Assembly (NCBI GenBank): GCA_902795615.1
Contig: CADBLQ010000011.1
Span: forward strand, 1 to 59,426
Reading direction: 5' to 3'
From: an uncultured Pseudomonadota bacterium
Lineage (GTDB): Bacteria; Pseudomonadota; Alphaproteobacteria; RUG11792
Length of the DNA: 59,426 nt
Numbering within the stretch: position 1 is the first letter of the stretch; each line of letters begins with the position of its first letter. The notes below the pieces were generated by a model, which saw only the letters and a program-made list of their open reading frames with translations, ran no database searches and had not been told where the DNA came from. A program made the position numbers and the translations under genes. Shown piece by piece: positions 1 through 59,426 of this stretch.

Positions 1-62
1 GTGACCCGTCTCGGTGCCGATGATACTCTGTCTTAAGACTGGGGGACACTAGGTCTTAGCTA
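1..62 (+). rRNA. rrf: 5S ribosomal RNA, 3' part (cut by window start)
   Basis: The first ~60 bases match the 3' half of bacterial 5S rRNA: the block GTGCCGATGATACTCT at 14-29 is the loop E/helix IV region, and ACTAGGTC at 49-56 is the expected counterpart of the conserved AGTAGGTC near the 3' end. The 5' half and the rest of the rRNA operon must lie to the left. A hairpin and T-run follow directly, which fits the end of an rRNA transcription unit. The exact 3' end is uncertain by several bases because the pairing 5' strand is not in view. Confidence 0.75.
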
Positions 63-84
63 TACTATCTTATAGTATTTTTTA
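61..84 (+). terminator. Rho-independent terminator after 5S rRNA
   Basis: ATACTAT (62-68), a three-base loop CTT and ATAGTAT (72-78) form a perfect 7-bp hairpin that runs into six T residues (78-83). It lies directly after the 5S rRNA and should end the rRNA transcript. Confidence 0.75.
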
Positions 85-571
85 ATAATTTTTTTAAACT
101 TTTGAAAAAAGGATATTACTTCTGGCTATTGACTTTTACGTATTGTGTCTCCATTTATTCATTTCCACAAGTTTTTTTTGGCGACTCAATGATAAGGTGT
201 GGTTTATTGTATAATGAATGTATGCCTACGTGCAGTGAGTACTTAGAAAAACTTTGTAGTTTTATGGATACTTGTTGAAATTTTATGGTACAGGCAAGTT
301 ATTTAGTATTTACTGCCTAATAAATATATGAGTTACAAGCATTATTGCGTTGGCATTTTACTCAAAGAATATCAAATATATTACTTGTTAAGTAAAAAGC
401 CTGAGTGTACCGTAAGCTTTAATATATATTAAACAAAATGAGTATAATTTATAATTAAGGTTCGCCACACACTAAAAATATTTAAAAAAATTTTAACTAA
501 ATTTCGTTATAATAATTATGCCCCATAATGGGGGTTAGTACTTTACAGATATGGAGATTAATGGAGACTAT
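85..571. other. Non-coding spacer with probable promoter and 5' hairpin
   Basis: This AT-rich spacer of almost 500 bases holds no convincing gene. Near its right end TATAAT (508-513) is a good -10 box for the downstream exported protein, although no clear -35 box is seen. CCCC-ATAAT-GGGG (521-533) would form a small hairpin close to the 5' end of that transcript. The rest shows nothing recognisable. Confidence 0.4.
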
Positions 572-1111
572 ATGTCTAAAATTAAAAATACACTTGCTAT
601 TGCAACTATCCTCATTGCGACTGGTTCGATAGTAGAAGCAATGATACCTCGCCCAGTTAATAACACCTACAATGCCAACATCAGCATTTTACACCAATTT
701 TTAGAGCCAATTGATGCCACACAACCAGTAACAATTAATATGATACAGCAGGTACTTCAACAGTTAGAACCACAGAATTTGAACTATAACATAAACGGTG
801 GAAATGATTTATTCAATTCTAATTCTCAAATAGCACCTAATGGTCATCAATTGGCTATTGGAGAGACCGGAATAACACGTGCAGACCAACTTCGAGTTAT
901 CTTGGACAACGTTAGTGAGATGTGTGAACAAGGAAATAATCAGTTGGTTTGGCAGGCTGTTTATGGTAGAGCAACGCAATTATTGCACTCACTGCAAAAT
1001 GGTGCTTTCGGTAACAACGTAGATGAGAATTTTACTCGTCTAGAATATGAATTGCACTCGTTAGTTAACATAAATCAAGTTGTAGCTAACAATTACCTGA
1101 ATCCGCAATAA
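572..1111 (+). CDS. Exported protein of unknown function
   Basis: This 179-residue protein has no family that I recognise. The N-terminus is a classic signal peptide: a basic start (MSKIKN), a hydrophobic stretch to about residue 19, and a likely signal peptidase I site near VEA at residues 21-23. The mature part is rich in Asn and Gln and looks helical. An ATG also exists seven codons upstream at 551, but the ATG at 572 is preceded by GGAG at a proper distance, so I start there. It stands alone after the rRNA operon and ends before a possible terminator. It is one of six unassigned exported proteins in the window and could be a host-interaction protein; that is inference only. Confidence 0.7.
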   Translation: MSKIKNTLAIATILIATGSIVEAMIPRPVNNTYNANISILHQFLEPIDATQPVTINMIQQVLQQLEPQNLNYNINGGNDLFNSNSQIAPNGHQLAIGETGITRADQLRVILDNVSEMCEQGNNQLVWQAVYGRATQLLHSLQNGAFGNNVDENFTRLEYELHSLVNINQVVANNYLNPQ

Positions 1112-1139
1112 AACATCTAGTATGAAATCCAGTATGAAT

Positions 1140-1165
1140 AGGTGAAAAGTATCTCACCTGTTCTT
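1140..1165 (+). terminator. Possible terminator after the exported protein
   Basis: AGGTGA (1140-1145) pairs perfectly with TCACCT (1154-1159) around an eight-base loop and is followed by GTTCTT. The T-run is short, so termination may be partial. Confidence 0.4.
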
Positions 1166-1307
1166 CAGCCGTTCAAACTCAGTCAATGACTATTTTGCTC
1201 AGCTAAAATAAATTGTTGAGACAGAGAAAATGCTTACAAATGACAGTGTTTTACCTTTAGAAACTTTTCCAATTTATGGTTTCATTTGTTTTATAGATTC
1301 ACTCGTT

Positions 1308-3191
1308 CTAAAACCACCGAATACAGTTGCGAGGTAGTTCCAATAAAAACCGAGATTGTCTTGTGTTAAGTATATTTTGTTTTCTTTCAAACTGTAATCC
1401 GTACATTGGACGAGTATCACACATTAAAATAAATACTTCTTTTTTTGCACGAGTTAATGCTACATAAAATAGTCTGCGTTCTTCTTCGATGCCGTTTTTT
1501 TCTATGAACGATCGTTGATGTGGAAAAATACCCTCTTCAAAACCTGGAATAAAAACCACATTGTACTCTAATCCCTTAGATGCATGTATTGTACTAACAC
1601 TAACGCTGTTTTTATTGTTAGTGGGGCGATCAGTAGCAAGGCTAACATAATCCAAAAAATCCCGAACTGTATCATATTGTTCAAGTGTAAGCATTAAATC
1701 GTCAAGTATTTTTAATTTTTCATCATTTTCCGGCATAGCATTAATCATATCCATGTAGCCAGACTGATTTAAAATAATTGATACTAACTTTTGTAAAGAC
1801 ACCTTACGCATCAAAATGTTCCAATCCGACAGCATCTTGAAAAAATCGATAATTTTTTTATTGCCTGAAATCATAGCTGCGTCAGCTATGTGCAGTTGTT
1901 GGATATTAGCCAATTCGTATAATTTTGATAATGATACTGAGCCAATACCACGTCGAGGCACGTTAACTACACGTTTGAATGCAATTTCATCATCTGGATT
2001 AACTAACAGCTTTAGATATGAGATAACATCTTTTACTTCTGTACGCTCATAAAACTGTACTCCGTCAGCAAGTGTGTATGGAATACTTGATGCAATAAAC
2101 TCATCTTCGAATTCCCGTATTTGTATAGCAGTACGAACTAAGATGGCAAAATCATTATATTTATATCCATGTTTTACTTTCATCGAAATGATATTTGATA
2201 CAATTTGTGCTTCATCAGAAGGATCAGATGCTCGGGTAATCATTATTGGCAAGCCGGCATTTGCGGTCGTCTTAAACGTTTTAGGAATACGATTTCTATT
2301 ATTCGAGATGACACTGCTTGCAACGTTAAGAATATTTCCAGTCGAACGATAGTTTTGTTCTAACTTAATGATTTTTGCATTTCTGAAATCTTTTGAAAAA
2401 TTTAATATATTACTAATATCCGCTCCTCGCCATCCATATATCGATTGATCATCATCTCCAACACAACATATGTTTCCGTGTCTACTTGCTAAAAGCCGTA
2501 GCCATATATACTGTGCAACATTGGTATCTTGGTATTCATCAACCATAATATAACGAAACATTTGTTGATAATAATTTAAAATATCAGGTTCTGTTTTGAA
2601 GATATTAATAGAATATTTTAAAATATCACTAAAATCAATTACATTTAAACGTTTAAGTTCGTCTTCATATAGGTCAACAAGTTTTAATGCTATACGTTCT
2701 AGTTCGTTTTTGGGCTGTAACGGTGCAAGACACTGCTCCTTCCAATTAGTTATTACTAATAGTAGATCCTTCGGATTAAAAATCTCATCTGAAAAACCGT
2801 TATTTTTCATTAGCTGTCGCATTATTTTTGATTGCTCGACCGGTTTAACGACATCGAAATTTGCCGTTCTATCAAATTTGTCATGCAGAGGTCGTATTAT
2901 TCTAAGAGCTAATGAATGAAATGTTCCTATCCAAGGTGTAGTAATATCGTTATATCCATTTCGAGTTAAAAGATCTATTGTGCGTTGTGTCATTTCTCTA
3001 GCAGCTTTGTTAGTGAAAGTTACTGCTAAAACTTCGTTTAAAAAACAACGTCCCAATAGCACAATATTGGCAATCCGAGACGTTAAAACCTTTGTTTTTC
3101 CTGTTCCTGCCCCAGCTACAACTAAAACTGCGCCATCAATTGTGGTTACAGCTTTCCGTTGTTGTTCATTTAGGTCAGCAACGTCAAACAC
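1308..3191 (-). CDS. uvrD: UvrD/PcrA-type superfamily 1 DNA helicase
   Basis: This is a 3'-5' ATP-dependent DNA helicase of the UvrD/Rep/PcrA family, which acts in nucleotide excision and mismatch repair and clears stalled replication forks. Seen in order: the Q-motif (LNEQQRKAV), Walker A AGAGTGKT, DEYQDT (motif II) near residue 220, GDDDQSIYGWRGAD (motif III), EQNYRS (motif IV), STIHASKGLE (motif V) and VALTRAKKE (motif VI). All motifs are intact at about 630 residues, somewhat short for UvrD. The start is uncertain: a TTG at 3230 would overlap rpmE by 38 bases, while a GTG at 3191 begins one base after the rpmE stop and still leaves the Q-motif. I chose the GTG because it suggests translational coupling; neither has a clear Shine-Dalgarno. 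Confidence 0.88.
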   Translation of the reverse strand: MFDVADLNEQQRKAVTTIDGAVLVVAGAGTGKTKVLTSRIANIVLLGRCFLNEVLAVTFTNKAAREMTQRTIDLLTRNGYNDITTPWIGTFHSLALRIIRPLHDKFDRTANFDVVKPVEQSKIMRQLMKNNGFSDEIFNPKDLLLVITNWKEQCLAPLQPKNELERIALKLVDLYEDELKRLNVIDFSDILKYSINIFKTEPDILNYYQQMFRYIMVDEYQDTNVAQYIWLRLLASRHGNICCVGDDDQSIYGWRGADISNILNFSKDFRNAKIIKLEQNYRSTGNILNVASSVISNNRNRIPKTFKTTANAGLPIMITRASDPSDEAQIVSNIISMKVKHGYKYNDFAILVRTAIQIREFEDEFIASSIPYTLADGVQFYERTEVKDVISYLKLLVNPDDEIAFKRVVNVPRRGIGSVSLSKLYELANIQQLHIADAAMISGNKKIIDFFKMLSDWNILMRKVSLQKLVSIILNQSGYMDMINAMPENDEKLKILDDLMLTLEQYDTVRDFLDYVSLATDRPTNNKNSVSVSTIHASKGLEYNVVFIPGFEEGIFPHQRSFIEKNGIEEERRLFYVALTRAKKEVFILMCDTRPMYGLQFERKQNILNTRQSRFLLELPRNCIRWF

Positions 3192-3192
3192 A

Positions 3193-3420
3193 TTAAACTT
3201 TTGATGAAAAACCCTTATAGCGTCGTGCAAACTTACTTAACTGACCTGCGGTATCAACTAATTTTTGACCTTCACCTGTCCAAACAGGATGAGAAAAAGG
3301 GTCTATATCTAATGCTACAGTATCTCCTTCTTTGCCATATGTAGAACGTGTCTTAAAGGTCTGACCGTTTGTTAACTTAACCGTTATCTCATGGTAATTG
3401 GGATGAATATTTTTCTTCAT
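3193..3420 (-). CDS. rpmE: 50S ribosomal protein L31
   Basis: This is L31, a small protein on the large ribosomal subunit that helps bridge the two subunits. The 75-residue sequence carries the family start [12 protein letters not shown], the TFKTRSTYG block and the [12 protein letters not shown] block. It lacks the paired cysteines of zinc-binding L31, so it is the Cys-minus form, as is common in alphaproteobacteria. It is transcribed on the minus strand ahead of uvrD and probably co-transcribed with it. It diverges from rho. Confidence 0.93.
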
Positions 3421-3500
3421 AATTTTCCTTTTTTATGATTACCAATGTTCATAATGTGATTTTACGTCAAGTTATGGGTGACATCAAGTTTACTGACTTG

Positions 3501-3528
3501 TTGTAAAAATCATTAAATTAGTTATAAT
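3501..3528 (+). promoter_or_regulatory. Probable sigma-70 promoter of rho
   Basis: TTGTAA (3501-3506) and a perfect TATAAT (3523-3528) are 16 bases apart. Transcription would begin near 3535, giving an 84-base leader before rho. The leader contains the perfect palindrome TAGCCGGCTA at about 3558-3567. Confidence 0.6.
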
Positions 3529-3618
3529 AAGAACAGTTCAGATGTCGTATATGCTTTAGCCGGCTATACCGACCGAAGAAATTTTCTATTTTTTTAATTT
3601 TTAAAAAGGTATTATCAA

Positions 3619-4896
3619 ATGAGTTCTACATCAATGAACCTTCAAGAATTAAGTGCGCAGTCGTTGCAATCGTTACTGAAATGTGCTGAGGAGTACGAGG
3701 TTGAAAATCCTCAAAACATGAGAAAACAGGACTTACTTTATGCAATTTTGCGTAAATTATCTGAAAATAATATAACAATTTCAACTACTGGAGTACTAGA
3801 TGTTTTGCAAGATGGATTTGGTTTTCTAAGGTTTCCCGAAACAAATTATCTTCCTGGTCAAAATGATATATATGTATCAAATGCTCTTATAAAAAGCATG
3901 GGGTTAAAAACTGGTGATACGATAAATTGTAATATAAAACCTCCTAAAGATAACGAAAAATATTTCGCTGTTGCCAAGGTAACTAAAGTTAATTTCGATG
4001 CTCCATCTGCTTTAAAACGTCGTACCAATTTTGATAATCTTACACCAATTTATACGGAAACACAGATTGTTTTAGAACAGGAAGGGTTACCAAAAGGGGA
4101 AGGATTAACTCAACGGGTTATTGACTTGGTTACGCCAATAGGTCGTGGACAACGTGCTTTAATAGTTGCTCCGCCTCGTACGGGTAAAACAGTAATGCTT
4201 AAAACCATAGCTCAGTCAATAACTAAAAACTTTCCTGAGATCTATCTAATGGTTTTATTAATTGATGAACGTCCGGAAGAGGTAACAGATATGGCTCGCT
4301 CCGTAGATGGAGAGGTTATAAGTTCTACATTTGACGAGCCTGCAACTCGTCACGTTCAAGTTACTGAAATGGTTATTGAAAAAGCAAAACGATTAGTTGA
4401 GCATAAAAAAGATGTCGTAATATTGCTAGACTCAATTACACGACTTGCTAGAGCGTACAATACGGTTATTCCATCATCAGGTAAAGTACTAACTGGTGGT
4501 GTTGATTCAAATGCTTTACAGAGACCAAAAAGGTTTTTTGGGGCTGCTCGTAATATTGAAGAGGGAGGATCTTTAACCATTATTGCAACTGCACTTGTTG
4601 AAACAGGTTCTCGCATGGATGACGTAATATTTGAAGAATTTAAAGGAACAGGCAATGCCGAACTTATATTAGATAGGAAAATTGCAGAACGTCGTTTATT
4701 TCCAGCAATTGATATTAACAAGTCAGGTACTCGTAATGAGGATTTGCTTATAAAAGACAAACAAAAACTTTCTAAAATGTGGATTTTGAGAAAGATTTTA
4801 AGTCAGATGAATAATGTTGACGCTATTGAATTCCTAGTGGATAAGTTAAAGCTTTCTAAATCTAACAGTGATTTTTTCGAATCCATGAACAATTAG
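3619..4896 (+). CDS. rho: Transcription termination factor Rho
   Basis: Rho is the hexameric RNA-dependent ATPase that ends transcription at C-rich, untranslated RNA. At 425 residues it has normal length and lacks the large N-terminal insert found in some phyla. Visible are the N-terminal helical domain (residues 7-50), the RNA-binding cold-shock fold ([14 protein letters not shown], 58-71), Walker A PPRTGKT (185-191), Walker [10 protein letters not shown], and the Q- and R-loop region with [20 protein letters not shown]. The ATG at 3619 follows AAGG at a suitable distance. It is transcribed alone from its own promoter, divergently from rpmE-uvrD. Confidence 0.97.
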
Positions 4897-5026
4897 ATAC
4901 ACTACTCGATAAAAACTTCCTATTTAGGATTTGCTTTTGCCGAGGTTTGTAAAGGCCATATTGTTTCATATAGTATTGACATGTTATGTGACTTACGAAA
5001 CTTAGATGTAGCTTCTACCATAGTAA

Positions 5027-6802
5027 ATGCTACACTTAACTGGTGATATAGTCGTAGAAGTTTTGAATACTTGTGCTATGTACCGTTTTGATGAACCAAT
5101 GATAGACGACCTCGTTAATGCATGGGAGAGAGATAGTTTATATCAAAAATGGCATAAGGCATCTGTAGAAAATGTTAAACAATTTTGGTCAACTCAAACT
5201 GATTGTATATATTGGCAATCATTACCTACAGATGTATACGATAATGGCTATTGGCTTATTAACGGCAAATCAAATCTTTATTATAATTGCGTAGCACGAC
5301 ACGCTATCCAAACTCCAGATAAGGTAGCTTTTATAAATTATTATGATGACCCATCCATGCGAAAAACTATTACGTATCGCGAATTAGATATTTTAGTAAA
5401 GAAAGTAGTGTACCTATTAATACAAAAGGGAATACAAAAGGGGGATGTAGTGGCATTTTTTATGCCTACTCGCATAATATCTATAGCGTCAATGCTTGCA
5501 TGTGCATACATTGGTGCATTGCATATGGTTGTTTTTTCGGGATTTTCAGCTGATGTATTAGCACAACGTATCAAAGATAGTAACGCAAAACTATTGCTTA
5601 CATTACCAACCATTAGGCGTGGAGGCAAAGAAATAGATTTAGTTAAAACAATAAATGAGGTATCAAAAAAACTTGCTGACAATATGCCAGAAGTTCTCTA
5701 TATGAATGATATCCCGGATGTTCCCAATGTATCTTTAAATATTGAATGGCTTAATAATCAAGATGAAGCCTTTATTTTGTATACATCTGGCACATCAGGA
5801 AAATTTAAAGGTGTAGTACATGCAACATTACCATATATGTTATACGTATCTTCTACGTTTAAAAATATATTTGCCCCTAAACCAGATGACGTATATTTTT
5901 GTACGTCAGATATAGGTTGGATTACTGGGCATAGCTATTTGGTTTATGCACCTTTATTTTGGGGATTAACATCAGTAATTTTTGATGGTACCCCACTCTA
6001 TCCAACGCCAGAGCGGTATTGGGAGATTATAGAACGTGAAAAAGTAAACATATTCTATACAGCTCCTACTGCTATTAGGTCACTTAAGACATATGGAGAT
6101 GAGTATGTTACCAAGCATAACTTATCGTCGTTACGTGTTTTGGGTAGTGTTGGCGAACCTATAAATGAAACAGCGTGGAATTGGTATTTTCATATTGTAG
6201 GTCAAAAACGTTGCCCAATTATCGATACATGGTGGCAAACTGAAACTGGTGGTTTTATACTTGCTCCACTTCGTAATATGTCTCAACAGCCATGTGTGGC
6301 AGGTAGACCATTTTATGGGGTAAACGTATCAATCATTGATAATCAGTTGGTAATAAATAATGCTTGGCCGGGAAAATATAAACGTATTTTAAATCAGAAT
6401 GGTATGTATAACAGTGTATATAAATCGGGTGATACAGCAAAACTGGTAAATGGGGAAATAAAGATTACTGGGAGAATAGATGACGTAATTAATGTTTCAG
6501 GGCATCGTTTATGCACTGCTGATTTTGAACGTGTACTAAGCACAATGCCTGAAATAATTGAAAGTGCGACAGTTGCGATACCACACGAAATTACTGGTCA
6601 GACTATAGTGGTTTTTGCCGTACTTGCTTCTGATACTATCAGTACTCATGAAGAACTGAATATAAAGATACAACAACAACTCCGAAAATCAATCGGAGCT
6701 ATAGCTAAGCCTCATAAAATTATATACTTAGATGACCTGCCCAAAACAACTACCGGTAAAATAGAACGACATAAATTAAGAGAATTAGCATTAAATAACT
6801 AG
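5027..6802 (+). CDS. acs: Acetyl-CoA synthetase (AMP-forming acyl-CoA ligase)
   Basis: This enzyme activates acetate (or a related short acid) to acyl-CoA through an acyl-AMP intermediate. Family marks: the N-terminal NLYYNCVARH block (the Acs 'YNCxDRH' signature), the AMP-binding loop YTSGTSGKFKGV, GWITGHSYLVYAPL, YTAPTAIRSL, GSVGEPIN, DTWWQTETGGF and the C-terminal hinge SGDTAKL. The acetylatable catalytic lysine lies in LPKTTTGKIERHKL. At 591 residues it is about 60 shorter than the Escherichia coli enzyme, with the loss mainly in the N-terminal domain. The phosphate loop reads TSGTSG instead of the usual TSGSTG. Propionyl-CoA ligase (PrpE) is an alternative. corA follows after four bases, so the two are probably co-transcribed. 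Confidence 0.85.
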   Translation: MLHLTGDIVVEVLNTCAMYRFDEPMIDDLVNAWERDSLYQKWHKASVENVKQFWSTQTDCIYWQSLPTDVYDNGYWLINGKSNLYYNCVARHAIQTPDKVAFINYYDDPSMRKTITYRELDILVKKVVYLLIQKGIQKGDVVAFFMPTRIISIASMLACAYIGALHMVVFSGFSADVLAQRIKDSNAKLLLTLPTIRRGGKEIDLVKTINEVSKKLADNMPEVLYMNDIPDVPNVSLNIEWLNNQDEAFILYTSGTSGKFKGVVHATLPYMLYVSSTFKNIFAPKPDDVYFCTSDIGWITGHSYLVYAPLFWGLTSVIFDGTPLYPTPERYWEIIEREKVNIFYTAPTAIRSLKTYGDEYVTKHNLSSLRVLGSVGEPINETAWNWYFHIVGQKRCPIIDTWWQTETGGFILAPLRNMSQQPCVAGRPFYGVNVSIIDNQLVINNAWPGKYKRILNQNGMYNSVYKSGDTAKLVNGEIKITGRIDDVINVSGHRLCTADFERVLSTMPEIIESATVAIPHEITGQTIVVFAVLASDTISTHEELNIKIQQQLRKSIGAIAKPHKIIYLDDLPKTTTGKIERHKLRELALNN

Positions 6803-6805
6803 AAA

Positions 6806-7735
6806 ATGCTGTTTTATATAAATGAACATATAATTCGAAAACCGAAAAAAAGACAAAAACGGCAATCTAAATATCGTCCTAAACAGTATGTAGCAATCCT
6901 TACAAAAGCCGAGTGGTCAGAACAAAAAGAGTACTTTAGTTTAGGAATGGATGTGCCACACCGTGAAACCGAAAAGTCTATATCACAAGCTGAAGTTAAT
7001 TACAGCTCCATTACCGGAACGTTTGCCATTCCAAACAGAAAAGATTTTTCACAGCCAGAAGCCCGTTTTTCTTTTGTAATAGACGAACGAGGAATTATAT
7101 TTATCGATGATAGTAATATAGCCAAAGAAATGATTACAAAAATTAAAAATACCAAAGTATGGAAATTACCAAGTTTAGAACGTTTTATTTACGACTTTCT
7201 TGACCAGATAGTATCAGCCGACCAAAGACTAATGGTGTCCTATGAACGACAACTGGATAATATAGAACGGTCTATTTTTAAAAATCATGAAGGCATTAAA
7301 ATTAAACCTGTAAATACCATTAGAAATAATATGCGTGATTTACGAATTCATTATGAACAGCTATTAGATATGGCAGAACTGTTTGAAGAAAATGAAAATA
7401 ACTTTTTTATTCCGGAAAACTTGAGATATTTTAGACTGTTTATAAATAAAATAGAACGATTGCGTGATTATTCTAACTCTATCTGCGAACAAGCAATACA
7501 AGTGCGAGATTTATTTAAAACACATTTAGATATAAAACAAAATAAAATTATTACTATTTTAACTATTATAACGACGATTTTTATGCCATTAACACTTATT
7601 GTTGGGTGGTACGGCATGAACTTTGAACATATGCCTGAATTAAAAAGCGAGTGGGGGTATCCTGCTGTAATAGCACTCTGTCTATTAATAACTGTGTGTA
7701 GTGTTTTATTCTTTAAAAAGAAGAAGTGGCTGTAA
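6806..7735 (+). CDS. corA: CorA-family magnesium/divalent cation channel
   Basis: CorA forms a pentameric inner-membrane channel for Mg2+ and, in some members, Co2+ or Ni2+. The 309-residue protein has the typical plan: a cytoplasmic alpha/beta domain, a long helical stalk (about residues 140-245), and two C-terminal membrane helices joined by the diagnostic loop YGMNF just after the first helix. The end is basic (FFKKKKWL), as expected for a cytoplasmic C-terminus. It begins four bases after acs with no separate promoter visible. Confidence 0.92.
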   Translation: MLFYINEHIIRKPKKRQKRQSKYRPKQYVAILTKAEWSEQKEYFSLGMDVPHRETEKSISQAEVNYSSITGTFAIPNRKDFSQPEARFSFVIDERGIIFIDDSNIAKEMITKIKNTKVWKLPSLERFIYDFLDQIVSADQRLMVSYERQLDNIERSIFKNHEGIKIKPVNTIRNNMRDLRIHYEQLLDMAELFEENENNFFIPENLRYFRLFINKIERLRDYSNSICEQAIQVRDLFKTHLDIKQNKIITILTIITTIFMPLTLIVGWYGMNFEHMPELKSEWGYPAVIALCLLITVCSVLFFKKKKWL

Positions 7736-7865
7736 ACTCGTAATGCCAGAGCATTTTCTGTGAATTATTCTGTCTATATTGGCAAAATCGAAATGTTTGA
7801 ATGATTGAAGTTTTTAACTTATTTTAGTAAAATTGGTGTTTGCAAAATGACTAAATACAGAACAT

Positions 7866-7894
7866 GAATATAAAGGATAACCTCCTTTATATTC
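7866..7894. terminator. Hairpin between convergent genes
   Basis: GAATATAAAGG (7866-7876) pairs with CCTTTATATTC (7884-7894), an 11-bp perfect stem, between corA (plus) and the exported protein (minus). There is no strong T-run on either side, so a role as a bidirectional terminator or 3'-end stabiliser is only likely. Confidence 0.4.
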
Positions 7895-7929
7895 AAAATT
7901 TGTGCATTATTTGTAACAACGTTTAATTC

Positions 7930-9330
7930 TTAAAGCTCTTCTGTGCTAATAGTTTTTGAGCGAACATAGCCAGTTTTGTCATCAATTAAAATGCGAGGTC
8001 TGAAAACAAATTGTTTGCCATGTTTAATAGTTAATGGCTGTTCGAAGTCCAGCAAAATATCGTACCTCAGTATATGCTGATTGGTCTTCTCTAAATTTTG
8101 TTCACTAAATCTAGTTCCTTTTTTAATTGCGATTTTCAACTCCTCAAATAAGGCACAATGAACGCTAAGTCTGTCAAACGGTAAAATGAGATACTTTTCA
8201 CTCTTGCTATAGGATAAATGTAGAGTCTCGTTTCCATCGTAGCCAAATTGTTTTTTGCTGTTGAATTTAAGTTGCATAGGCTTAAAATTGACACAGTTAC
8301 CAGAAGCACAGATGTTACTTCGACCAAGGAATAACATATAAAATGCTTCCTTGATCGGAGAGTAAATAAGACTTGTCGTAAGCTGGCTTTTAATTTCAGA
8401 AAATTTATCTGCACACTTATCGAAATGAACAAATGGAGAACTCGAAAAAGTATTTTTAAGTATACCTAATAATACTAGATATGCGTTTATTACGTCTCTT
8501 TTATGTTTACTCTGATTAACAATTTCGAAATCACAATCAATAGACCTGAACCGAGCGTTTGAATCAGCATTTGTCAACTCAAGTTGCGTTGGTAATGCAC
8601 CACCAGAGTTCAATTCATCCATGTTTTGAGCAAATTCCGACAAATTTTGACTTTTTTTTAGAAATTTTAACGCGACATCGTACACCATTGTGTCTATATC
8701 ACTTGGGTTCTTAATATTCTCGTTAACGTCTTCTAAATCGATGTTCTCAGCCAATTCTTCTAAATTTTTTTTATATTTATACACATCACACAAGGTAGTA
8801 AATAACGGGGAATCGTTAAGTTCGTTGGAATATAATTTCTCGAATTTGGTTTTAAAGTTGACGTCAACATTGACCGACCCAGAATTGGTGTTTAAATCGG
8901 TTACTACTTTTTGGTACATACTATTGCCAACTTTCTTCATGATATTATCGATGCTAGAAGCATCAAGTGATACGCAAGATTCGGCGTTGCAGTCTGGATC
9001 AATCTCTGAAAGCAGTTTCGAACAACCAGCCCATTCATACAGCTCATCATCATTCGGAATTTTTCCAGATTTATGGAATTTCAACAAAGCATCGTTCTCA
9101 TCGTTAGTTATAGTTAAAAATGTTCCATTATCTGTCAATTCGGCTTTTAGACCATATGGTTTAGTCTCAAAGCACTTTGCTATTTTATCAAGGGACTCAT
9201 TACAAGTAATAGAATTAGTGTATGAATTGTTAATTAAGTTTGGATTTGATTCCATAGCTAAACCAGCCCCTATGGTATTATAAAATACAGTACCTAATAA
9301 ACAAACTGCCTTAAAACGTTTTTTGCACAT
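7930..9330 (-). CDS. Large exported protein of unknown function
   Basis: I recognise no family for this 466-residue protein. It begins with a clear signal peptide (MCKKRFKAVCLLG, then a hydrophobic core to about residue 20, with probable cleavage near GLA at 23-25). The mature part is rich in Asn, Asp, Leu and Lys, has scattered cysteines that could form disulfides, and shows no membrane helix. The start is decided by the ribosome binding site: an ATG five codons upstream (9345) has AGGAGG inside its own coding sequence, and that AGGAGG sits correctly for the ATG at 9330. It is transcribed alone. Secretion is inferred from the signal peptide. Confidence 0.75.
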   Translation of the reverse strand: MCKKRFKAVCLLGTVFYNTIGAGLAMESNPNLINNSYTNSITCNESLDKIAKCFETKPYGLKAELTDNGTFLTITNDENDALLKFHKSGKIPNDDELYEWAGCSKLLSEIDPDCNAESCVSLDASSIDNIMKKVGNSMYQKVVTDLNTNSGSVNVDVNFKTKFEKLYSNELNDSPLFTTLCDVYKYKKNLEELAENIDLEDVNENIKNPSDIDTMVYDVALKFLKKSQNLSEFAQNMDELNSGGALPTQLELTNADSNARFRSIDCDFEIVNQSKHKRDVINAYLVLLGILKNTFSSSPFVHFDKCADKFSEIKSQLTTSLIYSPIKEAFYMLFLGRSNICASGNCVNFKPMQLKFNSKKQFGYDGNETLHLSYSKSEKYLILPFDRLSVHCALFEELKIAIKKGTRFSEQNLEKTNQHILRYDILLDFEQPLTIKHGKQFVFRPRILIDDKTGYVRSKTISTEEL

Positions 9331-9543
9331 TTTTCCTCCTGTCATCGGTAATTTCTATATTACCAGTATAACTCTACCATAAATTTTTGTGTCCGTGTGG
9401 ATTTTCGATGCTATGTTATGAAAATTTATTTTTTTAACCAATAATTAGCATAAAATTTACTTGTAGATTACTGACATTTTCACGGAAAGACTCCACATTA
9501 TTCGGGAATTGCCAGCGGAAAGAAGTCGACGAGCTGTTTATAC

Positions 9544-10824
9544 TTATTTTCGTATATTTACGAAAAATAGTACCAAAAAGGCTGTACTCGCAAGAATAGC
9601 ACTTAGGACAAAGGCACTAGTGAACCCATTCGTGTCTGCGACACGACCAATAATAGTGCCTCCGCACAATAGCGATAAAGCACAAACTAAATTATAAATT
9701 CCTAAGCCTGTACCTTTGAGATTTGGAGGAGATATTTCAGAAATTTTAGCAGCAAATATACTTTGAGAAATACCATTATAAATTCCTAGGCATAGTAACC
9801 CACCCAAGCCTAGAAATGGATTGCCATCATCAAATATAAACATTAAATCGGCAAATATGAACGATGCAAGACCAAACATAAATATCTTATTTGGTTTGGA
9901 CGTTTTATCAGAAATAGCCCCTGAAACCATTGCTGAAAGGCTGTTTGATATATAACACACAGACAGAACAAGAGGAGCCATAAATGTACTTAAGTTATAC
10001 GTACCTGTCGTATGAAGAATAACCAATGATTCGGAAACTTTAGCACAGTTATAAGTAGCAGCAATTACTAAAAACACCCAGTATCGTTTCGGAAACTGGG
10101 TAAGAGTTTTTATATTAATATGACATAAACGTTTATGTACTAGTGTTTTTTGTGGCACATATTTATTTTTTACAGCAAAAGTAATTATTAGTACAGCAAT
10201 AAATGCCGGAATACAAGCACACCAAAATACTGCCTGGTAATCATTCAATATACGAAACAACAATGCCGCAATTATTGTCCCTACAAGGCATCCCATAGCC
10301 GCTAAAGCCTGTCTTAAACCAAAGCATCTAGCTCGACTATTTTCAGGAGCCCAATCTCCAACCAATGCATCACGTGGTGTTGATTGAAGACCGTTTCCAA
10401 ACCGTTCAATAACTTTTGCACAAAAAAGTGGTACAAAACTACGCCCTATGGCTTCTAATGGTTTAGCTAAAAATAACAGTATTGTACCCAGCAAGAGGAG
10501 TATCTTGCGATTACACAAAACATCACTTAGATAACCTGAAAATAATTTCATTATGAAAGCACAGGCTTCTACAGTGCCGTCTAAGAATCCAATTTTAGTT
10601 AAATTGACACCTAGCGTATGGTGTAGATACACTCCAAAAAAGCTAAAAACCATTAGAGTAGACATATTAATAAAAAAAGATGAAAAACTAATAGCTTTTA
10701 TAGTTTTTGGAATATCACTAATCGTTGTATAGGATTTTCTGCCCGTATTTCTCCACTTAAATAGGTTTGAGAAACTAATCACATTACTACCTAGTGAAGT
10801 GAGTATGTAGTCATTGTAACACAC
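9544..10824 (-). CDS. Major facilitator superfamily transporter
   Basis: This is a 12-helix MFS permease of the inner membrane, about 420 residues. Typical marks are the loop 2-3 region GFLDGTVEACAF...SGYLSDVLCNRK (the MFS signature in altered form) and the block GNGLQSTPRDALVGDW, which resembles the G(K/N)G(I/L)xxxPRDALI motif of a bacterial MFS subgroup of unknown substrate. A cytoplasmic basic loop (KNKYVPQKTLVHKRL) separates the two six-helix halves. The reading frame opens with GTG at 10824; another GTG 14 codons later and no clear Shine-Dalgarno leave the start open. Substrate unknown. It diverges from the MotA/ExbB-like gene. Confidence 0.85.
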   Translation of the reverse strand: MCYNDYILTSLGSNVISFSNLFKWRNTGRKSYTTISDIPKTIKAISFSSFFINMSTLMVFSFFGVYLHHTLGVNLTKIGFLDGTVEACAFIMKLFSGYLSDVLCNRKILLLLGTILLFLAKPLEAIGRSFVPLFCAKVIERFGNGLQSTPRDALVGDWAPENSRARCFGLRQALAAMGCLVGTIIAALLFRILNDYQAVFWCACIPAFIAVLIITFAVKNKYVPQKTLVHKRLCHINIKTLTQFPKRYWVFLVIAATYNCAKVSESLVILHTTGTYNLSTFMAPLVLSVCYISNSLSAMVSGAISDKTSKPNKIFMFGLASFIFADLMFIFDDGNPFLGLGGLLCLGIYNGISQSIFAAKISEISPPNLKGTGLGIYNLVCALSLLCGGTIIGRVADTNGFTSAFVLSAILASTAFLVLFFVNIRK

Positions 10825-10918
10825 AATTTATCATACGGTCTAGAACCCGTTCTTTTAGTAAGGATGTTACAATGTCTTATGGTATCTAGAGATATATGAT
10901 TATTCATAAAATTGTAAT

Positions 10919-12028
10919 ATGTTCTTAGTCTTATCGAAACTGGCTCTTTGTCAGTTAATACTATTTATTGGCACATTAGGTCTAGTGTTTGTAGCACTCT
11001 TTGATGTATTTTATAAAGCATTTTCGTATAATATTTATATTAATTCACTTATTGTATGTAGCTTCATTATTGCGATATTAGTATCTTTATTTAAAATTTT
11101 TTCTTATGAGCGAGAGTATAGAAAATTAATTAACTATGACAGTTTGCCTAAAAAAACATTAAAATCGTTGAAATTACTCTCTCCCATATACTTATATATG
11201 AAACAAACTAATACTGTTTTATCGCAAGCGAAGCTACAAATAATATTGGGGGACGTAGAGAAAAAAGTTGAACAATCAGAAAGTTTTTCTAAATATATTG
11301 CTAGTACATTGATATTCTTGGGTTTATTTGGTACATTTTGGGGATTATCTCAAACAATAGGAAATGTTTCACAAATAATAGATAATTTAGGTTTAGAAAA
11401 CGATGCAACATCGTCGTTTTTAAAGTTAAAAAATAGTTTGAAAATCCCTCTTCAGGGTATGGGCATTGCATTTGGATGTTCGTTATTTGGTCTCTGTGGC
11501 TCATTGATACTTGGTTTTCTAAATTTATTACAACGTCATATAGGAGATAAATTTTTAGATAAAGTAGAAGAATGGTTGTCATCACATACTGTAAATCTTG
11601 ATGCATTGGAACAGAATTCCGAATACCATGGGAGATTGTTTTCAATGGGGCTACTTGAAAAAACGATTGAAACCATCTATGCATTTCAACACCAGCTAAA
11701 AGACATTGATAGTAATAAAATGGCATTGTATGAAATGCAAAAAGAAATAGGTGAAAAAATTTCACATTTGAGTGATGCTCTTATAAAGCATCAAGATATA
11801 ATTCGTACATTAGGAGAACACCAAATTGATTTACAGAAAGCTGTTGTTAAAATGTCTACACAGTTTTCTGAAAGTATGAATACTAACGTAGTAGCAAAGC
11901 TGTCATCAATAGACACCAGTATTAACCAAATGATTCAAAATGCAGTAGATAATAGAAACTATCTCGTTAATGCTTTAGGATCGGATATAAAGATGATAGC
12001 AAAAACACTTTCGTCTTTTAGAGAATAA
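10919..12028 (+). CDS. MotA/TolQ/ExbB-like proton channel protein with long C-terminal tail
   Basis: This inner-membrane protein (369 residues) resembles the proton-conducting subunits MotA, TolQ and ExbB. Two hydrophobic helices lie near residues 8-30 and 42-62, and the diagnostic pair is about residues 127-150 ([18 protein letters not shown]) and 180-205 ([23 protein letters not shown]). About 160 residues of predicted coiled coil follow, unlike the short tails of TolQ and ExbB. The usual partner with a peptidoglycan-binding or TonB-like domain is absent: the next gene, six bases on, is prfA. The driven machine is therefore unknown; related alphaproteobacterial proteins are often beside an OmpA-like gene. 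Confidence 0.72.
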
Positions 12029-12033
12029 TTACT

Positions 12034-13143
12034 ATGAATACTTTCGAAAAAAAACTGCATTCAATCTTAGCCCATTTTGAAGATGTTCGCATAAAAATAA
12101 ATAACTTAACGGAATTCGATACCCCAAAAAGTATTGCACTTTCTAAAGAGTTTTCTGAATTATCAATAGTAGCCGAAAAAATTAATGACCTATTTTCAAA
12201 GCAACAAGAGTTAAAAGATTTATGTGAATTAATATCTAATAAAGATGACCTAGAAATGGCAAAAATGGCAGAAACTGAATATTTAGAGTTAAAAGATGAA
12301 ATTCCAAATATCGAACATCAAATTAAAGTTTTGTTATTACCCAAAGATATTGATGATGATAAAGGTGCAATCTTGGAAATTAGAGCTGGTACAGGTGGAG
12401 AGGAGGCGGGATTATTTGGGGCAGATTTGTTTAAAATGTATGAATTATATGCAAACTTACACGGTTGGAAATTTGAAGTTTTAGAACTAAATGAAACAGG
12501 ACTAGGAGCAGTAAAGGAAGCCAGTGCCAGTATTTCAGGAAAGGGTGTATTTGCACGTTTAAAATTTGAATCAGGTGTCCACCGCGTACAACGAGTTCCT
12601 GAGACAGAAGCGTCAGGTCGTGTTCATACATCCGCAGCTACTGTAGCAGTACTACCTGAAGTTGAGGAGTTTGATATTAAAATAGATGAAAAAGATTTAC
12701 AGATTGATACTTATAGGGCATCAGGAGCTGGTGGTCAACATGTCAATAAAACAGATAGTGCAGTTAGAATTACACATATTCCCACAGGAACGGTAGTTGC
12801 AGTTCAAGATGAACGTTCACAACATAGAAACCGTGAAAAAGCAATGAAAATATTGCGTTCTAAAATTTATGAACATGAACGAGAAAATAGAGAACGAGAT
12901 AGGTCACAAACTAGAAAAAGTCAGGTAGGAACGGGCGATAGGTCAGAACGGATTAGAACTTATAATTTTCCACAAGGACGAGTTTCAGATCATCGAATTA
13001 ACTTTTCTTTATATAAAATTGATAAAGTAATGGATGGTTCGGCATTAGATGAAATTATTGATAAGCTAATTGAAGTTGACCAAGCTGAACGTCTAGCTTC
13101 TGACCAAACAGAAAGCTTAACAACAGTAAATCACAATAATTGA
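12034..13143 (+). CDS. prfA: Peptide chain release factor 1
   Basis: RF1 reads UAA and UAG stop codons and triggers peptide release on the ribosome. The 369-residue protein carries the universal GGQ loop ([18 protein letters not shown]) that enters the peptidyl-transferase centre. The codon-recognition segment reads [15 protein letters not shown], which is of RF1 (P-x-T) type and not of RF2 (SPF) type. No programmed frameshift is seen, as expected for RF1. It lies six bases after the MotA-like gene and eight bases before ftsQ, so the three probably form one transcript. prmC, which methylates the GGQ glutamine and often follows prfA, is not here. Confidence 0.96.
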
Positions 13144-13150
13144 TAAAACA

Positions 13151-13882
13151 ATGCAGAGACAGGGATACAAAAAAAAATCAAGATTTCTAAAAAAATATAT
13201 CGTTGTATGTTTTACAGCGTTTTGTTTTATTACTAGTATTTATTTCTGGAATAAATTAGCAGTACTACAGGAAAAATTTATTAATATTACGGGAGCTTAC
13301 ATAAAGACAGTTAGTATAATGGGGGCATCTCCAAAAGTGGAAAAGTTAATAAGAGCCAACTTGGGGGCTAAAGAAGGCGATAGCATTTTTAGTGTATCTA
13401 CAACAAACATGTTAAAAAACCTATCAAAAATAGGTTGGATCAAAGAGGCTACCATCCATAAGATATTACCTAACATTATTAAAATTAAAATAGTCGAACG
13501 TATACCTATAGCAGTATATTATCACGATAAAAAATATAATTTAATTGATGCTGACGGCATATTAATTGAAGAAACAGAAACAACACCAGGATTACCAATA
13601 ATATCAGGTAGTAATGCAAATATTCATGCAAAAGAGATACTATCGCTATTAAGTAAATTTCCAAGAATAAAAGTGCATTCATTGATGTATGTGCAGAATC
13701 GGCGTTGGAACGTCATTTTGGATAATAAGATTACGGTGAAGTTGCCAGCTAAAAATTTAGAAAATATGCTTAAATTACTGTCCGATATCATAGACCAGCC
13801 TAGTATTAAAAATGCTGTAACTGGAATAGACTTGCGAGTAAATGGTAATGTTATTGTACAAGGATTATCAGAAAGGAAGTAG
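13151..13882 (+). CDS. ftsQ: Cell division protein FtsQ
   Basis: FtsQ is a bitopic membrane protein that links early and late division proteins at the septum. The layout is diagnostic: a basic cytoplasmic tail (MQRQGYKKKSRFLKK), one membrane helix (about residues 17-37), and a periplasmic POTRA domain starting at VSIMGASPKVEKLIRANL, with GDSIFSVSTTNMLKNL, IGWIKEATIHK and VERIPIAVY, then the beta domain ending in LRVNG. The gene is normally in the dcw cluster next to ftsA and ftsZ; here it sits after prfA, apart from the rsmH-ftsL-ftsI remnant 34 kb away. Confidence 0.85.
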   Translation: MQRQGYKKKSRFLKKYIVVCFTAFCFITSIYFWNKLAVLQEKFINITGAYIKTVSIMGASPKVEKLIRANLGAKEGDSIFSVSTTNMLKNLSKIGWIKEATIHKILPNIIKIKIVERIPIAVYYHDKKYNLIDADGILIEETETTPGLPIISGSNANIHAKEILSLLSKFPRIKVHSLMYVQNRRWNVILDNKITVKLPAKNLENMLKLLSDIIDQPSIKNAVTGIDLRVNGNVIVQGLSERK

Positions 13883-13933
13883 CTTTTAGTCTGATATAAT
13901 AGGACTGAAAAAAAGTAAAATAACTAATCCGAA

Positions 13934-14251
13934 ATGCAACGATTAGTATCTGTAGTTCCTAAAGTCATAGATGATAAGTTTAATATTATTTCAATAAATC
14001 TTATTATACGAAACAATTGGAAAAATATAATCTCACCGCAATTTGTCCATCTTATGAAATTTAATAATGCATTGGTTTCAGTTATAAATGATGAATTGAA
14101 ACTGAACGTTATCGTTGATGTTATTGATTCCGCTATAATTTTTGTAAAAAGCCAAAGCACAATAATTATGTCTTCAATTAGATTATTAACTGGTGTTGAA
14201 AATGTTAATATTAAATACCGTCAAGTATTAATTTTTAATACCAAAAATTAA
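13934..14251 (+). CDS. DUF721/DciA-like protein (possible replicative helicase loader)
   Basis: This 105-residue protein looks like a short DUF721 (DciA) domain: a Trp-containing start of the domain (NNWKNIISPQFVHLM), a beta strand with small residues (KLNVIVDVIDSAIIFV), then a helix and IRLLTGVENVNIKYRQ, matching the family pattern of strand, 'S-A' and a final 'lN...v..I'. DciA loads DnaB in bacteria that lack DnaC or DnaI, and dnaB is at 50986. The match is by pattern only and could be wrong. It begins about 50 bases after ftsQ and ends 20 bases from ctrA, which points at it. An antisense frame covers part of it but has no features. Confidence 0.5.
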   Translation: MQRLVSVVPKVIDDKFNIISINLIIRNNWKNIISPQFVHLMKFNNALVSVINDELKLNVIVDVIDSAIIFVKSQSTIIMSSIRLLTGVENVNIKYRQVLIFNTKN

Positions 14252-14269
14252 AAATATTGAGCAGGCTTT

Positions 14270-15040
14270 TCAACCTGCCTTTAAACTTTCAGAAACATTA
14301 CTATTTCCAAAAGCTACGTTGTTGTTTTTTTTCAAATCACTCATTGATTGAACCGTTGCAGTTTCATCATTGTCCCTGATAATATATCCGCGTCCCCACA
14401 CCGTTTCTATTATGCTATTACCACCCGTAAGGTCAGCAATTTTTTTCCTTAGTTTGCAGATAAATACATCAATAATTTTTAACTCCGGTTCATCCATACC
14501 TCCATATATATGATTTAGAAAAATTTCTTTTGCTAAAACTGACCCGCGTTTAATTGCTAATAGTTCTAGTATCGAATATTCTTTATTAGTAAGTGATAGT
14601 TCCTTCCCATAAATATACACTTTGCGTTGTTTAACATTCACTGTCATTGGTCCAATTTTAATTTCTGAAGAAGCATGTCCTGATGCCCTTCGAATGATTG
14701 CATAAATGCGTGCCAACAATTCAGATTTACTAAATGGTTTAGTTATATAATCATCTGCACCTATTGTTAGGCTTTTTACTTTATCTTCAGTTGATACTAA
14801 CCCTGAAAGAATTAAAATAGGTGTTGTGTTATTTACAGAACGTAATCGAGAAATAATATCAAACCCACAAATATCAGGAAGTAAAATGTCTAAAATTATT
14901 GCTTCATAATCATATAATTTTGTCATTTCTAATGCTTCTACTCCTGTTTCTGCTTTGTGACAATTCAGCCCATCTGACATACAAGCTGCTTCAATGCGTT
15001 GTAATATTTCCTTCTCATCTTCTACGACCAATAATCTCAT
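14270..15040 (-). CDS. ctrA: Cell-cycle response regulator CtrA
   Basis: CtrA is the master cell-cycle regulator of alphaproteobacteria; it binds TTAA-N7-TTAAC and controls division, replication and envelope genes. The receiver domain (1-118) shows the acidic pocket VVEDE, phospho-acceptor Asp51 in LDILLPD, and the Lys of TKPF. The winged-helix DNA-binding domain has the CtrA-specific blocks LTNKEYSILELL, GGMDEPELKIIDVF and ETVWGRGYIIRD. It is about 25 residues longer than Caulobacter CtrA, with an unrelated tail ending LKAG instead of the hydrophobic Ala-Ala end used for ClpXP degradation there. Two perfect CtrA boxes lie upstream, so it probably regulates itself. ispH is divergent. Confidence 0.95.
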   Translation of the reverse strand: MRLLVVEDEKEILQRIEAACMSDGLNCHKAETGVEALEMTKLYDYEAIILDILLPDICGFDIISRLRSVNNTTPILILSGLVSTEDKVKSLTIGADDYITKPFSKSELLARIYAIIRRASGHASSEIKIGPMTVNVKQRKVYIYGKELSLTNKEYSILELLAIKRGSVLAKEIFLNHIYGGMDEPELKIIDVFICKLRKKIADLTGGNSIIETVWGRGYIIRDNDETATVQSMSDLKKNNNVAFGNSNVSESLKAG

Positions 15041-15109
15041 TGCCGTATCCTTTTATACCGTCCCCCTATATTTTTATGCTAACAAAATGTCATGAATTTT
15101 ATTCATAGT

Positions 15110-15138
15110 AGTATAAAATTTCTAAAACATTGTTAACT
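15110..15138 (-). promoter_or_regulatory. Probable ctrA promoter with a CtrA half-site on its -35 region
   Basis: Read on the minus strand, TATACT (15115-15110) is a good -10 box. Seventeen bases upstream the -35 region coincides with a GTTAAC palindrome (15132-15137) containing the CtrA half-site TTAAC. In Caulobacter, CtrA-controlled promoters commonly have the box overlapping -35. The transcript would start about 65 bases before the ctrA ATG. Confidence 0.4.
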
Positions 15139-15152
15139 TTTGTTGTAGAAGT

Positions 15153-15168
15153 TTAAGAACTTATTAAC
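15153..15168 (+). promoter_or_regulatory. CtrA binding box (TTAA-N7-TTAAC), site 1
   Basis: TTAA (15153-15156), seven bases, TTAAC (15164-15168) is a perfect match to the full CtrA recognition sequence. It lies between ctrA and the divergent ispH-like gene and is within reach of promoters for both. Confidence 0.75.
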
Positions 15169-15192
15169 CAATTTTTACAAAAATTTTATTAG

Positions 15193-15208
15193 TTAACAAT
15201 TTTTTAAC
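15193..15208 (+). promoter_or_regulatory. CtrA binding box (TTAA-N7-TTAAC), site 2
   Basis: TTAA (15193-15196), seven bases, TTAAC (15204-15208) is a second perfect CtrA box, 40 bases (about four helical turns) from the first and in the same direction. Two full sites in phase make CtrA control of this intergenic region likely. Confidence 0.75.
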
Positions 15209-15339
15209 GAATAGAATGTATTATACGCTAGTTTTATCATATCTGTAATTCCCTTAAGGTAATTTGAAAAACTTACAATTTGAGTGTTTGATAAGATATG
15301 CGTTATTATTGCATAAGAGATTGTTGCTAATATGCTGAA

Positions 15340-16347
15340 ATGATTGGTTATTTATTATATCCACGCGGATATTGTTTTGGTGTTAAACGTATAGTTGATA
15401 TGACAGATCAAGTATTGAAGTTATACAAATCAGTATATGTGGTTGAGGACATTGTGCATAACAAGTTATTTATGAATGGCGTTCAGGCAAGAGGCGTTAC
15501 TAAGGTGCAATCAATTGATGATGTGCCAGATGGTTCAGCTATTATGTTTTCAACACGTGGTATTCCTTCAAAAATGCTAAAAAAAGCTGATGAAAAACAA
15601 CTTACAGTAGTAGATGCTACATGTCCAATAGTTAAAGAGTTGCAAGATGCCGTGCTTGAAAAAGCAGAGACAGGGTATGCAATTATTCTCATTGGTAATC
15701 GTACACATCAGCAGATAGCAACTTTGCTTGGAGCAACTGATAGCGATGATATGTATGTCGTTTATAGTGATATGGATGTTGATTTACTACCTGACTTATC
15801 AAATAAAAAAGTTGTTTACTTTACTCAAACTTCCCTCTATTCAAATGACGTTGCAAAAATAGTAAATGCATTGGTTACAAAAATTCCTCATATTGAAGTG
15901 GGACAATCGGGTAAGGCAGATAATATATGCTCTGAAACGTTAGATAGGCAAAAGGTTATAGCAGAAATTGCTTCAACAATTGACTTACTTATAGTTGTTG
16001 GTTCATTACATTCTGCAAATGCAGTATCTCTTGTAAGGACAGGAGAAGCGTGTAACATAAAACGCGTTGTATGTATTGATGCACCAGATGCAATTCAAAA
16101 TGATCTTCTCGATAATGTCGAAAAATTTGCATTAATATCCGCCACTTCAATTGATGAGGCTACAATCAAATCTGTTGAAGATACATTACAAAATCTTGCA
16201 GGTATTAAATATGTAATTTATCCCCAATCCGACACTCAGATTGTGTCTGCCACTCAGACAGTAATCGGAACACAATCTGCTTCTGACAATCAGCCTATAT
16301 CAAATGTGCAAAGTACTCCTGATTCTAAAAAAGCCTTAAACAGTTGA
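15340..16347 (+). CDS. ispH: IspH (LytB)-like HMBPP reductase homologue with altered active site
   Basis: IspH is the last enzyme of the MEP isoprenoid pathway; it reduces HMBPP to IPP and DMAPP with a [4Fe-4S] cluster. The three cluster cysteines are present (Cys12 in RGYCFGV, Cys95 in DATCP, Cys197 in DNICSE), as are IVHN (His40), GNRTH (His123), TQTSL and GSLHSANA. Two key positions differ: the FSAHG histidine is Arg (FSTRG, residue 73), and the catalytic Glu of the GHPE motif (Glu126 in E. coli) is Gln (HQQ, residue 125). Ser226 is Ala. A ~40-residue Gln/Ser/Thr-rich tail follows the fold. The fold is clear; normal activity is doubtful. Two CtrA boxes lie upstream. Confidence 0.8.
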   Translation: MIGYLLYPRGYCFGVKRIVDMTDQVLKLYKSVYVVEDIVHNKLFMNGVQARGVTKVQSIDDVPDGSAIMFSTRGIPSKMLKKADEKQLTVVDATCPIVKELQDAVLEKAETGYAIILIGNRTHQQIATLLGATDSDDMYVVYSDMDVDLLPDLSNKKVVYFTQTSLYSNDVAKIVNALVTKIPHIEVGQSGKADNICSETLDRQKVIAEIASTIDLLIVVGSLHSANAVSLVRTGEACNIKRVVCIDAPDAIQNDLLDNVEKFALISATSIDEATIKSVEDTLQNLAGIKYVIYPQSDTQIVSATQTVIGTQSASDNQPISNVQSTPDSKKALNS

Positions 16348-16557
16348 TATATTTTTAAACATATTTCAACAGCAGAAATAAAGCTCTTTTTGCCATACTG
16401 GGCATCATAGTAGCATTTATGTTGAGATAGACATTTTGCTCTTATTTTATCCAGAAATGAAAGCTGTGAGTAAAACATGTAGGAAATTTGATAGTTAAAC
16501 TACAATTGTGTAATACTTAAAATGTTGTATAACTTTTGGACACATAAGAGGTAAATT

Positions 16558-17682
16558 ATGGTCTTTAATTCGAAGCTCGTCGTTGCAGGTTTTGCAATTT
16601 TTGCAATAATCTTTGGTTCTGGGAACATTGTATTTCCGTTAATTGTTGGGAAATTATATCCAGATTATTGGTATTGGGCATCGTTAGGATGGTTTATCTC
16701 TGCTGTGTTAATTACATTCATAGGCTGTTACTCAGCAATTCTGTATGATGCAGACAATACGAAGTTGATGAAGCCCCTAGGCAAATATCTGACTTTCATA
16801 GTCGTACTGTGTATTATGATACTCACTGGTCCTTTTGGAGCAATGGCTCGGAGTGTCACTGTGTCATGTGATTGTGTTAAAACGGTATTTCCATCGATGA
16901 ACCCTACAGTATTCAAACTGGTGTACTGTACACTCATGACCGCTATGGCGTGGAATCCAGGTAAAATGGTCGATTTGGTCGGGCGTATATTCACACCACT
17001 TAAATTCGGTGGACTAATTGGTGTCGTCGTACTAGCACTGTACTTCAAAGATCCGAATATGCCAACATCGCCTATTACTACAGGAGCAACAACTGCTCTT
17101 GGAAATGGTTTGATAATGGGTTATCAAACTATGGATATGCTATCTGCATTTATGATAATGGGAACTATTTTCGCATACATTAAAAAATCTGTACCTGCAC
17201 AGTACAGTGAAAATAAGCCGTACCTGCATTCTGCGTCAGTTACTGCATTCGTAATTGCGGGGTTAATATTAGGGGTTGTGTATACGTCACTGATATATGT
17301 GGCATCTCAGTACTCACCAATGTTGGAAAATATTGAAAAGGCAGCTTTATTCATTAAAATTGCTGAACTATCAGTTGGTGCATCTGGTGCATGTTTCGTA
17401 GCAATAGTTATTGCAGTATGTTGTTTGGCTACTAATATCGCATTAACTTCGGTATTCTCTGGTTTTTTGCAAAACGATATATGTCGAGGTAAAGCAAACG
17501 AAAAATTGCTAATAGTGATTACTGGCTTGACTACTTTTTGTACGTCATTACTTGGTTTTGACGCATTGTTCAAGATTATGGGTGAAGTACTAACTTATCT
17601 ATATCCAGCATTAATCTTGTTCCTTGTAATCCAATGGATTAGGTATAGAGCAAATAATAAGCAGTCAAGTAATGCTTCATAA
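16558..17682 (+). CDS. brnQ: Branched-chain amino acid carrier, BrnQ (LIVCS) family
   Basis: BrnQ proteins import leucine, isoleucine and valine with Na+ or H+ across the inner membrane. The N-terminal signature FAIIFGSGNIVFPLIVG matches the family's FAMFFGAGNLIFPP motif, and about 10-12 hydrophobic helices follow over 374 residues, shorter than the usual ~440. The block MGYQTMDMLSAFMI corresponds to the conserved GYxTMDxLA motif. It stands alone: the start ATG at 16558 follows GAGGTAA, and a strong terminator lies after it. Amino acid import fits a host-dependent life. Confidence 0.85.
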   Translation: MVFNSKLVVAGFAIFAIIFGSGNIVFPLIVGKLYPDYWYWASLGWFISAVLITFIGCYSAILYDADNTKLMKPLGKYLTFIVVLCIMILTGPFGAMARSVTVSCDCVKTVFPSMNPTVFKLVYCTLMTAMAWNPGKMVDLVGRIFTPLKFGGLIGVVVLALYFKDPNMPTSPITTGATTALGNGLIMGYQTMDMLSAFMIMGTIFAYIKKSVPAQYSENKPYLHSASVTAFVIAGLILGVVYTSLIYVASQYSPMLENIEKAALFIKIAELSVGASGACFVAIVIAVCCLATNIALTSVFSGFLQNDICRGKANEKLLIVITGLTTFCTSLLGFDALFKIMGEVLTYLYPALILFLVIQWIRYRANNKQSSNAS

Positions 17683-17747
17683 AAATTACTTGAACATTTA
17701 ATGTTTCAGAATTGGAAACATTCCTAGTAACAACGAAGAGTTTTACG

Positions 17748-17773
17748 GCGGGGGAAAACCCCGCTATTTTCTA
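17748..17773 (+). terminator. Rho-independent terminator of the BrnQ gene
   Basis: GCGGGG (17748-17753) pairs with CCCCGC (17759-17764) around a GAAAA loop and is followed by TATTTTCT. This is a GC-rich stem in otherwise AT-rich DNA. Confidence 0.75.
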
Positions 17774-17944
17774 TAAATTTATTACTTCAGTGTGAATATT
17801 AACTGATTGTTACATTTTCTAAAGGTTCAATTTTCAACAAAATGTGGATTATGCCTATTGGGGTAGTAGCAGTCTACTTAAAAAATTAACAGTGGTTAAT
17901 CATTATAGTAGACTGAACGGTGTGAGGTAATACTCGGAACTTAT

Positions 17945-18757
17945 ATGAATGGAAAATTTTTAATAACGCTGATGACGATGTTAGCAATGTTTTCTATAAA
18001 CAGTAGAGCAGTTTATAGTATGGAAGATATTAGTAAATCAGATACAAATTTTGGTGATGAGCTGAATACCAAATTTTTGGAAAAAGAGTTATCAAACGTT
18101 CCTGAAAAGGAAATGGGTCAAGCATTTGAATTAGCGGTAGACCTGTTAAAGTTGACCAATACTTTTGAGAATGAATATGATAATGAAGATAGTGATAGTG
18201 AAGATAGTAATTGGATTATTTATGTAATAACATTTATTAATGATTACTATAGACTGTTGAGTAATAGTAGTGATGAAAGTGCAGATGTATTTGGGCGAAT
18301 GAAATATTTAGTGCGTGTTTTTTTGCCAGGTATCATGGAAGAACAAAATAGGAGTGGCGGATTAACTATAGAAAAACTTTTTAAGATAACCGATGATGTT
18401 GCTCAAAAATATAAAGGATTTGGGGGCAACTTCGGTCAGAAAGTCTCATTTGATGAAATTAAAGATTTACTTATTCAATCGACATGTAGACTAGACACAG
18501 AATTACTTTTAGCTAAAGAAGTAGAGAAATTGGTTTATGACTTCTGTCAAGAGATTCCAAATAAGTATGTGACGGTCTTTTTGGCAAGTCCATTTTGGGA
18601 AACTGATACTAATAACATATTTTATTCAGACAGGGAAGCCAGAGTTGGGAAATATGTTAAAACTTTAGAAAAAATAGCTATTGAAAGGAATTTTACATGC
18701 ATCAATCATTTCTTTTGGTTTATAGAGAACCACCCGAGTATTGATTATATCGGTTAA
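17945..18757 (+). CDS. Exported acidic protein of unknown function (Asp/Ser/Glu segment)
   Basis: No family is recognised for this 270-residue protein. A signal peptide is clear: MNGKFLITLMTMLAMFSINS, with likely cleavage near VYS at about residues 24-26. An acidic low-complexity patch (YDNEDSDSEDSNW) lies near residues 80-92 and is encoded by a degenerate GATAGTGAA-type repeat. The rest is mixed and probably helical, with three to four cysteines. Another exported protein at 21819-22751 has a longer patch of the same kind, so the two may share a role; no other similarity is evident by eye. It has no operon partner. Confidence 0.7.
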   Translation: MNGKFLITLMTMLAMFSINSRAVYSMEDISKSDTNFGDELNTKFLEKELSNVPEKEMGQAFELAVDLLKLTNTFENEYDNEDSDSEDSNWIIYVITFINDYYRLLSNSSDESADVFGRMKYLVRVFLPGIMEEQNRSGGLTIEKLFKITDDVAQKYKGFGGNFGQKVSFDEIKDLLIQSTCRLDTELLLAKEVEKLVYDFCQEIPNKYVTVFLASPFWETDTNNIFYSDREARVGKYVKTLEKIAIERNFTCINHFFWFIENHPSIDYIG

Positions 18758-18792
18758 GGTTGATTAGCCAGCAAGAACATTCAGATTGATTG

Positions 18793-18876
18793 ACACCAAT
18801 TACTGAGACAACTAATACTGGTGCAAAACTAAAAAAGGGGGCAATTTAAAAAACAGGTTTGCCCTACAATTGGTGT
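18793..18876 (+). promoter_or_regulatory. Structured leader in front of valS
   Basis: ACACCAATT (18793-18801) and AATTGGTGT (18868-18876) form a perfect 9-bp stem that encloses a second hairpin, GGGCA (18839-18843) with TGCCC (18860-18864). The whole lies 37 bases before the valS start. It lacks a T-run and the T-box core AGGGTGGNACCGCG, so I do not call it an attenuator or T-box. A regulatory leader is possible. Confidence 0.35.
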
Positions 18877-18913
18877 ATCCTACCTGTAGTTACACAAATT
18901 GAATTTGAAATAA

Positions 18914-21202
18914 ATGACTTCCTCAGAGATTATTAGTTCGAGATATGACCCTAAATCATTTGAGAAACTAATATATGAAAATTCTTTAAAAACGTTTGCA
19001 CCCAAAAAGGAGGGTGATAAGTATTTTTCCATTTTAATGCCACCACCTAACGTAACAGGAATACTGCATTTAGGACATGCACTCACCTATACACTACAGG
19101 ATATTTTAGTTCGTTATCACCGTCAGCGTAATATTGATACTTTCTGGCAACCGGGACTTGACCATGCTGGCATAGCCACACAATTGGTGGTTGAAAAATG
19201 GCTTAATAGTAAGGGTATTAAAGCATCTGCCTTAAGTTACGAAGAATTTATTGCAAAAGTATGGGAATGGAAAGCTAATTCTGCATCCAATATAGTAAAC
19301 CAGCAAAAGGCATTAGGATGTTCCGCTCCATGGGAATATTCAAGATTTACCATGGATGAAGGTTTTGCTAAGTCAGTAACTGACGCCTTCGTTCAACTGT
19401 ATAAAGATGGCTTGATATACAAAGCTAAACGTTTAGTTAATTGGGATACTAAGTTGGAGACGGCAATATCTGATTTAGAAATTAAAAATGTCGAGGAAAC
19501 GGGTTCTCTATGGTATATAAATTACAAAATTGCGGACACTGATGACTTTATAACTGTTGCTACAACTCGTCCAGAAACCATGTTTGGTGATGTGGCACTA
19601 GCTGTTAATAAAGATGATATTCGATATCAAAAATATATTGGTAAATGTGCAGTAATTCCATATACGAATAAGCAGATACCGATTATTACTGATGAACATG
19701 CTGATATGGATAAAGGTAGTGGCTGTGTAAAAATTACTCCAGCACATGATTTTGACGATTTTGAAGTTGGAAAACGTCATAATCTAGAAATTGTTACTAT
19801 TTTAGATAAACATGGACACTTGCTCAATGATGAAATAGTACCCGAATTTCTACGTGGTTTATATCTCAAAAAAGCTCGTAAGATTTTATTGGAAAAATTA
19901 GAAAATGACAGATTATTAATTAAAACTGAAACTATTAAGCATTTCGTACCTTATGGTGATAAATCGGGTACAGTTATAGAACCAATGATTACGGAACAGT
20001 GGTTTTTAGATGCTCCGAAATTAGCAGTAAAAGCAATTGAAGTAGTTGAAAATGGTAAAGTAAAATTCTATCCTGACAAATGGAAAAATACATATTTCGA
20101 CTGGATGAAAAATATTCAACCATGGTGTATTTCTAGACAGATTAAGTGGGGGCATCGAATTCCTGCATGGTATACACTATCAGGGGACATAATAGTTGAA
20201 CGAACGGAAGTGGAGGCAGTACATGTCGCTGAAAAGTTAGGTTTCAAAGCTACTGACTTGCAACGAGAGACAGATGTATTAGATACTTGGTTCTCATCTG
20301 GATTATGGCCGTTCGTTACCATGTCTCCAGAATTCCTCAAACGGTATTTTCCAACATCGACATTAATTACAGGGTTTGATATCATTTTCTTCTGGATTGC
20401 TCGTATGATGATGCTAACGTTATATTTTAAAAATGAAATTCCATTTAGAGATATTTATATACATGCCTTAGTTAGGGATGATAAGGGTCAAAAAATGTCT
20501 AAATCTAAAGGCAATGTCATCAATCCTATGGATTTGATGAATGAGTTTGGAACGGATGCCCTGCGATATACATTAACGTATTTATCAGTGCCAGGTCGTG
20601 ATATAAAGTTCGGTCGAGATAACGTCAAAATTAGTCGCAATTTCATAACTAAAATTTGGAATGCAGGAAGATTTTTACAAACTCAAGGTGTTAGGTTCAA
20701 CACCAACCTGGAAGAGTTAAACATTACAGAAAAAATACACCATTGGATATTTGCGAAATTTACAGAATTTAAAAAAGGTATTGAAAATGATATTAAAGAG
20801 TATAGGTTCGATTATATAGCTCATAGAATGCAGGTATTTTTACGTGATCAATTCTGTGATTTTTTCATAGAAGCAATGAAGATTATTAATGATGCCAATA
20901 CCAAAAATATAGCCGGCTTCATATATAAAGAATTCTTAAAACTTTCAAATCCAGTAATACCATTTGTCACCGAACACCTTCTAGGGTTGCTATCTGGTAG
21001 TAATAACTTAGAACCAGTGGAGGTGTATAGTGTATCTATCAATTCAGACGATGTAAAAGATGTTGATTATTTTGTTAATTGGTTACACGAAGTTCGAAGT
21101 ATTAAACATTCAGAAGGAGTCAATTCAGCAAAATATATAAATGCTAAGAGCAATACAAATAACTTGAGTAAAGACCTGAGACAGTTATTTATACTGACAT
21201 AA
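18914..21202 (+). CDS. valS: Valyl-tRNA synthetase, shortened at the C-terminus
   Basis: ValRS charges tRNA-Val with valine and edits misactivated threonine. Class I marks are intact: PPPNVTGILHLGHA (HIGH, near residue 43), the editing (CP1) domain with TVATTRPETMFGD, DTWFSSGLWPF, and KMSKSKGN (KMSKS, near residue 540). The sequence has the bacterial character of the PPPNVTG and GLDHAGIATQ blocks. At 762 residues it is much shorter than typical ValRS (about 850-950): it stops after the anticodon-binding helices and lacks the C-terminal coiled-coil arm that grips the tRNA elbow. A terminator follows directly, so this is a natural end, not a frameshift. Confidence 0.95.
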   Translation: MTSSEIISSRYDPKSFEKLIYENSLKTFAPKKEGDKYFSILMPPPNVTGILHLGHALTYTLQDILVRYHRQRNIDTFWQPGLDHAGIATQLVVEKWLNSKGIKASALSYEEFIAKVWEWKANSASNIVNQQKALGCSAPWEYSRFTMDEGFAKSVTDAFVQLYKDGLIYKAKRLVNWDTKLETAISDLEIKNVEETGSLWYINYKIADTDDFITVATTRPETMFGDVALAVNKDDIRYQKYIGKCAVIPYTNKQIPIITDEHADMDKGSGCVKITPAHDFDDFEVGKRHNLEIVTILDKHGHLLNDEIVPEFLRGLYLKKARKILLEKLENDRLLIKTETIKHFVPYGDKSGTVIEPMITEQWFLDAPKLAVKAIEVVENGKVKFYPDKWKNTYFDWMKNIQPWCISRQIKWGHRIPAWYTLSGDIIVERTEVEAVHVAEKLGFKATDLQRETDVLDTWFSSGLWPFVTMSPEFLKRYFPTSTLITGFDIIFFWIARMMMLTLYFKNEIPFRDIYIHALVRDDKGQKMSKSKGNVINPMDLMNEFGTDALRYTLTYLSVPGRDIKFGRDNVKISRNFITKIWNAGRFLQTQGVRFNTNLEELNITEKIHHWIFAKFTEFKKGIENDIKEYRFDYIAHRMQVFLRDQFCDFFIEAMKIINDANTKNIAGFIYKEFLKLSNPVIPFVTEHLLGLLSGSNNLEPVEVYSVSINSDDVKDVDYFVNWLHEVRSIKHSEGVNSAKYINAKSNTNNLSKDLRQLFILT

Positions 21203-21210
21203 CCTTATTT

Positions 21211-21236
21211 CCAGTCTATAAAAGGCTGGTTTTTAT
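21211..21236 (+). terminator. Rho-independent terminator of valS
   Basis: CCAGTC (21211-21216) pairs with GGCTGG (21224-21229), six pairs including one G-U, and runs into TTTTT. It lies nine bases after the valS stop codon. Confidence 0.7.
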
Positions 21237-21308
21237 ATATCGCTTTCTTATTTTGCATTTTACGAATTTTTAGCGTTTTCATCTTAGCAATGAAGCATTA
21301 ATAGGTTA

Positions 21309-21393
21309 TCGGGAGGAGAGGGTTTGTTCAAGGAGATGCTCCTTGCCGAACGACTGTAAGGCGTCACGAGCTATCAGCGAGTAATCCTCTTCT
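21309..21393. repeat. tRNA-like palindromic repeat, copy 1 (long form)
   Basis: This copy starts with TCGGGAGGAGAGGG, nearly the 3' end of the nearby tRNA-Pro gene as seen on this strand. It folds into a closed structure: outer stem AGAGGGTT (21317-21324) with AATCCTCT (21383-21390); arm 1 GTTC-AAGGAG (21326-21335) with CTCCTT (21339-21344) and GAAC (21348-21351); arm 2 CGACT-GTA-AGGCG; arm 3 GCT-ATC-AGC. Copy 3 at 59217 shares the same middle and right half. It does not encode a protein. A mobile or RNA element derived from a tRNA is the best guess. Confidence 0.6.
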
Positions 21394-21425
21394 GTTTTTT
21401 GAATTGGTAAAAGAACCCTTACCTT

Positions 21426-21480
21426 TGGTCGGGAGAAGGGGATTTGTTCAAGGAGATATTCCTTGCCGAATCATCTTCTC
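21426..21480. repeat. tRNA-like palindromic repeat, copy 2 (short form)
   Basis: This copy starts with TGGTCGGGAGAAGGGG; read on the minus strand that is ...CCCGACCA, a tRNA acceptor end with an encoded CCA. The outer stem GAGAAGG (21433-21439) pairs with TCTTCTC (21474-21480), and the inner arm is AAGGA (21450-21454) with TCCTT (21460-21464) inside GTTC/GCCGAA. It lacks the right half (arms 2 and 3) of the long copies. TTAATACTAGTAA follows, similar to the sequence after copy 3. Confidence 0.6.
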
Positions 21481-21513
21481 ATTAATACTAGTAAGGAGTT
21501 GTTAACAAAGTCT

Positions 21514-21587
21514 CGGGAGAAGAGGATTTGAACCTCCGACCCCTTGCACCCTAAGCAAGTGCGCTATCCAGGCTACGCCACCTCCCG
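21514..21587 (-). tRNA. trnP: tRNA-Pro, anticodon AGG
   Basis: The 74-base minus-strand gene folds as a full cloverleaf. The acceptor stem CGGGAGG/TCTCCCG has the proline identity pair C1-G72 and A73; the D arm has AGCCTGGATA; the anticodon stem CTTGC/GCAAG holds the loop TTAGGGT; the T arm has GGTTCAAATC. The anticodon is therefore AGG, reading CCU. Bacterial proline tRNAs normally carry UGG, GGG or CGG, so A34 is unusual and would need conversion to inosine or unmodified wobble. CCA is not encoded, unlike the two other complete tRNA genes here, so the cca gene product (41336-42427) would be needed. Confidence 0.85.
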
Positions 21588-21665
21588 TTCATGGTAAGTA
21601 TAACATACCAATACTGCGATAATGATTTCGCCAGTCAATTAATATAAACAGGTAATACTTTTGAA

Positions 21666-21752
21666 TGGTGCCCTAGGAGAGACTCGAACTCTCATGCCTT
21701 TGCAGACAACAGATTTTGAGTCTGTCGCGTCTACCAATTCCGCCACCAAGGC
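21666..21752 (-). tRNA. trnL: tRNA-Leu, anticodon CAA
   Basis: This 87-base type II tRNA on the minus strand has the acceptor stem GCCTTGG/CTAGGGC, discriminator A and an encoded CCA. The D arm reads GGCGGAATTGGTAGACGC, which is typical of leucine tRNAs. The anticodon stem ACAGA/TCTGT holds the loop CTCAAAA, giving CAA (UUG codons). A long variable arm (TGTCTGCAAAGGCA) precedes the T arm GAGAGTTCGAGTCTCTC. Confidence 0.92.
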
Positions 21753-21818
21753 ATCCGTGTTAATTATACAAAAGACTTCACGACGAATGCAATTTGCCTT
21801 ATAATAAATTGAGTTTTG

Positions 21819-22751
21819 CTAATGAATAATAATGTTTACAGTATTTTCGTTTAAAAGACCTTTTGTTTTTTGGAATATATAGCTATCTGCTATTGCTTTT
21901 TTAAAATTTTTTCTACCTTCTTCGTCTAGGATGCAACTGTCGTTGCCTTCAGTGCTATTGCTATCACTATCTTCATCGCTATTTTCATCGCTATCACTAT
22001 CTTCATCAATGTAATTGTTCATACAGTTGAATACTTTTATGCAAAGTTCAGTCATTTTGAAAATGACTATATCCATCTTTTGTTGAGTGCAATTTTCATA
22101 TCGTGCTACTTTAAATATATCAAATGGGTCGTTATTAATATCTTTAAATAGAAAGTAGCTCCACATTTCATCTATTAATTCCATCCATAATTTTTTCTTA
22201 AACTCAAAAATTTCAACTTGCAAAATATCATCAAATAATCTGCCCATAATAAAGGGCATTTGTATTAAATAACTAACATCTTTATTACATACGCACAACC
22301 ACTTTATCAGATCGTTTATATTTTTAGCACAACTTAGCTCATACAAACCTTTACTAATATTTTTGGGTTTGTTATCAAATAACAGATCATACGTATTAAT
22401 TGGTAATACAGTATATATACTGTATAATTTTTCTAAAGATAGTATTGCAGATACTTCTTCGCCTTTAGTAAAAAAGGCAAATATATTTTGTGTTGAAATC
22501 AAAGATATATTATTACTTATTTCATTTTTCCGGTTTTTTAAAGCGTTTTTATCCTTCCAATTGAATTTAGTTAATTGAAATTCTTTGCGTAATTTTCCAT
22601 ATTCTTCATTTATATACTCCTCTACCATTTTTTTGGAACTACTTGATTCTTCGACGTTATACCCTAGTAAGTCTTCTGTCCCGTATACATATTGTATATT
22701 AGAACTACCAAAGGCACTTACACAAAATAAGATAGCTTTGAGAAAGACCAT
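21819..22751 (-). CDS. Exported protein of unknown function with Asp/Ser/Glu-rich tail region
   Basis: No family is recognised. The protein (310 residues from this ATG) has a signal peptide (MVFLKAILFCVSAFGSS, cleavage near VYG at about 23-25). The middle is helical and rich in aromatic residues and Lys. Near the C-terminus is a strongly acidic repeat (DEDSDSDENSDEDSDSNS) followed by about 45 residues. A GTG three codons upstream (22760) is an alternative start; neither has a clear Shine-Dalgarno. Acidic Asp/Ser stretches can bind Ca2+ or act as flexible linkers. The exported protein at 17945 has a shorter patch of the same composition. A role toward the host is inference. Confidence 0.68.
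   Translation of the reverse strand: MVFLKAILFCVSAFGSSNIQYVYGTEDLLGYNVEESSSSKKMVEEYINEEYGKLRKEFQLTKFNWKDKNALKNRKNEISNNISLISTQNIFAFFTKGEEVSAILSLEKLYSIYTVLPINTYDLLFDNKPKNISKGLYELSCAKNINDLIKWLCVCNKDVSYLIQMPFIMGRLFDDILQVEIFEFKKKLWMELIDEMWSYFLFKDINNDPFDIFKVARYENCTQQKMDIVIFKMTELCIKVFNCMNNYIDEDSDSDENSDEDSDSNSTEGNDSCILDEEGRKNFKKAIADSYIFQKTKGLLNENTVNIIIH
21955..22010. repeat. Degenerate short tandem repeat encoding Asp/Ser/Glu
   Basis: Variants of CTATCACTATCTTCATCG recur about three times in direct order inside the minus-strand exported protein and encode its acidic Asp-Ser-Glu segment. Such repeats can change copy number by slippage, so the length of this segment may vary between strains. Confidence 0.55.
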
Positions 22752-22912
22752 GTTATTCACTATTCAATCTTTCTTTTATAATTTTACAAAGGCGAAGGCG
22801 AAGAAAACACAATTTTTGCAGATAGTCTATAACCTTTTAGTTTTCTGCTACAGGTAAGCAACTATTGTTTATGCTATCATCAAATCGTAATTCAAAGTAC
22901 AAAAGTTTTTTT

Positions 22913-23338
22913 ATGAAAACAGAACTTACTTTTTCAATGATAAAACCAGATGCTGTTGAACGGCATATAACAGGCAAGATTAACGCGATGATTGAGGAAG
23001 CCGGTTTCAGTATTGTGGCACAGAAATTAATTCGTATTACTTATGAGCAAGCACAAAAATTTTACGATGTTCACAAAGAAAAGCCATTTTATGCCGATTT
23101 GTGTAAATATATATCTTCCGGAGCAGTAGTTGTACAGGTATTGAAAAAAGAAAATGCTATTGCGGATTATAGAAAACTAATGGGAGCGACAAATCCAGAG
23201 CAGGCAGAAGAAGGTACTATACGTAAAAAATACGCTATTTCCATTGACCAAAATTCAATCCACGGCTCTGATGCTCCTGAAACAGCACAAAGAGAAATAA
23301 GTTTTTTCTTTAGCGATATTGAATTGGTTGGTTGCTAA
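22913..23338 (+). CDS. ndk: Nucleoside diphosphate kinase
   Basis: Ndk moves phosphate between nucleoside triphosphates and diphosphates to balance NTP and dNTP pools. The 141-residue protein begins at MKTELTFSMIKPDAVER; an in-frame ATG 16 codons upstream would add an unrelated basic extension, so I reject it. The active-site block NSIHGSDAPETAQREI holds the phosphorylated histidine and is intact. The ATP-binding LMGATNPEQAEEGTIRKKYA block is also normal. The end FFSDIELVGC is typical. It reads toward pgsA, 26 bases on. Confidence 0.95.
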   Translation: MKTELTFSMIKPDAVERHITGKINAMIEEAGFSIVAQKLIRITYEQAQKFYDVHKEKPFYADLCKYISSGAVVVQVLKKENAIADYRKLMGATNPEQAEEGTIRKKYAISIDQNSIHGSDAPETAQREISFFFSDIELVGC

Positions 23339-23363
23339 AGTTTTTATGGAATAGCAGGGTCAG

Positions 23364-23915
23364 TTGAGACTTTACGTTAAAATAGTTCCTAATTTATTGT
23401 GCATTTTTAGGATAGTATCGGCTTTTATTTCAGTGCTATTTTTAAACAGAGGATACAAATCCTTTGCAATTGCAATAATATTATTGGGTGCAGTAAGTGA
23501 TTTTTTCGATGGATATATTGCTAGAAAATATAATGCTGTTACTAAATTAGGGACTTTACTTGACCCATTAGCAGATAAAATATTTTCCAATTTCGTGTTG
23601 TGGGGAATATGGTTTAACACACCAAATGCTACCCTGTTTGCGTTAGCATCATTACTAACTGTGAGGGATTTATCGTTGCTTGTGGGTTCTGTGTTTGTAC
23701 TTAAGACTAAGGTGAAGGTTTCATTGCAACCGATGTTTATTAGTAAAGTTTGTACAACATTTGTCTTTTCGTACATTCTCTTGTATTTAGTATGTAATCC
23801 GATGAATAAAGTTATTAGTTTAATGGGAGTGACATCAATGATACTAACTGTAATAACTGCGACGCTATACGCTATACGATATTTTAGGAATACACGTAAT
23901 CTTTCACAAACGTAA
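23364..23915 (+). CDS. pgsA: CDP-alcohol phosphatidyltransferase, probably phosphatidylglycerophosphate synthase
   Basis: This integral membrane enzyme joins CDP-diacylglycerol to glycerol-3-phosphate, the first step to phosphatidylglycerol. The family motif D-G-x2-A-R-x8-G-x3-D-x3-D is complete in DGYIARKYNAVTKLGTLLDP and the following LADK. The start NLLCIFRI matches the PgsA N-terminus (NxLTxxRI), and about five membrane helices follow over 183 residues. The frame opens with TTG at 23364, preceded by AGGG at a usable distance. Phosphatidylserine or cardiolipin synthases of the same family cannot be fully excluded. Confidence 0.85.
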   Translation: MRLYVKIVPNLLCIFRIVSAFISVLFLNRGYKSFAIAIILLGAVSDFFDGYIARKYNAVTKLGTLLDPLADKIFSNFVLWGIWFNTPNATLFALASLLTVRDLSLLVGSVFVLKTKVKVSLQPMFISKVCTTFVFSYILLYLVCNPMNKVISLMGVTSMILTVITATLYAIRYFRNTRNLSQT

Positions 23916-23988
23916 TCTAGTCCGGTAATTGCCAAATGCTGAATACACTTCTTAATTGATAACCGTCATTTAGAATGGTAACCTGCAC

Positions 23989-24018
23989 TTGACCGAAAAT
24001 GTGAAAGCCGTGTACACT
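23989..24018 (+). promoter_or_regulatory. Probable sigma-70 promoter of acpP-fabF
   Basis: TTGACC (23989-23994) and TACACT (24013-24018) are 18 bases apart, and transcription would start near 24025, about 30 bases before acpP. The same -10 box occurs before tRNA-Trp. Confidence 0.6.
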
Positions 24019-24053
24019 CATGGAGTAACTTAATATTTAACTATACGTGATAT

Positions 24054-24296
24054 ATGAATACAGAAATTTTCGAACAAATAAAGCAGATTATGGTAAAGAG
24101 TTTGAAAGTTGACGAAGCAAAAATTTCTGAAAATGCGACATTTAAAGACGATTTATCTATGGACAGTTTGGAACAAGCAGAGTTAATTATGGAATTGGAA
24201 AAGACGTATAACTGCACTATAGATGAAGAAACCGCAGAAAATATTAAGACTGTGTCTGATGCCGTTAATTATATCGAAAGTATCGTAAACAAATAA
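24054..24296 (+). CDS. acpP: Acyl carrier protein
   Basis: ACP carries growing acyl chains on a 4'-phosphopantetheine arm during fatty acid and lipid A synthesis. The 80-residue acidic four-helix protein has the attachment motif MDSLEQAELIMELE, with the serine in DSL. The segment DSLEQ replaces the more common DSLD, a small change. The stop codon overlaps the fabF start (TAATG), so translation of the two is coupled, as is common for acpP-fabF pairs. Confidence 0.95.
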   Translation: MNTEIFEQIKQIMVKSLKVDEAKISENATFKDDLSMDSLEQAELIMELEKTYNCTIDEETAENIKTVSDAVNYIESIVNK

Positions 24297-25567
24297 TGAA
24301 TATAGATAATCCTACTAGTCTGCGTCGGCGTGTTGTAATTACTGGTAGAGGGATTTTATCACCATTAGGTTGCAACATCGGTACAGTTTGGTCGAGATTG
24401 ATTAATGGAGAAAGTGGCATCCGGTTTATAGATACATTTGATGTGTCTGATTTACCGTCTAAGATTGCCGGATTGTTACCTCATGATTTTAATCCTGATA
24501 CGTATGTTGAACCTAAGGAACAACGTAAATTGGATAAGTTTATTATCTATGCACTTAGTGCCTCGCAAAATGCATTTGATGACGCAGGATGGAATCTATT
24601 GAATGATAAGCAGAAAGCTCGTACTGCAGTTGTGTTTGGTAGCGGAATTGGAGGGTTACCTCGGCTGTACGAAACATCAGTAAATCTTGCTACTGAAGGG
24701 GTACGACGGGGAGTTAGTCCGTTTTTCATACCGTCAGTAATAGGGAATATGGCAAGTGGCATGGTAGCAATACGTTTTGGGTTAAATGGGAGTAATTATA
24801 GTATTACTTCCGCGTGTTCATCTGGAGCACACAGTATTGGTGAAGCATTTCATCAGATACGAGATGGATATTGTGATTTTGCACTTGCAGGTGGTGCAGA
24901 AAGTGTACTTTGCCGATTAGGAATTGCAGGGTTTACTGCTATGCACGCACTCTCAACTTCATATAATGATACTCCAAAACTTGCTTCTCGTCCTTGGGAT
25001 AAGAAACGAGACGGTTTTGTCATGGGAGAAGGAGCAGGCATTCTAGCGTTAGAGACATTAGAAAGTGCCGAAGCTAGGGGAGCAAGTGTGTATGGTGAAA
25101 TTATTGGATATGGTGCATCTTGTGATGCTTATCATATGACATCTCCTGACCCATCAGCAAAAGGTGCAGAGTTAAGTATTAAACGGGCGTTAGAAGATGC
25201 AAATGTAGAAACAGAAGTGATTGATTATATAAATGCTCATGGCACATCTACGAAACAAGGAGACATTTCTGAAATACAGGCAATTAAAAATGTATTTGGC
25301 AAATATGCGTACAATTTATCTATTTCCTCAACTAAATCTGCAACAGGTCATTTGTTAGGAGCAACTGGAGCTGTTGAAGCTATATTCACAACTGAAGCAT
25401 TACGTAACAATATCGTACCGCCAACAATCAATTTAGAAAATCCTGATGATGGATGTGACTTAGATTTAACTCCTAACAAAGCTAAACCTAGGGAAATGTC
25501 TATTGGGTTAAGTTGTAATTTTGGATTTGGTGGAACTAACGCAACTTTAGTTTTTAGAGCGTTTTAA
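24296..25567 (+). CDS. fabF: Beta-ketoacyl-ACP synthase II
   Basis: FabF elongates acyl-ACP by condensation with malonyl-ACP. The 423-residue protein begins with the family's RRVVITGRGILSPLG and carries the Cys-His-His active site: the nucleophile in TSACSSGAHSIGEA, the first His in INAHGTSTKQGD, and the second in KSATGHLLGATGAVEA. The end NFGFGGTNATLVFR is normal. It overlaps acpP by one base and is surely in the same operon. Confidence 0.96.
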   Translation: MNIDNPTSLRRRVVITGRGILSPLGCNIGTVWSRLINGESGIRFIDTFDVSDLPSKIAGLLPHDFNPDTYVEPKEQRKLDKFIIYALSASQNAFDDAGWNLLNDKQKARTAVVFGSGIGGLPRLYETSVNLATEGVRRGVSPFFIPSVIGNMASGMVAIRFGLNGSNYSITSACSSGAHSIGEAFHQIRDGYCDFALAGGAESVLCRLGIAGFTAMHALSTSYNDTPKLASRPWDKKRDGFVMGEGAGILALETLESAEARGASVYGEIIGYGASCDAYHMTSPDPSAKGAELSIKRALEDANVETEVIDYINAHGTSTKQGDISEIQAIKNVFGKYAYNLSISSTKSATGHLLGATGAVEAIFTTEALRNNIVPPTINLENPDDGCDLDLTPNKAKPREMSIGLSCNFGFGGTNATLVFRAF

Positions 25568-25627
25568 ACCAATTTTTAACTAATATGCTAAAATCCAGTG
25601 GGAAAATTCAGGCCTACTGGTGAATAC

Positions 25628-26317
25628 ATGAGAGAGATTTCGTTAGATACAGAAACTACGGGTTTATCGTATACAGATGGAGATAGAATTACCGAGATAG
25701 GTTGTGTTGAAATAATTGATAAAATAATAACAGGAAATACGTTTCATACATATATTAATCCAGAGCGGGAATTAAGTCCTGATGCCGAACGAATTACAGG
25801 ATTAACTTATGAAAAATTAAAAGAATTTGGTAAATTTGCTGATATTTATCAGGATTTTTTGAATTTTGTAAAAGATGATAGATTAGTAATTCACAACGCA
25901 AAATTCGATATAGGGTTTTTAAATTATGAATTAGGTCTTGTGGGGGCAACACAGTTTTCAATGGATAATGTTATTGACACGTTGGATATGGCACGAAAAA
26001 AATATCCGGGTTCACCAGCAACTCTTGATGCACTTTGCAAGAAATTTACTATAGACTCGTCAATAAGGAGTAAGCATGGAGCGTTAATAGACGCTGACTT
26101 GTTAGCACAAGTATATGTAATTATGTCAGTTGAGCGTATACAGAAAAATATATTTGGTTCTAAACTGAATGATATGGAATTAGTTCCAACAGAAAGAGCG
26201 AAGATCAATTATGCCTTATTTGATAATCGGTCATTATCAGTAATATCAGAAGTTGAGCTTGCTAGGCATGCGGAACTAATATCAAAAATAAAAAATCCTA
26301 TATGGTACAAGTATTAA
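25628..26317 (+). CDS. dnaQ: DNA polymerase III epsilon subunit (proofreading exonuclease)
   Basis: DnaQ removes misincorporated bases for the replicative polymerase. The DEDDh active site is complete: Exo I in SLDTETTGL, Exo II in IHNAKFDIGFLN, and Exo III in HGALIDADLLAQVY. At 229 residues it has the normal length, with a short C-terminal part for binding the alpha subunit. The frame also opens with GTG at 25598, but starting at the ATG gives MREISLDTETTG, which fits the family. It follows fabF by 60 bases and may be co-transcribed. Confidence 0.93.
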   Translation: MREISLDTETTGLSYTDGDRITEIGCVEIIDKIITGNTFHTYINPERELSPDAERITGLTYEKLKEFGKFADIYQDFLNFVKDDRLVIHNAKFDIGFLNYELGLVGATQFSMDNVIDTLDMARKKYPGSPATLDALCKKFTIDSSIRSKHGALIDADLLAQVYVIMSVERIQKNIFGSKLNDMELVPTERAKINYALFDNRSLSVISEVELARHAELISKIKNPIWYKY

Positions 26318-26322
26318 CAGAT

Positions 26323-26787
26323 CTAGTCAACTTTTTTATATACACAGACAACAGGTAATATCTTATCCGGAGTGCCAGGAATTGGAGTATCAACTTTTAA
26401 AACTTTGTTATTCCCATAAGTTGGGTCGTACATATACCAAGAACCATCCGTGTCTTTCCGAATAAATGCATCTACCCAATAATAACTAAGAACATTTGTA
26501 GGTTGGTTTACATTCAAGTATTCAGTAATTTTTTTGTTTACAATAACGCTATCTAATTCATAGGTATACACATTTCCATTAATAGCTGAACTAAACGATG
26601 GGTAATATTGATAAGGGCAGTTGCTAGGAATGTCGGCTACACTGGGAACTACATATATGTACTTGTGAGCCTTTCCGCTTTGGCTAATGTCAGAAGAAAG
26701 TCCAAAGCCTTGCCGTTCTTTGACGACACTAATTTCTGGTTGACCTTCCTTTTCTAATAGAAAATTGCCTATTTTTAGTTCTTCCAA
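26323..26787 (-). CDS. Unassigned protein, possibly a fragment of a transglutaminase-like protein
   Basis: This 154-residue frame starts with TTG and has no signal peptide. The region WVDAFIRKDTDGSWYMYDPTYG resembles the second half of transglutaminase-like domains (HAWxEVY...GWxxxDPT), with the aspartate kept but the catalytic histidine position occupied by Tyr. The catalytic Cys half, which should precede it, is not found in frame: an in-frame TGA lies about 16 codons upstream of the TTG. It could be a decayed remnant or a small protein of its own. It converges on dnaQ with only a few bases between them. Confidence 0.4.
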   Translation of the reverse strand: MEELKIGNFLLEKEGQPEISVVKERQGFGLSSDISQSGKAHKYIYVVPSVADIPSNCPYQYYPSFSSAINGNVYTYELDSVIVNKKITEYLNVNQPTNVLSYYWVDAFIRKDTDGSWYMYDPTYGNNKVLKVDTPIPGTPDKILPVVCVYKKVD

Positions 26788-26857
26788 TAAGATAGTACCA
26801 AATCTATGGTGAGTTCTTCAAGCCAAAAAAACGAATGTCGGGAAAAAATTACCATTG

Positions 26858-26886
26858 TTGGCTTTAGTGGTGGATTATGTTACACT
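26858..26886 (+). promoter_or_regulatory. Probable promoter of tRNA-Trp and secE-nusG
   Basis: TTGGCT (26858-26863) and TACACT (26881-26886) have a 17-base spacer, and transcription would start about 28 bases before the tRNA. tRNA-Trp, secE, nusG and the ribosomal protein genes follow with short spacing, so this may be the main promoter of the block. Confidence 0.5.
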
Positions 26887-26920
26887 CTCGAACAGGAGCT
26901 TGTGTCACATACAGTAGATT

Positions 26921-26996
26921 AGGAGAGTAGCTCAATTGGTAGAGTAACGGTCTCCAAAACCGTCGGTTGGGGGTTCGATTCCCTCCTCTCCTGCCA
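26921..26996 (+). tRNA. trnW: tRNA-Trp, anticodon CCA
   Basis: The 76-base gene has the acceptor stem AGGAGAG/CTCTCCT, discriminator G73 and an encoded CCA. The anticodon stem ACGGT/ACCGT holds the loop CTCCAAA, giving CCA for UGG codons. The T arm is GGGGGTTCGATTCCCTC. Its place directly before secE-nusG is the ancestral bacterial order, although tufB is missing here. Confidence 0.95.
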
Positions 26997-27014
26997 TTTC
27001 TGCAGAAGGTTAAT

Positions 27015-27206
27015 ATGGAGATAAAGAAGTTTATTAATTATCTGGGCGATGTTCGTCGTGAGATAGACAAGGTTACATGGCCTTCAAAACGTGAAGTTAT
27101 GATAACTACTGTAGTCGTTATTGTTTTAGCATGTATCTTTGCTGTATTTTTTGCAGTTGTTGATACGATATGGTACAGAACAGTAAAGTACTTAATTGAG
27201 GCATAA
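27015..27206 (+). CDS. secE: Preprotein translocase subunit SecE
   Basis: SecE is the small clamp of the SecYEG protein-export channel. The 63-residue protein has the amphipathic helix with RREIDKVTWPSKREV, the family signature, and one C-terminal membrane helix (about residues 30-50). The ATG at 27015 follows GAAGG; an earlier in-frame ATG at 26967 lies inside tRNA-Trp and is rejected. nusG starts at the next base after the secE stop. Confidence 0.95.
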   Translation: MEIKKFINYLGDVRREIDKVTWPSKREVMITTVVVIVLACIFAVFFAVVDTIWYRTVKYLIEA

Positions 27207-27746
27207 ATGAGTTCCGCAGTCGCTAAATGGTACATAGTTCAAGCATATTCTGGCAATGAAGCTCATGTTGTTAAAACGATTAATGAATTAATTGAAAAAA
27301 ATAATTTACAGGAAAAAATTACTGAAATTTTTGTTCCAACTGAGACCGTAATTGAAATGAAAAATGGTAAAAAGGTTGAAAAAACTCGTAATTACTTTCC
27401 AGGATATGTGTTTGTTAAGATGGTAATGGAGGATAACCTATTTTATTTAATTCGAAATCTTCCAAAAGTCTCAGGTTTTGTTGGGATGAATGGTAACCCA
27501 ACACAAATATCAGAAGCTGAAATTACCAAGATAATTAACCGAACTAAGGACGCAAAAGAAAACCCTATAAATAACATAGAATACGAAGTTGGTGAGCAAG
27601 TAAAAGTCACTGCTGGTCCATTCGCATCATTTTCTGGTACTATTGAAAGCATTGATGAACATAAACAGAAGGTTAAAGTATCAGTAACAATATTTGGTCG
27701 TGCAACGCCAGTAACTTTGGATTTTATGCAAATAGAAAAAATATAG
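27207..27746 (+). CDS. nusG: Transcription termination/antitermination protein NusG
   Basis: NusG rides on RNA polymerase, suppresses pausing, links it to the ribosome, and helps Rho. The 179-residue protein has the N-terminal NGN domain (KWYIVQAYSGNEAHV to about residue 115, including YFPGYVFVKM) and a C-terminal KOW domain (GEQVKVTAGPFASFSGTIESID). Both are complete. It abuts secE and leads into rplK. Confidence 0.96.
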   Translation: MSSAVAKWYIVQAYSGNEAHVVKTINELIEKNNLQEKITEIFVPTETVIEMKNGKKVEKTRNYFPGYVFVKMVMEDNLFYLIRNLPKVSGFVGMNGNPTQISEAEITKIINRTKDAKENPINNIEYEVGEQVKVTAGPFASFSGTIESIDEHKQKVKVSVTIFGRATPVTLDFMQIEKI

Positions 27747-27809
27747 TAACTTTACATGGGAGATTTGGTCATTTGATCGATTACCATGGCATAGCTTTAA
27801 GGAGAAAAA

Positions 27810-28244
27810 ATGGCAAAGAAAGTTTTGGGATATGTAAAATTACAAATTCCCGCGGGTAAAGCTACACCTGCACCACCTATTGGTCCTGCATTATCTCAAA
27901 AGGGACTAAATATTATGGAGTTTTGCAAAGCGTTTAATGCAAAAACTCAATCAATGGAACAAGGTATGCCTGTGCCAGTAGTCATAACTGCGTACACAGA
28001 CAAAACGTTTACGTTTATTACTAAGACGCCACCTGTAACATATTACATTAAAAAAGCTGCCAAGATAACCAGTGGTTCACACAAAACTGGAATTACTGCG
28101 TCTGTAGCAAAAATAACAATTGAGCAGGTGCATGAAATAGCTAAGGAAAAGATGTCAGATATGAATGCCCATGATATTGATGGAGCAAGCCAAATGATTA
28201 TTGGGTCGGCTCGCTCAATGGGTGTAGAGGTCGAGGGAGCGTAA
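27810..28244 (+). CDS. rplK: 50S ribosomal protein L11
   Basis: L11 forms the GTPase-associated stalk base of the large subunit and binds 23S rRNA. The 144-residue protein starts with [25 protein letters not shown], with the conserved prolines, and has TFITKTPP and the C-terminal [13 protein letters not shown] good ribosome binding site (AAGGAG) precedes the ATG. rplA starts two bases after it. Confidence 0.97.
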
Positions 28245-28245
28245 A

Positions 28246-28929
28246 ATGACAATAAATAGTAAAAAGTCAAGAGAAATCCGTAAATCCTTAGACCTTAATA
28301 AAACTTACAATCTATCAGACGCAGTTTCGTTAATTAAAAAATCCGCTGTTGCAAATTTTGATGAAACAATTGAAATTTGTGCCATGTTAGGTATTGATGG
28401 TTCTAAACAAAATCAAGCGGTACGAAATGTCGTTACACTCCCTCATGGGACAGGTAAAACATGTCGTGTTGCTGTGTTTGCGAAGGATTTAAAAGCTGAT
28501 GAAGCAAAAAAAGCTGGAGCGGATATAGTTGGTACTAATGAACTAGTTGACATGATACAAAAGGGCGAAATGCCATTTGATCGTTGCGTGGCCACGCCCG
28601 ATATGATGGGACTGGTTGGAAAAGTTGGCAAGTTGTTAGGTCCTAAAGGTTTAATGCCAAATCCAAAATTGGGTACGGTCACTATGGACGTTGCAGATGT
28701 TGTCAAGAACATTAAGCTAGGTCAGATTGAGTTTAAATCTGATAAAAGTGGTATTGTTCGGTCAGGTGTTGGTAAAGCAAGTTTTTCTGAAAAAGACTTG
28801 ATTGAAAACATTAACGCATTCGTAAATGCATTGAATAAATCCAAACCGCAAGGTATAAAAGGGGTTTACTTGAAAAAGTTAGTAATCAGCTCTACTATGG
28901 GCGTTGGTCTAAAGTTCGAACTCAATTAA
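28246..28929 (+). CDS. rplA: 50S ribosomal protein L1
   Basis: L1 forms the mobile L1 stalk that helps release the E-site tRNA, and in many bacteria represses its own operon by binding its mRNA. The 227-residue sequence has the LPHGTGK block, the PDMMGLVGKVGKLLGPKGLMPNPKLGTVT signature, and the C-terminal STMGVGLKF. It is coupled to rplK and ends before a hairpin and the rplJ leader. Confidence 0.97.
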   Translation: MTINSKKSREIRKSLDLNKTYNLSDAVSLIKKSAVANFDETIEICAMLGIDGSKQNQAVRNVVTLPHGTGKTCRVAVFAKDLKADEAKKAGADIVGTNELVDMIQKGEMPFDRCVATPDMMGLVGKVGKLLGPKGLMPNPKLGTVTMDVADVVKNIKLGQIEFKSDKSGIVRSGVGKASFSEKDLIENINAFVNALNKSKPQGIKGVYLKKLVISSTMGVGLKFELN

Positions 28930-28939
28930 TGTACTATAA

Positions 28940-28964
28940 AGAGGTAGCGGTTATGCTTACCTCT
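28940..28964 (+). terminator. Hairpin after rplA
   Basis: AGAGGTA (28940-28946) pairs perfectly with TACCTCT (28958-28964). No T-run follows (GTATAAAA), so it may be a weak terminator, a pause site or a processing site between the rplKA and rplJL units. Confidence 0.35.
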
Positions 28965-29085
28965 GTATAAAAAACTATCTGTGTTTTGCCGGTCAAAATT
29001 TCAATTAAAATACGTCAACTTGTAAAAAATTTGGAAATGTAATATCCTCTCCAGGAGATAGTGTTAATTTCCATAGTACACTATC

Positions 29086-29170
29086 AGAAGTCGGAGACTG
29101 TAGGTGTGCCAAATATTGCAGTAAATTTTCCTACAATAGACAGAAATAGTGGATGCTCTTTCTGTTGTGT
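29086..29170 (+). promoter_or_regulatory. L10(-L12) autoregulatory leader of rplJL
   Basis: The leader contains GGAGACTGTAGGTGTGCC (29093-29110), followed by CCTACA (29130-29135), which pairs with TGTAGG, and then ATAGACAG. This matches the kink-turn and AGACCGTAGGTGCC-type core of the bacterial L10 leader, where the L10-L12 complex binds to repress translation. It lies just before rplJ, where the family expects it. The precise limits are not certain. Confidence 0.6.
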
Positions 29171-29191
29171 TAATGACGAATGGAGAAAAAG

Positions 29192-29704
29192 ATGTTAAGA
29201 CAAGAAAAAGAGAATTTTGTAACGCGTGTCAAAGAAGAACTATTGAATGCGGGTATTGTTATTGTTGTTAATCGTGGAAACGGTATAACAGTCGAGGAAA
29301 TAACAAAACTCCGGAAGGATATGGTTAAATCGCAATCCAAGTTCAAAGTTATCAAGAACACGTTAGCTCGTAAAGCTATCGAAGGCTCAAACCTTGAAAG
29401 CTTAAGTCAATATCTATCTGGTACAACTGGATTTGCATTTTCCAATGATCCTGTTGAAGTTTCAAAAGCGATCTTTGAGTTTTGTAAAGAAAACGAAGAC
29501 AAGATGGAGATTGTTGCTGGAATAATGGATGGTAAATCTATAACTGGTAATCAGATAAAAGAACTTGCAACACTTCCGTCATTGGATGGTATCCGTTCTC
29601 AACTTGTTGGTATGTTGTCTTCAATTGCCGGCAAAATTGTTAGAACGATAAACGAACCAGGCTCAATGGTTGCACGCGTTTTAGCTGAAAAAGCAAAAAG
29701 TTAA
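29192..29704 (+). CDS. rplJ: 50S ribosomal protein L10
   Basis: L10 anchors L7/L12 dimers on the ribosome stalk. The 170-residue protein has the family core VVNRGNGITVEEITKLRKDM, KVIKNTLARKA, and a C-terminal helix for L12 binding. Of two in-frame ATGs four codons apart (29180 and 29192), the second is preceded by GGAG at six bases, while the first has no ribosome binding site, so 29192 is chosen. rplL follows after 22 bases. Confidence 0.95.
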   Translation: MLRQEKENFVTRVKEELLNAGIVIVVNRGNGITVEEITKLRKDMVKSQSKFKVIKNTLARKAIEGSNLESLSQYLSGTTGFAFSNDPVEVSKAIFEFCKENEDKMEIVAGIMDGKSITGNQIKELATLPSLDGIRSQLVGMLSSIAGKIVRTINEPGSMVARVLAEKAKS

Positions 29705-29726
29705 TTTTTAAGAAGGAGAAAATATT

Positions 29727-30101
29727 ATGGCAATGACAAAAGAACAACTAGTTGAAGAACTTTCAAATCTTTCCATTTTGGAAGCTGCTGAATTAGTAAA
29801 AACGTTAGAAGAAAAATGGGGTGTAAGTGCATCTGCCCCAGTTGCTGTAGCCACTACAGGTGGGGTTGCAACACCTGCTACAGAGGAAAAGACTGAATTT
29901 GATGTCGAATTAACTAGTGTTGGTGCTAAAAAAATCGACGTAATAAAGGTGGTTCGTGAAGTTACTGGTCTTGGTCTAAAAGAAGCTAAAGAACTGGTAG
30001 AAGGAGCTCCTAAAGCGGTCAAAACCGGAATTTCAAAAGCAGATGCAGATGCATTAAAATCAAAACTTGAAGGTGCTGGAGCAACAGTTACCGTGAAATA
30101 A
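29727..30101 (+). CDS. rplL: 50S ribosomal protein L7/L12
   Basis: L7/L12 is the flexible stalk protein that recruits translation factors. The 124-residue acidic protein has an N-terminal dimerisation domain, an Ala/Val/Thr-rich hinge (about residues 37-55) and the C-terminal factor-binding domain with [20 protein letters not shown] and [11 protein letters not shown] strong ribosome binding site (AAGGAG) precedes the ATG. Confidence 0.97.
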
Positions 30102-30114
30102 TAACGATTTTCAT

Positions 30115-30204
30115 AAGCGAGGCATTAGCCTTGCTTTCCCTTATACAAGACGTTTTGTTACAATCGTCTTATTGGTCATTATTGTGAACGTTAAAAAATA
30201 ATGA
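30115..30204 (+). promoter_or_regulatory. Three tandem hairpins between rplL and rpoB
   Basis: Three perfect or near-perfect hairpins follow each other. The first is AAGCGAGGC (30115-30123) with GCCTTGCTT (30128-30136), followed by TCCCTT. The second is AAGACG (30147-30152) with CGTCTT (30165-30170). The third is TCATTATT (30176-30183) with AATAATGA (30197-30204). Escherichia coli has a partial terminator and an RNase III site at the same place that keep rpoBC expression below that of rplL; a similar role is inferred. Confidence 0.55.
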
Positions 30205-30236
30205 TCGTAACAGTTAAATATTTTTAAAAGGTTATT

Positions 30237-33200
30237 ATGATAAGATCCTATACTAGTCGCAAGCGATTTAGAAAAATGTTTGGTCGTGTAAAGCCTGTGA
30301 TCGATTTACCGAATTTAATCGACTTACAAAATGAGTCGTTCGAGTCATTTTTACAATACAAAACCCCACCTAACGAAAGAAAAAACATAGGACTATTAAA
30401 AATATTTAATTCAACATTTCCAGTTATTGATGCATCGCAAAAGGCACAATTGGAATTTCATGGTTATAGATTTGATGAACCATCCTATAATGAAATGGAA
30501 TGTAAACAACGTGGCGGTACATACGCAGTTGGTTTACATGCTAAGTTTCGTCTAATTTTATGGGATGTAGATAAGGAAACAAATAAGCGTTCGATACAAA
30601 ATATTAAAGACCAAGAGGTTTACCTTGGAGATATGCCAATTATGACTGAACGTGGAACGTTCATCTTTAATGGTATAGAACGGGTTGTTGTTTCGCAAAT
30701 GCATAGAAGCCCAGGGGTATTTTTTGGTCATGACCAGGGTCGTACCCATAGTTCTGGCAGGCTTCTTTTTTCGGCAAGAGTAATACCATATCGTGGTTCT
30801 TGGATTGATTTTGAATTTGATCATCGTGATGTTTTGTATGTTCGATTTGACAGAAAGCGTAAGGTACTAGCTTCTGTGTTTTTAATGTGTTTGTACAGTA
30901 AAGAAACTGAGGATTATATTAAAAACCTTAATGGCACAACCACAGACGCGAGTATGGTCAGTGGTATGTCAAAGGAGGAAATATTAAACACATTTTACAA
31001 AGAAGTTGAGTATCGACGAATAAGTAGTGGATGGGCAGTACCTTTTGACCGAAACCAGTTTAGAGGAGTTCGATTAACAGAAGACTTAGTTGATGTAAAA
31101 ACGAATAAGGTAGTAGCAAAATCAGGAGACAGATTAAACGCCCGTAAATTAATGCTTTTAGAGGAAGATGGTTTACAGGAAATTTTAGTTAGTGCGGACA
31201 GCATATATGGAAAACGCATTTCTAGAGATATGATCGATGAAAAGACTGGTGAAATTTTTTGTGAAGCAGGTACAGAGATAACTGAAGAGTTAATGAATAA
31301 AATTGGTCATCAAATTACCGAAAAAGTTAGTGTTGTTAGTTGCGAAAATGCAGAAATTGGCATGTTTATTATAAATACTTTGGATAATACAAAATGCCCA
31401 AACAGAGAAGAAGCGTTATGTGAATTTTATAGAAGTTTGTATCCGGGAGAAGTGCCAACTCCCAGTATGGGGGAAGACTTAATCAGGAATATTATGTGGA
31501 ATGAAGAAAAATATGATTTATCTGAAGTTGGACGAGCAAAAATTAATGATAGGTTAGGTCTTGATATTCCTAATAATGTTAGAACTCTTCAGAAGGAAGA
31601 TATTATTGAAATTATTCGGATATTGTGTCTTACTCGAAATGGTAAACGAGCAATTGATGATATTGATAATTTAGGTAATCGTAGGATTAGGTCAGTTGGT
31701 GAATTAATAGAAAACCAGTGTCGTCTAGGAATGTTACGTCTGGAACGAAACATCCGTGATAAAATGGCTTCTGTTGACATAGATACATATATACCTAGTG
31801 ATTTATTAAATGCTAAAGCATTAATAACTTCAGTTAAGGACTTTTTTGTAACATCTCAGTTATCACAATTTATGGATCAAACAAATCCATTATCAGAAAT
31901 TACACATAAAAGACGCTTATCAGCGTTAGGCCCCGGTGGATTATCCCGTGAACGTGCTGGCTTTGAAGTTCGGGATGTTCATCCCACACATTATTCCCGT
32001 TTATGCCCGGTAGAAACACCGGAAGGTCAAAATATCGGACTAATCACTTCGTTGGCATCATATGCAAAAATAAACAAATACGGTTTTATTGACGCTCCGT
32101 ATAGAAAAGTTGTCAACGGTAAATTGACCAACGAAGTACGGTATATGAGTGCGACTGAAGAAAGTAAGGAAGTCATCGCTCAAGCTGATATTGCTACCGA
32201 TGCCGATGGAAATATTAAGGATAATTTACTGATATGCCGTAAAGCGGGTGATATTGGGTATTATCCGAAAAGTGAAGTTACGTATGCCGACATATCTCCG
32301 CAGCAAATAGTTTCAGTAGGAACATCTCTAATTCCGTTTTTACATTGTGACGATGCCACCCGTGCTTTAATGGGGGCAAACATGCAAAGACAGGCTGTAC
32401 CGTTATTAGTTCCTGAAGCTCCATTAATTGGAACGGGAATAGAAGGTGTCGTTGCTCGGGATAGTGGGGCGTCTATTGTAGCTAAACGCGGTGGCATTGT
32501 TGATTCGGTTGATGCTAACCGAATAGTTGTCCGAGTGAAGGATTCAAAGGCAGTTGCAGATATATACAATCTATTAAAATTCCAGTGTTCGAATATGGGA
32601 ACTTGTATAAATCAAAAGCCGTTGGTAAAAGTAGGTGATGTTATTGAACCAGGTGATATTATAGCAGACGGTTCTGCAGTTGAAAACGGTGAATTAGCAT
32701 TGGGACGTAATTTGTTAGTTGCTTTTATGTCCTGGAATGGATATTCGTATGAAGATAGTGTTACATTGTCGGAACGTATGGTAAAAGAAGATTTACTTAC
32801 TTCAATACATATTGAGAGCTTTGAAATAATGGCTCGTGATACGAAACTAGGAAATGAGGAGATTACTCGTGATATTCCTAATATTGCTGAGGAAAGTTTA
32901 CGAAATCTTGATGAAACAGGAATTGTTTATGTGGGGGCAGAAGTTAATCCCGGTGATATTTTAGTTGGCAAAGTAACTCCAAAGGGGGAGACAATCGTAA
33001 GTCCGGAGGAAAAGCTTCTGCGTGCAATATTTAATGAAAAGTCTTCTGATGTTAAAGATAGTTCGTTTCGAGTACCACCAGGAGTTTCGGGAACAGTTGT
33101 TGAAGTTCGTGTTTTGACACGTAAAGGCGTTGAAAAGGATGAAAGAACGTTGGCAGTTGAACGACAACAGGTAGAACGTCTAGTTAGTAATAGAGATGCT

Positions 33201-34463
33201 GAAATTTCTGTTTTAGAAAAGACTTATTACAAGATATTAAAAGAAAAAATGCTGGGTCATAAAGCTTACGATGAAACTAACACTGATATTGTGGAATTAA
33301 CAGAGATAATTTTAAGAAATAAAAATTTTACACAATTAAGAACATTTAGATTTGAAGACAAAGTACTACAAGACGAAATAGATAATTTATTCGAACAATT
33401 TGATGCCAGAGTTAAATATTTAAATTCACATTTTGATGATGGAATATATAAATTAAAAAAAGGAGATGATTTACCAGCTGGTGTATTAAAAATTATTAAA
33501 GTTTTTGTTGCACAAAAAAGAAAAATTCAACCTGGAGATAAGATGGCGGGTCGGCATGGGGATAAGGGTGTAGTTGCTAGAATTTTACCAGTAGAAGATA
33601 TGCCATATCTAGAAGATGGAACTCCTGTTGATATAGTATTAAATCCGTTAGGCTTACCCTCCAGGATGAATTTGGGACAAATATTTGAAACGCATTTAGG
33701 TGGAGCTGCCCACAAATTAGGAAAGCAAATTCAGATGGCAATGGAAGAATATCGAAAAAACAATTTGAAATTGTCGGATGTTAGGAAAAAAGTTGCGGAA
33801 ATATATGAAGATGAACAGGATACAAGGGATATTAATAGTCTTAATGATAATGAGTTTATAGAGTTAGCCGATAACTTGAGTAAAGGTGTTCCAATGGCAA
33901 CACCGGTATTTGATGGTGCCAGACTAGATGATATTGAACATTATTTAGATAAAGCAGGATTAACCCACTCGGGTCAAGTTACGTTATATGATGGTCGGAC
34001 AGGGGAGGCATTTGACCGAAAGGTTACTGTTGGCTACAAATATATGCTTAAACTACATCACTTAGTTGATGATAAAATCCATGCAAGATCTGTTGGTCCA
34101 TACAGTTTAATTACCCAGCAGCCATTAGGTGGTAAAGCACAATTCGGTGGACAAAGATTTGGAGAAATGGAAGTATGGGCATTAGAGTCTTACGGAGCGG
34201 CATATACCCTTCTTGAAATGTTAACAGTTAAATCTGACGATGTTACTGGCAGATCGAAAACATATGGAAATATCGTTAAAGACAATAATGTTGGCTCTGC
34301 GTATGGTGCTCCGGAATCATGGCATGTGTTAACGAAAGAAATAAATTCATTAGGTCTTAATCTTACATTCGAGGCTGAACATGATGTAGTACCAGTAGAA
34401 GAAGATGAAACAACTGATGATGAAACGACATTACGTGAAAGATTTGGATTAGGTCGGGAGTAA
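30237..34463 (+). CDS. rpoB: DNA-directed RNA polymerase subunit beta
   Basis: This is the beta subunit of RNA polymerase, 1408 residues, full length. The rifampicin-binding region reads [18 protein letters not shown] and [10 protein letters not shown], with the residues that give sensitivity in Escherichia coli (Gln, Asp, His, Ser at the usual sites) intact. The catalytic-region blocks [12 protein letters not shown] and [20 protein letters not shown] are normal. A long, charged, lineage-typical tail ends in RFGLGRE. rpoC follows after 14 bases with GGGGGAG as its ribosome binding site. Confidence 0.98.
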
Positions 34464-34477
34464 GGGGGAGTAGGAAT

Positions 34478-37400
34478 ATGCTGAAGAACGAAGATTTAAA
34501 TACAATTAAAGATTTTGATGCTATCAGGATTACAATAGCTAGTCCGGAAGAAATACGAGCTTGGTCATTTGGCGAAGTAAAAAAACCGGAAACGATAAAT
34601 TACAGAACATTTAAGCCAGAGCGTGATGGTTTATTTTGTGCTCGTATATTTGGCCCAGTGAAAGATTACGAATGCAGTTGTGGTAAGTATAAACGCATGA
34701 AATATAAAGGCGTTATATGTGAAAAATGCGGAGTTGAGGTTACTCTTAGTCGAGTACGTCGCGAACGTATGGGTCACATAGAGTTAGCTGCCCCAGTTGC
34801 ACATGTATGGTTCTTGAAATCGATACCAAGCCATATTTCGATAATTTTAGACCGAGGAGTAAAAGAATTAGAAAAAATATTGTATTTTGAAAAGTATGTC
34901 ATTTTAGACCCTGGTATGACTGCCTACAAAAAGTACGACACAATTACTGAGCAGGAATACAATGAAATTATTTCGAAGTTAGAAGAACATGAAATTGAAT
35001 GTTTCAAAGTTGGTATTGGTGCTGAAGCAGTTCGCACAATGCTGGAAAATCTTGATTTGGATAAGGAAATTTCAAAACTAACTGAAGAATTACCACTATG
35101 CACGCTAGAACTAAAAAAGAAGAAATTAGTTCGCAGATTAAAGTTGTTAAAGTCGTTTAAAAAGTCGGGCGTAGGTCCTGAAAATATGATATTAACTGTC
35201 TTACCAGTTATTCCCCCTGAGCTAAGACCTTTAGTAGCTCTAGAGGGCGGACGATTTGCTACAAGTGACTTGAATGATTTATATAGGCGTGTCATAAATC
35301 GGAATAACAGATTAAAACGTTTACTAGCACAAGGAATTACGCCAGACGTAGTAATACGAAATGAAAAACGCATGTTACAAGAAGCTGTTGATGCTTTATT
35401 TGATAATAAACGTAGAGGGAACAAAGCCATTACAGGAACAGGAAAACGACCATTGAAATCGTTGTCCGACATGCTGAAGGGAAAACAGGGGCGTTTTAGA
35501 CAGAACTTACTTGGTAAACGTGTTGACTATTCAGGTCGGTCTGTTATTACAGTAGGTCCTGAATTAAAACTTCATCAATGTGGATTACCTAAAGCAATGG
35601 CGTTAGAATTATTCAAGCCATTTGTGTTCGCTAAATTGGAAAAGTATGGATTATCAAGTAGTCTCAAGTCGTCTCAGCGATTAGTTGAACAAGGTCGATC
35701 TGAAGTTTGGGATATTTTAGAGGAAGTAATGCGTGAACATCCGGTGTTATTAAACCGGGCACCAACACTACATCGCTTAAGTATACAAGCATTTGAACCA
35801 ATACTAACAGAAGGCAAATCGATAAAATTACATCCCCTTGTTTGTGCTGCGTTTAATGCTGACTTCGATGGGGACCAAATGGCAGTACATGTACCGTTAT
35901 CAATTGAAGCTCAATTAGAAGCCAGAATTTTAATGTTATCAACAAATAACATACTAAGTCCGTCAAGTGGCAAACCTATTGTTGTGCCCTCTAAAGATAT
36001 AGTTTTAGGTATGTATTACCTTACTATGGAAATTGAAGGATTGCCGAACGAAGGACATTGTTATGCTGATCTGAATGAAATCTATTATGCGTTACAAGAA
36101 AAAATGATTACCTACCATACAAAAATTAAAACGCGGATTCCGTACTATAGCGAAGACGGTTCAATAGAGTATAAGAGCGTAGATACAACTCCAGGTCGGG
36201 TTATTTTTTATCAGATATTTCCACATAACCATAATGTTCCATTTGATTTAGCAAATAGATTAATGACATCAACTGAAATTACAGGGTTGATCGATAGTGT
36301 TTATTTCTACTGTGGACAAAAGGAAACAGCTATTTTTGTCGATAAAATCATGGAAATGGGTTTTAAGTATATGACGAAGTCGGGTATTTCGTATGGCAAA
36401 GATGATTTGATTATACCAGCTGAAAAACAAGCACTAATCAAAGAAACGGAAAAAGTTGTTAGCGAATATGAACAACAGTATTTGGATGGATTTATAACAC
36501 AAGGTGAGAAATACAATAAAGTAATTGATGCATGGTCAAAATGTGGAGATAAGGTTGCAGATGCTCTTATGACTGCAGTTGCACGTACTGAACGTGGTCA
36601 ACAACCGAATTCTGTTTATATGATGATGCATTCTAAAGCACGTGGTTCGATGGCGCAATTAAGACAATCATCTGGTATGCGTGGTTTAATGGCAAAACCT
36701 ACAGGTGAAATTATTGAAACTCCCATTATTTCTAGTTTTAAAGAGGGTTTATCGGTTCTTGAGTATTTCATTTCTACACACGGAAGTCGTAAGGGGTTGA
36801 CGGATACCGCATTAAAAACAGCAAACTCTGGTTATTTAACACGTCGTTTGGTAGATGTAGCAAATGACTGTGTAGTAACTGAAGAAGACTGTGGAACTCG
36901 CAAAGGTATAATGATGAAACCAATCTACGATGGCTCAAATGTAGTTGTATCGTTGAAAGAACGAATACTTGGTCGATATGTAGCTACTGATATCATTAAT
37001 CCCAATACAGGTGCATTAATTGTTTCTCGTAACGGTTTTATTGATGAGTATAAATCTAATGAAATTATCGATGTGGGAATTGATGAAGTGCTGGTAAGGA
37101 GTTCTGTTACATGTGAAACGAAAAACGGCATTTGCTGTAAATGCTATGGTCGAGATTTAGCTCGAGGTGAGCCAGTAGGTATAGGTGAAGCAATAGGTGT
37201 CATTGCAGCACAGTCTATTGGAGAACCAGGAACTCAGTTAACAATGAGAACCTTTCATATTGGAGGAACAGCACAAAAAAATTCGGAACAATCTGGAATT
37301 GAGGCATCAATGGATGCACGGATATCGTTCAAAAATATGTCGATTGTCGAGAATTCAAAAGGTGAAAATATTGTTTTATCAAAAAAGGGAGAAATTGCAT

Positions 37401-38644
37401 TAATTGATGAAAATGGTCGTGAACGCATATCTTACAAAGTGCCATATGGTAGTGCCTTAAGAGTAAAAGCTGGTAACTTGGTTAAAGCGGGAACTGTATT
37501 GGCAGATTGGGATCCATATACAACTCCAGTTGTTAGTGAAGTTTCAGGGTACGTAAAATATACTGATTTGGTTGATGGAGTTTCATTAAAAGAAGTCACA
37601 GATGAAACTACTGGTATTTCAAATAAAGTGGTTGTCGACTGGAGCCATGTTAGTAGAAATACTGAGTTCAGACCACACTTGGCGTTAATTGATGAAAATG
37701 GGAAAGCAATTCTGACAAGTAGCAAAACTGAAGCAAGGCATTTTCTGTCTATTGATACGATTATTACTGTAAATGAAGGGGATTATGTAAAACCCGGAGA
37801 TGTATTAGCAAGGATACCAAAGGATGTGACTAAAACAAAAGATATTACAGGTGGTTTGCCACGTGTTTCAGAATTATTTGAAGCAAGAATGCCTAAAGAT
37901 CCAGCAATTTTAACAGATATGGATGGATATATTGAATTTGGTAAAGACTATAAATCGAAAAAGCGAATTAGGGTTGTCTCAGAACATAACGAAGAAATTT
38001 TTAGAGAGTATTTGGTTTCAAAACATAAATCAGTAGTTGTCCACGAAGGAGATTTAGTAAAAAAAGGCGATACGCTAGTTGATGGTACTGTTGTGTTACA
38101 AGACATTTTACGTATTATGGGAGTGGAATATTTGGCTCGGTATTTCGTTGATGAAGTACAAAAAGTGTATAGATTACAAGGCGTATCGGTTAACGATAAA
38201 CATATAGAAGTAATTCTACGACAGATGTTGCATAAACGAGAAGTTATAAATCCTGGCAATTCAACTTATATTACAGGTGATGAAATCGATAAAGATGACT
38301 TAGAACTCGAGAATGAAGAGTTACTGCGAAATGGACAACAGCCAATTGAAAGTATGCCCATACTTGAAGGTATTACGAGGGCTGCTTTAAGGACAAAATC
38401 ATTTATATCGGCAGCATCATTCCAAGAGACAACAAGAGTATTAACGGAGGCAGCGTTATCTGGTAAAGTCGATTACTTAACTGGTCTGAAAGAAAACGTC
38501 ATTATAGGTCGTTTAATGCCTGCTGGAACAGGTAGTGTTGTTAAAAAGTGGAAATCAGATGCCAAACAGAAACAAACCTTAGATACAGATATTGTTATGT
38601 CTGATACAACACCAGATGAGAATATGCTTCCTATTGCTAGGTAG
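34478..38644 (+). CDS. rpoC: DNA-directed RNA polymerase subunit beta'
   Basis: This is the beta' subunit of RNA polymerase, 1388 residues. The N-terminal zinc site is [20 protein letters not shown], the active-site Mg loop is [12 protein letters not shown], and the second zinc region is [13 protein letters not shown]. The trigger-loop/bridge-helix region [15 protein letters not shown] is intact. It ends the plus-strand block: after it, a bidirectional terminator separates it from comEC. The rpsL-rpsG-fusA-tuf genes that often follow rpoC are not here. Confidence 0.98.
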
Positions 38645-38651
38645 TTTATAA

Positions 38652-38705
38652 TAAAAAAAAGGTACTGACCGTACGTTTACTGATTTACAGAGCGTACGGT
38701 TTTAC
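38652..38705. terminator. Bidirectional terminator between rpoC and comEC
   Basis: ACCGTACG (38668-38675) pairs perfectly with CGTACGGT (38693-38700). On the plus strand TTTTACTT follows; on the minus strand the A-run at about 38653-38660 reads as a T-run after the stem. The right arm lies inside the last codons of comEC. It can therefore end rpoC and comEC transcription. Confidence 0.65.
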
Positions 38706-40551
38706 TTATATATAATATAGGAGCGTATGGGTGCATTGGATGAAATAACGTTTTAACTGTGCCATCTGCCCATATAAAACTGGGACAATTATCTTTTAGT
38801 GACAATGATAATTTTGAGTAATCAATTTCAACATATTCAATTTTGTTAGAATATCCGAAATTACGGCATAATGTTTCGGCGATTTTGCGACCTTTACGTT
38901 TAGAGTTTGTGTAAAACCTTCCATCTTTTATATAACAGACAATTTTCTGATTTGGAAATATAACGGCAACTGGATTCTTTTCAAATATCCAAGTTATTAT
39001 GCTTATACATAAAGTACTAATACCAATATACCTTAATTTTGATTTGCACAGGGATGTTACTATACCGCCAAAGACAATTGTGTATAAAGTCATCATCTGA
39101 GGCGATTTAATAGGAATATCCGTATATGGTAGATTAGAACAGATAGTCAAAATTGATACCATTTTTGTTATAGCCCAAGCAAATATATTAAGCAAACACT
39201 GTACTTGACCGGTAGTTACAATACACAATAATCCTATAGGAACTACTATGAATGAAATCATTGGAATTGCTATTGCGTTGCCCAGTGTGCCACAAATACT
39301 TAATCTGTTAAATGTAGCAATTGATATAGGTGCTGTAGCTATTGTTGCGATAATAGTTGTGACAAAAGATGAAAGTATATAGATGAATATGTTTATAGTT
39401 GGATTAGTTTTATGTTTGAGTAAATTGCCATAATGTTCATAAAATGAAACAAGTGCTACTACAGCACTGAATGATAGTTGAAAACTGATCGAAAATAACG
39501 CTCCTGAATCGATTAAGAGAATTAGTAATGCTGAAAATGATACATTCTTCATGGAAATTACACCACGACCAAGCATAAGTCCTATAAGACCAACTAACGT
39601 CATTATGTATGCCCTAGTAGCTGATGGTGAAAATCCAGACAGAGCGAGGTAACAACCAGTTAATACAATGGTTAAAGCAGATGCCATTATTTGCGGATTT
39701 ATTCTTAACCAAAAATGACTTATATATAAGAATATCCTAAATAAAATAATATATACCATGGTAGCAACTAAACTCATATGCAATCCTGAAATTGCTAATA
39801 CATGAGCAGTACCTGATTTGATAAATATTTCTCTAATATCTGTCGATATCGATGACTTATCTCCAGTAATTAACGCACTTGCAATACCACCAATGGTGGC
39901 TCCTAGTTTATCAATTATTTTACGGGTAAGAGTGCATCGTAATTTATTAAATACGTCATAGTGTTTTGTAGTGCCAATTTTTTTTATTTTAAATGCCACA
40001 CCCGTCACATCTATTTCTTGTAACGTATAGTACTGCTTAGGATTAAAAGTAAATGGAGCAACAGAAGGTTTAAACGGAGTTAATTGACCAAAAACTGAGA
40101 CACGATCTCCAACAAAAATATTATTAGAAGTTTTTACTGAGCATGTCATTTTAGCTGTCTTTATAAAATCTAGTTTTAAATCTTTATTTTTGAAATGTAT
40201 ATCTCTAAATACAATGCGTCTCATGTTTTTCATTACTGGATGTGTTTCTTCAATATATTTAACAGTAGCTTCAAATGGCAACGTATATTCTTGTGTAAGA
40301 TATTGTTTATTAATTAGGAACGTAGTTTTAAAAATTCCTCCGGTTTGTGCAACGTAAAAACCAAGTGATAATAATAAAAATGTATTACGTAACAATTTTA
40401 TTTTGTATAAAATACATGCAATCACTACTAAAAATAAAAATATCCACAAAAATGAGAAGTTTACGCCAATTAAAATGCCAATTCCCAAAATAACTGGATT
40501 AAATAATGAAAATTGTTCAGACAGTATATTTTGTTGTACTTTATTCAGCAT
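38677..40551 (-). CDS. comEC: ComEC/Rec2 family DNA uptake channel
   Basis: ComEC carries single-stranded DNA across the inner membrane during natural transformation. The 624-residue protein has two N-terminal helices, an OB-like soluble domain (about residues 85-190), and the competence domain with the signature TAHVLAISGLHMSL near residue 250, followed by many membrane helices. The C-terminal metallo-beta-lactamase domain of Gram-positive ComEC is absent; a short soluble tail stands in its place. comM is also in this window, but no pilin or comEA gene is seen. The frame starts with ATG at 40551. Confidence 0.88.
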   Translation of the reverse strand: MLNKVQQNILSEQFSLFNPVILGIGILIGVNFSFLWIFLFLVVIACILYKIKLLRNTFLLLSLGFYVAQTGGIFKTTFLINKQYLTQEYTLPFEATVKYIEETHPVMKNMRRIVFRDIHFKNKDLKLDFIKTAKMTCSVKTSNNIFVGDRVSVFGQLTPFKPSVAPFTFNPKQYYTLQEIDVTGVAFKIKKIGTTKHYDVFNKLRCTLTRKIIDKLGATIGGIASALITGDKSSISTDIREIFIKSGTAHVLAISGLHMSLVATMVYIILFRIFLYISHFWLRINPQIMASALTIVLTGCYLALSGFSPSATRAYIMTLVGLIGLMLGRGVISMKNVSFSALLILLIDSGALFSISFQLSFSAVVALVSFYEHYGNLLKHKTNPTINIFIYILSSFVTTIIATIATAPISIATFNRLSICGTLGNAIAIPMISFIVVPIGLLCIVTTGQVQCLLNIFAWAITKMVSILTICSNLPYTDIPIKSPQMMTLYTIVFGGIVTSLCKSKLRYIGISTLCISIITWIFEKNPVAVIFPNQKIVCYIKDGRFYTNSKRKGRKIAETLCRNFGYSNKIEYVEIDYSKLSLSLKDNCPSFIWADGTVKTLFHPMHPYAPILYISKTVRSVNQ

Positions 40552-40694
40552 GCGTAGTGCTTCTTAAATTTTCATTTTGATATTAATAAAAAATATTTTA
40601 ATAATTAGTTATAGTGTATTATCTTAGCATAGTTGGTTCAGTGACATATAATGGCAACCCACTGACACATATATATCACTAAATGTATTGGATT

Positions 40695-41249
40695 TTAATT
40701 CTCTGATGATACATTATTGTGAAACTTCAATATTTGTATTACATTTTTTTCAGTGTTCAGATAAGTTGCTAGGTCAATTTCATCTCCATCACCAATCCTA
40801 ATACGACATTTACGTTCAATATTCAAATTTTTTACCTCAAAATTTGGCAGATAGCCATCATTCATATAAAATATGATTTTACTATTATTTAGAGTTACCT
40901 CCTCTTTACAATTAAAGTGAGAATTCCCATGTAGTATTATTTCTGAATTATTAAAAATAATATTTCGTTCCGAATAAAAACAAGTAGGGGAAGAGTTTTG
41001 ATTTTCGCCATTTGAATATATTTCAATACAACAGCCATTAAATTCAGTTGCGTCTGACGCATTGAGTTCAAATTTACCACCTGGCATGATGCTTATTACT
41101 GCGTGAATATTGTTATTTTGCCTATTCTGCAATAAACCATTGTTAGCTATATCTGCAGGTTCATTTGTGCTTCCAGTTTCCAAGAGAACAGCGTTCGCAG
41201 TGATTATTCCTACCAGGAACATTAGCGACGCATATAATAATCTATTCAT
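40695..41249 (-). CDS. Exported protein of unknown function, probably beta-rich
   Basis: No family is recognised. The 184-residue protein has a signal peptide (MNRLLYASLMFLVGIITANA, with cleavage probably after ANA at about 20). The mature part has repeated short strands with N-x-S/T-x-I patterns (for example NNSEIILHG and LNNSKIIFYM), suggesting a small beta-solenoid or beta-sandwich; four to five cysteines could form disulfides. TTG codons at 41273 and 41267 upstream are alternative starts, the latter with AAGGA at good spacing. The gene is alone on the minus strand between comEC and cca. Confidence 0.62.
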   Translation of the reverse strand: MNRLLYASLMFLVGIITANAVLLETGSTNEPADIANNGLLQNRQNNNIHAVISIMPGGKFELNASDATEFNGCCIEIYSNGENQNSSPTCFYSERNIIFNNSEIILHGNSHFNCKEEVTLNNSKIIFYMNDGYLPNFEVKNLNIERKCRIRIGDGDEIDLATYLNTEKNVIQILKFHNNVSSEN

Positions 41250-41335
41250 TTTTAACAAAAAAAGCAACTTCAATCCTTATGAAGGATATGATAGCAAATT
41301 TTATTGCCTACGAAAGTCATACGCACATTTTTAGT

Positions 41336-42427
41336 TCACTTTGCAATTTTTTTTAGATATTCAATACATGCGAGCTTATCTGGTATAAAGCTATTTAAAA
41401 CCCACCACCGTTCACATAATTTCAATAATGCCCCTGGCTTCGGAATGATATTACAAATATCTGAATACGTTAACGGAAATGTAGGAAATTCTTGCGTAAT
41501 TACTTGTTGAAGAGGCTTGTCAAAAAATATATATTGTAAGATAATAGTATCCCGTTGTATTTCTTGGGATGTTTTGTATGCAACATATAGTAATGGCTCA
41601 GAAATATATTTAATATATTGATTTATAACATTAGTATACTTTTTAGGCAAGTGAAATTTATGTAACAGCGTATCTGTATCGAACAATGCATATAGTTTTA
41701 ATGTGATATGAGCATCAGGATATACTGTTAGAAGTTTTTTATAATTTTTTAAATTACATTTTATAATAACATTATTCATAAATTCCAGTATCTTATAATT
41801 TTCTTCATATTGTAGCAGTTTTATAATTTCAGATTGTATTCTTTCTATGGATAGAAGTGATATATTTGGTGCAAGCATTTTTATTGTATTATAATATCTA
41901 TTCGAGTAGTCTTTATATTTAGCACAAAAGCGATAGTATCTAAAAATCCTTAGATAATCTTCTCGTATTCTTTCAAACGGATTGCCAATAAAACGGACTA
42001 TATGATTTTGTAAATCTTCATTTCCATTGAAGTAATCGAATAGCTTTCCATATTGATCCATATACAATGCGTTCATAGTAAAGTCTCTACGCATTGCATC
42101 CTGTTTAAAGTCAGAAGTTTTTTCTACAGTGCAATGTCGCCCATCGCAATTAGCATCTTTTCGTAATGATGTTATTTGATAATGTATCTTATTAATAATC
42201 ACGGTAATAGATGAGAATTTTATACCTGTCTTAATAACGTGCATTCTCTCATGTTCCATGATATTGCACAACTTGTTAATTTCACAATTGATGGCAATAT
42301 CAAAATCATCTGTGCGTACATCGCATAAACCATCTCTCACACATCCCCCGACAAAACGTGCTTCAAGATGGTTATTATTAAAAATTTCAAATAGTTTTTT
42401 TGTCTCTGGAAATTTTAGAAAGTACAT
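41336..42427 (-). CDS. cca: CCA tRNA nucleotidyltransferase / poly(A) polymerase family
   Basis: This class II nucleotidyltransferase adds or repairs the CCA end of tRNAs. The head domain shows EARFVGGCVRDGL and the metal-binding pair in RTDDFDIAIN, then DAMRRDFTMNALY, and the neck IREDYLRIFRYYRF, all typical. At 363 residues it is close to the small alphaproteobacterial form. Its start overlaps the rph stop by one base (TAATG), so the two tRNA 3'-end enzymes are coupled. The tRNA-Pro(AGG) gene here lacks an encoded CCA and would need this enzyme. Confidence 0.9.
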   Translation of the reverse strand: MYFLKFPETKKLFEIFNNNHLEARFVGGCVRDGLCDVRTDDFDIAINCEINKLCNIMEHERMHVIKTGIKFSSITVIINKIHYQITSLRKDANCDGRHCTVEKTSDFKQDAMRRDFTMNALYMDQYGKLFDYFNGNEDLQNHIVRFIGNPFERIREDYLRIFRYYRFCAKYKDYSNRYYNTIKMLAPNISLLSIERIQSEIIKLLQYEENYKILEFMNNVIIKCNLKNYKKLLTVYPDAHITLKLYALFDTDTLLHKFHLPKKYTNVINQYIKYISEPLLYVAYKTSQEIQRDTIILQYIFFDKPLQQVITQEFPTFPLTYSDICNIIPKPGALLKLCERWWVLNSFIPDKLACIEYLKKIAK

Positions 42428-43158
42428 TATACGCTGGCTAAAGCCTCATCCTGTTTTTCTATTAAAAGGTTACGTGCATTTTTAGCATACTCGAACAGAG
42501 TTTTAAATGCCGTTTCATCAAATGGATGTTTTTCACCGCAAGCTTGAATTTCAATAATTTTATTGTCTGCCATTATGAAATTTGCATCGACCTCAGCATT
42601 ACTATCTTCTAAATAATCTAAGTCGCACATTGCTTCGCCATTTACTATACCACACGATACTGCTACTGCATGATTTCGAATTGGATTAGCAGGAATCAAT
42701 GATCGTTTTAGCAATTTTTTACAGGCTAAACACAATGCTATATAACCACCAGTAATACTTGCAGTACGGGTGCCTCCATCAGCCTGTATAACGTCGCAAT
42801 CAATTTTTATCTGTCGTTCGCCTACTATATTTAAATCAACAACCGACCGTAAAGATCTGCCAATAAGTCGTTGGATTTCTAATGTTCTGCCACTTTGCTT
42901 GCCTTTTGATGCCTCTCGTTCGATACGTTCATGAGATGCACATGGTAACATTCCATATTCAGCGGTAATCCAGCCCGTATGGGTATGTTTTAAAAACAAA
43001 GGAACTTTTTCATCAATTGTGGCAGCACATATTACGTGAGTATTACCATATTTTACCAAGCAAGAACCGTCACCGTAAGAGTAATAATCTGGTATAATTT
43101 CTATAGGTCTCATTTCATTATTTTTCCTATTGAATGAACGTTTAAAGGGAATATGCAT
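42427..43158 (-). CDS. rph: Ribonuclease PH
   Basis: RNase PH is a phosphorolytic 3'-5' exoribonuclease that trims tRNA precursors. The 243-residue protein has the family marks GSCLVKYGNTHVICAAT, GWITAEYGMLPCASHERIERE, LIGRSLRSVVDL, CDVIQADGGTRTASITGG and CDLDYLEDSNAEVDAN. All are intact. It is the first gene of the rph-cca pair and lies after a ~500-base non-coding region. Confidence 0.96.
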   Translation of the reverse strand: MHIPFKRSFNRKNNEMRPIEIIPDYYSYGDGSCLVKYGNTHVICAATIDEKVPLFLKHTHTGWITAEYGMLPCASHERIEREASKGKQSGRTLEIQRLIGRSLRSVVDLNIVGERQIKIDCDVIQADGGTRTASITGGYIALCLACKKLLKRSLIPANPIRNHAVAVSCGIVNGEAMCDLDYLEDSNAEVDANFIMADNKIIEIQACGEKHPFDETAFKTLFEYAKNARNLLIEKQDEALASV

Positions 43159-44696
<1,538 letters not shown>

Positions 44697-44697
<1 letters not shown>

Positions 44698-45005
44698 TGA
44701 TAAATCAGCAAATATTGATATATCTCTATTATGGAATTAGTTCACTATTGCAAAGTGTTGCTGTTATATTGATTGCATATATCATGATGGGTTGGATTGT
44801 CTTAGGTATCCAACCTAAAACTAATAGTACTTTTATGAAAATATATATGTTTTTGGAGGAACGAATAGAGCCAATTTTTACATACTGTCGACAGTTTCTT
44901 CCTCCTATCATGGGGTTAGATTTTTCTCCGTTCCTCGTTTTTCTTGCTATTGAAGGTATTCAGTATCTATTAGGTTTACTGTTCAGAATATTATTATCTA
45001 TCTAA
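44697..45005 (+). CDS. yggT: YggT family membrane protein
   Basis: YggT proteins are small inner-membrane proteins of poorly known role; a link to division or osmotic stress has been proposed. The 102-residue sequence has two hydrophobic segments (about residues 10-35 and 75-100) with the family-like ILIAYIMMGWIV and the loop ERIEPIFTYCRQFLPPIMGLDFSPF, which matches the YggT pattern PxxRxxP...D.SP. A longer frame from 44622 overlaps mreB and is rejected in favour of the ATG that overlaps the mreB stop. Confidence 0.8.
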
Positions 45006-45013
45006 CGAAAGCG

Positions 45014-45508
45014 TTATGCCACAGACTGAACAGTATTCAGCATGTTATTTATTTGTGCAACAATATGTTCTTTGTTAGGGTTGTTACCATAACCTAATAA
45101 CTCCAGCAATTTTTTATGAAATGTTTGATATAGGTTAAAAACGTTGCTACAACGCGGTATTTCATTATATACGAATTCTGTAAGGTCATATATTTCACTC
45201 TCGTTAGAGTTTAATGGCAACACAAAATTCAACACGTTACAAATATTGTCAAGCATTTTCATTTTCAAAAGATCATACATAAAATGAACCCATAACTCTT
45301 TACAATTTAATATTTTAAAAAAACCTAATCCATTCGAATATCTTGAATTGTAGAACACATAGATATTAGCAAAACTTGAGATAGTAGACGTTTTGCGAAT
45401 TAAGCCAGCAACTTTACCATGTTCTTTGGTAAATACGTGAATAATACTATAAGCTCCCCTGTATGGCTTTTTTAAAAGTACAAAACCAGTATCATCCCAC
45501 TCTGTCAT
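45014..45508 (-). CDS. recO: DNA repair protein RecO, short form
   Basis: RecO loads RecA on SSB-coated gaps in the RecFOR pathway. The N-terminal OB fold is recognisable: MTEWDDTGFVLLKKPYRG, then HVFTKEHGKVAGLIRKTS, as in alphaproteobacterial RecO. A helical part with FHKKLLELLGYG follows. At 164 residues it is far shorter than the usual ~240: it ends just after that helix and lacks the rest of the C-terminal domain, including a zinc site. Its start overlaps the end of ftsI by four bases (coupled). Function could be partial. Confidence 0.7.
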   Translation of the reverse strand: MTEWDDTGFVLLKKPYRGAYSIIHVFTKEHGKVAGLIRKTSTISSFANIYVFYNSRYSNGLGFFKILNCKELWVHFMYDLLKMKMLDNICNVLNFVLPLNSNESEIYDLTEFVYNEIPRCSNVFNLYQTFHKKLLELLGYGNNPNKEHIVAQINNMLNTVQSVA

Positions 45509-47211
45509 GATAGCCTCAAATACTTTGTAACTGATAGTTCTTTATTCTGTGTAACAGAACCATCTGCAATCCAGGTTATAAGACGAGAAAGTATCTCTTT
45601 TGCAACAGGTGCAACATTCCAGCCGGCAGTAGCATAGCCGTATGTTGATAGGTCGCCTTGTGGACTATCTAGTGAAACTAGTAGCATATATTGCGGATTA
45701 TCTAACGGGAAGCCACCAACAAATGTAGTTAATCTGTCTCTATTTGATGCATTCCCGTAACCTTTACGTCCCTTTCTTTTATATGCTGTCCCCGTTTTGC
45801 CAAATACTTCAATACTATCAACACCTGCTTTACGAGCAGTGCCATACAACACTACTCCTCTCATTAATTCTCGAACTAGTTTGGAAGTTTGGGGCGTAAC
45901 AACGCAAACTGGTTTCGTAGTTAAACTATTGTCGATGACAAGTCGTGGATTGATTTTGATTCCGCCATTAGTAATTGACGTTATAGCTGTCAATACTTGT
46001 AACGGAGATAGAGCAATCCCATAACCATAAGCTATTGTCATACATGAAATGTCAGTCCAATTTTTAGGTAATAATGGCGTTCCAATTTCGGGAATTTCGA
46101 GATGTAGTTTTTCTAGTAAGCCTAACTTTTTAAAATATTCTTGTTGAACTTTGATGCCAAATTTTTGTGCTATTTTAGCACACGCAATATTTGAAGAAAA
46201 AACTACCGCTTCTGCCAATGTTAATGGTCTTCCCTTTCCTTTAAAATCAGTTATCGAAAAACGTCCTACCTTAATAGGTGCTGACGCATCAAATACTGAA
46301 CCAACAGTTGACGAGCCACTATCTAATGCAATGGAGGCATTAATTACCTTCATGATAGAACCCTGTTCAAACACGCCTAAAGTGTTACGATTAAACATGG
46401 CTTCATTTGACATTTTTTTTAGATTATTTGGATCAAAATCAGGAAGTGATACCATAGCTAAGATTTCACCATTGGTTTTCATAAGAATGGCATTACCACC
46501 TTTGGCGTGAAATTTCTTTATGCCTGCTTTCAGCTCTTCACGTACAATATTTTGCAATCTCAAATCAAGACTTAATGTGAGTTTATCATCACTAAAATCA
46601 GATATGTATAATTCTTTATTAAAATGTTTTTCAATTCCGCAAATACCATTACAGTCAATATCAGTACATCCAATTATGTGAGAGAACAGATTACCATGTA
46701 TGTATATTCGTTTATAATCTTTTTGGAAGTGAATACCGGGAATACCCATATCCATTATTTGCTTTTCTATTGTGGGATGTACATGCCTCATTAGCCATAC
46801 AAAATGCTTATTTCTATCTTTTAGCTTGTATCTGATTTTTTCAGCACTAGGCATGCCATGGATTTTAGTAAGTTTTTTTATTGTGTCATCTGCATCAATG
46901 ATAGCTGATGGATCTGCAAAACATGAAGAAGTAGTTATGCTAGTAGCTAGTAGTTCCCCGTTTCTGTCGACAATATCTGCTTTTTTAACAATTTTTTCCC
47001 GATGGTAAATTGGTATCACACGTTGATATAAAGGAACCACCATTACAGATACTAAACGCCACAAAATTCCAATAAATACTAAACATATACAAACTATTGC
47101 AAATATCGCTCTACGATGTAGAACCTTCAACAAAGGATCTGTTTTGGGATACTTACGCCATAGAGTAAATCCTTTAGAAAATAATTTTGCCGTACTAATT
47201 AATTTCAACAT
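45505..47211 (-). CDS. ftsI: Peptidoglycan transpeptidase FtsI (PBP3)
   Basis: FtsI cross-links septal peptidoglycan. The 568-residue class B penicillin-binding protein has one N-terminal membrane helix (about residues 34-55), a dimerisation domain starting at VDRNGELLATS, and the transpeptidase domain with SIMK (the S-x-x-K active serine, in FEQGSIMKV), SSN (S-x-N) and KTGTA (K-T-G). All three are intact. The first motif reads QGSIMK where most FtsI have PGSTxK. It lies in rsmH-ftsL-ftsI order, a remnant of the dcw cluster, followed by recO. Confidence 0.95.
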   Translation of the reverse strand: MLKLISTAKLFSKGFTLWRKYPKTDPLLKVLHRRAIFAIVCICLVFIGILWRLVSVMVVPLYQRVIPIYHREKIVKKADIVDRNGELLATSITTSSCFADPSAIIDADDTIKKLTKIHGMPSAEKIRYKLKDRNKHFVWLMRHVHPTIEKQIMDMGIPGIHFQKDYKRIYIHGNLFSHIIGCTDIDCNGICGIEKHFNKELYISDFSDDKLTLSLDLRLQNIVREELKAGIKKFHAKGGNAILMKTNGEILAMVSLPDFDPNNLKKMSNEAMFNRNTLGVFEQGSIMKVINASIALDSGSSTVGSVFDASAPIKVGRFSITDFKGKGRPLTLAEAVVFSSNIACAKIAQKFGIKVQQEYFKKLGLLEKLHLEIPEIGTPLLPKNWTDISCMTIAYGYGIALSPLQVLTAITSITNGGIKINPRLVIDNSLTTKPVCVVTPQTSKLVRELMRGVVLYGTARKAGVDSIEVFGKTGTAYKRKGRKGYGNASNRDRLTTFVGGFPLDNPQYMLLVSLDSPQGDLSTYGYATAGWNVAPVAKEILSRLITWIADGSVTQNKELSVTKYLRLS

Positions 47212-47213
47212 TC

Positions 47214-47552
47214 TTACATTAGTGAATCTAGAAGCTTATCAAATGCCTGTCTTTTGGCATCTGTTCTGTTTGCATATTTATGTTGTACAAAGTCATCATA
47301 TCGCAATATTTGCTTGTGAACTATAGGTTGAAGTTGAGGTAAATACTTTGACGCAAGTTCAGCTAATCGTTTGGGGTCATTTAAATAACTCCATTCTGCT
47401 CCAAATACCCGTAAATCATCTGTAACTCTTATAATTTCATTGTTTATTTTATTTAAATTTTTACGCAAAAACACAACTTCATACTTAATTCTGGAAACAC
47501 ATATTCCTAATACAATTAGCACACACAGTGCAATAACAGATAATTGACGCAT
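47214..47552 (-). CDS. ftsL: Cell division protein FtsL
   Basis: FtsL is a small bitopic division protein that forms a complex with FtsB and FtsQ. The 112-residue sequence has a short cytoplasmic start, one membrane helix (about residues 5-22), a coiled-coil leucine-rich segment (KYEVVFLRKNLNKINNEI), and the alphaproteobacterial block EWSYLNDPKRLAELASKYLP. Its place between rsmH and ftsI is the standard one and supports the call strongly. Confidence 0.88.
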   Translation of the reverse strand: MRQLSVIALCVLIVLGICVSRIKYEVVFLRKNLNKINNEIIRVTDDLRVFGAEWSYLNDPKRLAELASKYLPQLQPIVHKQILRYDDFVQHKYANRTDAKRQAFDKLLDSLM

Positions 47553-47572
47553 TTATTCCTCCCATAATATAA

Positions 47573-48448
47573 TTATAACTTGGTATTATTAAAAATAAAG
47601 CCCCGTAATTTAGCAGAACGAGAACGTGGATTCCTTTTAATTTCTTCTGCTGATGCAGTAATTACGCCGTCTACAATTGGCTTAAAATGAGCGTTGCTAC
47701 TTGCCCAATATTTTACAATTCGGTCTTCTAGAGCGTGAAATGTAATTGTCGCAATAATGGCGTTTCCATTTAATATCTTTGTTAAATTGTGTAGTGCAGT
47801 ATCTATTTCCCGTAATTCGTCATTTACATATATTCGTATTGCTTGAAACGTTTTTGTTGCCACATCAATATCAGAATGTTTCCTATGTTTTTTTGAATAC
47901 CCAAACACACTCGTTATAATTTCATGTAGTTGTAGTGTTGTCTCTATTTTATTATTATTTCTTGATTCAATAATAGCTTTTGCAATCTTTCGTGAATGTA
48001 CTTCATTTCCATAGTTATATATAATCTCCGCTAAATCAGTTTCACTATATGTATTAATGACTTCATATGCAGATATTCCTTCGCATGACATTCGCATATC
48101 TAACGTTCCATCCTTTGAGAAAGAAAAGCCACGTTCTGCAACGTCTAACTGCATTGACGACACTCCAAAATCAAATAGTACTTTGTCATACTGCCCATTG
48201 AGCGTTGCAATAATATCAGCAAATTTCCCTGGTACGAAACTGAATCGTTCTCCATAAACTCTTTTTAAGTCATTTGCTCTACTTTTAACTGTTGGGTCTC
48301 TATCAATGGCAGTAACAAAACATTTGGAAGCTTTTAATATTGCTTCTGTATGCCCACCATACCCAAATGTCGCGTCAATAATCTTATCTCCGTCCATTGG
48401 GTTCAGCATTTTTAATACTTCATCTAGTAAAACCGGAATGTGGTTCAT
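47573..48448 (-). CDS. rsmH: 16S rRNA (cytosine-1402 N4)-methyltransferase RsmH
   Basis: RsmH (MraW) methylates C1402 in the decoding centre of 16S rRNA. The protein begins MNHIPVLLDEVLKML, the family start, and has the SAM-binding DATFGYGGHTEAIL, DFGVSSMQLD, RGFSFSKDGTLDMRM and FHALEDRIVK blocks. An in-frame ATG at 48511 would add 21 unrelated residues and is rejected. It is the first gene of the dcw remnant; mraZ is not upstream, and no other dcw gene is present. Confidence 0.95.
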   Translation of the reverse strand: MNHIPVLLDEVLKMLNPMDGDKIIDATFGYGGHTEAILKASKCFVTAIDRDPTVKSRANDLKRVYGERFSFVPGKFADIIATLNGQYDKVLFDFGVSSMQLDVAERGFSFSKDGTLDMRMSCEGISAYEVINTYSETDLAEIIYNYGNEVHSRKIAKAIIESRNNNKIETTLQLHEIITSVFGYSKKHRKHSDIDVATKTFQAIRIYVNDELREIDTALHNLTKILNGNAIIATITFHALEDRIVKYWASSNAHFKPIVDGVITASAEEIKRNPRSRSAKLRGFIFNNTKL

Positions 48449-48652
48449 GTCATAGTAAGAAAACCTATCAATACAATGATTTTGGAATTTGAAAAAAGAA
48501 ATTGCAACCAAACATAGTGCATTGAATTGAATAATAGTATGTATACATTAAATGCAATATTAGACAAACTAAAAGCCTACCCTATCCAGAATTAGATTGT
48601 ATTGAAATGCTTTTATAAACCCAACGGACAATCTAGCCCGTTTGATTTAGTG

Positions 48653-49186
48653 TTACTTTTCGTCTTTTTTAGCACCGTCAGCTATGTCTTCTGTGTTTGC
48701 TCCCTGTTCAGATATAGCTTCACCTTCATCCGAAGCTACCATTTTTTCATCCCCCTCTGCTCCTAAATCAGCTACTTCATTTTTGTCCGCTGGGTTATTG
48801 TCTTGGTTTTCAACATTATTAATATTTTGAACATTTGGATTAAAAAGATTTAAAAAGGGAACCGGTAATATAATACCGTAATGCGGTGAACCGAAAGCGA
48901 TGGAGTTGTGTGGAGGGAAAATATTCGGCAGATATTCTGGAGCTGCCCCCTCTTCGTTATTAGCAACGTCAGCATTATTAGTGTCTTTCACATTGTTTGT
49001 TGTTTCTGTGTTTGCCGTAGGTTCAGACTGGGTATTGGAGCTATTAGAGTCTGGAAAACACAAACTGAGACCATTATATGGTTGTTCAGAACCTTGAGAT
49101 TGAGAATGCATTGCAAACAAATTATTGCCAAGGATAAAAACCGTTGCACATACCAAACTAGCACATACTTTTTTAAAATTAATCAT
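48653..49186 (-). CDS. Exported low-complexity acidic protein of unknown function
   Basis: No family is recognised for this 177-residue protein. The signal peptide MINFKKVCASLVCATVFILGNN is clear, with cleavage after LFA at about residue 25. The mature chain is low-complexity: rich in Asn, Thr, Glu, Asp and Ala, with a short Pro-rich and aromatic island (PHYGIILPVPFLNLF), and ends in an acidic stretch. An earlier ATG at 49225 would spoil the signal peptide by adding 13 residues. Disordered acidic exported proteins of this kind often face the host or periplasm, but no role can be read here. Confidence 0.65.
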   Translation of the reverse strand: MINFKKVCASLVCATVFILGNNLFAMHSQSQGSEQPYNGLSLCFPDSNSSNTQSEPTANTETTNNVKDTNNADVANNEEGAAPEYLPNIFPPHNSIAFGSPHYGIILPVPFLNLFNPNVQNINNVENQDNNPADKNEVADLGAEGDEKMVASDEGEAISEQGANTEDIADGAKKDEK

Positions 49187-49365
49187 GAAAGCCTCACAAA
49201 AAAACTTTACGATGTTCCTCAACATCCAATGTTATTTTAACACTTTTTTAACTACGCGTCAAGCATATCAGCGTCAAAAAAAATGGGCATATTTACCTTT
49301 TGGAATTTACGCTATTTTAATTGCTGATTAATAACCTCGTTTTATATGGAACTTTGAATAAATTT

Positions 49366-50889
49366 ATGGTATCCAAAGTTAAAACTGTTGCTTTCATAGG
49401 AATGTTGCCAACAGAGATCATTGTAGAAGCTCAAATCTCATCTGGTATTGCATCTTTTTGTATTGTTGGATTACCTGATAAAGCTGTAGCAGAAGCTAAG
49501 GAGCGAATACGTTCAGCATTTTTTACATTAGGATTAGGATTTCCGACTAGACGAGTAACTGTTAACATGGCTCCTGCAGATATTCCGAAAGTAGGGTCGC
49601 ATTATGACTTACCAATAGCTCTAGCTATTTTATCTTCTATGGAAGTTATCAGTAGTGAGGAATTATTATCTTATTTGGTCATGGGGGAACTAGGACTTGA
49701 TGGAAGTTTAAATTACGTTTCAGGAGCTATATGTGCTGCAATGTTTGCTAATGAAAATAATCTATCTTTCGTTTGTCCTCAAAAATGTGCGAATGAAGCT
49801 GTATGGAGTGGTAACCAAAGTATAATTGCAACGGAGAATTTAGGACAACTATTAAACCATCTTAATGGAAAATCGCAAATACCATTTATTGAACCAAAAC
49901 TGATCAATAGTAATAATTATAATTATAGTGAAGATTTTTCTGATGTAAAAGGGCAATTAATTGCAAAACGAGCATTAGAAATAGCTGCCTGTGGCAGACA
50001 TAACGTACTTATGATAGGTCCACCTGGTTCAGGCAAATCTATGCTCGCTTCAAGATTACGAACCATTCTACCCCAGCTTTCAGCAAAAGAAATGCTAGAA
50101 ACTACATGCATTTACAGCTTAGCTGGTATGCTTCCAGAAGATGGAATTATTTATAATCCACCATATAGAACTCCTCATCACTCATCATCATTGGTTGCAA
50201 TGGTGGGAGGTGGTTCTAATGCTAAGCCAGGAGAAATATCATTAGCTCACAATGGAGTGCTTTTTCTTGATGAATTACCTGAATTTCAAAGACAAACAAT
50301 GGAAGCTTTACGTCAGCCACTAGAAGATAAATGTATAACAATATCTCGTGCTAAAGAGCATATTACGTATCCTGCCAATATACAGTTAATAGCAGCGATG
50401 AACCCGTGTAAATGCGGGTATTTTGGCATACAAAATAAAGAATGTTCAAAAGCTCCAATGTGTGCAAAGGAATATTTAAATAAAATTTCAGGACCAGTAC
50501 TAGATAGATTTGATATTATTTTGTATATAAATAATATTTCAAATTCTGAACTGCTAACCAATTCTTCTTCTGATACATCACCTACTATAAGAGCAAGAGT
50601 GCAGGCGGTTCAAGAATTGCAAATTCGTAGAAGTGAACGACACAACGTAGTATCTAATCAACTAAATGGTCAAATTAACAATAAATACCTTGAAACCATT
50701 GCTAATATGACTGATGATGCAACAAAACTTATGAAAGATGTCTTAGACCGTGCTTATTTATCAGCACGTGGGTTTCATAAAATAATAAAAGTTGCTCGAA
50801 CAATTGCTGACATGCGTAATTCAGAATGCGTTAGTTCAAATGATATATCAGAGGCATTACAATACCGTAAAAACATAAACGAAATATGA
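49366..50889 (+). CDS. comM: ComM/YifB family AAA+ ATPase (Mg-chelatase-like)
   Basis: ComM is a hexameric helicase that promotes branch migration when transforming DNA recombines with the chromosome. The 507-residue protein has the N-terminal Lon-like domain (VAFIGMLPTEIIVEAQISSG, PDKAVAEAKERIRSA, NMAPADIPK), Walker A GPPGSGKS near residue 224, Walker B GVLFLDELPEF, and a CKCGYFG cysteine motif in the insert. Translation from 49321 is possible, but MVSKVKTVAF fits the family start. dnaB follows after about 100 bases. Confidence 0.93.
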   Translation: MVSKVKTVAFIGMLPTEIIVEAQISSGIASFCIVGLPDKAVAEAKERIRSAFFTLGLGFPTRRVTVNMAPADIPKVGSHYDLPIALAILSSMEVISSEELLSYLVMGELGLDGSLNYVSGAICAAMFANENNLSFVCPQKCANEAVWSGNQSIIATENLGQLLNHLNGKSQIPFIEPKLINSNNYNYSEDFSDVKGQLIAKRALEIAACGRHNVLMIGPPGSGKSMLASRLRTILPQLSAKEMLETTCIYSLAGMLPEDGIIYNPPYRTPHHSSSLVAMVGGGSNAKPGEISLAHNGVLFLDELPEFQRQTMEALRQPLEDKCITISRAKEHITYPANIQLIAAMNPCKCGYFGIQNKECSKAPMCAKEYLNKISGPVLDRFDIILYINNISNSELLTNSSSDTSPTIRARVQAVQELQIRRSERHNVVSNQLNGQINNKYLETIANMTDDATKLMKDVLDRAYLSARGFHKIIKVARTIADMRNSECVSSNDISEALQYRKNINEI

Positions 50890-50985
50890 GTACATGACTA
50901 AGTTAAAAACGTATTTTACACCATTTCTGCAGTGACTGTTGTTAGGTATAGTAAAATAAGTGGGAACAATTATATAGATGGAAAT

Positions 50986-52410
50986 ATGGAATTTAATGAA
51001 ATTCCGGCAATATGTAGTAATTACGATGCTGAAAGAGCTTTTTTAGGAGCATTAATTCTTGATAACGCACTGCTGGACAGTATACCAGATTCGTTTTCAT
51101 CCGTACATATATCTGCTCCATTACACCGAGATATATTTAATGCCATTACATCCCTTGCTAATAAGGGAATAGTAGCTGATCCAATTACTTTATCAACTGA
51201 ATTAGGAGCAAATACTCAATTTACCGAAGCAGGTGGGCAGAGTTTTTTGCTGTCATTAGTAGAAGCTGTAATAGGAATGAATATCGCTGACTACGCGTCA
51301 GTTATTACTGATCTTTATTTACGTCGTGAGCTTAACAAAATATGTGTAGATGCCGGCTATAATGCTACTCATCAACTTGATGATACGCTTGCAATAGACT
51401 TAATTGATCAAACTGAGCAAAAACTGTATAACTTGTCAAGCCAACACATTGGAGGACAGATGGTGCAGTTTGGGGATGCTTTGGCTGACGTTATTCGTAC
51501 GTCAAAGGAGGCACTAACCAGTGAAGGTCATATTTCAGGAGTGACGTCAGGATTTACTCTCATGGATAGATGTTTGGGGGGCTTTAATCGTTCGGATTTA
51601 TTAATTCTTGCCGGTAGACCATCAATGGGAAAAACAGCACTTGCAATTAACATCGCGTTTAATGCTGCCAAGGCTAGACTACATGGCAAAAAAGAAGGAG
51701 CAGGTGTTATATTTTTCTCTCTTGAAATGTCTGCAGAGCAATTAGCTACTCGACTACTATCTTGTGCTACCTGTGTGTCTGCATGGGATATAAAACGAGG
51801 CAATATTAATAGAAATAACATAGAAATTTTTTCAAAATTTTATCGAGATATGGAAAAACTAGAACTATATATCGAAGAAACACCAAATATTACAAGTCAA
51901 CAAATTAAACATAAAATTAGAAAAATGCAGGTAAAAAGCAATATAGGACTAATTATAATAGACTATCTCCAACTAATGTCTGCTGAGTATACTAGCAAGC
52001 GAGAAGCAACAAGTATATTAAATCGAGTACAAGAAGTTTCATCTATTACTAGACAACTGAAAGGTATTGCCAAGGATTTAAATATTCCAATAATTGCGTT
52101 ATCACAATTATCAAGAGCTGTTGAACAACGAGATGATAAAAGACCACAATTAGCTGACTTACGTGATAGTGGCTCAATTGAACAGGATGCGGATGTTGTA
52201 ATGTTTGTATATCGAGAAGCATATTATAAATCAAGACAAGAACCAAAGGTCAATACCCCTGATCACGATAAGTGGGAACAGGAGATGAGCCAGATTTATA
52301 ACAAAGCTGAATTAATTATTGCTAAACATCGAAATGGACCTATATCAACTATTCCATTATTTTTCGATCCTACTCTCACTAAATTCGGTAATTTAAAAGG
52401 TGAACAGTAA
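50986..52410 (+). CDS. dnaB: Replicative DNA helicase DnaB
   Basis: DnaB is the hexameric helicase at the replication fork. The 474-residue protein has the N-terminal domain starting DAERAFLGALILDN, a linker, and the RecA-like C-terminal domain with Walker A AGRPSMGKTALAIN, FFSLEMSAEQLATRLL, IIIDYLQLM (Walker B), and ALSQLSRAVEQRDDKRPQLADLRDSGSIEQDAD. All are intact. The frame opens at a GTG (50932), but the ATG at 50986 is preceded by a TGGA element and gives the normal family start. No intein is present. Confidence 0.96.
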   Translation: MEFNEIPAICSNYDAERAFLGALILDNALLDSIPDSFSSVHISAPLHRDIFNAITSLANKGIVADPITLSTELGANTQFTEAGGQSFLLSLVEAVIGMNIADYASVITDLYLRRELNKICVDAGYNATHQLDDTLAIDLIDQTEQKLYNLSSQHIGGQMVQFGDALADVIRTSKEALTSEGHISGVTSGFTLMDRCLGGFNRSDLLILAGRPSMGKTALAINIAFNAAKARLHGKKEGAGVIFFSLEMSAEQLATRLLSCATCVSAWDIKRGNINRNNIEIFSKFYRDMEKLELYIEETPNITSQQIKHKIRKMQVKSNIGLIIIDYLQLMSAEYTSKREATSILNRVQEVSSITRQLKGIAKDLNIPIIALSQLSRAVEQRDDKRPQLADLRDSGSIEQDADVVMFVYREAYYKSRQEPKVNTPDHDKWEQEMSQIYNKAELIIAKHRNGPISTIPLFFDPTLTKFGNLKGEQ

Positions 52411-52603
52411 CAATAGTCATAACAGAACACTTACCTTAGCTTTGGTAATGCCTTAACATGGCGACATCTTTAATCAAGATTGCTTACATAAGACAATCCA
52501 AAAAAAAACGGGGATATATAGGGGTTTTGTCGAAATGTCTCTATTGCTTAATATTATAGAACTTGATATCATTATACGATTGGTTCAATTGCGGAGTTTA
52601 GCA

Positions 52604-53902
52604 ATGACAGATGACTTAAAAAATAAGATAGGATTTTTGACATTCTTATCTATCGTTATAAATGCACAAATTGGTGCAAGTATTTTTTTATTACCAGCTG
52701 AGTTAGCTCGCTTTCGCTCCTTTGGTTTAATTGGGTGGATAATTGGAGGATTAGGTGCCGTCTTAATTGCTATGGTTTTCGCATTTTTGTGTATGGATAC
52801 ACCAAAAACAGGCGGACCACATACTTATGCAAGAATGTTTTTTGGTGAAAAGGTCGGTTTCTTTGTGACCTGGATTTACTGGTGTGGCTCGTGGGCATGC
52901 AACCCCATCATAATAGCAACTGCTGTTAATTACTTATGCTGTGTAATAGGTGATTTGTCTACTACTGGTAAATTGATAACTGAAATATCAATAGTATTAT
53001 CACTCACTGCGGTGAATGTAAAAGGTATTAAAGCAGGCGGATATTTTGGTAATATATTGCTTTTATTAAAAATATTGCCATTAATAATTGTGCCAGTATT
53101 AGCATTTGGTAATATGCATATGGAGCATTTTGCAGAACATACACCTGCAGAAATGTCAGTTGCTGAAACTATTTTAAAGTCGAGCTTAATTGCCTGTTGG
53201 GCGTTTGTTGGCTTGGAGGAAGGGGGGGCAGCAGCACATTCTGTTATAAATCCTAAAAAGACTGTCCCCTGGGGAATAGTTCTAGGAACTACGTTTGTTG
53301 CCATTGTTAGTTTATTAATAACGATTTCCGTGTTTGGAGTTATTCCATTAGCTGAGTTAGAGAAAACAGGAGCACCATTTGCAGCAGTTTTAAATTCACT
53401 ATTAGGTGGCTCATATGAAAAACTTATAGGTGTTTTAACATTTATAATGTGTTATGGTTCATTAAATGCTTGGGTGTTATTCAGTGGGCAAATAGCACAA
53501 TCAGCATCTAATGAAAAGGTATTTCCAAAATTATTTGGAAGAACGTCAGATAATGGCACTCCAACTACAGCATTATGGTATGCATGTTTTGGTACTATAG
53601 CGATTTTAATAATAAACGAAGCAACACCGTTTGGTTCTACACTCAGTGAGTTTCTAGATATGTCTGTAATTATTTATTTGGCATTATACCTTGTAGCAAT
53701 TGTATCTTATATTTTTTGGATGATTAAAAACAAAAAATATGTGTGGTGGAAGATATTAGTAACCTTAGGTGCATTTGCCTTCTGTATTCTGATCATGTCA
53801 AGTTCAAATATAAAAAGTCTTTATGCATTAGGCATTTTATTACTGGTAGGACTACCGATATATTTTTGTGTTAAACGGGAAAGCACTTGTAACATGGTAT
53901 AA
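52604..53902 (+). CDS. APC superfamily amino acid permease/antiporter
   Basis: This inner-membrane transporter of about 432 residues belongs to the APC superfamily and looks most like the basic amino acid/polyamine antiporters (AdiC/PotE type). Marks are the helix-1 motif INAQIGASIFLLPAEL (the unwound GxG substrate site), the helix-3 region GGPHTYARMFFG, and FVGLEEGGAAAHSVINPKKTVP, the family's 'E-x-x-x-x-x-S...NP.K.VP' block. Twelve helices are likely. The frame opens at 52535, but MTDDLKNKIGF gives the normal start. The substrate is not readable. Its last codons overlap the rnpB promoter. Confidence 0.85.
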   Translation: MTDDLKNKIGFLTFLSIVINAQIGASIFLLPAELARFRSFGLIGWIIGGLGAVLIAMVFAFLCMDTPKTGGPHTYARMFFGEKVGFFVTWIYWCGSWACNPIIIATAVNYLCCVIGDLSTTGKLITEISIVLSLTAVNVKGIKAGGYFGNILLLLKILPLIIVPVLAFGNMHMEHFAEHTPAEMSVAETILKSSLIACWAFVGLEEGGAAAHSVINPKKTVPWGIVLGTTFVAIVSLLITISVFGVIPLAELEKTGAPFAAVLNSLLGGSYEKLIGVLTFIMCYGSLNAWVLFSGQIAQSASNEKVFPKLFGRTSDNGTPTTALWYACFGTIAILIINEATPFGSTLSEFLDMSVIIYLALYLVAIVSYIFWMIKNKKYVWWKILVTLGAFAFCILIMSSSNIKSLYALGILLLVGLPIYFCVKRESTCNMV

Positions 53903-53903
53903 T
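53895..53903 (+). promoter_or_regulatory. Extended -10 promoter of rnpB
   Basis: TGGTATAAT is a perfect extended -10 box (TGn plus TATAAT at 53898-53903). It lies in the last codons of the permease gene, and the expected start, seven bases on, is exactly the first base of the P1 stem of RNase P RNA (53911). No good -35 box is seen, as usual for extended -10 promoters. Confidence 0.65.
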
Positions 53904-53910
53904 TACACGT

Positions 53911-54385
<475 letters not shown>

Positions 54386-54418
54386 AAAGTAATTTTTTAG
54401 TATTTATATGGAGTTAAT

Positions 54419-55036
54419 ATGATAGCGTTAATACTATTTATTGTTGCCACATTTGTGCTGATATCACTATACAAGAGCTTGGGTAAAAACGAGTATTCGA
54501 CTTTACAGGAAAAAATCGTTATAAAACCTGCTGTTGAAGTTTCAAATAAAGGCAATAACGCCCAAAACAGTGCTTATAGTAATCAAATAGCTCCTAAAAT
54601 ATTAGAATTAAAAAATATATATCCTGATTTCGTTGCCGAAGTTTTTATTAAAGAAGCAGAACAAACATTTGACGACGTATTTAATGCATTTGCGTCTTCC
54701 CAACACCAAGTACTAAAATCTAAGTTGTCAGAAAGTTTGTATGAGCAATTTGCTAGTCAGATTAAAAAACGAGAAGATAACAATTTACGACAGGAAATAT
54801 CAATAGTTCATAAAAACACTGAAATCGAAAACGTTAAAATAAATTCATTGGAAGTTGAACTTACAGTTAAGTTCGTCGTAGAACAAGTAAGTGCAATGGT
54901 AGACGTTAATGGTGTTTCGTATGATAATCCTTCAAAATTAGCTCGTAAAGTTCAGCATACCTGGGTGTTTGTCTCTCACAATAACGAACTTCCTACTAAG
55001 TGGATTATAACCAAAACAAGTGCTAAGGAAATTTAA
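54419..55036 (+). CDS. Tim44-like inner-membrane protein (TimA)
   Basis: Bacterial Tim44 homologues (TimA) occur in alphaproteobacteria and are related to the mitochondrial import motor subunit; their role is in the envelope or protein export. The 205-residue protein has one N-terminal membrane helix (about residues 2-20), a charged linker, and the Tim44 domain from about residue 72: FIKEAEQTFDDVFNAFASSQ, then KSKLSESLYEQFASQI and a beta part ending HTWVFVSHN...KWIITKT. It follows rnpB and overlaps the end of the convergent NuoM-like gene by 14 bases. Confidence 0.85.
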   Translation: MIALILFIVATFVLISLYKSLGKNEYSTLQEKIVIKPAVEVSNKGNNAQNSAYSNQIAPKILELKNIYPDFVAEVFIKEAEQTFDDVFNAFASSQHQVLKSKLSESLYEQFASQIKKREDNNLRQEISIVHKNTEIENVKINSLEVELTVKFVVEQVSAMVDVNGVSYDNPSKLARKVQHTWVFVSHNNELPTKWIITKTSAKEI

Positions 55037-56246
55037 AAAACGGCACTACTCCACCTATTACAATTAACGTAATTATAAGTATAATTACTACAATTTGTGT
55101 TGTTTTTAATCTGTGAAGGTGATAGTTAACAACGACCTCCTTTCGTTTAAATATAAGGTTCATTATACAGCACGATGAAATAATAATCAAGATAATCAGT
55201 AATACGGTCATTGTTGGATTTACAATGTTTGAGTTATGCAATGCACAGATTTCCGCTAAAAATCCAACGCTTCCGGGAATACTGGTTAGGCATAGCGAAC
55301 TGATTAAAACCAGTATCCAACTTTTATTAGATATAAGCATTCGACCTTTTTCAATATCTGTTGCCATAAATGCCAATACCATCGTAATGCTATGAGCAAT
55401 TAAACTATATATGAACCAATAGGAATATGGGCTAGCAAGAAGTATAAATAAGTATAAATTCATGTGAATTATCGAACTATAGGCAAAAACGATTTTAAGA
55501 TTCGATTGTTTATATTGAGAATATTTGTATTGAGTACATACAGCACTTAGTATGCCACTAAGTATTATGTACTGCGTAAATGATGGAAGAGGCAGTAAAA
55601 AACGTACAATTATTAGTGAACTATATTTTAAACATACAGAAGCAAGCATAATTGAGCAGATTATTGACGATTTTCCGTGAACCGTTGGAACCCAATAATG
55701 AAACGGAAACATGGGTAACTTTATTGCAGATGCTAAAGCTATTAGCCAATAGCACCACTCTCTTGTAGGAACAAAACTATAACTTTTACTATCAATACTG
55801 ATTTGTATAATTGCTACTAATAATAAACAAGCACTTATAAAAGTATATATCAGATATTGATATACGATATTAACATTTTTGCATTTATGTTCTGAAAGCA
55901 TCATTAGCATCATTGGAATCATTGACGCTTCCATATACATAAACATCGAGAGGGCATCAGTAGAACAAAATGCGTTAATTGCACAAAACACAAATAGTAC
56001 CATACTGATAAAAAATAATTTTGGATGGTATAGCGTATGCTCTCTGTTACATACCAATATAGAACATATAAGACATATTGCGGGTATTGCTATACTAAAC
56101 GCATTTGCTAAGGCATCACTACATGATATAAAAATTGAATTATAAATAATAAGATACGCAAGGTATATTGCTATAACTATTGCATAATGAGATTTTATTA
56201 CTAATAAAATCAATATAACCAGAGCGAGAAGTATAAAATCAATCAT
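55023..56246 (-). CDS. nuoM: NuoM-like proton-pumping membrane subunit, short form
   Basis: NuoM is an antiporter-like subunit in the membrane arm of complex I. Here the essential Glu in the MYMEASMIPM block (residue 106) and the Lys in ASAIKLPMFPFHYWVP (the FAxKxPxxPxHxWLP motif) are both present, so a proton path is likely. At 407 residues it is about 100 shorter than Escherichia coli NuoM (509), partly at the N-terminus. It overlaps the NuoL-like gene upstream by eight bases. No other nuo gene is in view. A Mrp-type antiporter subunit of the same superfamily is the alternative. Confidence 0.7.
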   Translation of the reverse strand: MIDFILLALVILILLVIKSHYAIVIAIYLAYLIIYNSIFISCSDALANAFSIAIPAICLICSILVCNREHTLYHPKLFFISMVLFVFCAINAFCSTDALSMFMYMEASMIPMMLMMLSEHKCKNVNIVYQYLIYTFISACLLLVAIIQISIDSKSYSFVPTREWCYWLIALASAIKLPMFPFHYWVPTVHGKSSIICSIMLASVCLKYSSLIIVRFLLPLPSFTQYIILSGILSAVCTQYKYSQYKQSNLKIVFAYSSIIHMNLYLFILLASPYSYWFIYSLIAHSITMVLAFMATDIEKGRMLISNKSWILVLISSLCLTSIPGSVGFLAEICALHNSNIVNPTMTVLLIILIIISSCCIMNLIFKRKEVVVNYHLHRLKTTQIVVIILIITLIVIGGVVPFFKFP

Positions 56247-57570
56247 GATAAAAAACCGTGTATATAACTATAATAATAAAACCGCAAAATACCCATTTTA
56301 CGTGCGTTGCGAAGTCATTACGCTGTAATACAGCTAAATAACTTCCCGCTTTATAAATATTTTTATATGCTAAGCTGAAGTACAGCTTCTCGATTATCTT
56401 ATTGATATAGTTTACAGTATCAGCTGCCCAACTGAATGATATCTGTGGTAGTTTAATATTTACTTGTTTTATAGGTAATTTCCGAGCTATAATAAATGCT
56501 ATGGCAATAGAGCTTATTTCTTCAAATATTGCTTTCCATCTCAAATCCACATGTGTGTTTGTATAAGCAAGATACCCGATAGGAATAGATACAGTTAATA
56601 GCCACCATACAGCTGAAAATTTAAATTTTTCACCTATATTTGGAGTTCTAAAACAGTTTAAATATAAACGAATTAATACTATATATGATATTAATGTTGC
56701 TAATGCAATACTGATTTTGCAAAATAATGACATTTCAAGACTATTTATTGTTAATTTTGCATATGAACCAATAAATGGTGGAATTCCGAGAGCTGATAAT
56801 AAAGCAAGTGTACCTATTACTTTAACACCATGATTATGTATAAATTTTCTAAAATCCTTAGTATTATAGTATTGTATGTAGTAGTGAAAAATTAAAAATA
56901 TTATTGATTTGTAAAACGCATGGCATGTAAAGTATAATATTGCGATATTTGAATATTTTAATCCACACAAAACATACATTATGCCAGCTGATGATATAGT
57001 TAGCATTGCCATTATTTTTTTTACGTCTGTTTCAAATAATGCAGTGACAGCTGATACTATGGCAGATACTAATCCAGATATGATAGTAGCTGTGAGTATT
57101 TGTGAATATGGAGCAAATATCTCAGGAAATTTATATAAGCATATTACGCCTAAACCCACTATTGTTGCACAATGAATAAATATTGAAACAAACGTATGAG
57201 CATGAGTTGCTTGCAATAACCAATTTGAAAACGGAAATTGAGCACTTTTGCAAAGACAAGCGATTAGAATACTCCAAGCTCCTAATTCACTATTTCGATT
57301 AAGTACTCCATATAAAAACAGTAAGCTGGCAAACATGTTATAGGCATAGACAGTTGAAGCAGGCTTACTATGTTTTTCAAATGATACGAATAAAGCTGAC
57401 ATTACCCCAAGTGATTCAATTCCAACAAAAAATAGGGAAATATCAGCCGCCAGAACTGTACTACACATTATACCAGCAAATACTGCTAATGATGGTTTTT
57501 TCCTACATAATGGAATAAGTATTAACAGTGCAGTAGCACAGATGAAATATTCAAAAGTTGTATGAACCAT
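56239..57570 (-). CDS. nuoL: NuoL-like proton-pumping membrane subunit, strongly shortened
   Basis: NuoL is the distal antiporter-like subunit of complex I. The family core is clear: the essential Glu (IESLGVMSAL, residue 52), the Lys in LCKSAQFPFSNWLLQATHAHTFVS (the KSAQxPxxxWLPDAMxxPTPVS motif), the HCATIVGLGV helix, and ETDVKKIMAMLTISSAGIMY, followed by HAFYKSIIFL. At 443 residues it is about 170 shorter than E. coli NuoL; the Glu is at 52 instead of 144, so about three N-terminal helices are missing. The start ATG at 57570 cannot be moved far upstream. It forms a two-gene unit with the NuoM-like gene. Confidence 0.68.
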   Translation of the reverse strand: MVHTTFEYFICATALLILIPLCRKKPSLAVFAGIMCSTVLAADISLFFVGIESLGVMSALFVSFEKHSKPASTVYAYNMFASLLFLYGVLNRNSELGAWSILIACLCKSAQFPFSNWLLQATHAHTFVSIFIHCATIVGLGVICLYKFPEIFAPYSQILTATIISGLVSAIVSAVTALFETDVKKIMAMLTISSAGIMYVLCGLKYSNIAILYFTCHAFYKSIIFLIFHYYIQYYNTKDFRKFIHNHGVKVIGTLALLSALGIPPFIGSYAKLTINSLEMSLFCKISIALATLISYIVLIRLYLNCFRTPNIGEKFKFSAVWWLLTVSIPIGYLAYTNTHVDLRWKAIFEEISSIAIAFIIARKLPIKQVNIKLPQISFSWAADTVNYINKIIEKLYFSLAYKNIYKAGSYLAVLQRNDFATHVKWVFCGFIIIVIYTVFYHD

Positions 57571-57684
57571 TAGTTATAAAGACTTATTATGATAGTCAAA
57601 TTTATCACTAAAAGTAATTATGCATTTTTGCTAGCTACAGATTAGCATATGGAGATAACTGCCTTTAGATATTGGAATTTGATT

Positions 57685-59046
57685 TTATGCAGCAATGTAT
57701 AAGAATGATTGCGAATACTGTTGAAACATATTGTGGCAATCGAATAGGACGGGGGTATGATAAGTACTACCCATTAGCTCTTTAATCTTTTCCATATCTA
57801 GTTGAGCAAATTGAGGCCAATTAGTCATTATAACGAGAACATCGCTTTGACATACTGCATCATACGCGGAGCTACAGATGGAAAAATACTTATTCGTCAT
57901 AATATCTTGTGGAATGTTTTTAATGTTAAATGATTTAGGCAGATAGTATGGATCATACAGTGAAACATTGATTTTATTATTTAACAATTCTCGTATTACT
58001 GACAAACTAGGTGACTCTCGTATATCATCACTTAATGGTTTAAATGCAATACCCAAAACCGAGGCTTTATGATTGTGAGAATTATCGGAATTTTTAAAAA
58101 AGTGCAATATTTTATCTGAAATACTTTGAATTCTTTTTTTGTTACTTGTAAGTGCTATTGATAAAATAGATAAATCAGCTCCAAACTTTTTAGCAGATTC
58201 CACAAGTAAGCGAGATGTTCTTGGTAATGAAGAACCACCAATCCCAGCATTACATAACAAATCTCCACTACTTACTCTTCTATCTGAACCTATTCCTTTG
58301 AATAATACCTTTAAATCAATTCCTGCATTGTTACACAATTTTTCAATTTCATTAGCATATGCCATTTTTATGGTTACTAATCCAGTAGTAGCTGATTTAA
58401 TTAACTCTGCTGTTTCATAATTCGTGTACAAAAATGGCACATTCCAATACTGCAGTGGACTAAATATATTATCAATTGTCTTTCTAGCAAGACTGTCTAT
58501 TTCCTGTAAGGCAGTTTGGGATAACCCAAATATTACACGGTCAGGTTTCATAAGATCATGTACTGCTGAGCCTTCACGCATGAAATTCGGATTATTTATA
58601 ATATCGTAGTGCAGTCCAGGTACTAGATCAGGTCTCATTTGTGAAACATTATTGGCCAAAACAGCTGATGTGCCTACTGGCACTGCAGTCTTTAGAAAAA
58701 GAGGTAAGTACCTATCTCTGCTTAAATAAGGAGTAATATTTTCCAGCAGTGATATAAGTTGTGATAAGTCAATATCTTGAGTACCCTGCCCCTTAACAGG
58801 TACGGTGAGAAATACTACATCTATATTTTGTAACAGCGTTGATAGGTCAGTAGCAATCTTTAATTTTCCACAGTCCTTATAATGTTGAATTAGTGTATCG
58901 AGTCCAGGTTCTATGATACTTATATTCTGAAGACTATCTAATAATTCGGGATCTATATCGTAACAGAAAAGAGTATGACCAAACTCACATAGGACAACGG
59001 CAGTTATGATACCAGTATACCCTACCCCACAAACAGCAATACGCAT
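57685..59046 (-). CDS. UDP-glucose 6-dehydrogenase homologue lacking the catalytic cysteine
   Basis: The fold is that of UDP-glucose/GDP-mannose dehydrogenases: N-terminal Rossmann domain MRIAVCGVGYTG, KTAVPVGT, REGSAVHDLMKPDRVIFG, AELIKSATTG, NEIEKLCNNAGID, and the C-terminal domain with LGIAFKPLSDDIRESPSL. The catalytic motif, however, reads GIGGSSLPRTSRLL where active enzymes have G(F/Y)GGSCFPKD: the nucleophile Cys is Ser and the Asp is Thr. The Asn four residues after the catalytic Lys is Thr, and the Glu of NPEFLREG is Asn; the Lys is kept. It is therefore probably not a normal UDP-glucuronate producer. The ATG at 59046 fits the family start. It is 454 residues and stands alone. Confidence 0.78.
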   Translation of the reverse strand: MRIAVCGVGYTGIITAVVLCEFGHTLFCYDIDPELLDSLQNISIIEPGLDTLIQHYKDCGKLKIATDLSTLLQNIDVVFLTVPVKGQGTQDIDLSQLISLLENITPYLSRDRYLPLFLKTAVPVGTSAVLANNVSQMRPDLVPGLHYDIINNPNFMREGSAVHDLMKPDRVIFGLSQTALQEIDSLARKTIDNIFSPLQYWNVPFLYTNYETAELIKSATTGLVTIKMAYANEIEKLCNNAGIDLKVLFKGIGSDRRVSSGDLLCNAGIGGSSLPRTSRLLVESAKKFGADLSILSIALTSNKKRIQSISDKILHFFKNSDNSHNHKASVLGIAFKPLSDDIRESPSLSVIRELLNNKINVSLYDPYYLPKSFNIKNIPQDIMTNKYFSICSSAYDAVCQSDVLVIMTNWPQFAQLDMEKIKELMGSTYHTPVLFDCHNMFQQYSQSFLYIAA

Positions 59047-59216
59047 GTTACAACAACGAATGCCATCCATAGTTAGAGGGTAGCATTTGTGTACTACTTG
59101 CACAACCATACAAATGAATTTTTTCTACAAGTCGTAATTTGGCAACTTATGCAAACTTCCTTAACTAGAGTACGCAATACAGAGTGTCGCGTAAACAGCC
59201 TCTACTATAGATATTA

Positions 59217-59289
59217 AAAGGATTTGTTTAACCAAAGTTTGCCGAACGACTGTAAGTCGGCACAAGCTACCTGCGAGTAATCCTCTCCC
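59217..59289. repeat. tRNA-like palindromic repeat, copy 3 (long form, 5' truncated)
   Basis: GCCGAACGACTGTAAG...CGAGTAATCCTCT (59241-59286) repeats the right half of copy 1 with few changes. The outer stem AGGATT (59219-59224) pairs with AATCCT (59279-59284); arm 2 is a perfect CGACT-GTA-AGTCG here, against one mismatch in copy 1. The leading TCGGGAGG is missing. TTAATACTAATAA follows, as after copy 2. Confidence 0.55.
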
Positions 59290-59322
59290 TGTTAATACTA
59301 ATAAACGATTATTGAAAGATTA

Positions 59323-59373
59323 TCGGGAGGAGAGGATTTGTTCTGAGCTTTGGCTCAGCCGAATACTCTTCTC
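59323..59373. repeat. tRNA-like palindromic repeat, copy 4 (short form)
   Basis: This copy starts TCGGGAGGAGAGGATTTG. Its outer stem GAGAGGA (59330-59336) pairs with TCTTCTC (59367-59373). The inner arm is CTGAGC (59343-59348) with GCTCAG (59353-59358), a different sequence from copies 1 and 2 (AAGGAG/CTCCTT) but the same fold and the same flanking TTC/GCCGAA. This is covariation between copies and argues that the structure matters. Confidence 0.6.
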
Positions 59374-59404
59374 TAGTTTAAAAATGTGAAAGAAATATCA
59401 CTAT

Positions 59405-59426
59405 TGGTCGGGAGAAGAGGATTTGA
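59405..59426 (-). tRNA. 3' end of a tRNA, probably tRNA-Pro (cut by window end)
   Basis: Read on the minus strand the last 22 bases are TCAAATCCTCTTCTCCCGACCA: part of a T loop and T stem, acceptor strand TCTCCCG, A73 and an encoded CCA. The first 19 bases match the 3' end of tRNA-Pro(AGG) at 21514. Unlike the repeats, the sequence goes on as TTTGA, not TTTGTTC, so a true tRNA is more likely than another repeat, though only the next bases can tell. Confidence 0.5.

What the first reader, a model, noticed from the sequence alone, without database searches (positions are those of the whole stretch)
21309..21480. Apparently tRNA-derived repeat family with a conserved fold beside tRNA-Pro
Two copies here (21309, 21426) and two at the right end (59217, 59323) share the edge TCGGGAGGAGAGGATTTG, which is nearly the 3' end of tRNA-Pro as seen on this strand, and a common GCCGAAC core. 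The long copies fold into an outer stem plus three arms, like a cloverleaf; the short copies keep the outer stem and one arm. The inner arm covaries (AAGGAG/CTCCTT in copy 1, CTGAGC/GCTCAG in copy 4), and the outer stem shows pair changes (GAGAAGG versus GAGAGGA against TCTTCTC). This suggests selection on, or birth from, a structured RNA. Palindromic repeats are known in Rickettsia, but I know of none with a tRNA-Pro end; a SINE-like or MITE-like element descended from a tRNA is the inference. Traces of repeated integration at a tRNA 3' end are an alternative.
Basis: partly seen in the sequence, partly recalled or inferred. Interest (0 to 1): 0.8.

Follow-up and report, generated by a model that had tools for sequence, protein, structure and literature searches.

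The report
RtT-like palindromic repeats in tRNA tails
Behind certain tRNA genes of a reduced-genome rumen bacterium lie small hairpin repeats built from an inverted and a direct copy of that same tRNA's 3' end around a shared core, the layout found here in E. coli's RtT repeats but with an unrelated core, which suggests bacteria can repeatedly grow such repeats out of their own tRNA genes.

Summary
The repeats are real and belong to a larger family. All copies lie directly downstream, in transcript sense, of tRNA genes. In the window's genome 10 of 41 tRNAs carry them (Pro x3, Ser x4, Glu x2, Gln-TTG); in two genus-mates Pro and Ser-CGA do. A covariance model finds 16 copies in 35 genomes of the order, all in this genus and all in tRNA tails. 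Unit anatomy: tRNA..CCA, then a spacer of about 26-34 nt, an inverted copy of the tRNA's T-stem/acceptor 3' strand, a core hairpin, and a direct copy of the tRNA 3' end, sometimes in tandem. Cores are shared between tRNA types, while the flanks match the LOCAL tRNA. E. coli K-12 RtT repeats (tyrTV, serX, proK, argQ/Z/V, lysV) show the same logic with an unrelated core; Rfam RtT does not match here. So this is an RtT-like class, not a dispersed tRNA-derived SINE/MITE and not att remnants. Outer-stem changes mostly break pairs, so I infer local copying (template switching or tandem duplication) plus core exchange at the T-loop, then decay. The long 'cloverleaf' copies fold no better than shuffled sequence; the short ones do. 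Function is open. Novelty: new variant of a known but little-studied kind.

The parts
21513..21587 (-). tRNA-Pro (anticodon AGG), owner of the left array; its gene lacks the encoded CCA
   Evidence: ARAGORN and Rfam; sequence
21481..21512 (-). spacer between the tRNA 3' end and unit 1
   Evidence: sequence
21469..21480 (-). unit 1, inverted copy of the tRNA-Pro 3' strand (GAGAAGATGATT)
21446..21468 (-). unit 1, core hairpin CGGCAAGGAATATCTCCTTGAAC
21426..21445 (-). unit 1, direct copy of the tRNA-Pro 3' end including CCA (AAATCCCCTTCTCCCGACCA)
21394..21425 (-). spacer between units 1 and 2
   Evidence: sequence
21309..21393 (-). unit 2, long form: inverted arm 21383-21393, long core, short core hairpin, direct copy 21309-21325 (no CCA)
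59405..59426 (-). 3' end of tRNA-Pro (anticodon CGG); the rest of the gene is on contig C12, which overlaps this contig end by 85 nt
59323..59373 (-). unit 1 of the tRNA-Pro(CGG) array: inverted arm 59362-59373, core with CTGAGC/GCTCAG hairpin, direct copy 59323-59339
59213..59289 (-). unit 2 of the tRNA-Pro(CGG) array, long core, decayed direct copy

Best explanation
These are RtT-like tRNA-tail repeats. Shown: short units follow particular tRNA genes at a near-constant distance. Each unit is an inverted copy of the 3' strand of the tRNA's T-stem and the start of its acceptor stem, a core hairpin, and a direct copy of the tRNA's 3' end, often with CCA. Units and spacers can be reiterated. Cores are shared between tRNA types while the flanks match the local tRNA. 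Inferred: the flanks are made on the spot from the neighbouring tRNA gene, most simply by a there-and-back template switch (tRNA end, spacer, jump to the opposite strand, jump back), which leaves exactly tail-spacer-inverted tail-tail-spacer. Arrays then grow and shrink by recombination between the repeated tails. Cores move between arrays because every array flanks its core with the same T-loop-derived letters (GGATT and AAATCC). Also inferred: the array is transcribed as a 3' trailer of the pre-tRNA, where the short units form stable hairpins that are removed in 3' maturation. The outer stems decay without compensation, so a strong sequence-specific function of the outer stem is unlikely.
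For: Location and isotype pattern in three genomes. Flanks best match the local tRNA: 20/24 inverted arms and 19/21 direct copies score strictly higher against the local tail than against any other isotype. Cores are shared across types: TTCGGCAA..TTGAAC in Pro, Ser and Glu arrays; CGGATAAAAC-TTT-GTTTTG in both Pro-TGG and Ser-CGA of G001; the long core in Pro and Ser-CGA of G000. The spacer is duplicated with the unit at Glu, Gln and Ser-CGA. 16 model hits in 35 genomes, all in three genomes of one genus and all in tRNA tails, four of them units not used to build the model. Arms complement the 3' strand even at three tRNA wobble positions (Pro 7-66 and 49-65, Glu 50-64), so they are inverted copies, not relics of the 5' strand (sequences). 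Same architecture in E. coli at tyrT/V, serX, proK, argQ/Z/V and lysV. Decay pattern. No intrinsic terminator found on the transcript strand between tRNA and array.
Against: No transcript data. The conserved unpaired core letters (CGGC, GAACAAA) and the perfect, covarying inner hairpins hint that something acts on the core. One core copy in the second Glu unit (G000 C12:25444) has palindromic flanks (GATGCA..TGCATC) that do not match a tRNA. The template-switch step is inferred from the end state only; no intermediate such as an empty inverted arm without core was seen.
Confidence: 0.68

Rival explanations
1. A mobile element: the core is a miniature parasite that transposes or retro-copies into tRNA tails and regenerates its flanks from the target tRNA.
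For: Cores shared across Pro, Ser and Glu loci within a genome; lineage-specific spread (10, 4 and 2 loci in three genus-mates); sequence-conserved unpaired core letters.
Against: All strict core matches in G000, 2 of 4 in G001 and 1 of 3 in G002 lie in tRNA tails, and the rest have no comparable hairpin; the model finds none elsewhere; no target-site duplication recognised; flanking genes checked in the window are housekeeping genes or lack a Pfam match; short shared T-loop letters suffice for exchange by recombination.
Confidence: 0.15
2. A functional trailer RNA: the hairpins steer 3' processing or termination of selected pre-tRNAs, or are released as small RNAs, as reported for rtT RNA of E. 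coli (from memory).
For: Short units fold better than shuffles; inner hairpin covaries; restricted to certain tRNA types; annotated small RNAs lie in E. coli tRNA tails (rttR; 3'ETS-leuZ).
Against: Outer stem decays without compensation; units absent from most relatives and from many isoacceptors; long copies not better than shuffles; no Rfam match in the window arrays.
Confidence: 0.2
3. Decayed tandem duplicates of the tRNA genes, from which the D and anticodon arms were deleted.
For: Tandem position; direct copy of the 3' end; T-stem sequence before the core. A true partial duplicate exists in a relative (L224: 33-nt copy of tRNA-Ser 3' end, no inverted arm).
Against: The 5' arms match the complement of the 3' strand rather than the tRNA's own 5' strands at wobble positions (Pro 7 and 49, Glu 50), and read ATT rather than TTC at the T-loop edge (sequences); cores are not tRNA interiors (no tRNA call by ARAGORN or Rfam).
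Confidence: 0.05
4. att-site remnants of an integrase that inserts at tRNA 3' ends.
For: Exact direct repeats of tRNA 3' ends are the usual mark of such integration (general knowledge; the repeats themselves).
Against: Units of about 50-120 bp at ten loci of four isotypes; inverted copies are not expected; no integrase among the flanking genes checked; same plan in E. coli RtT arrays without integrases in the annotated loci.
Confidence: 0.03

Closest known systems
RtT repeats of E. coli (Rfam RF00391; tyrT/tyrV, proK, serX, lysV, and the related argQ/Z/V tails)
   Same: Directly downstream of tRNA genes; spacer, inverted T-arm copy, core, exact copy of the tRNA 3' end with CCA; tandem units; flanks follow the local tRNA while the core is shared.
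   Different: Core unrelated by sequence (no RF00391 match; core alignments at shuffle level); E. coli units are longer (e.g. 178 bp at tyrV) and their inverted copy runs further into the T-arm; tRNA set differs (Pro, Ser, Glu, Gln here; Tyr, Ser, Pro, Arg, Lys there); alphaproteobacterial instead of gammaproteobacterial.
Rickettsia palindromic elements (RPE)
   Same: Small palindromic repeats in a reduced alphaproteobacterial genome.
   Different: RPEs are dispersed, many inside ORFs (from memory); here every copy is in a tRNA tail and the flanks follow the tRNA.
MITEs and tRNA-derived SINEs
   Same: Short, non-coding, with inverted ends or a tRNA-like end.
   Different: No dispersal, no recognised target-site duplication, ends not constant but copied from the neighbouring tRNA.
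3'ETS-leuZ type tRNA-trailer small RNAs of E. coli
   Same: Lie in the 3' trailer of a tRNA transcript (annotated).
   Different: No copy of the tRNA's own 3' end was found in that trailer.

Membership tests
RtT (RF00391) | Matches the Rfam covariance model | tested here: not met
   No match over the cut-off in 24 genomes including G000-G002; none at E<=5 in the window arrays; E. coli control rings
RtT (RF00391) | Directly downstream of a tRNA gene, with an exact copy of its 3' end | tested here: met
   E. coli comparison
RtT (RF00391) | Inverted T-arm copy between spacer and core; flanks follow the local tRNA, core shared | tested here: met
   here; in E. coli
RtT (RF00391) | Tandem reiteration of unit plus spacer | tested here: met
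   Glu-TTC, Gln-TTG, Ser-CGA (G000 and G001) and the Pro arrays
RtT (RF00391) | Transcribed and released as a stable RNA | not testable with these tools
   No expression data
Rickettsia palindromic elements | Dispersed through the genome, including inside coding genes | tested here: not met
   All model hits in tRNA tails; the only other strict core-pattern matches, in G001 and G002, lack a comparable hairpin
MITE | Constant terminal inverted repeats, target-site duplications, dispersal | tested here: not met
   Ends vary with the adjacent tRNA; no dispersal; target-site duplications looked for by eye only, none recognised
tRNA-derived SINE | tRNA-homologous body with promoter, dispersed by retro-copying | tested here: not met
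   No tRNA match in the units; no dispersal
Integrase att-site remnants | Integrase or island between direct repeats of a tRNA 3' end | tested here: not met
   Units of about 50-120 bp; flanking proteins are a tRNA synthetase, NDK, UDP-glucose dehydrogenase family, antiporter, or without Pfam match

The most novel reading that the evidence does not exclude
Two bacterial classes independently host self-propagating elements that live only in tRNA tails: a small core that copies itself from one tRNA gene to another and each time acquires inverted and direct flanks from its new host tRNA, for example by a tRNA-end-primed copying step, so that RtT is one case of a general, unrecognised kind of element.
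Probability: 0.14. Interest if true: 0.85.

Novelty: new variant of a known kind. Interest (0 to 1): 0.58.

Why it matters
E. coli's RtT repeats have looked like a local oddity of enterobacteria. Finding the same plan (inverted tail, core, direct tail, flanks matched to the neighbouring tRNA, core shared between tRNAs) with an unrelated core in a reduced alphaproteobacterial genome suggests that tRNA genes recurrently generate such arrays, by a common mutational route or for a common purpose. That makes an old, neglected puzzle testable: scan all tRNA tails in all genomes for copies of their own 3' ends, and delete the arrays in laboratory E. coli.

Tried and rejected
(2) Pattern scan of 84,980 species' genomes with the core (GATTYGGCAA..TTGAACAAATC): of 19 matches only L165, a rumen MAG contig (RUG12940) whose length equals G001's contig C8, lies beside a tRNA; the other 18 and the 10 viral matches are unrelated, the viral ones one conserved phage stretch. 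(3) tRNA-Pro, tRNA-Ser(GGA) and tRNA-Glu loci of 35 family genomes: no units outside the genus; partial tRNA-Ser matches were mostly ordinary tRNA-Ser genes of other isoacceptors. (4) Homology of the long core with E. coli RtT in either orientation: not above shuffles, despite a shared GCGAGTAATCC at the junction. (5) The long core as a tRNA relic (7-nt loop CTTACAG): no ARAGORN or Rfam support. (6) Literature searches found no account of this architecture in the open papers held; older RtT papers are not in that library, so whether the inverted arm of RtT was noted before is not established. (7) Swapped-tail controls are inflated by real neighbouring tRNAs in clusters; the cleaner control is downstream versus upstream.

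Full report
WHAT IS THERE. The window is the whole of contig C11 (59,426 bases) of a 759-kb genome in 25 contigs. The four repeats reported at 21309, 21426, 59217 and 59323 exist. On the minus strand, which is the sense strand of tRNA-Pro(AGG) at 21513-21587, they form a tail behind the tRNA gene. The right-hand pair likewise forms the tail of tRNA-Pro(CGG): the last 85 bases of the window are identical to the end of contig C12, which carries that gene. A third array follows tRNA-Pro(TGG) on contig C5; over the stretch compared it is 135/137 identical to the right-hand array of the window.

THE FAMILY IS LARGER THAN PRO. For every tRNA gene collected in this genome (41) and two genus-mates (40 and 33) I looked for its own last 22 nt, direct and inverted, in the 300 nt on either side (a stricter ungapped version with controls). 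In the window's genome ten tRNAs are positive downstream: Pro AGG, TGG and CGG; Ser GCT, TGA, CGA and GGA; Glu TTC and CTC; Gln TTG. (Arg-CCT also scored 10 in the looser test, but that match is the end of the next tRNA, Phe.) In G001 the three Pro tRNAs and Ser-CGA are positive, in G002 Pro CGG and TGG. None is positive upstream in the strict test. A covariance model built from 12 short units was run over all 35 genomes held for the order. It found 16 copies in G000, G001 and G002 only, all in tRNA tails, four of them units that were not in the model. Direct inspection of tRNA-Pro, tRNA-Ser(GGA) and tRNA-Glu tails elsewhere in the family found none, so the feature is confined to one genus as far as sampled.

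ANATOMY. In transcript sense a unit reads: tRNA ... CCA, spacer of about 26-34 nt, inverted arm, core, direct copy of the tRNA 3' end. A clean example is tRNA-Glu(TTC): CCTACGGGATT-CGGCAATC-TTT-GATTGAAC-AAATCCCGTAGGAGACGCCA, in which the last 20 letters equal the tRNA's own end and the first 11 are the complement of AATCCCGTAGG. The direct copy carries CCA in many units. At Glu-TTC, Gln-TTG and Ser-CGA the spacer is repeated along with the unit. Cores are shared between tRNA types: TTCGGCAA...TTGAAC in Pro, Ser and Glu arrays; CGGATAAAAC-TTT-GTTTTG in both Pro-TGG and Ser-CGA of G001; and a longer core with two extra arms in two Pro arrays and Ser-CGA of the window's genome. The flanks, in contrast, follow the neighbour: 20 of 24 inverted arms and 19 of 21 direct copies score strictly best against the local tRNA rather than any other isotype (units were delimited by hand).

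INVERTED COPY OR REMNANT OF A TRNA? Because tRNA stems are themselves complementary, the inverted arm could in principle be the 5' strand of a shrunken duplicate tRNA. Wobble pairs decide. The tRNA has G at Pro 7 (window genome), G at Pro 49 (all three genomes) and T at Glu 50, each facing a wobble partner; the arms have A, A and C, the exact complements of the 3' strand (sequences). The arms also read ATT, the complement of the 3' part of the T-loop, and not TTC. So the arm is an inverted copy of the 3' strand.

SELECTION OR DECAY. In the 12-unit alignment the structure shows covariation well above shuffled and slid controls. In the outer stem this mostly reflects the different host tRNAs. 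When each unit is compared with its own tRNA, 15 of 23 changed positions break the pair, 6 give G-U and 2 (both in one unit with an uncertain alignment) are compensated. That is what unconstrained decay after copying would give. The inner hairpin is different: it is nearly always perfect and changes on both sides (6 of 12 cells at one pair), so it either matters or is kept palindromic by the mutation process. Short units fold better than shuffles (z -3.7, -2.8), the long ones do not (z -0.4, -0.6). The cloverleaf reading is therefore not supported.

THE PRECEDENT. From memory, E. coli tyrT has 178-bp repeats that each hold the last 19 nt of tRNA-Tyr (RtT). I fetched the locus and found the full plan there: spacer, inverted copy GGGGAAGGAT, core, exact copy AATCCTTCCCCCACCACCA, three times behind tyrV and once between tyrT and tyrV. 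The same plan occurs at serX (two units), proK, argV/argZ/argQ and lysV. The flanks are made from Ser, Pro, Arg or Lys tRNA respectively, and most share the core (...AACGTTGC..GCAACGGCCCGAAGGGCGAG...), with serX and lysV variants. Rfam's RtT model hits the Tyr, Pro, Ser and Lys units but not the Arg units at its cut-off. The RtT model finds nothing in the window's genome or its relatives and the cores do not align above shuffles in either orientation. The two families work alike but are not shown to be homologous.

HOW IT PROBABLY ARISES. Inference: a there-and-back template switch at a tRNA tail would leave tail-spacer-(inverted tail)-tail-spacer in one event, which is the observed order, and repeated tails then allow arrays to expand and contract. 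Because every core is bordered by T-loop-derived letters (GGATT on one side, AAATCC on the other), cores can be exchanged between arrays of different tRNAs by short-homology recombination while the outer flanks stay local. This accounts for shared cores with local flanks, for lineage-specific sets of affected tRNAs, and for decay of the outer stems. The arrays lie in the transcript direction of the tRNA with no intrinsic terminator found between, so they are probably transcribed as trailers; whether they do anything is open. In the predicted fold of tRNA-Pro(AGG) plus unit 1 the copied tail competes with the true tail for the acceptor 5' strand. That is a possible route to an effect, but the whole fold is no better than shuffled.

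CAVEATS. Metagenome-assembled genomes; some arrays sit at contig ends. Units were delimited by hand. No expression data. The open-access library lacks the classic RtT papers, so prior notice of the inverted arm in E. coli cannot be excluded.

Noticed in passing
window 59342-59426 and contig C12 end (L015, L051): Contig C11 (the window) and contig C12 overlap by exactly 85 nt in the tRNA-Pro(CGG) tail, so the two contigs join there; C3 and C15 likewise both end inside near-identical tRNA-Ser tails. The arrays break the assembly.
   Followed up: yes
window 21509-21516 and 21426-21428: tRNA-Pro(AGG) of this genome lacks the encoded CCA that its genus-mates' AGG genes have, while the copied tail in unit 1 keeps CCA. 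All three genomes have Pro AGG, TGG and CGG; no GGG gene was seen.
   Followed up: partly
L021, about 160 nt downstream of tRNA-Glu(TTC) (G000 C12:25444-25464): A core copy with palindromic flanks that do not match a tRNA (GATGCATTTATACGTTCGGCAATCTTCGATTGAACAACTTTTGCATC). It does not fit the rule that flanks copy the local tRNA.
   Followed up: no
L306 (E. coli K-12 argQ/argZ/argV tails): Three tRNA-Arg tails have RtT-like units with the same core as proK and tyrTV but fall below the cut-off of the Rfam RtT model.
   Followed up: partly
L224 / G005 C28:9706-9738: A relative's tRNA-Ser(GGA) is followed by a 33-nt exact copy of its 3' end without an inverted arm, perhaps a first step towards such an array.
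   Followed up: partly
window 21341-21383 and 59240-59283 (minus strand): The long core has a 7-nt loop CTTACAG (ATTACAG beside tRNA-Ser-CGA) that resembles an anticodon loop, and a junction GCGAGTAATCC identical to the E. coli RtT junction on the other strand. Neither is supported as homology.
   Followed up: yes
L114 (G002, tRNA-Pro AGG tail): The spacer shared by the other two Pro tails of G002 is present here without a recognisable unit, as if the unit had been lost or had never formed.
   Followed up: no
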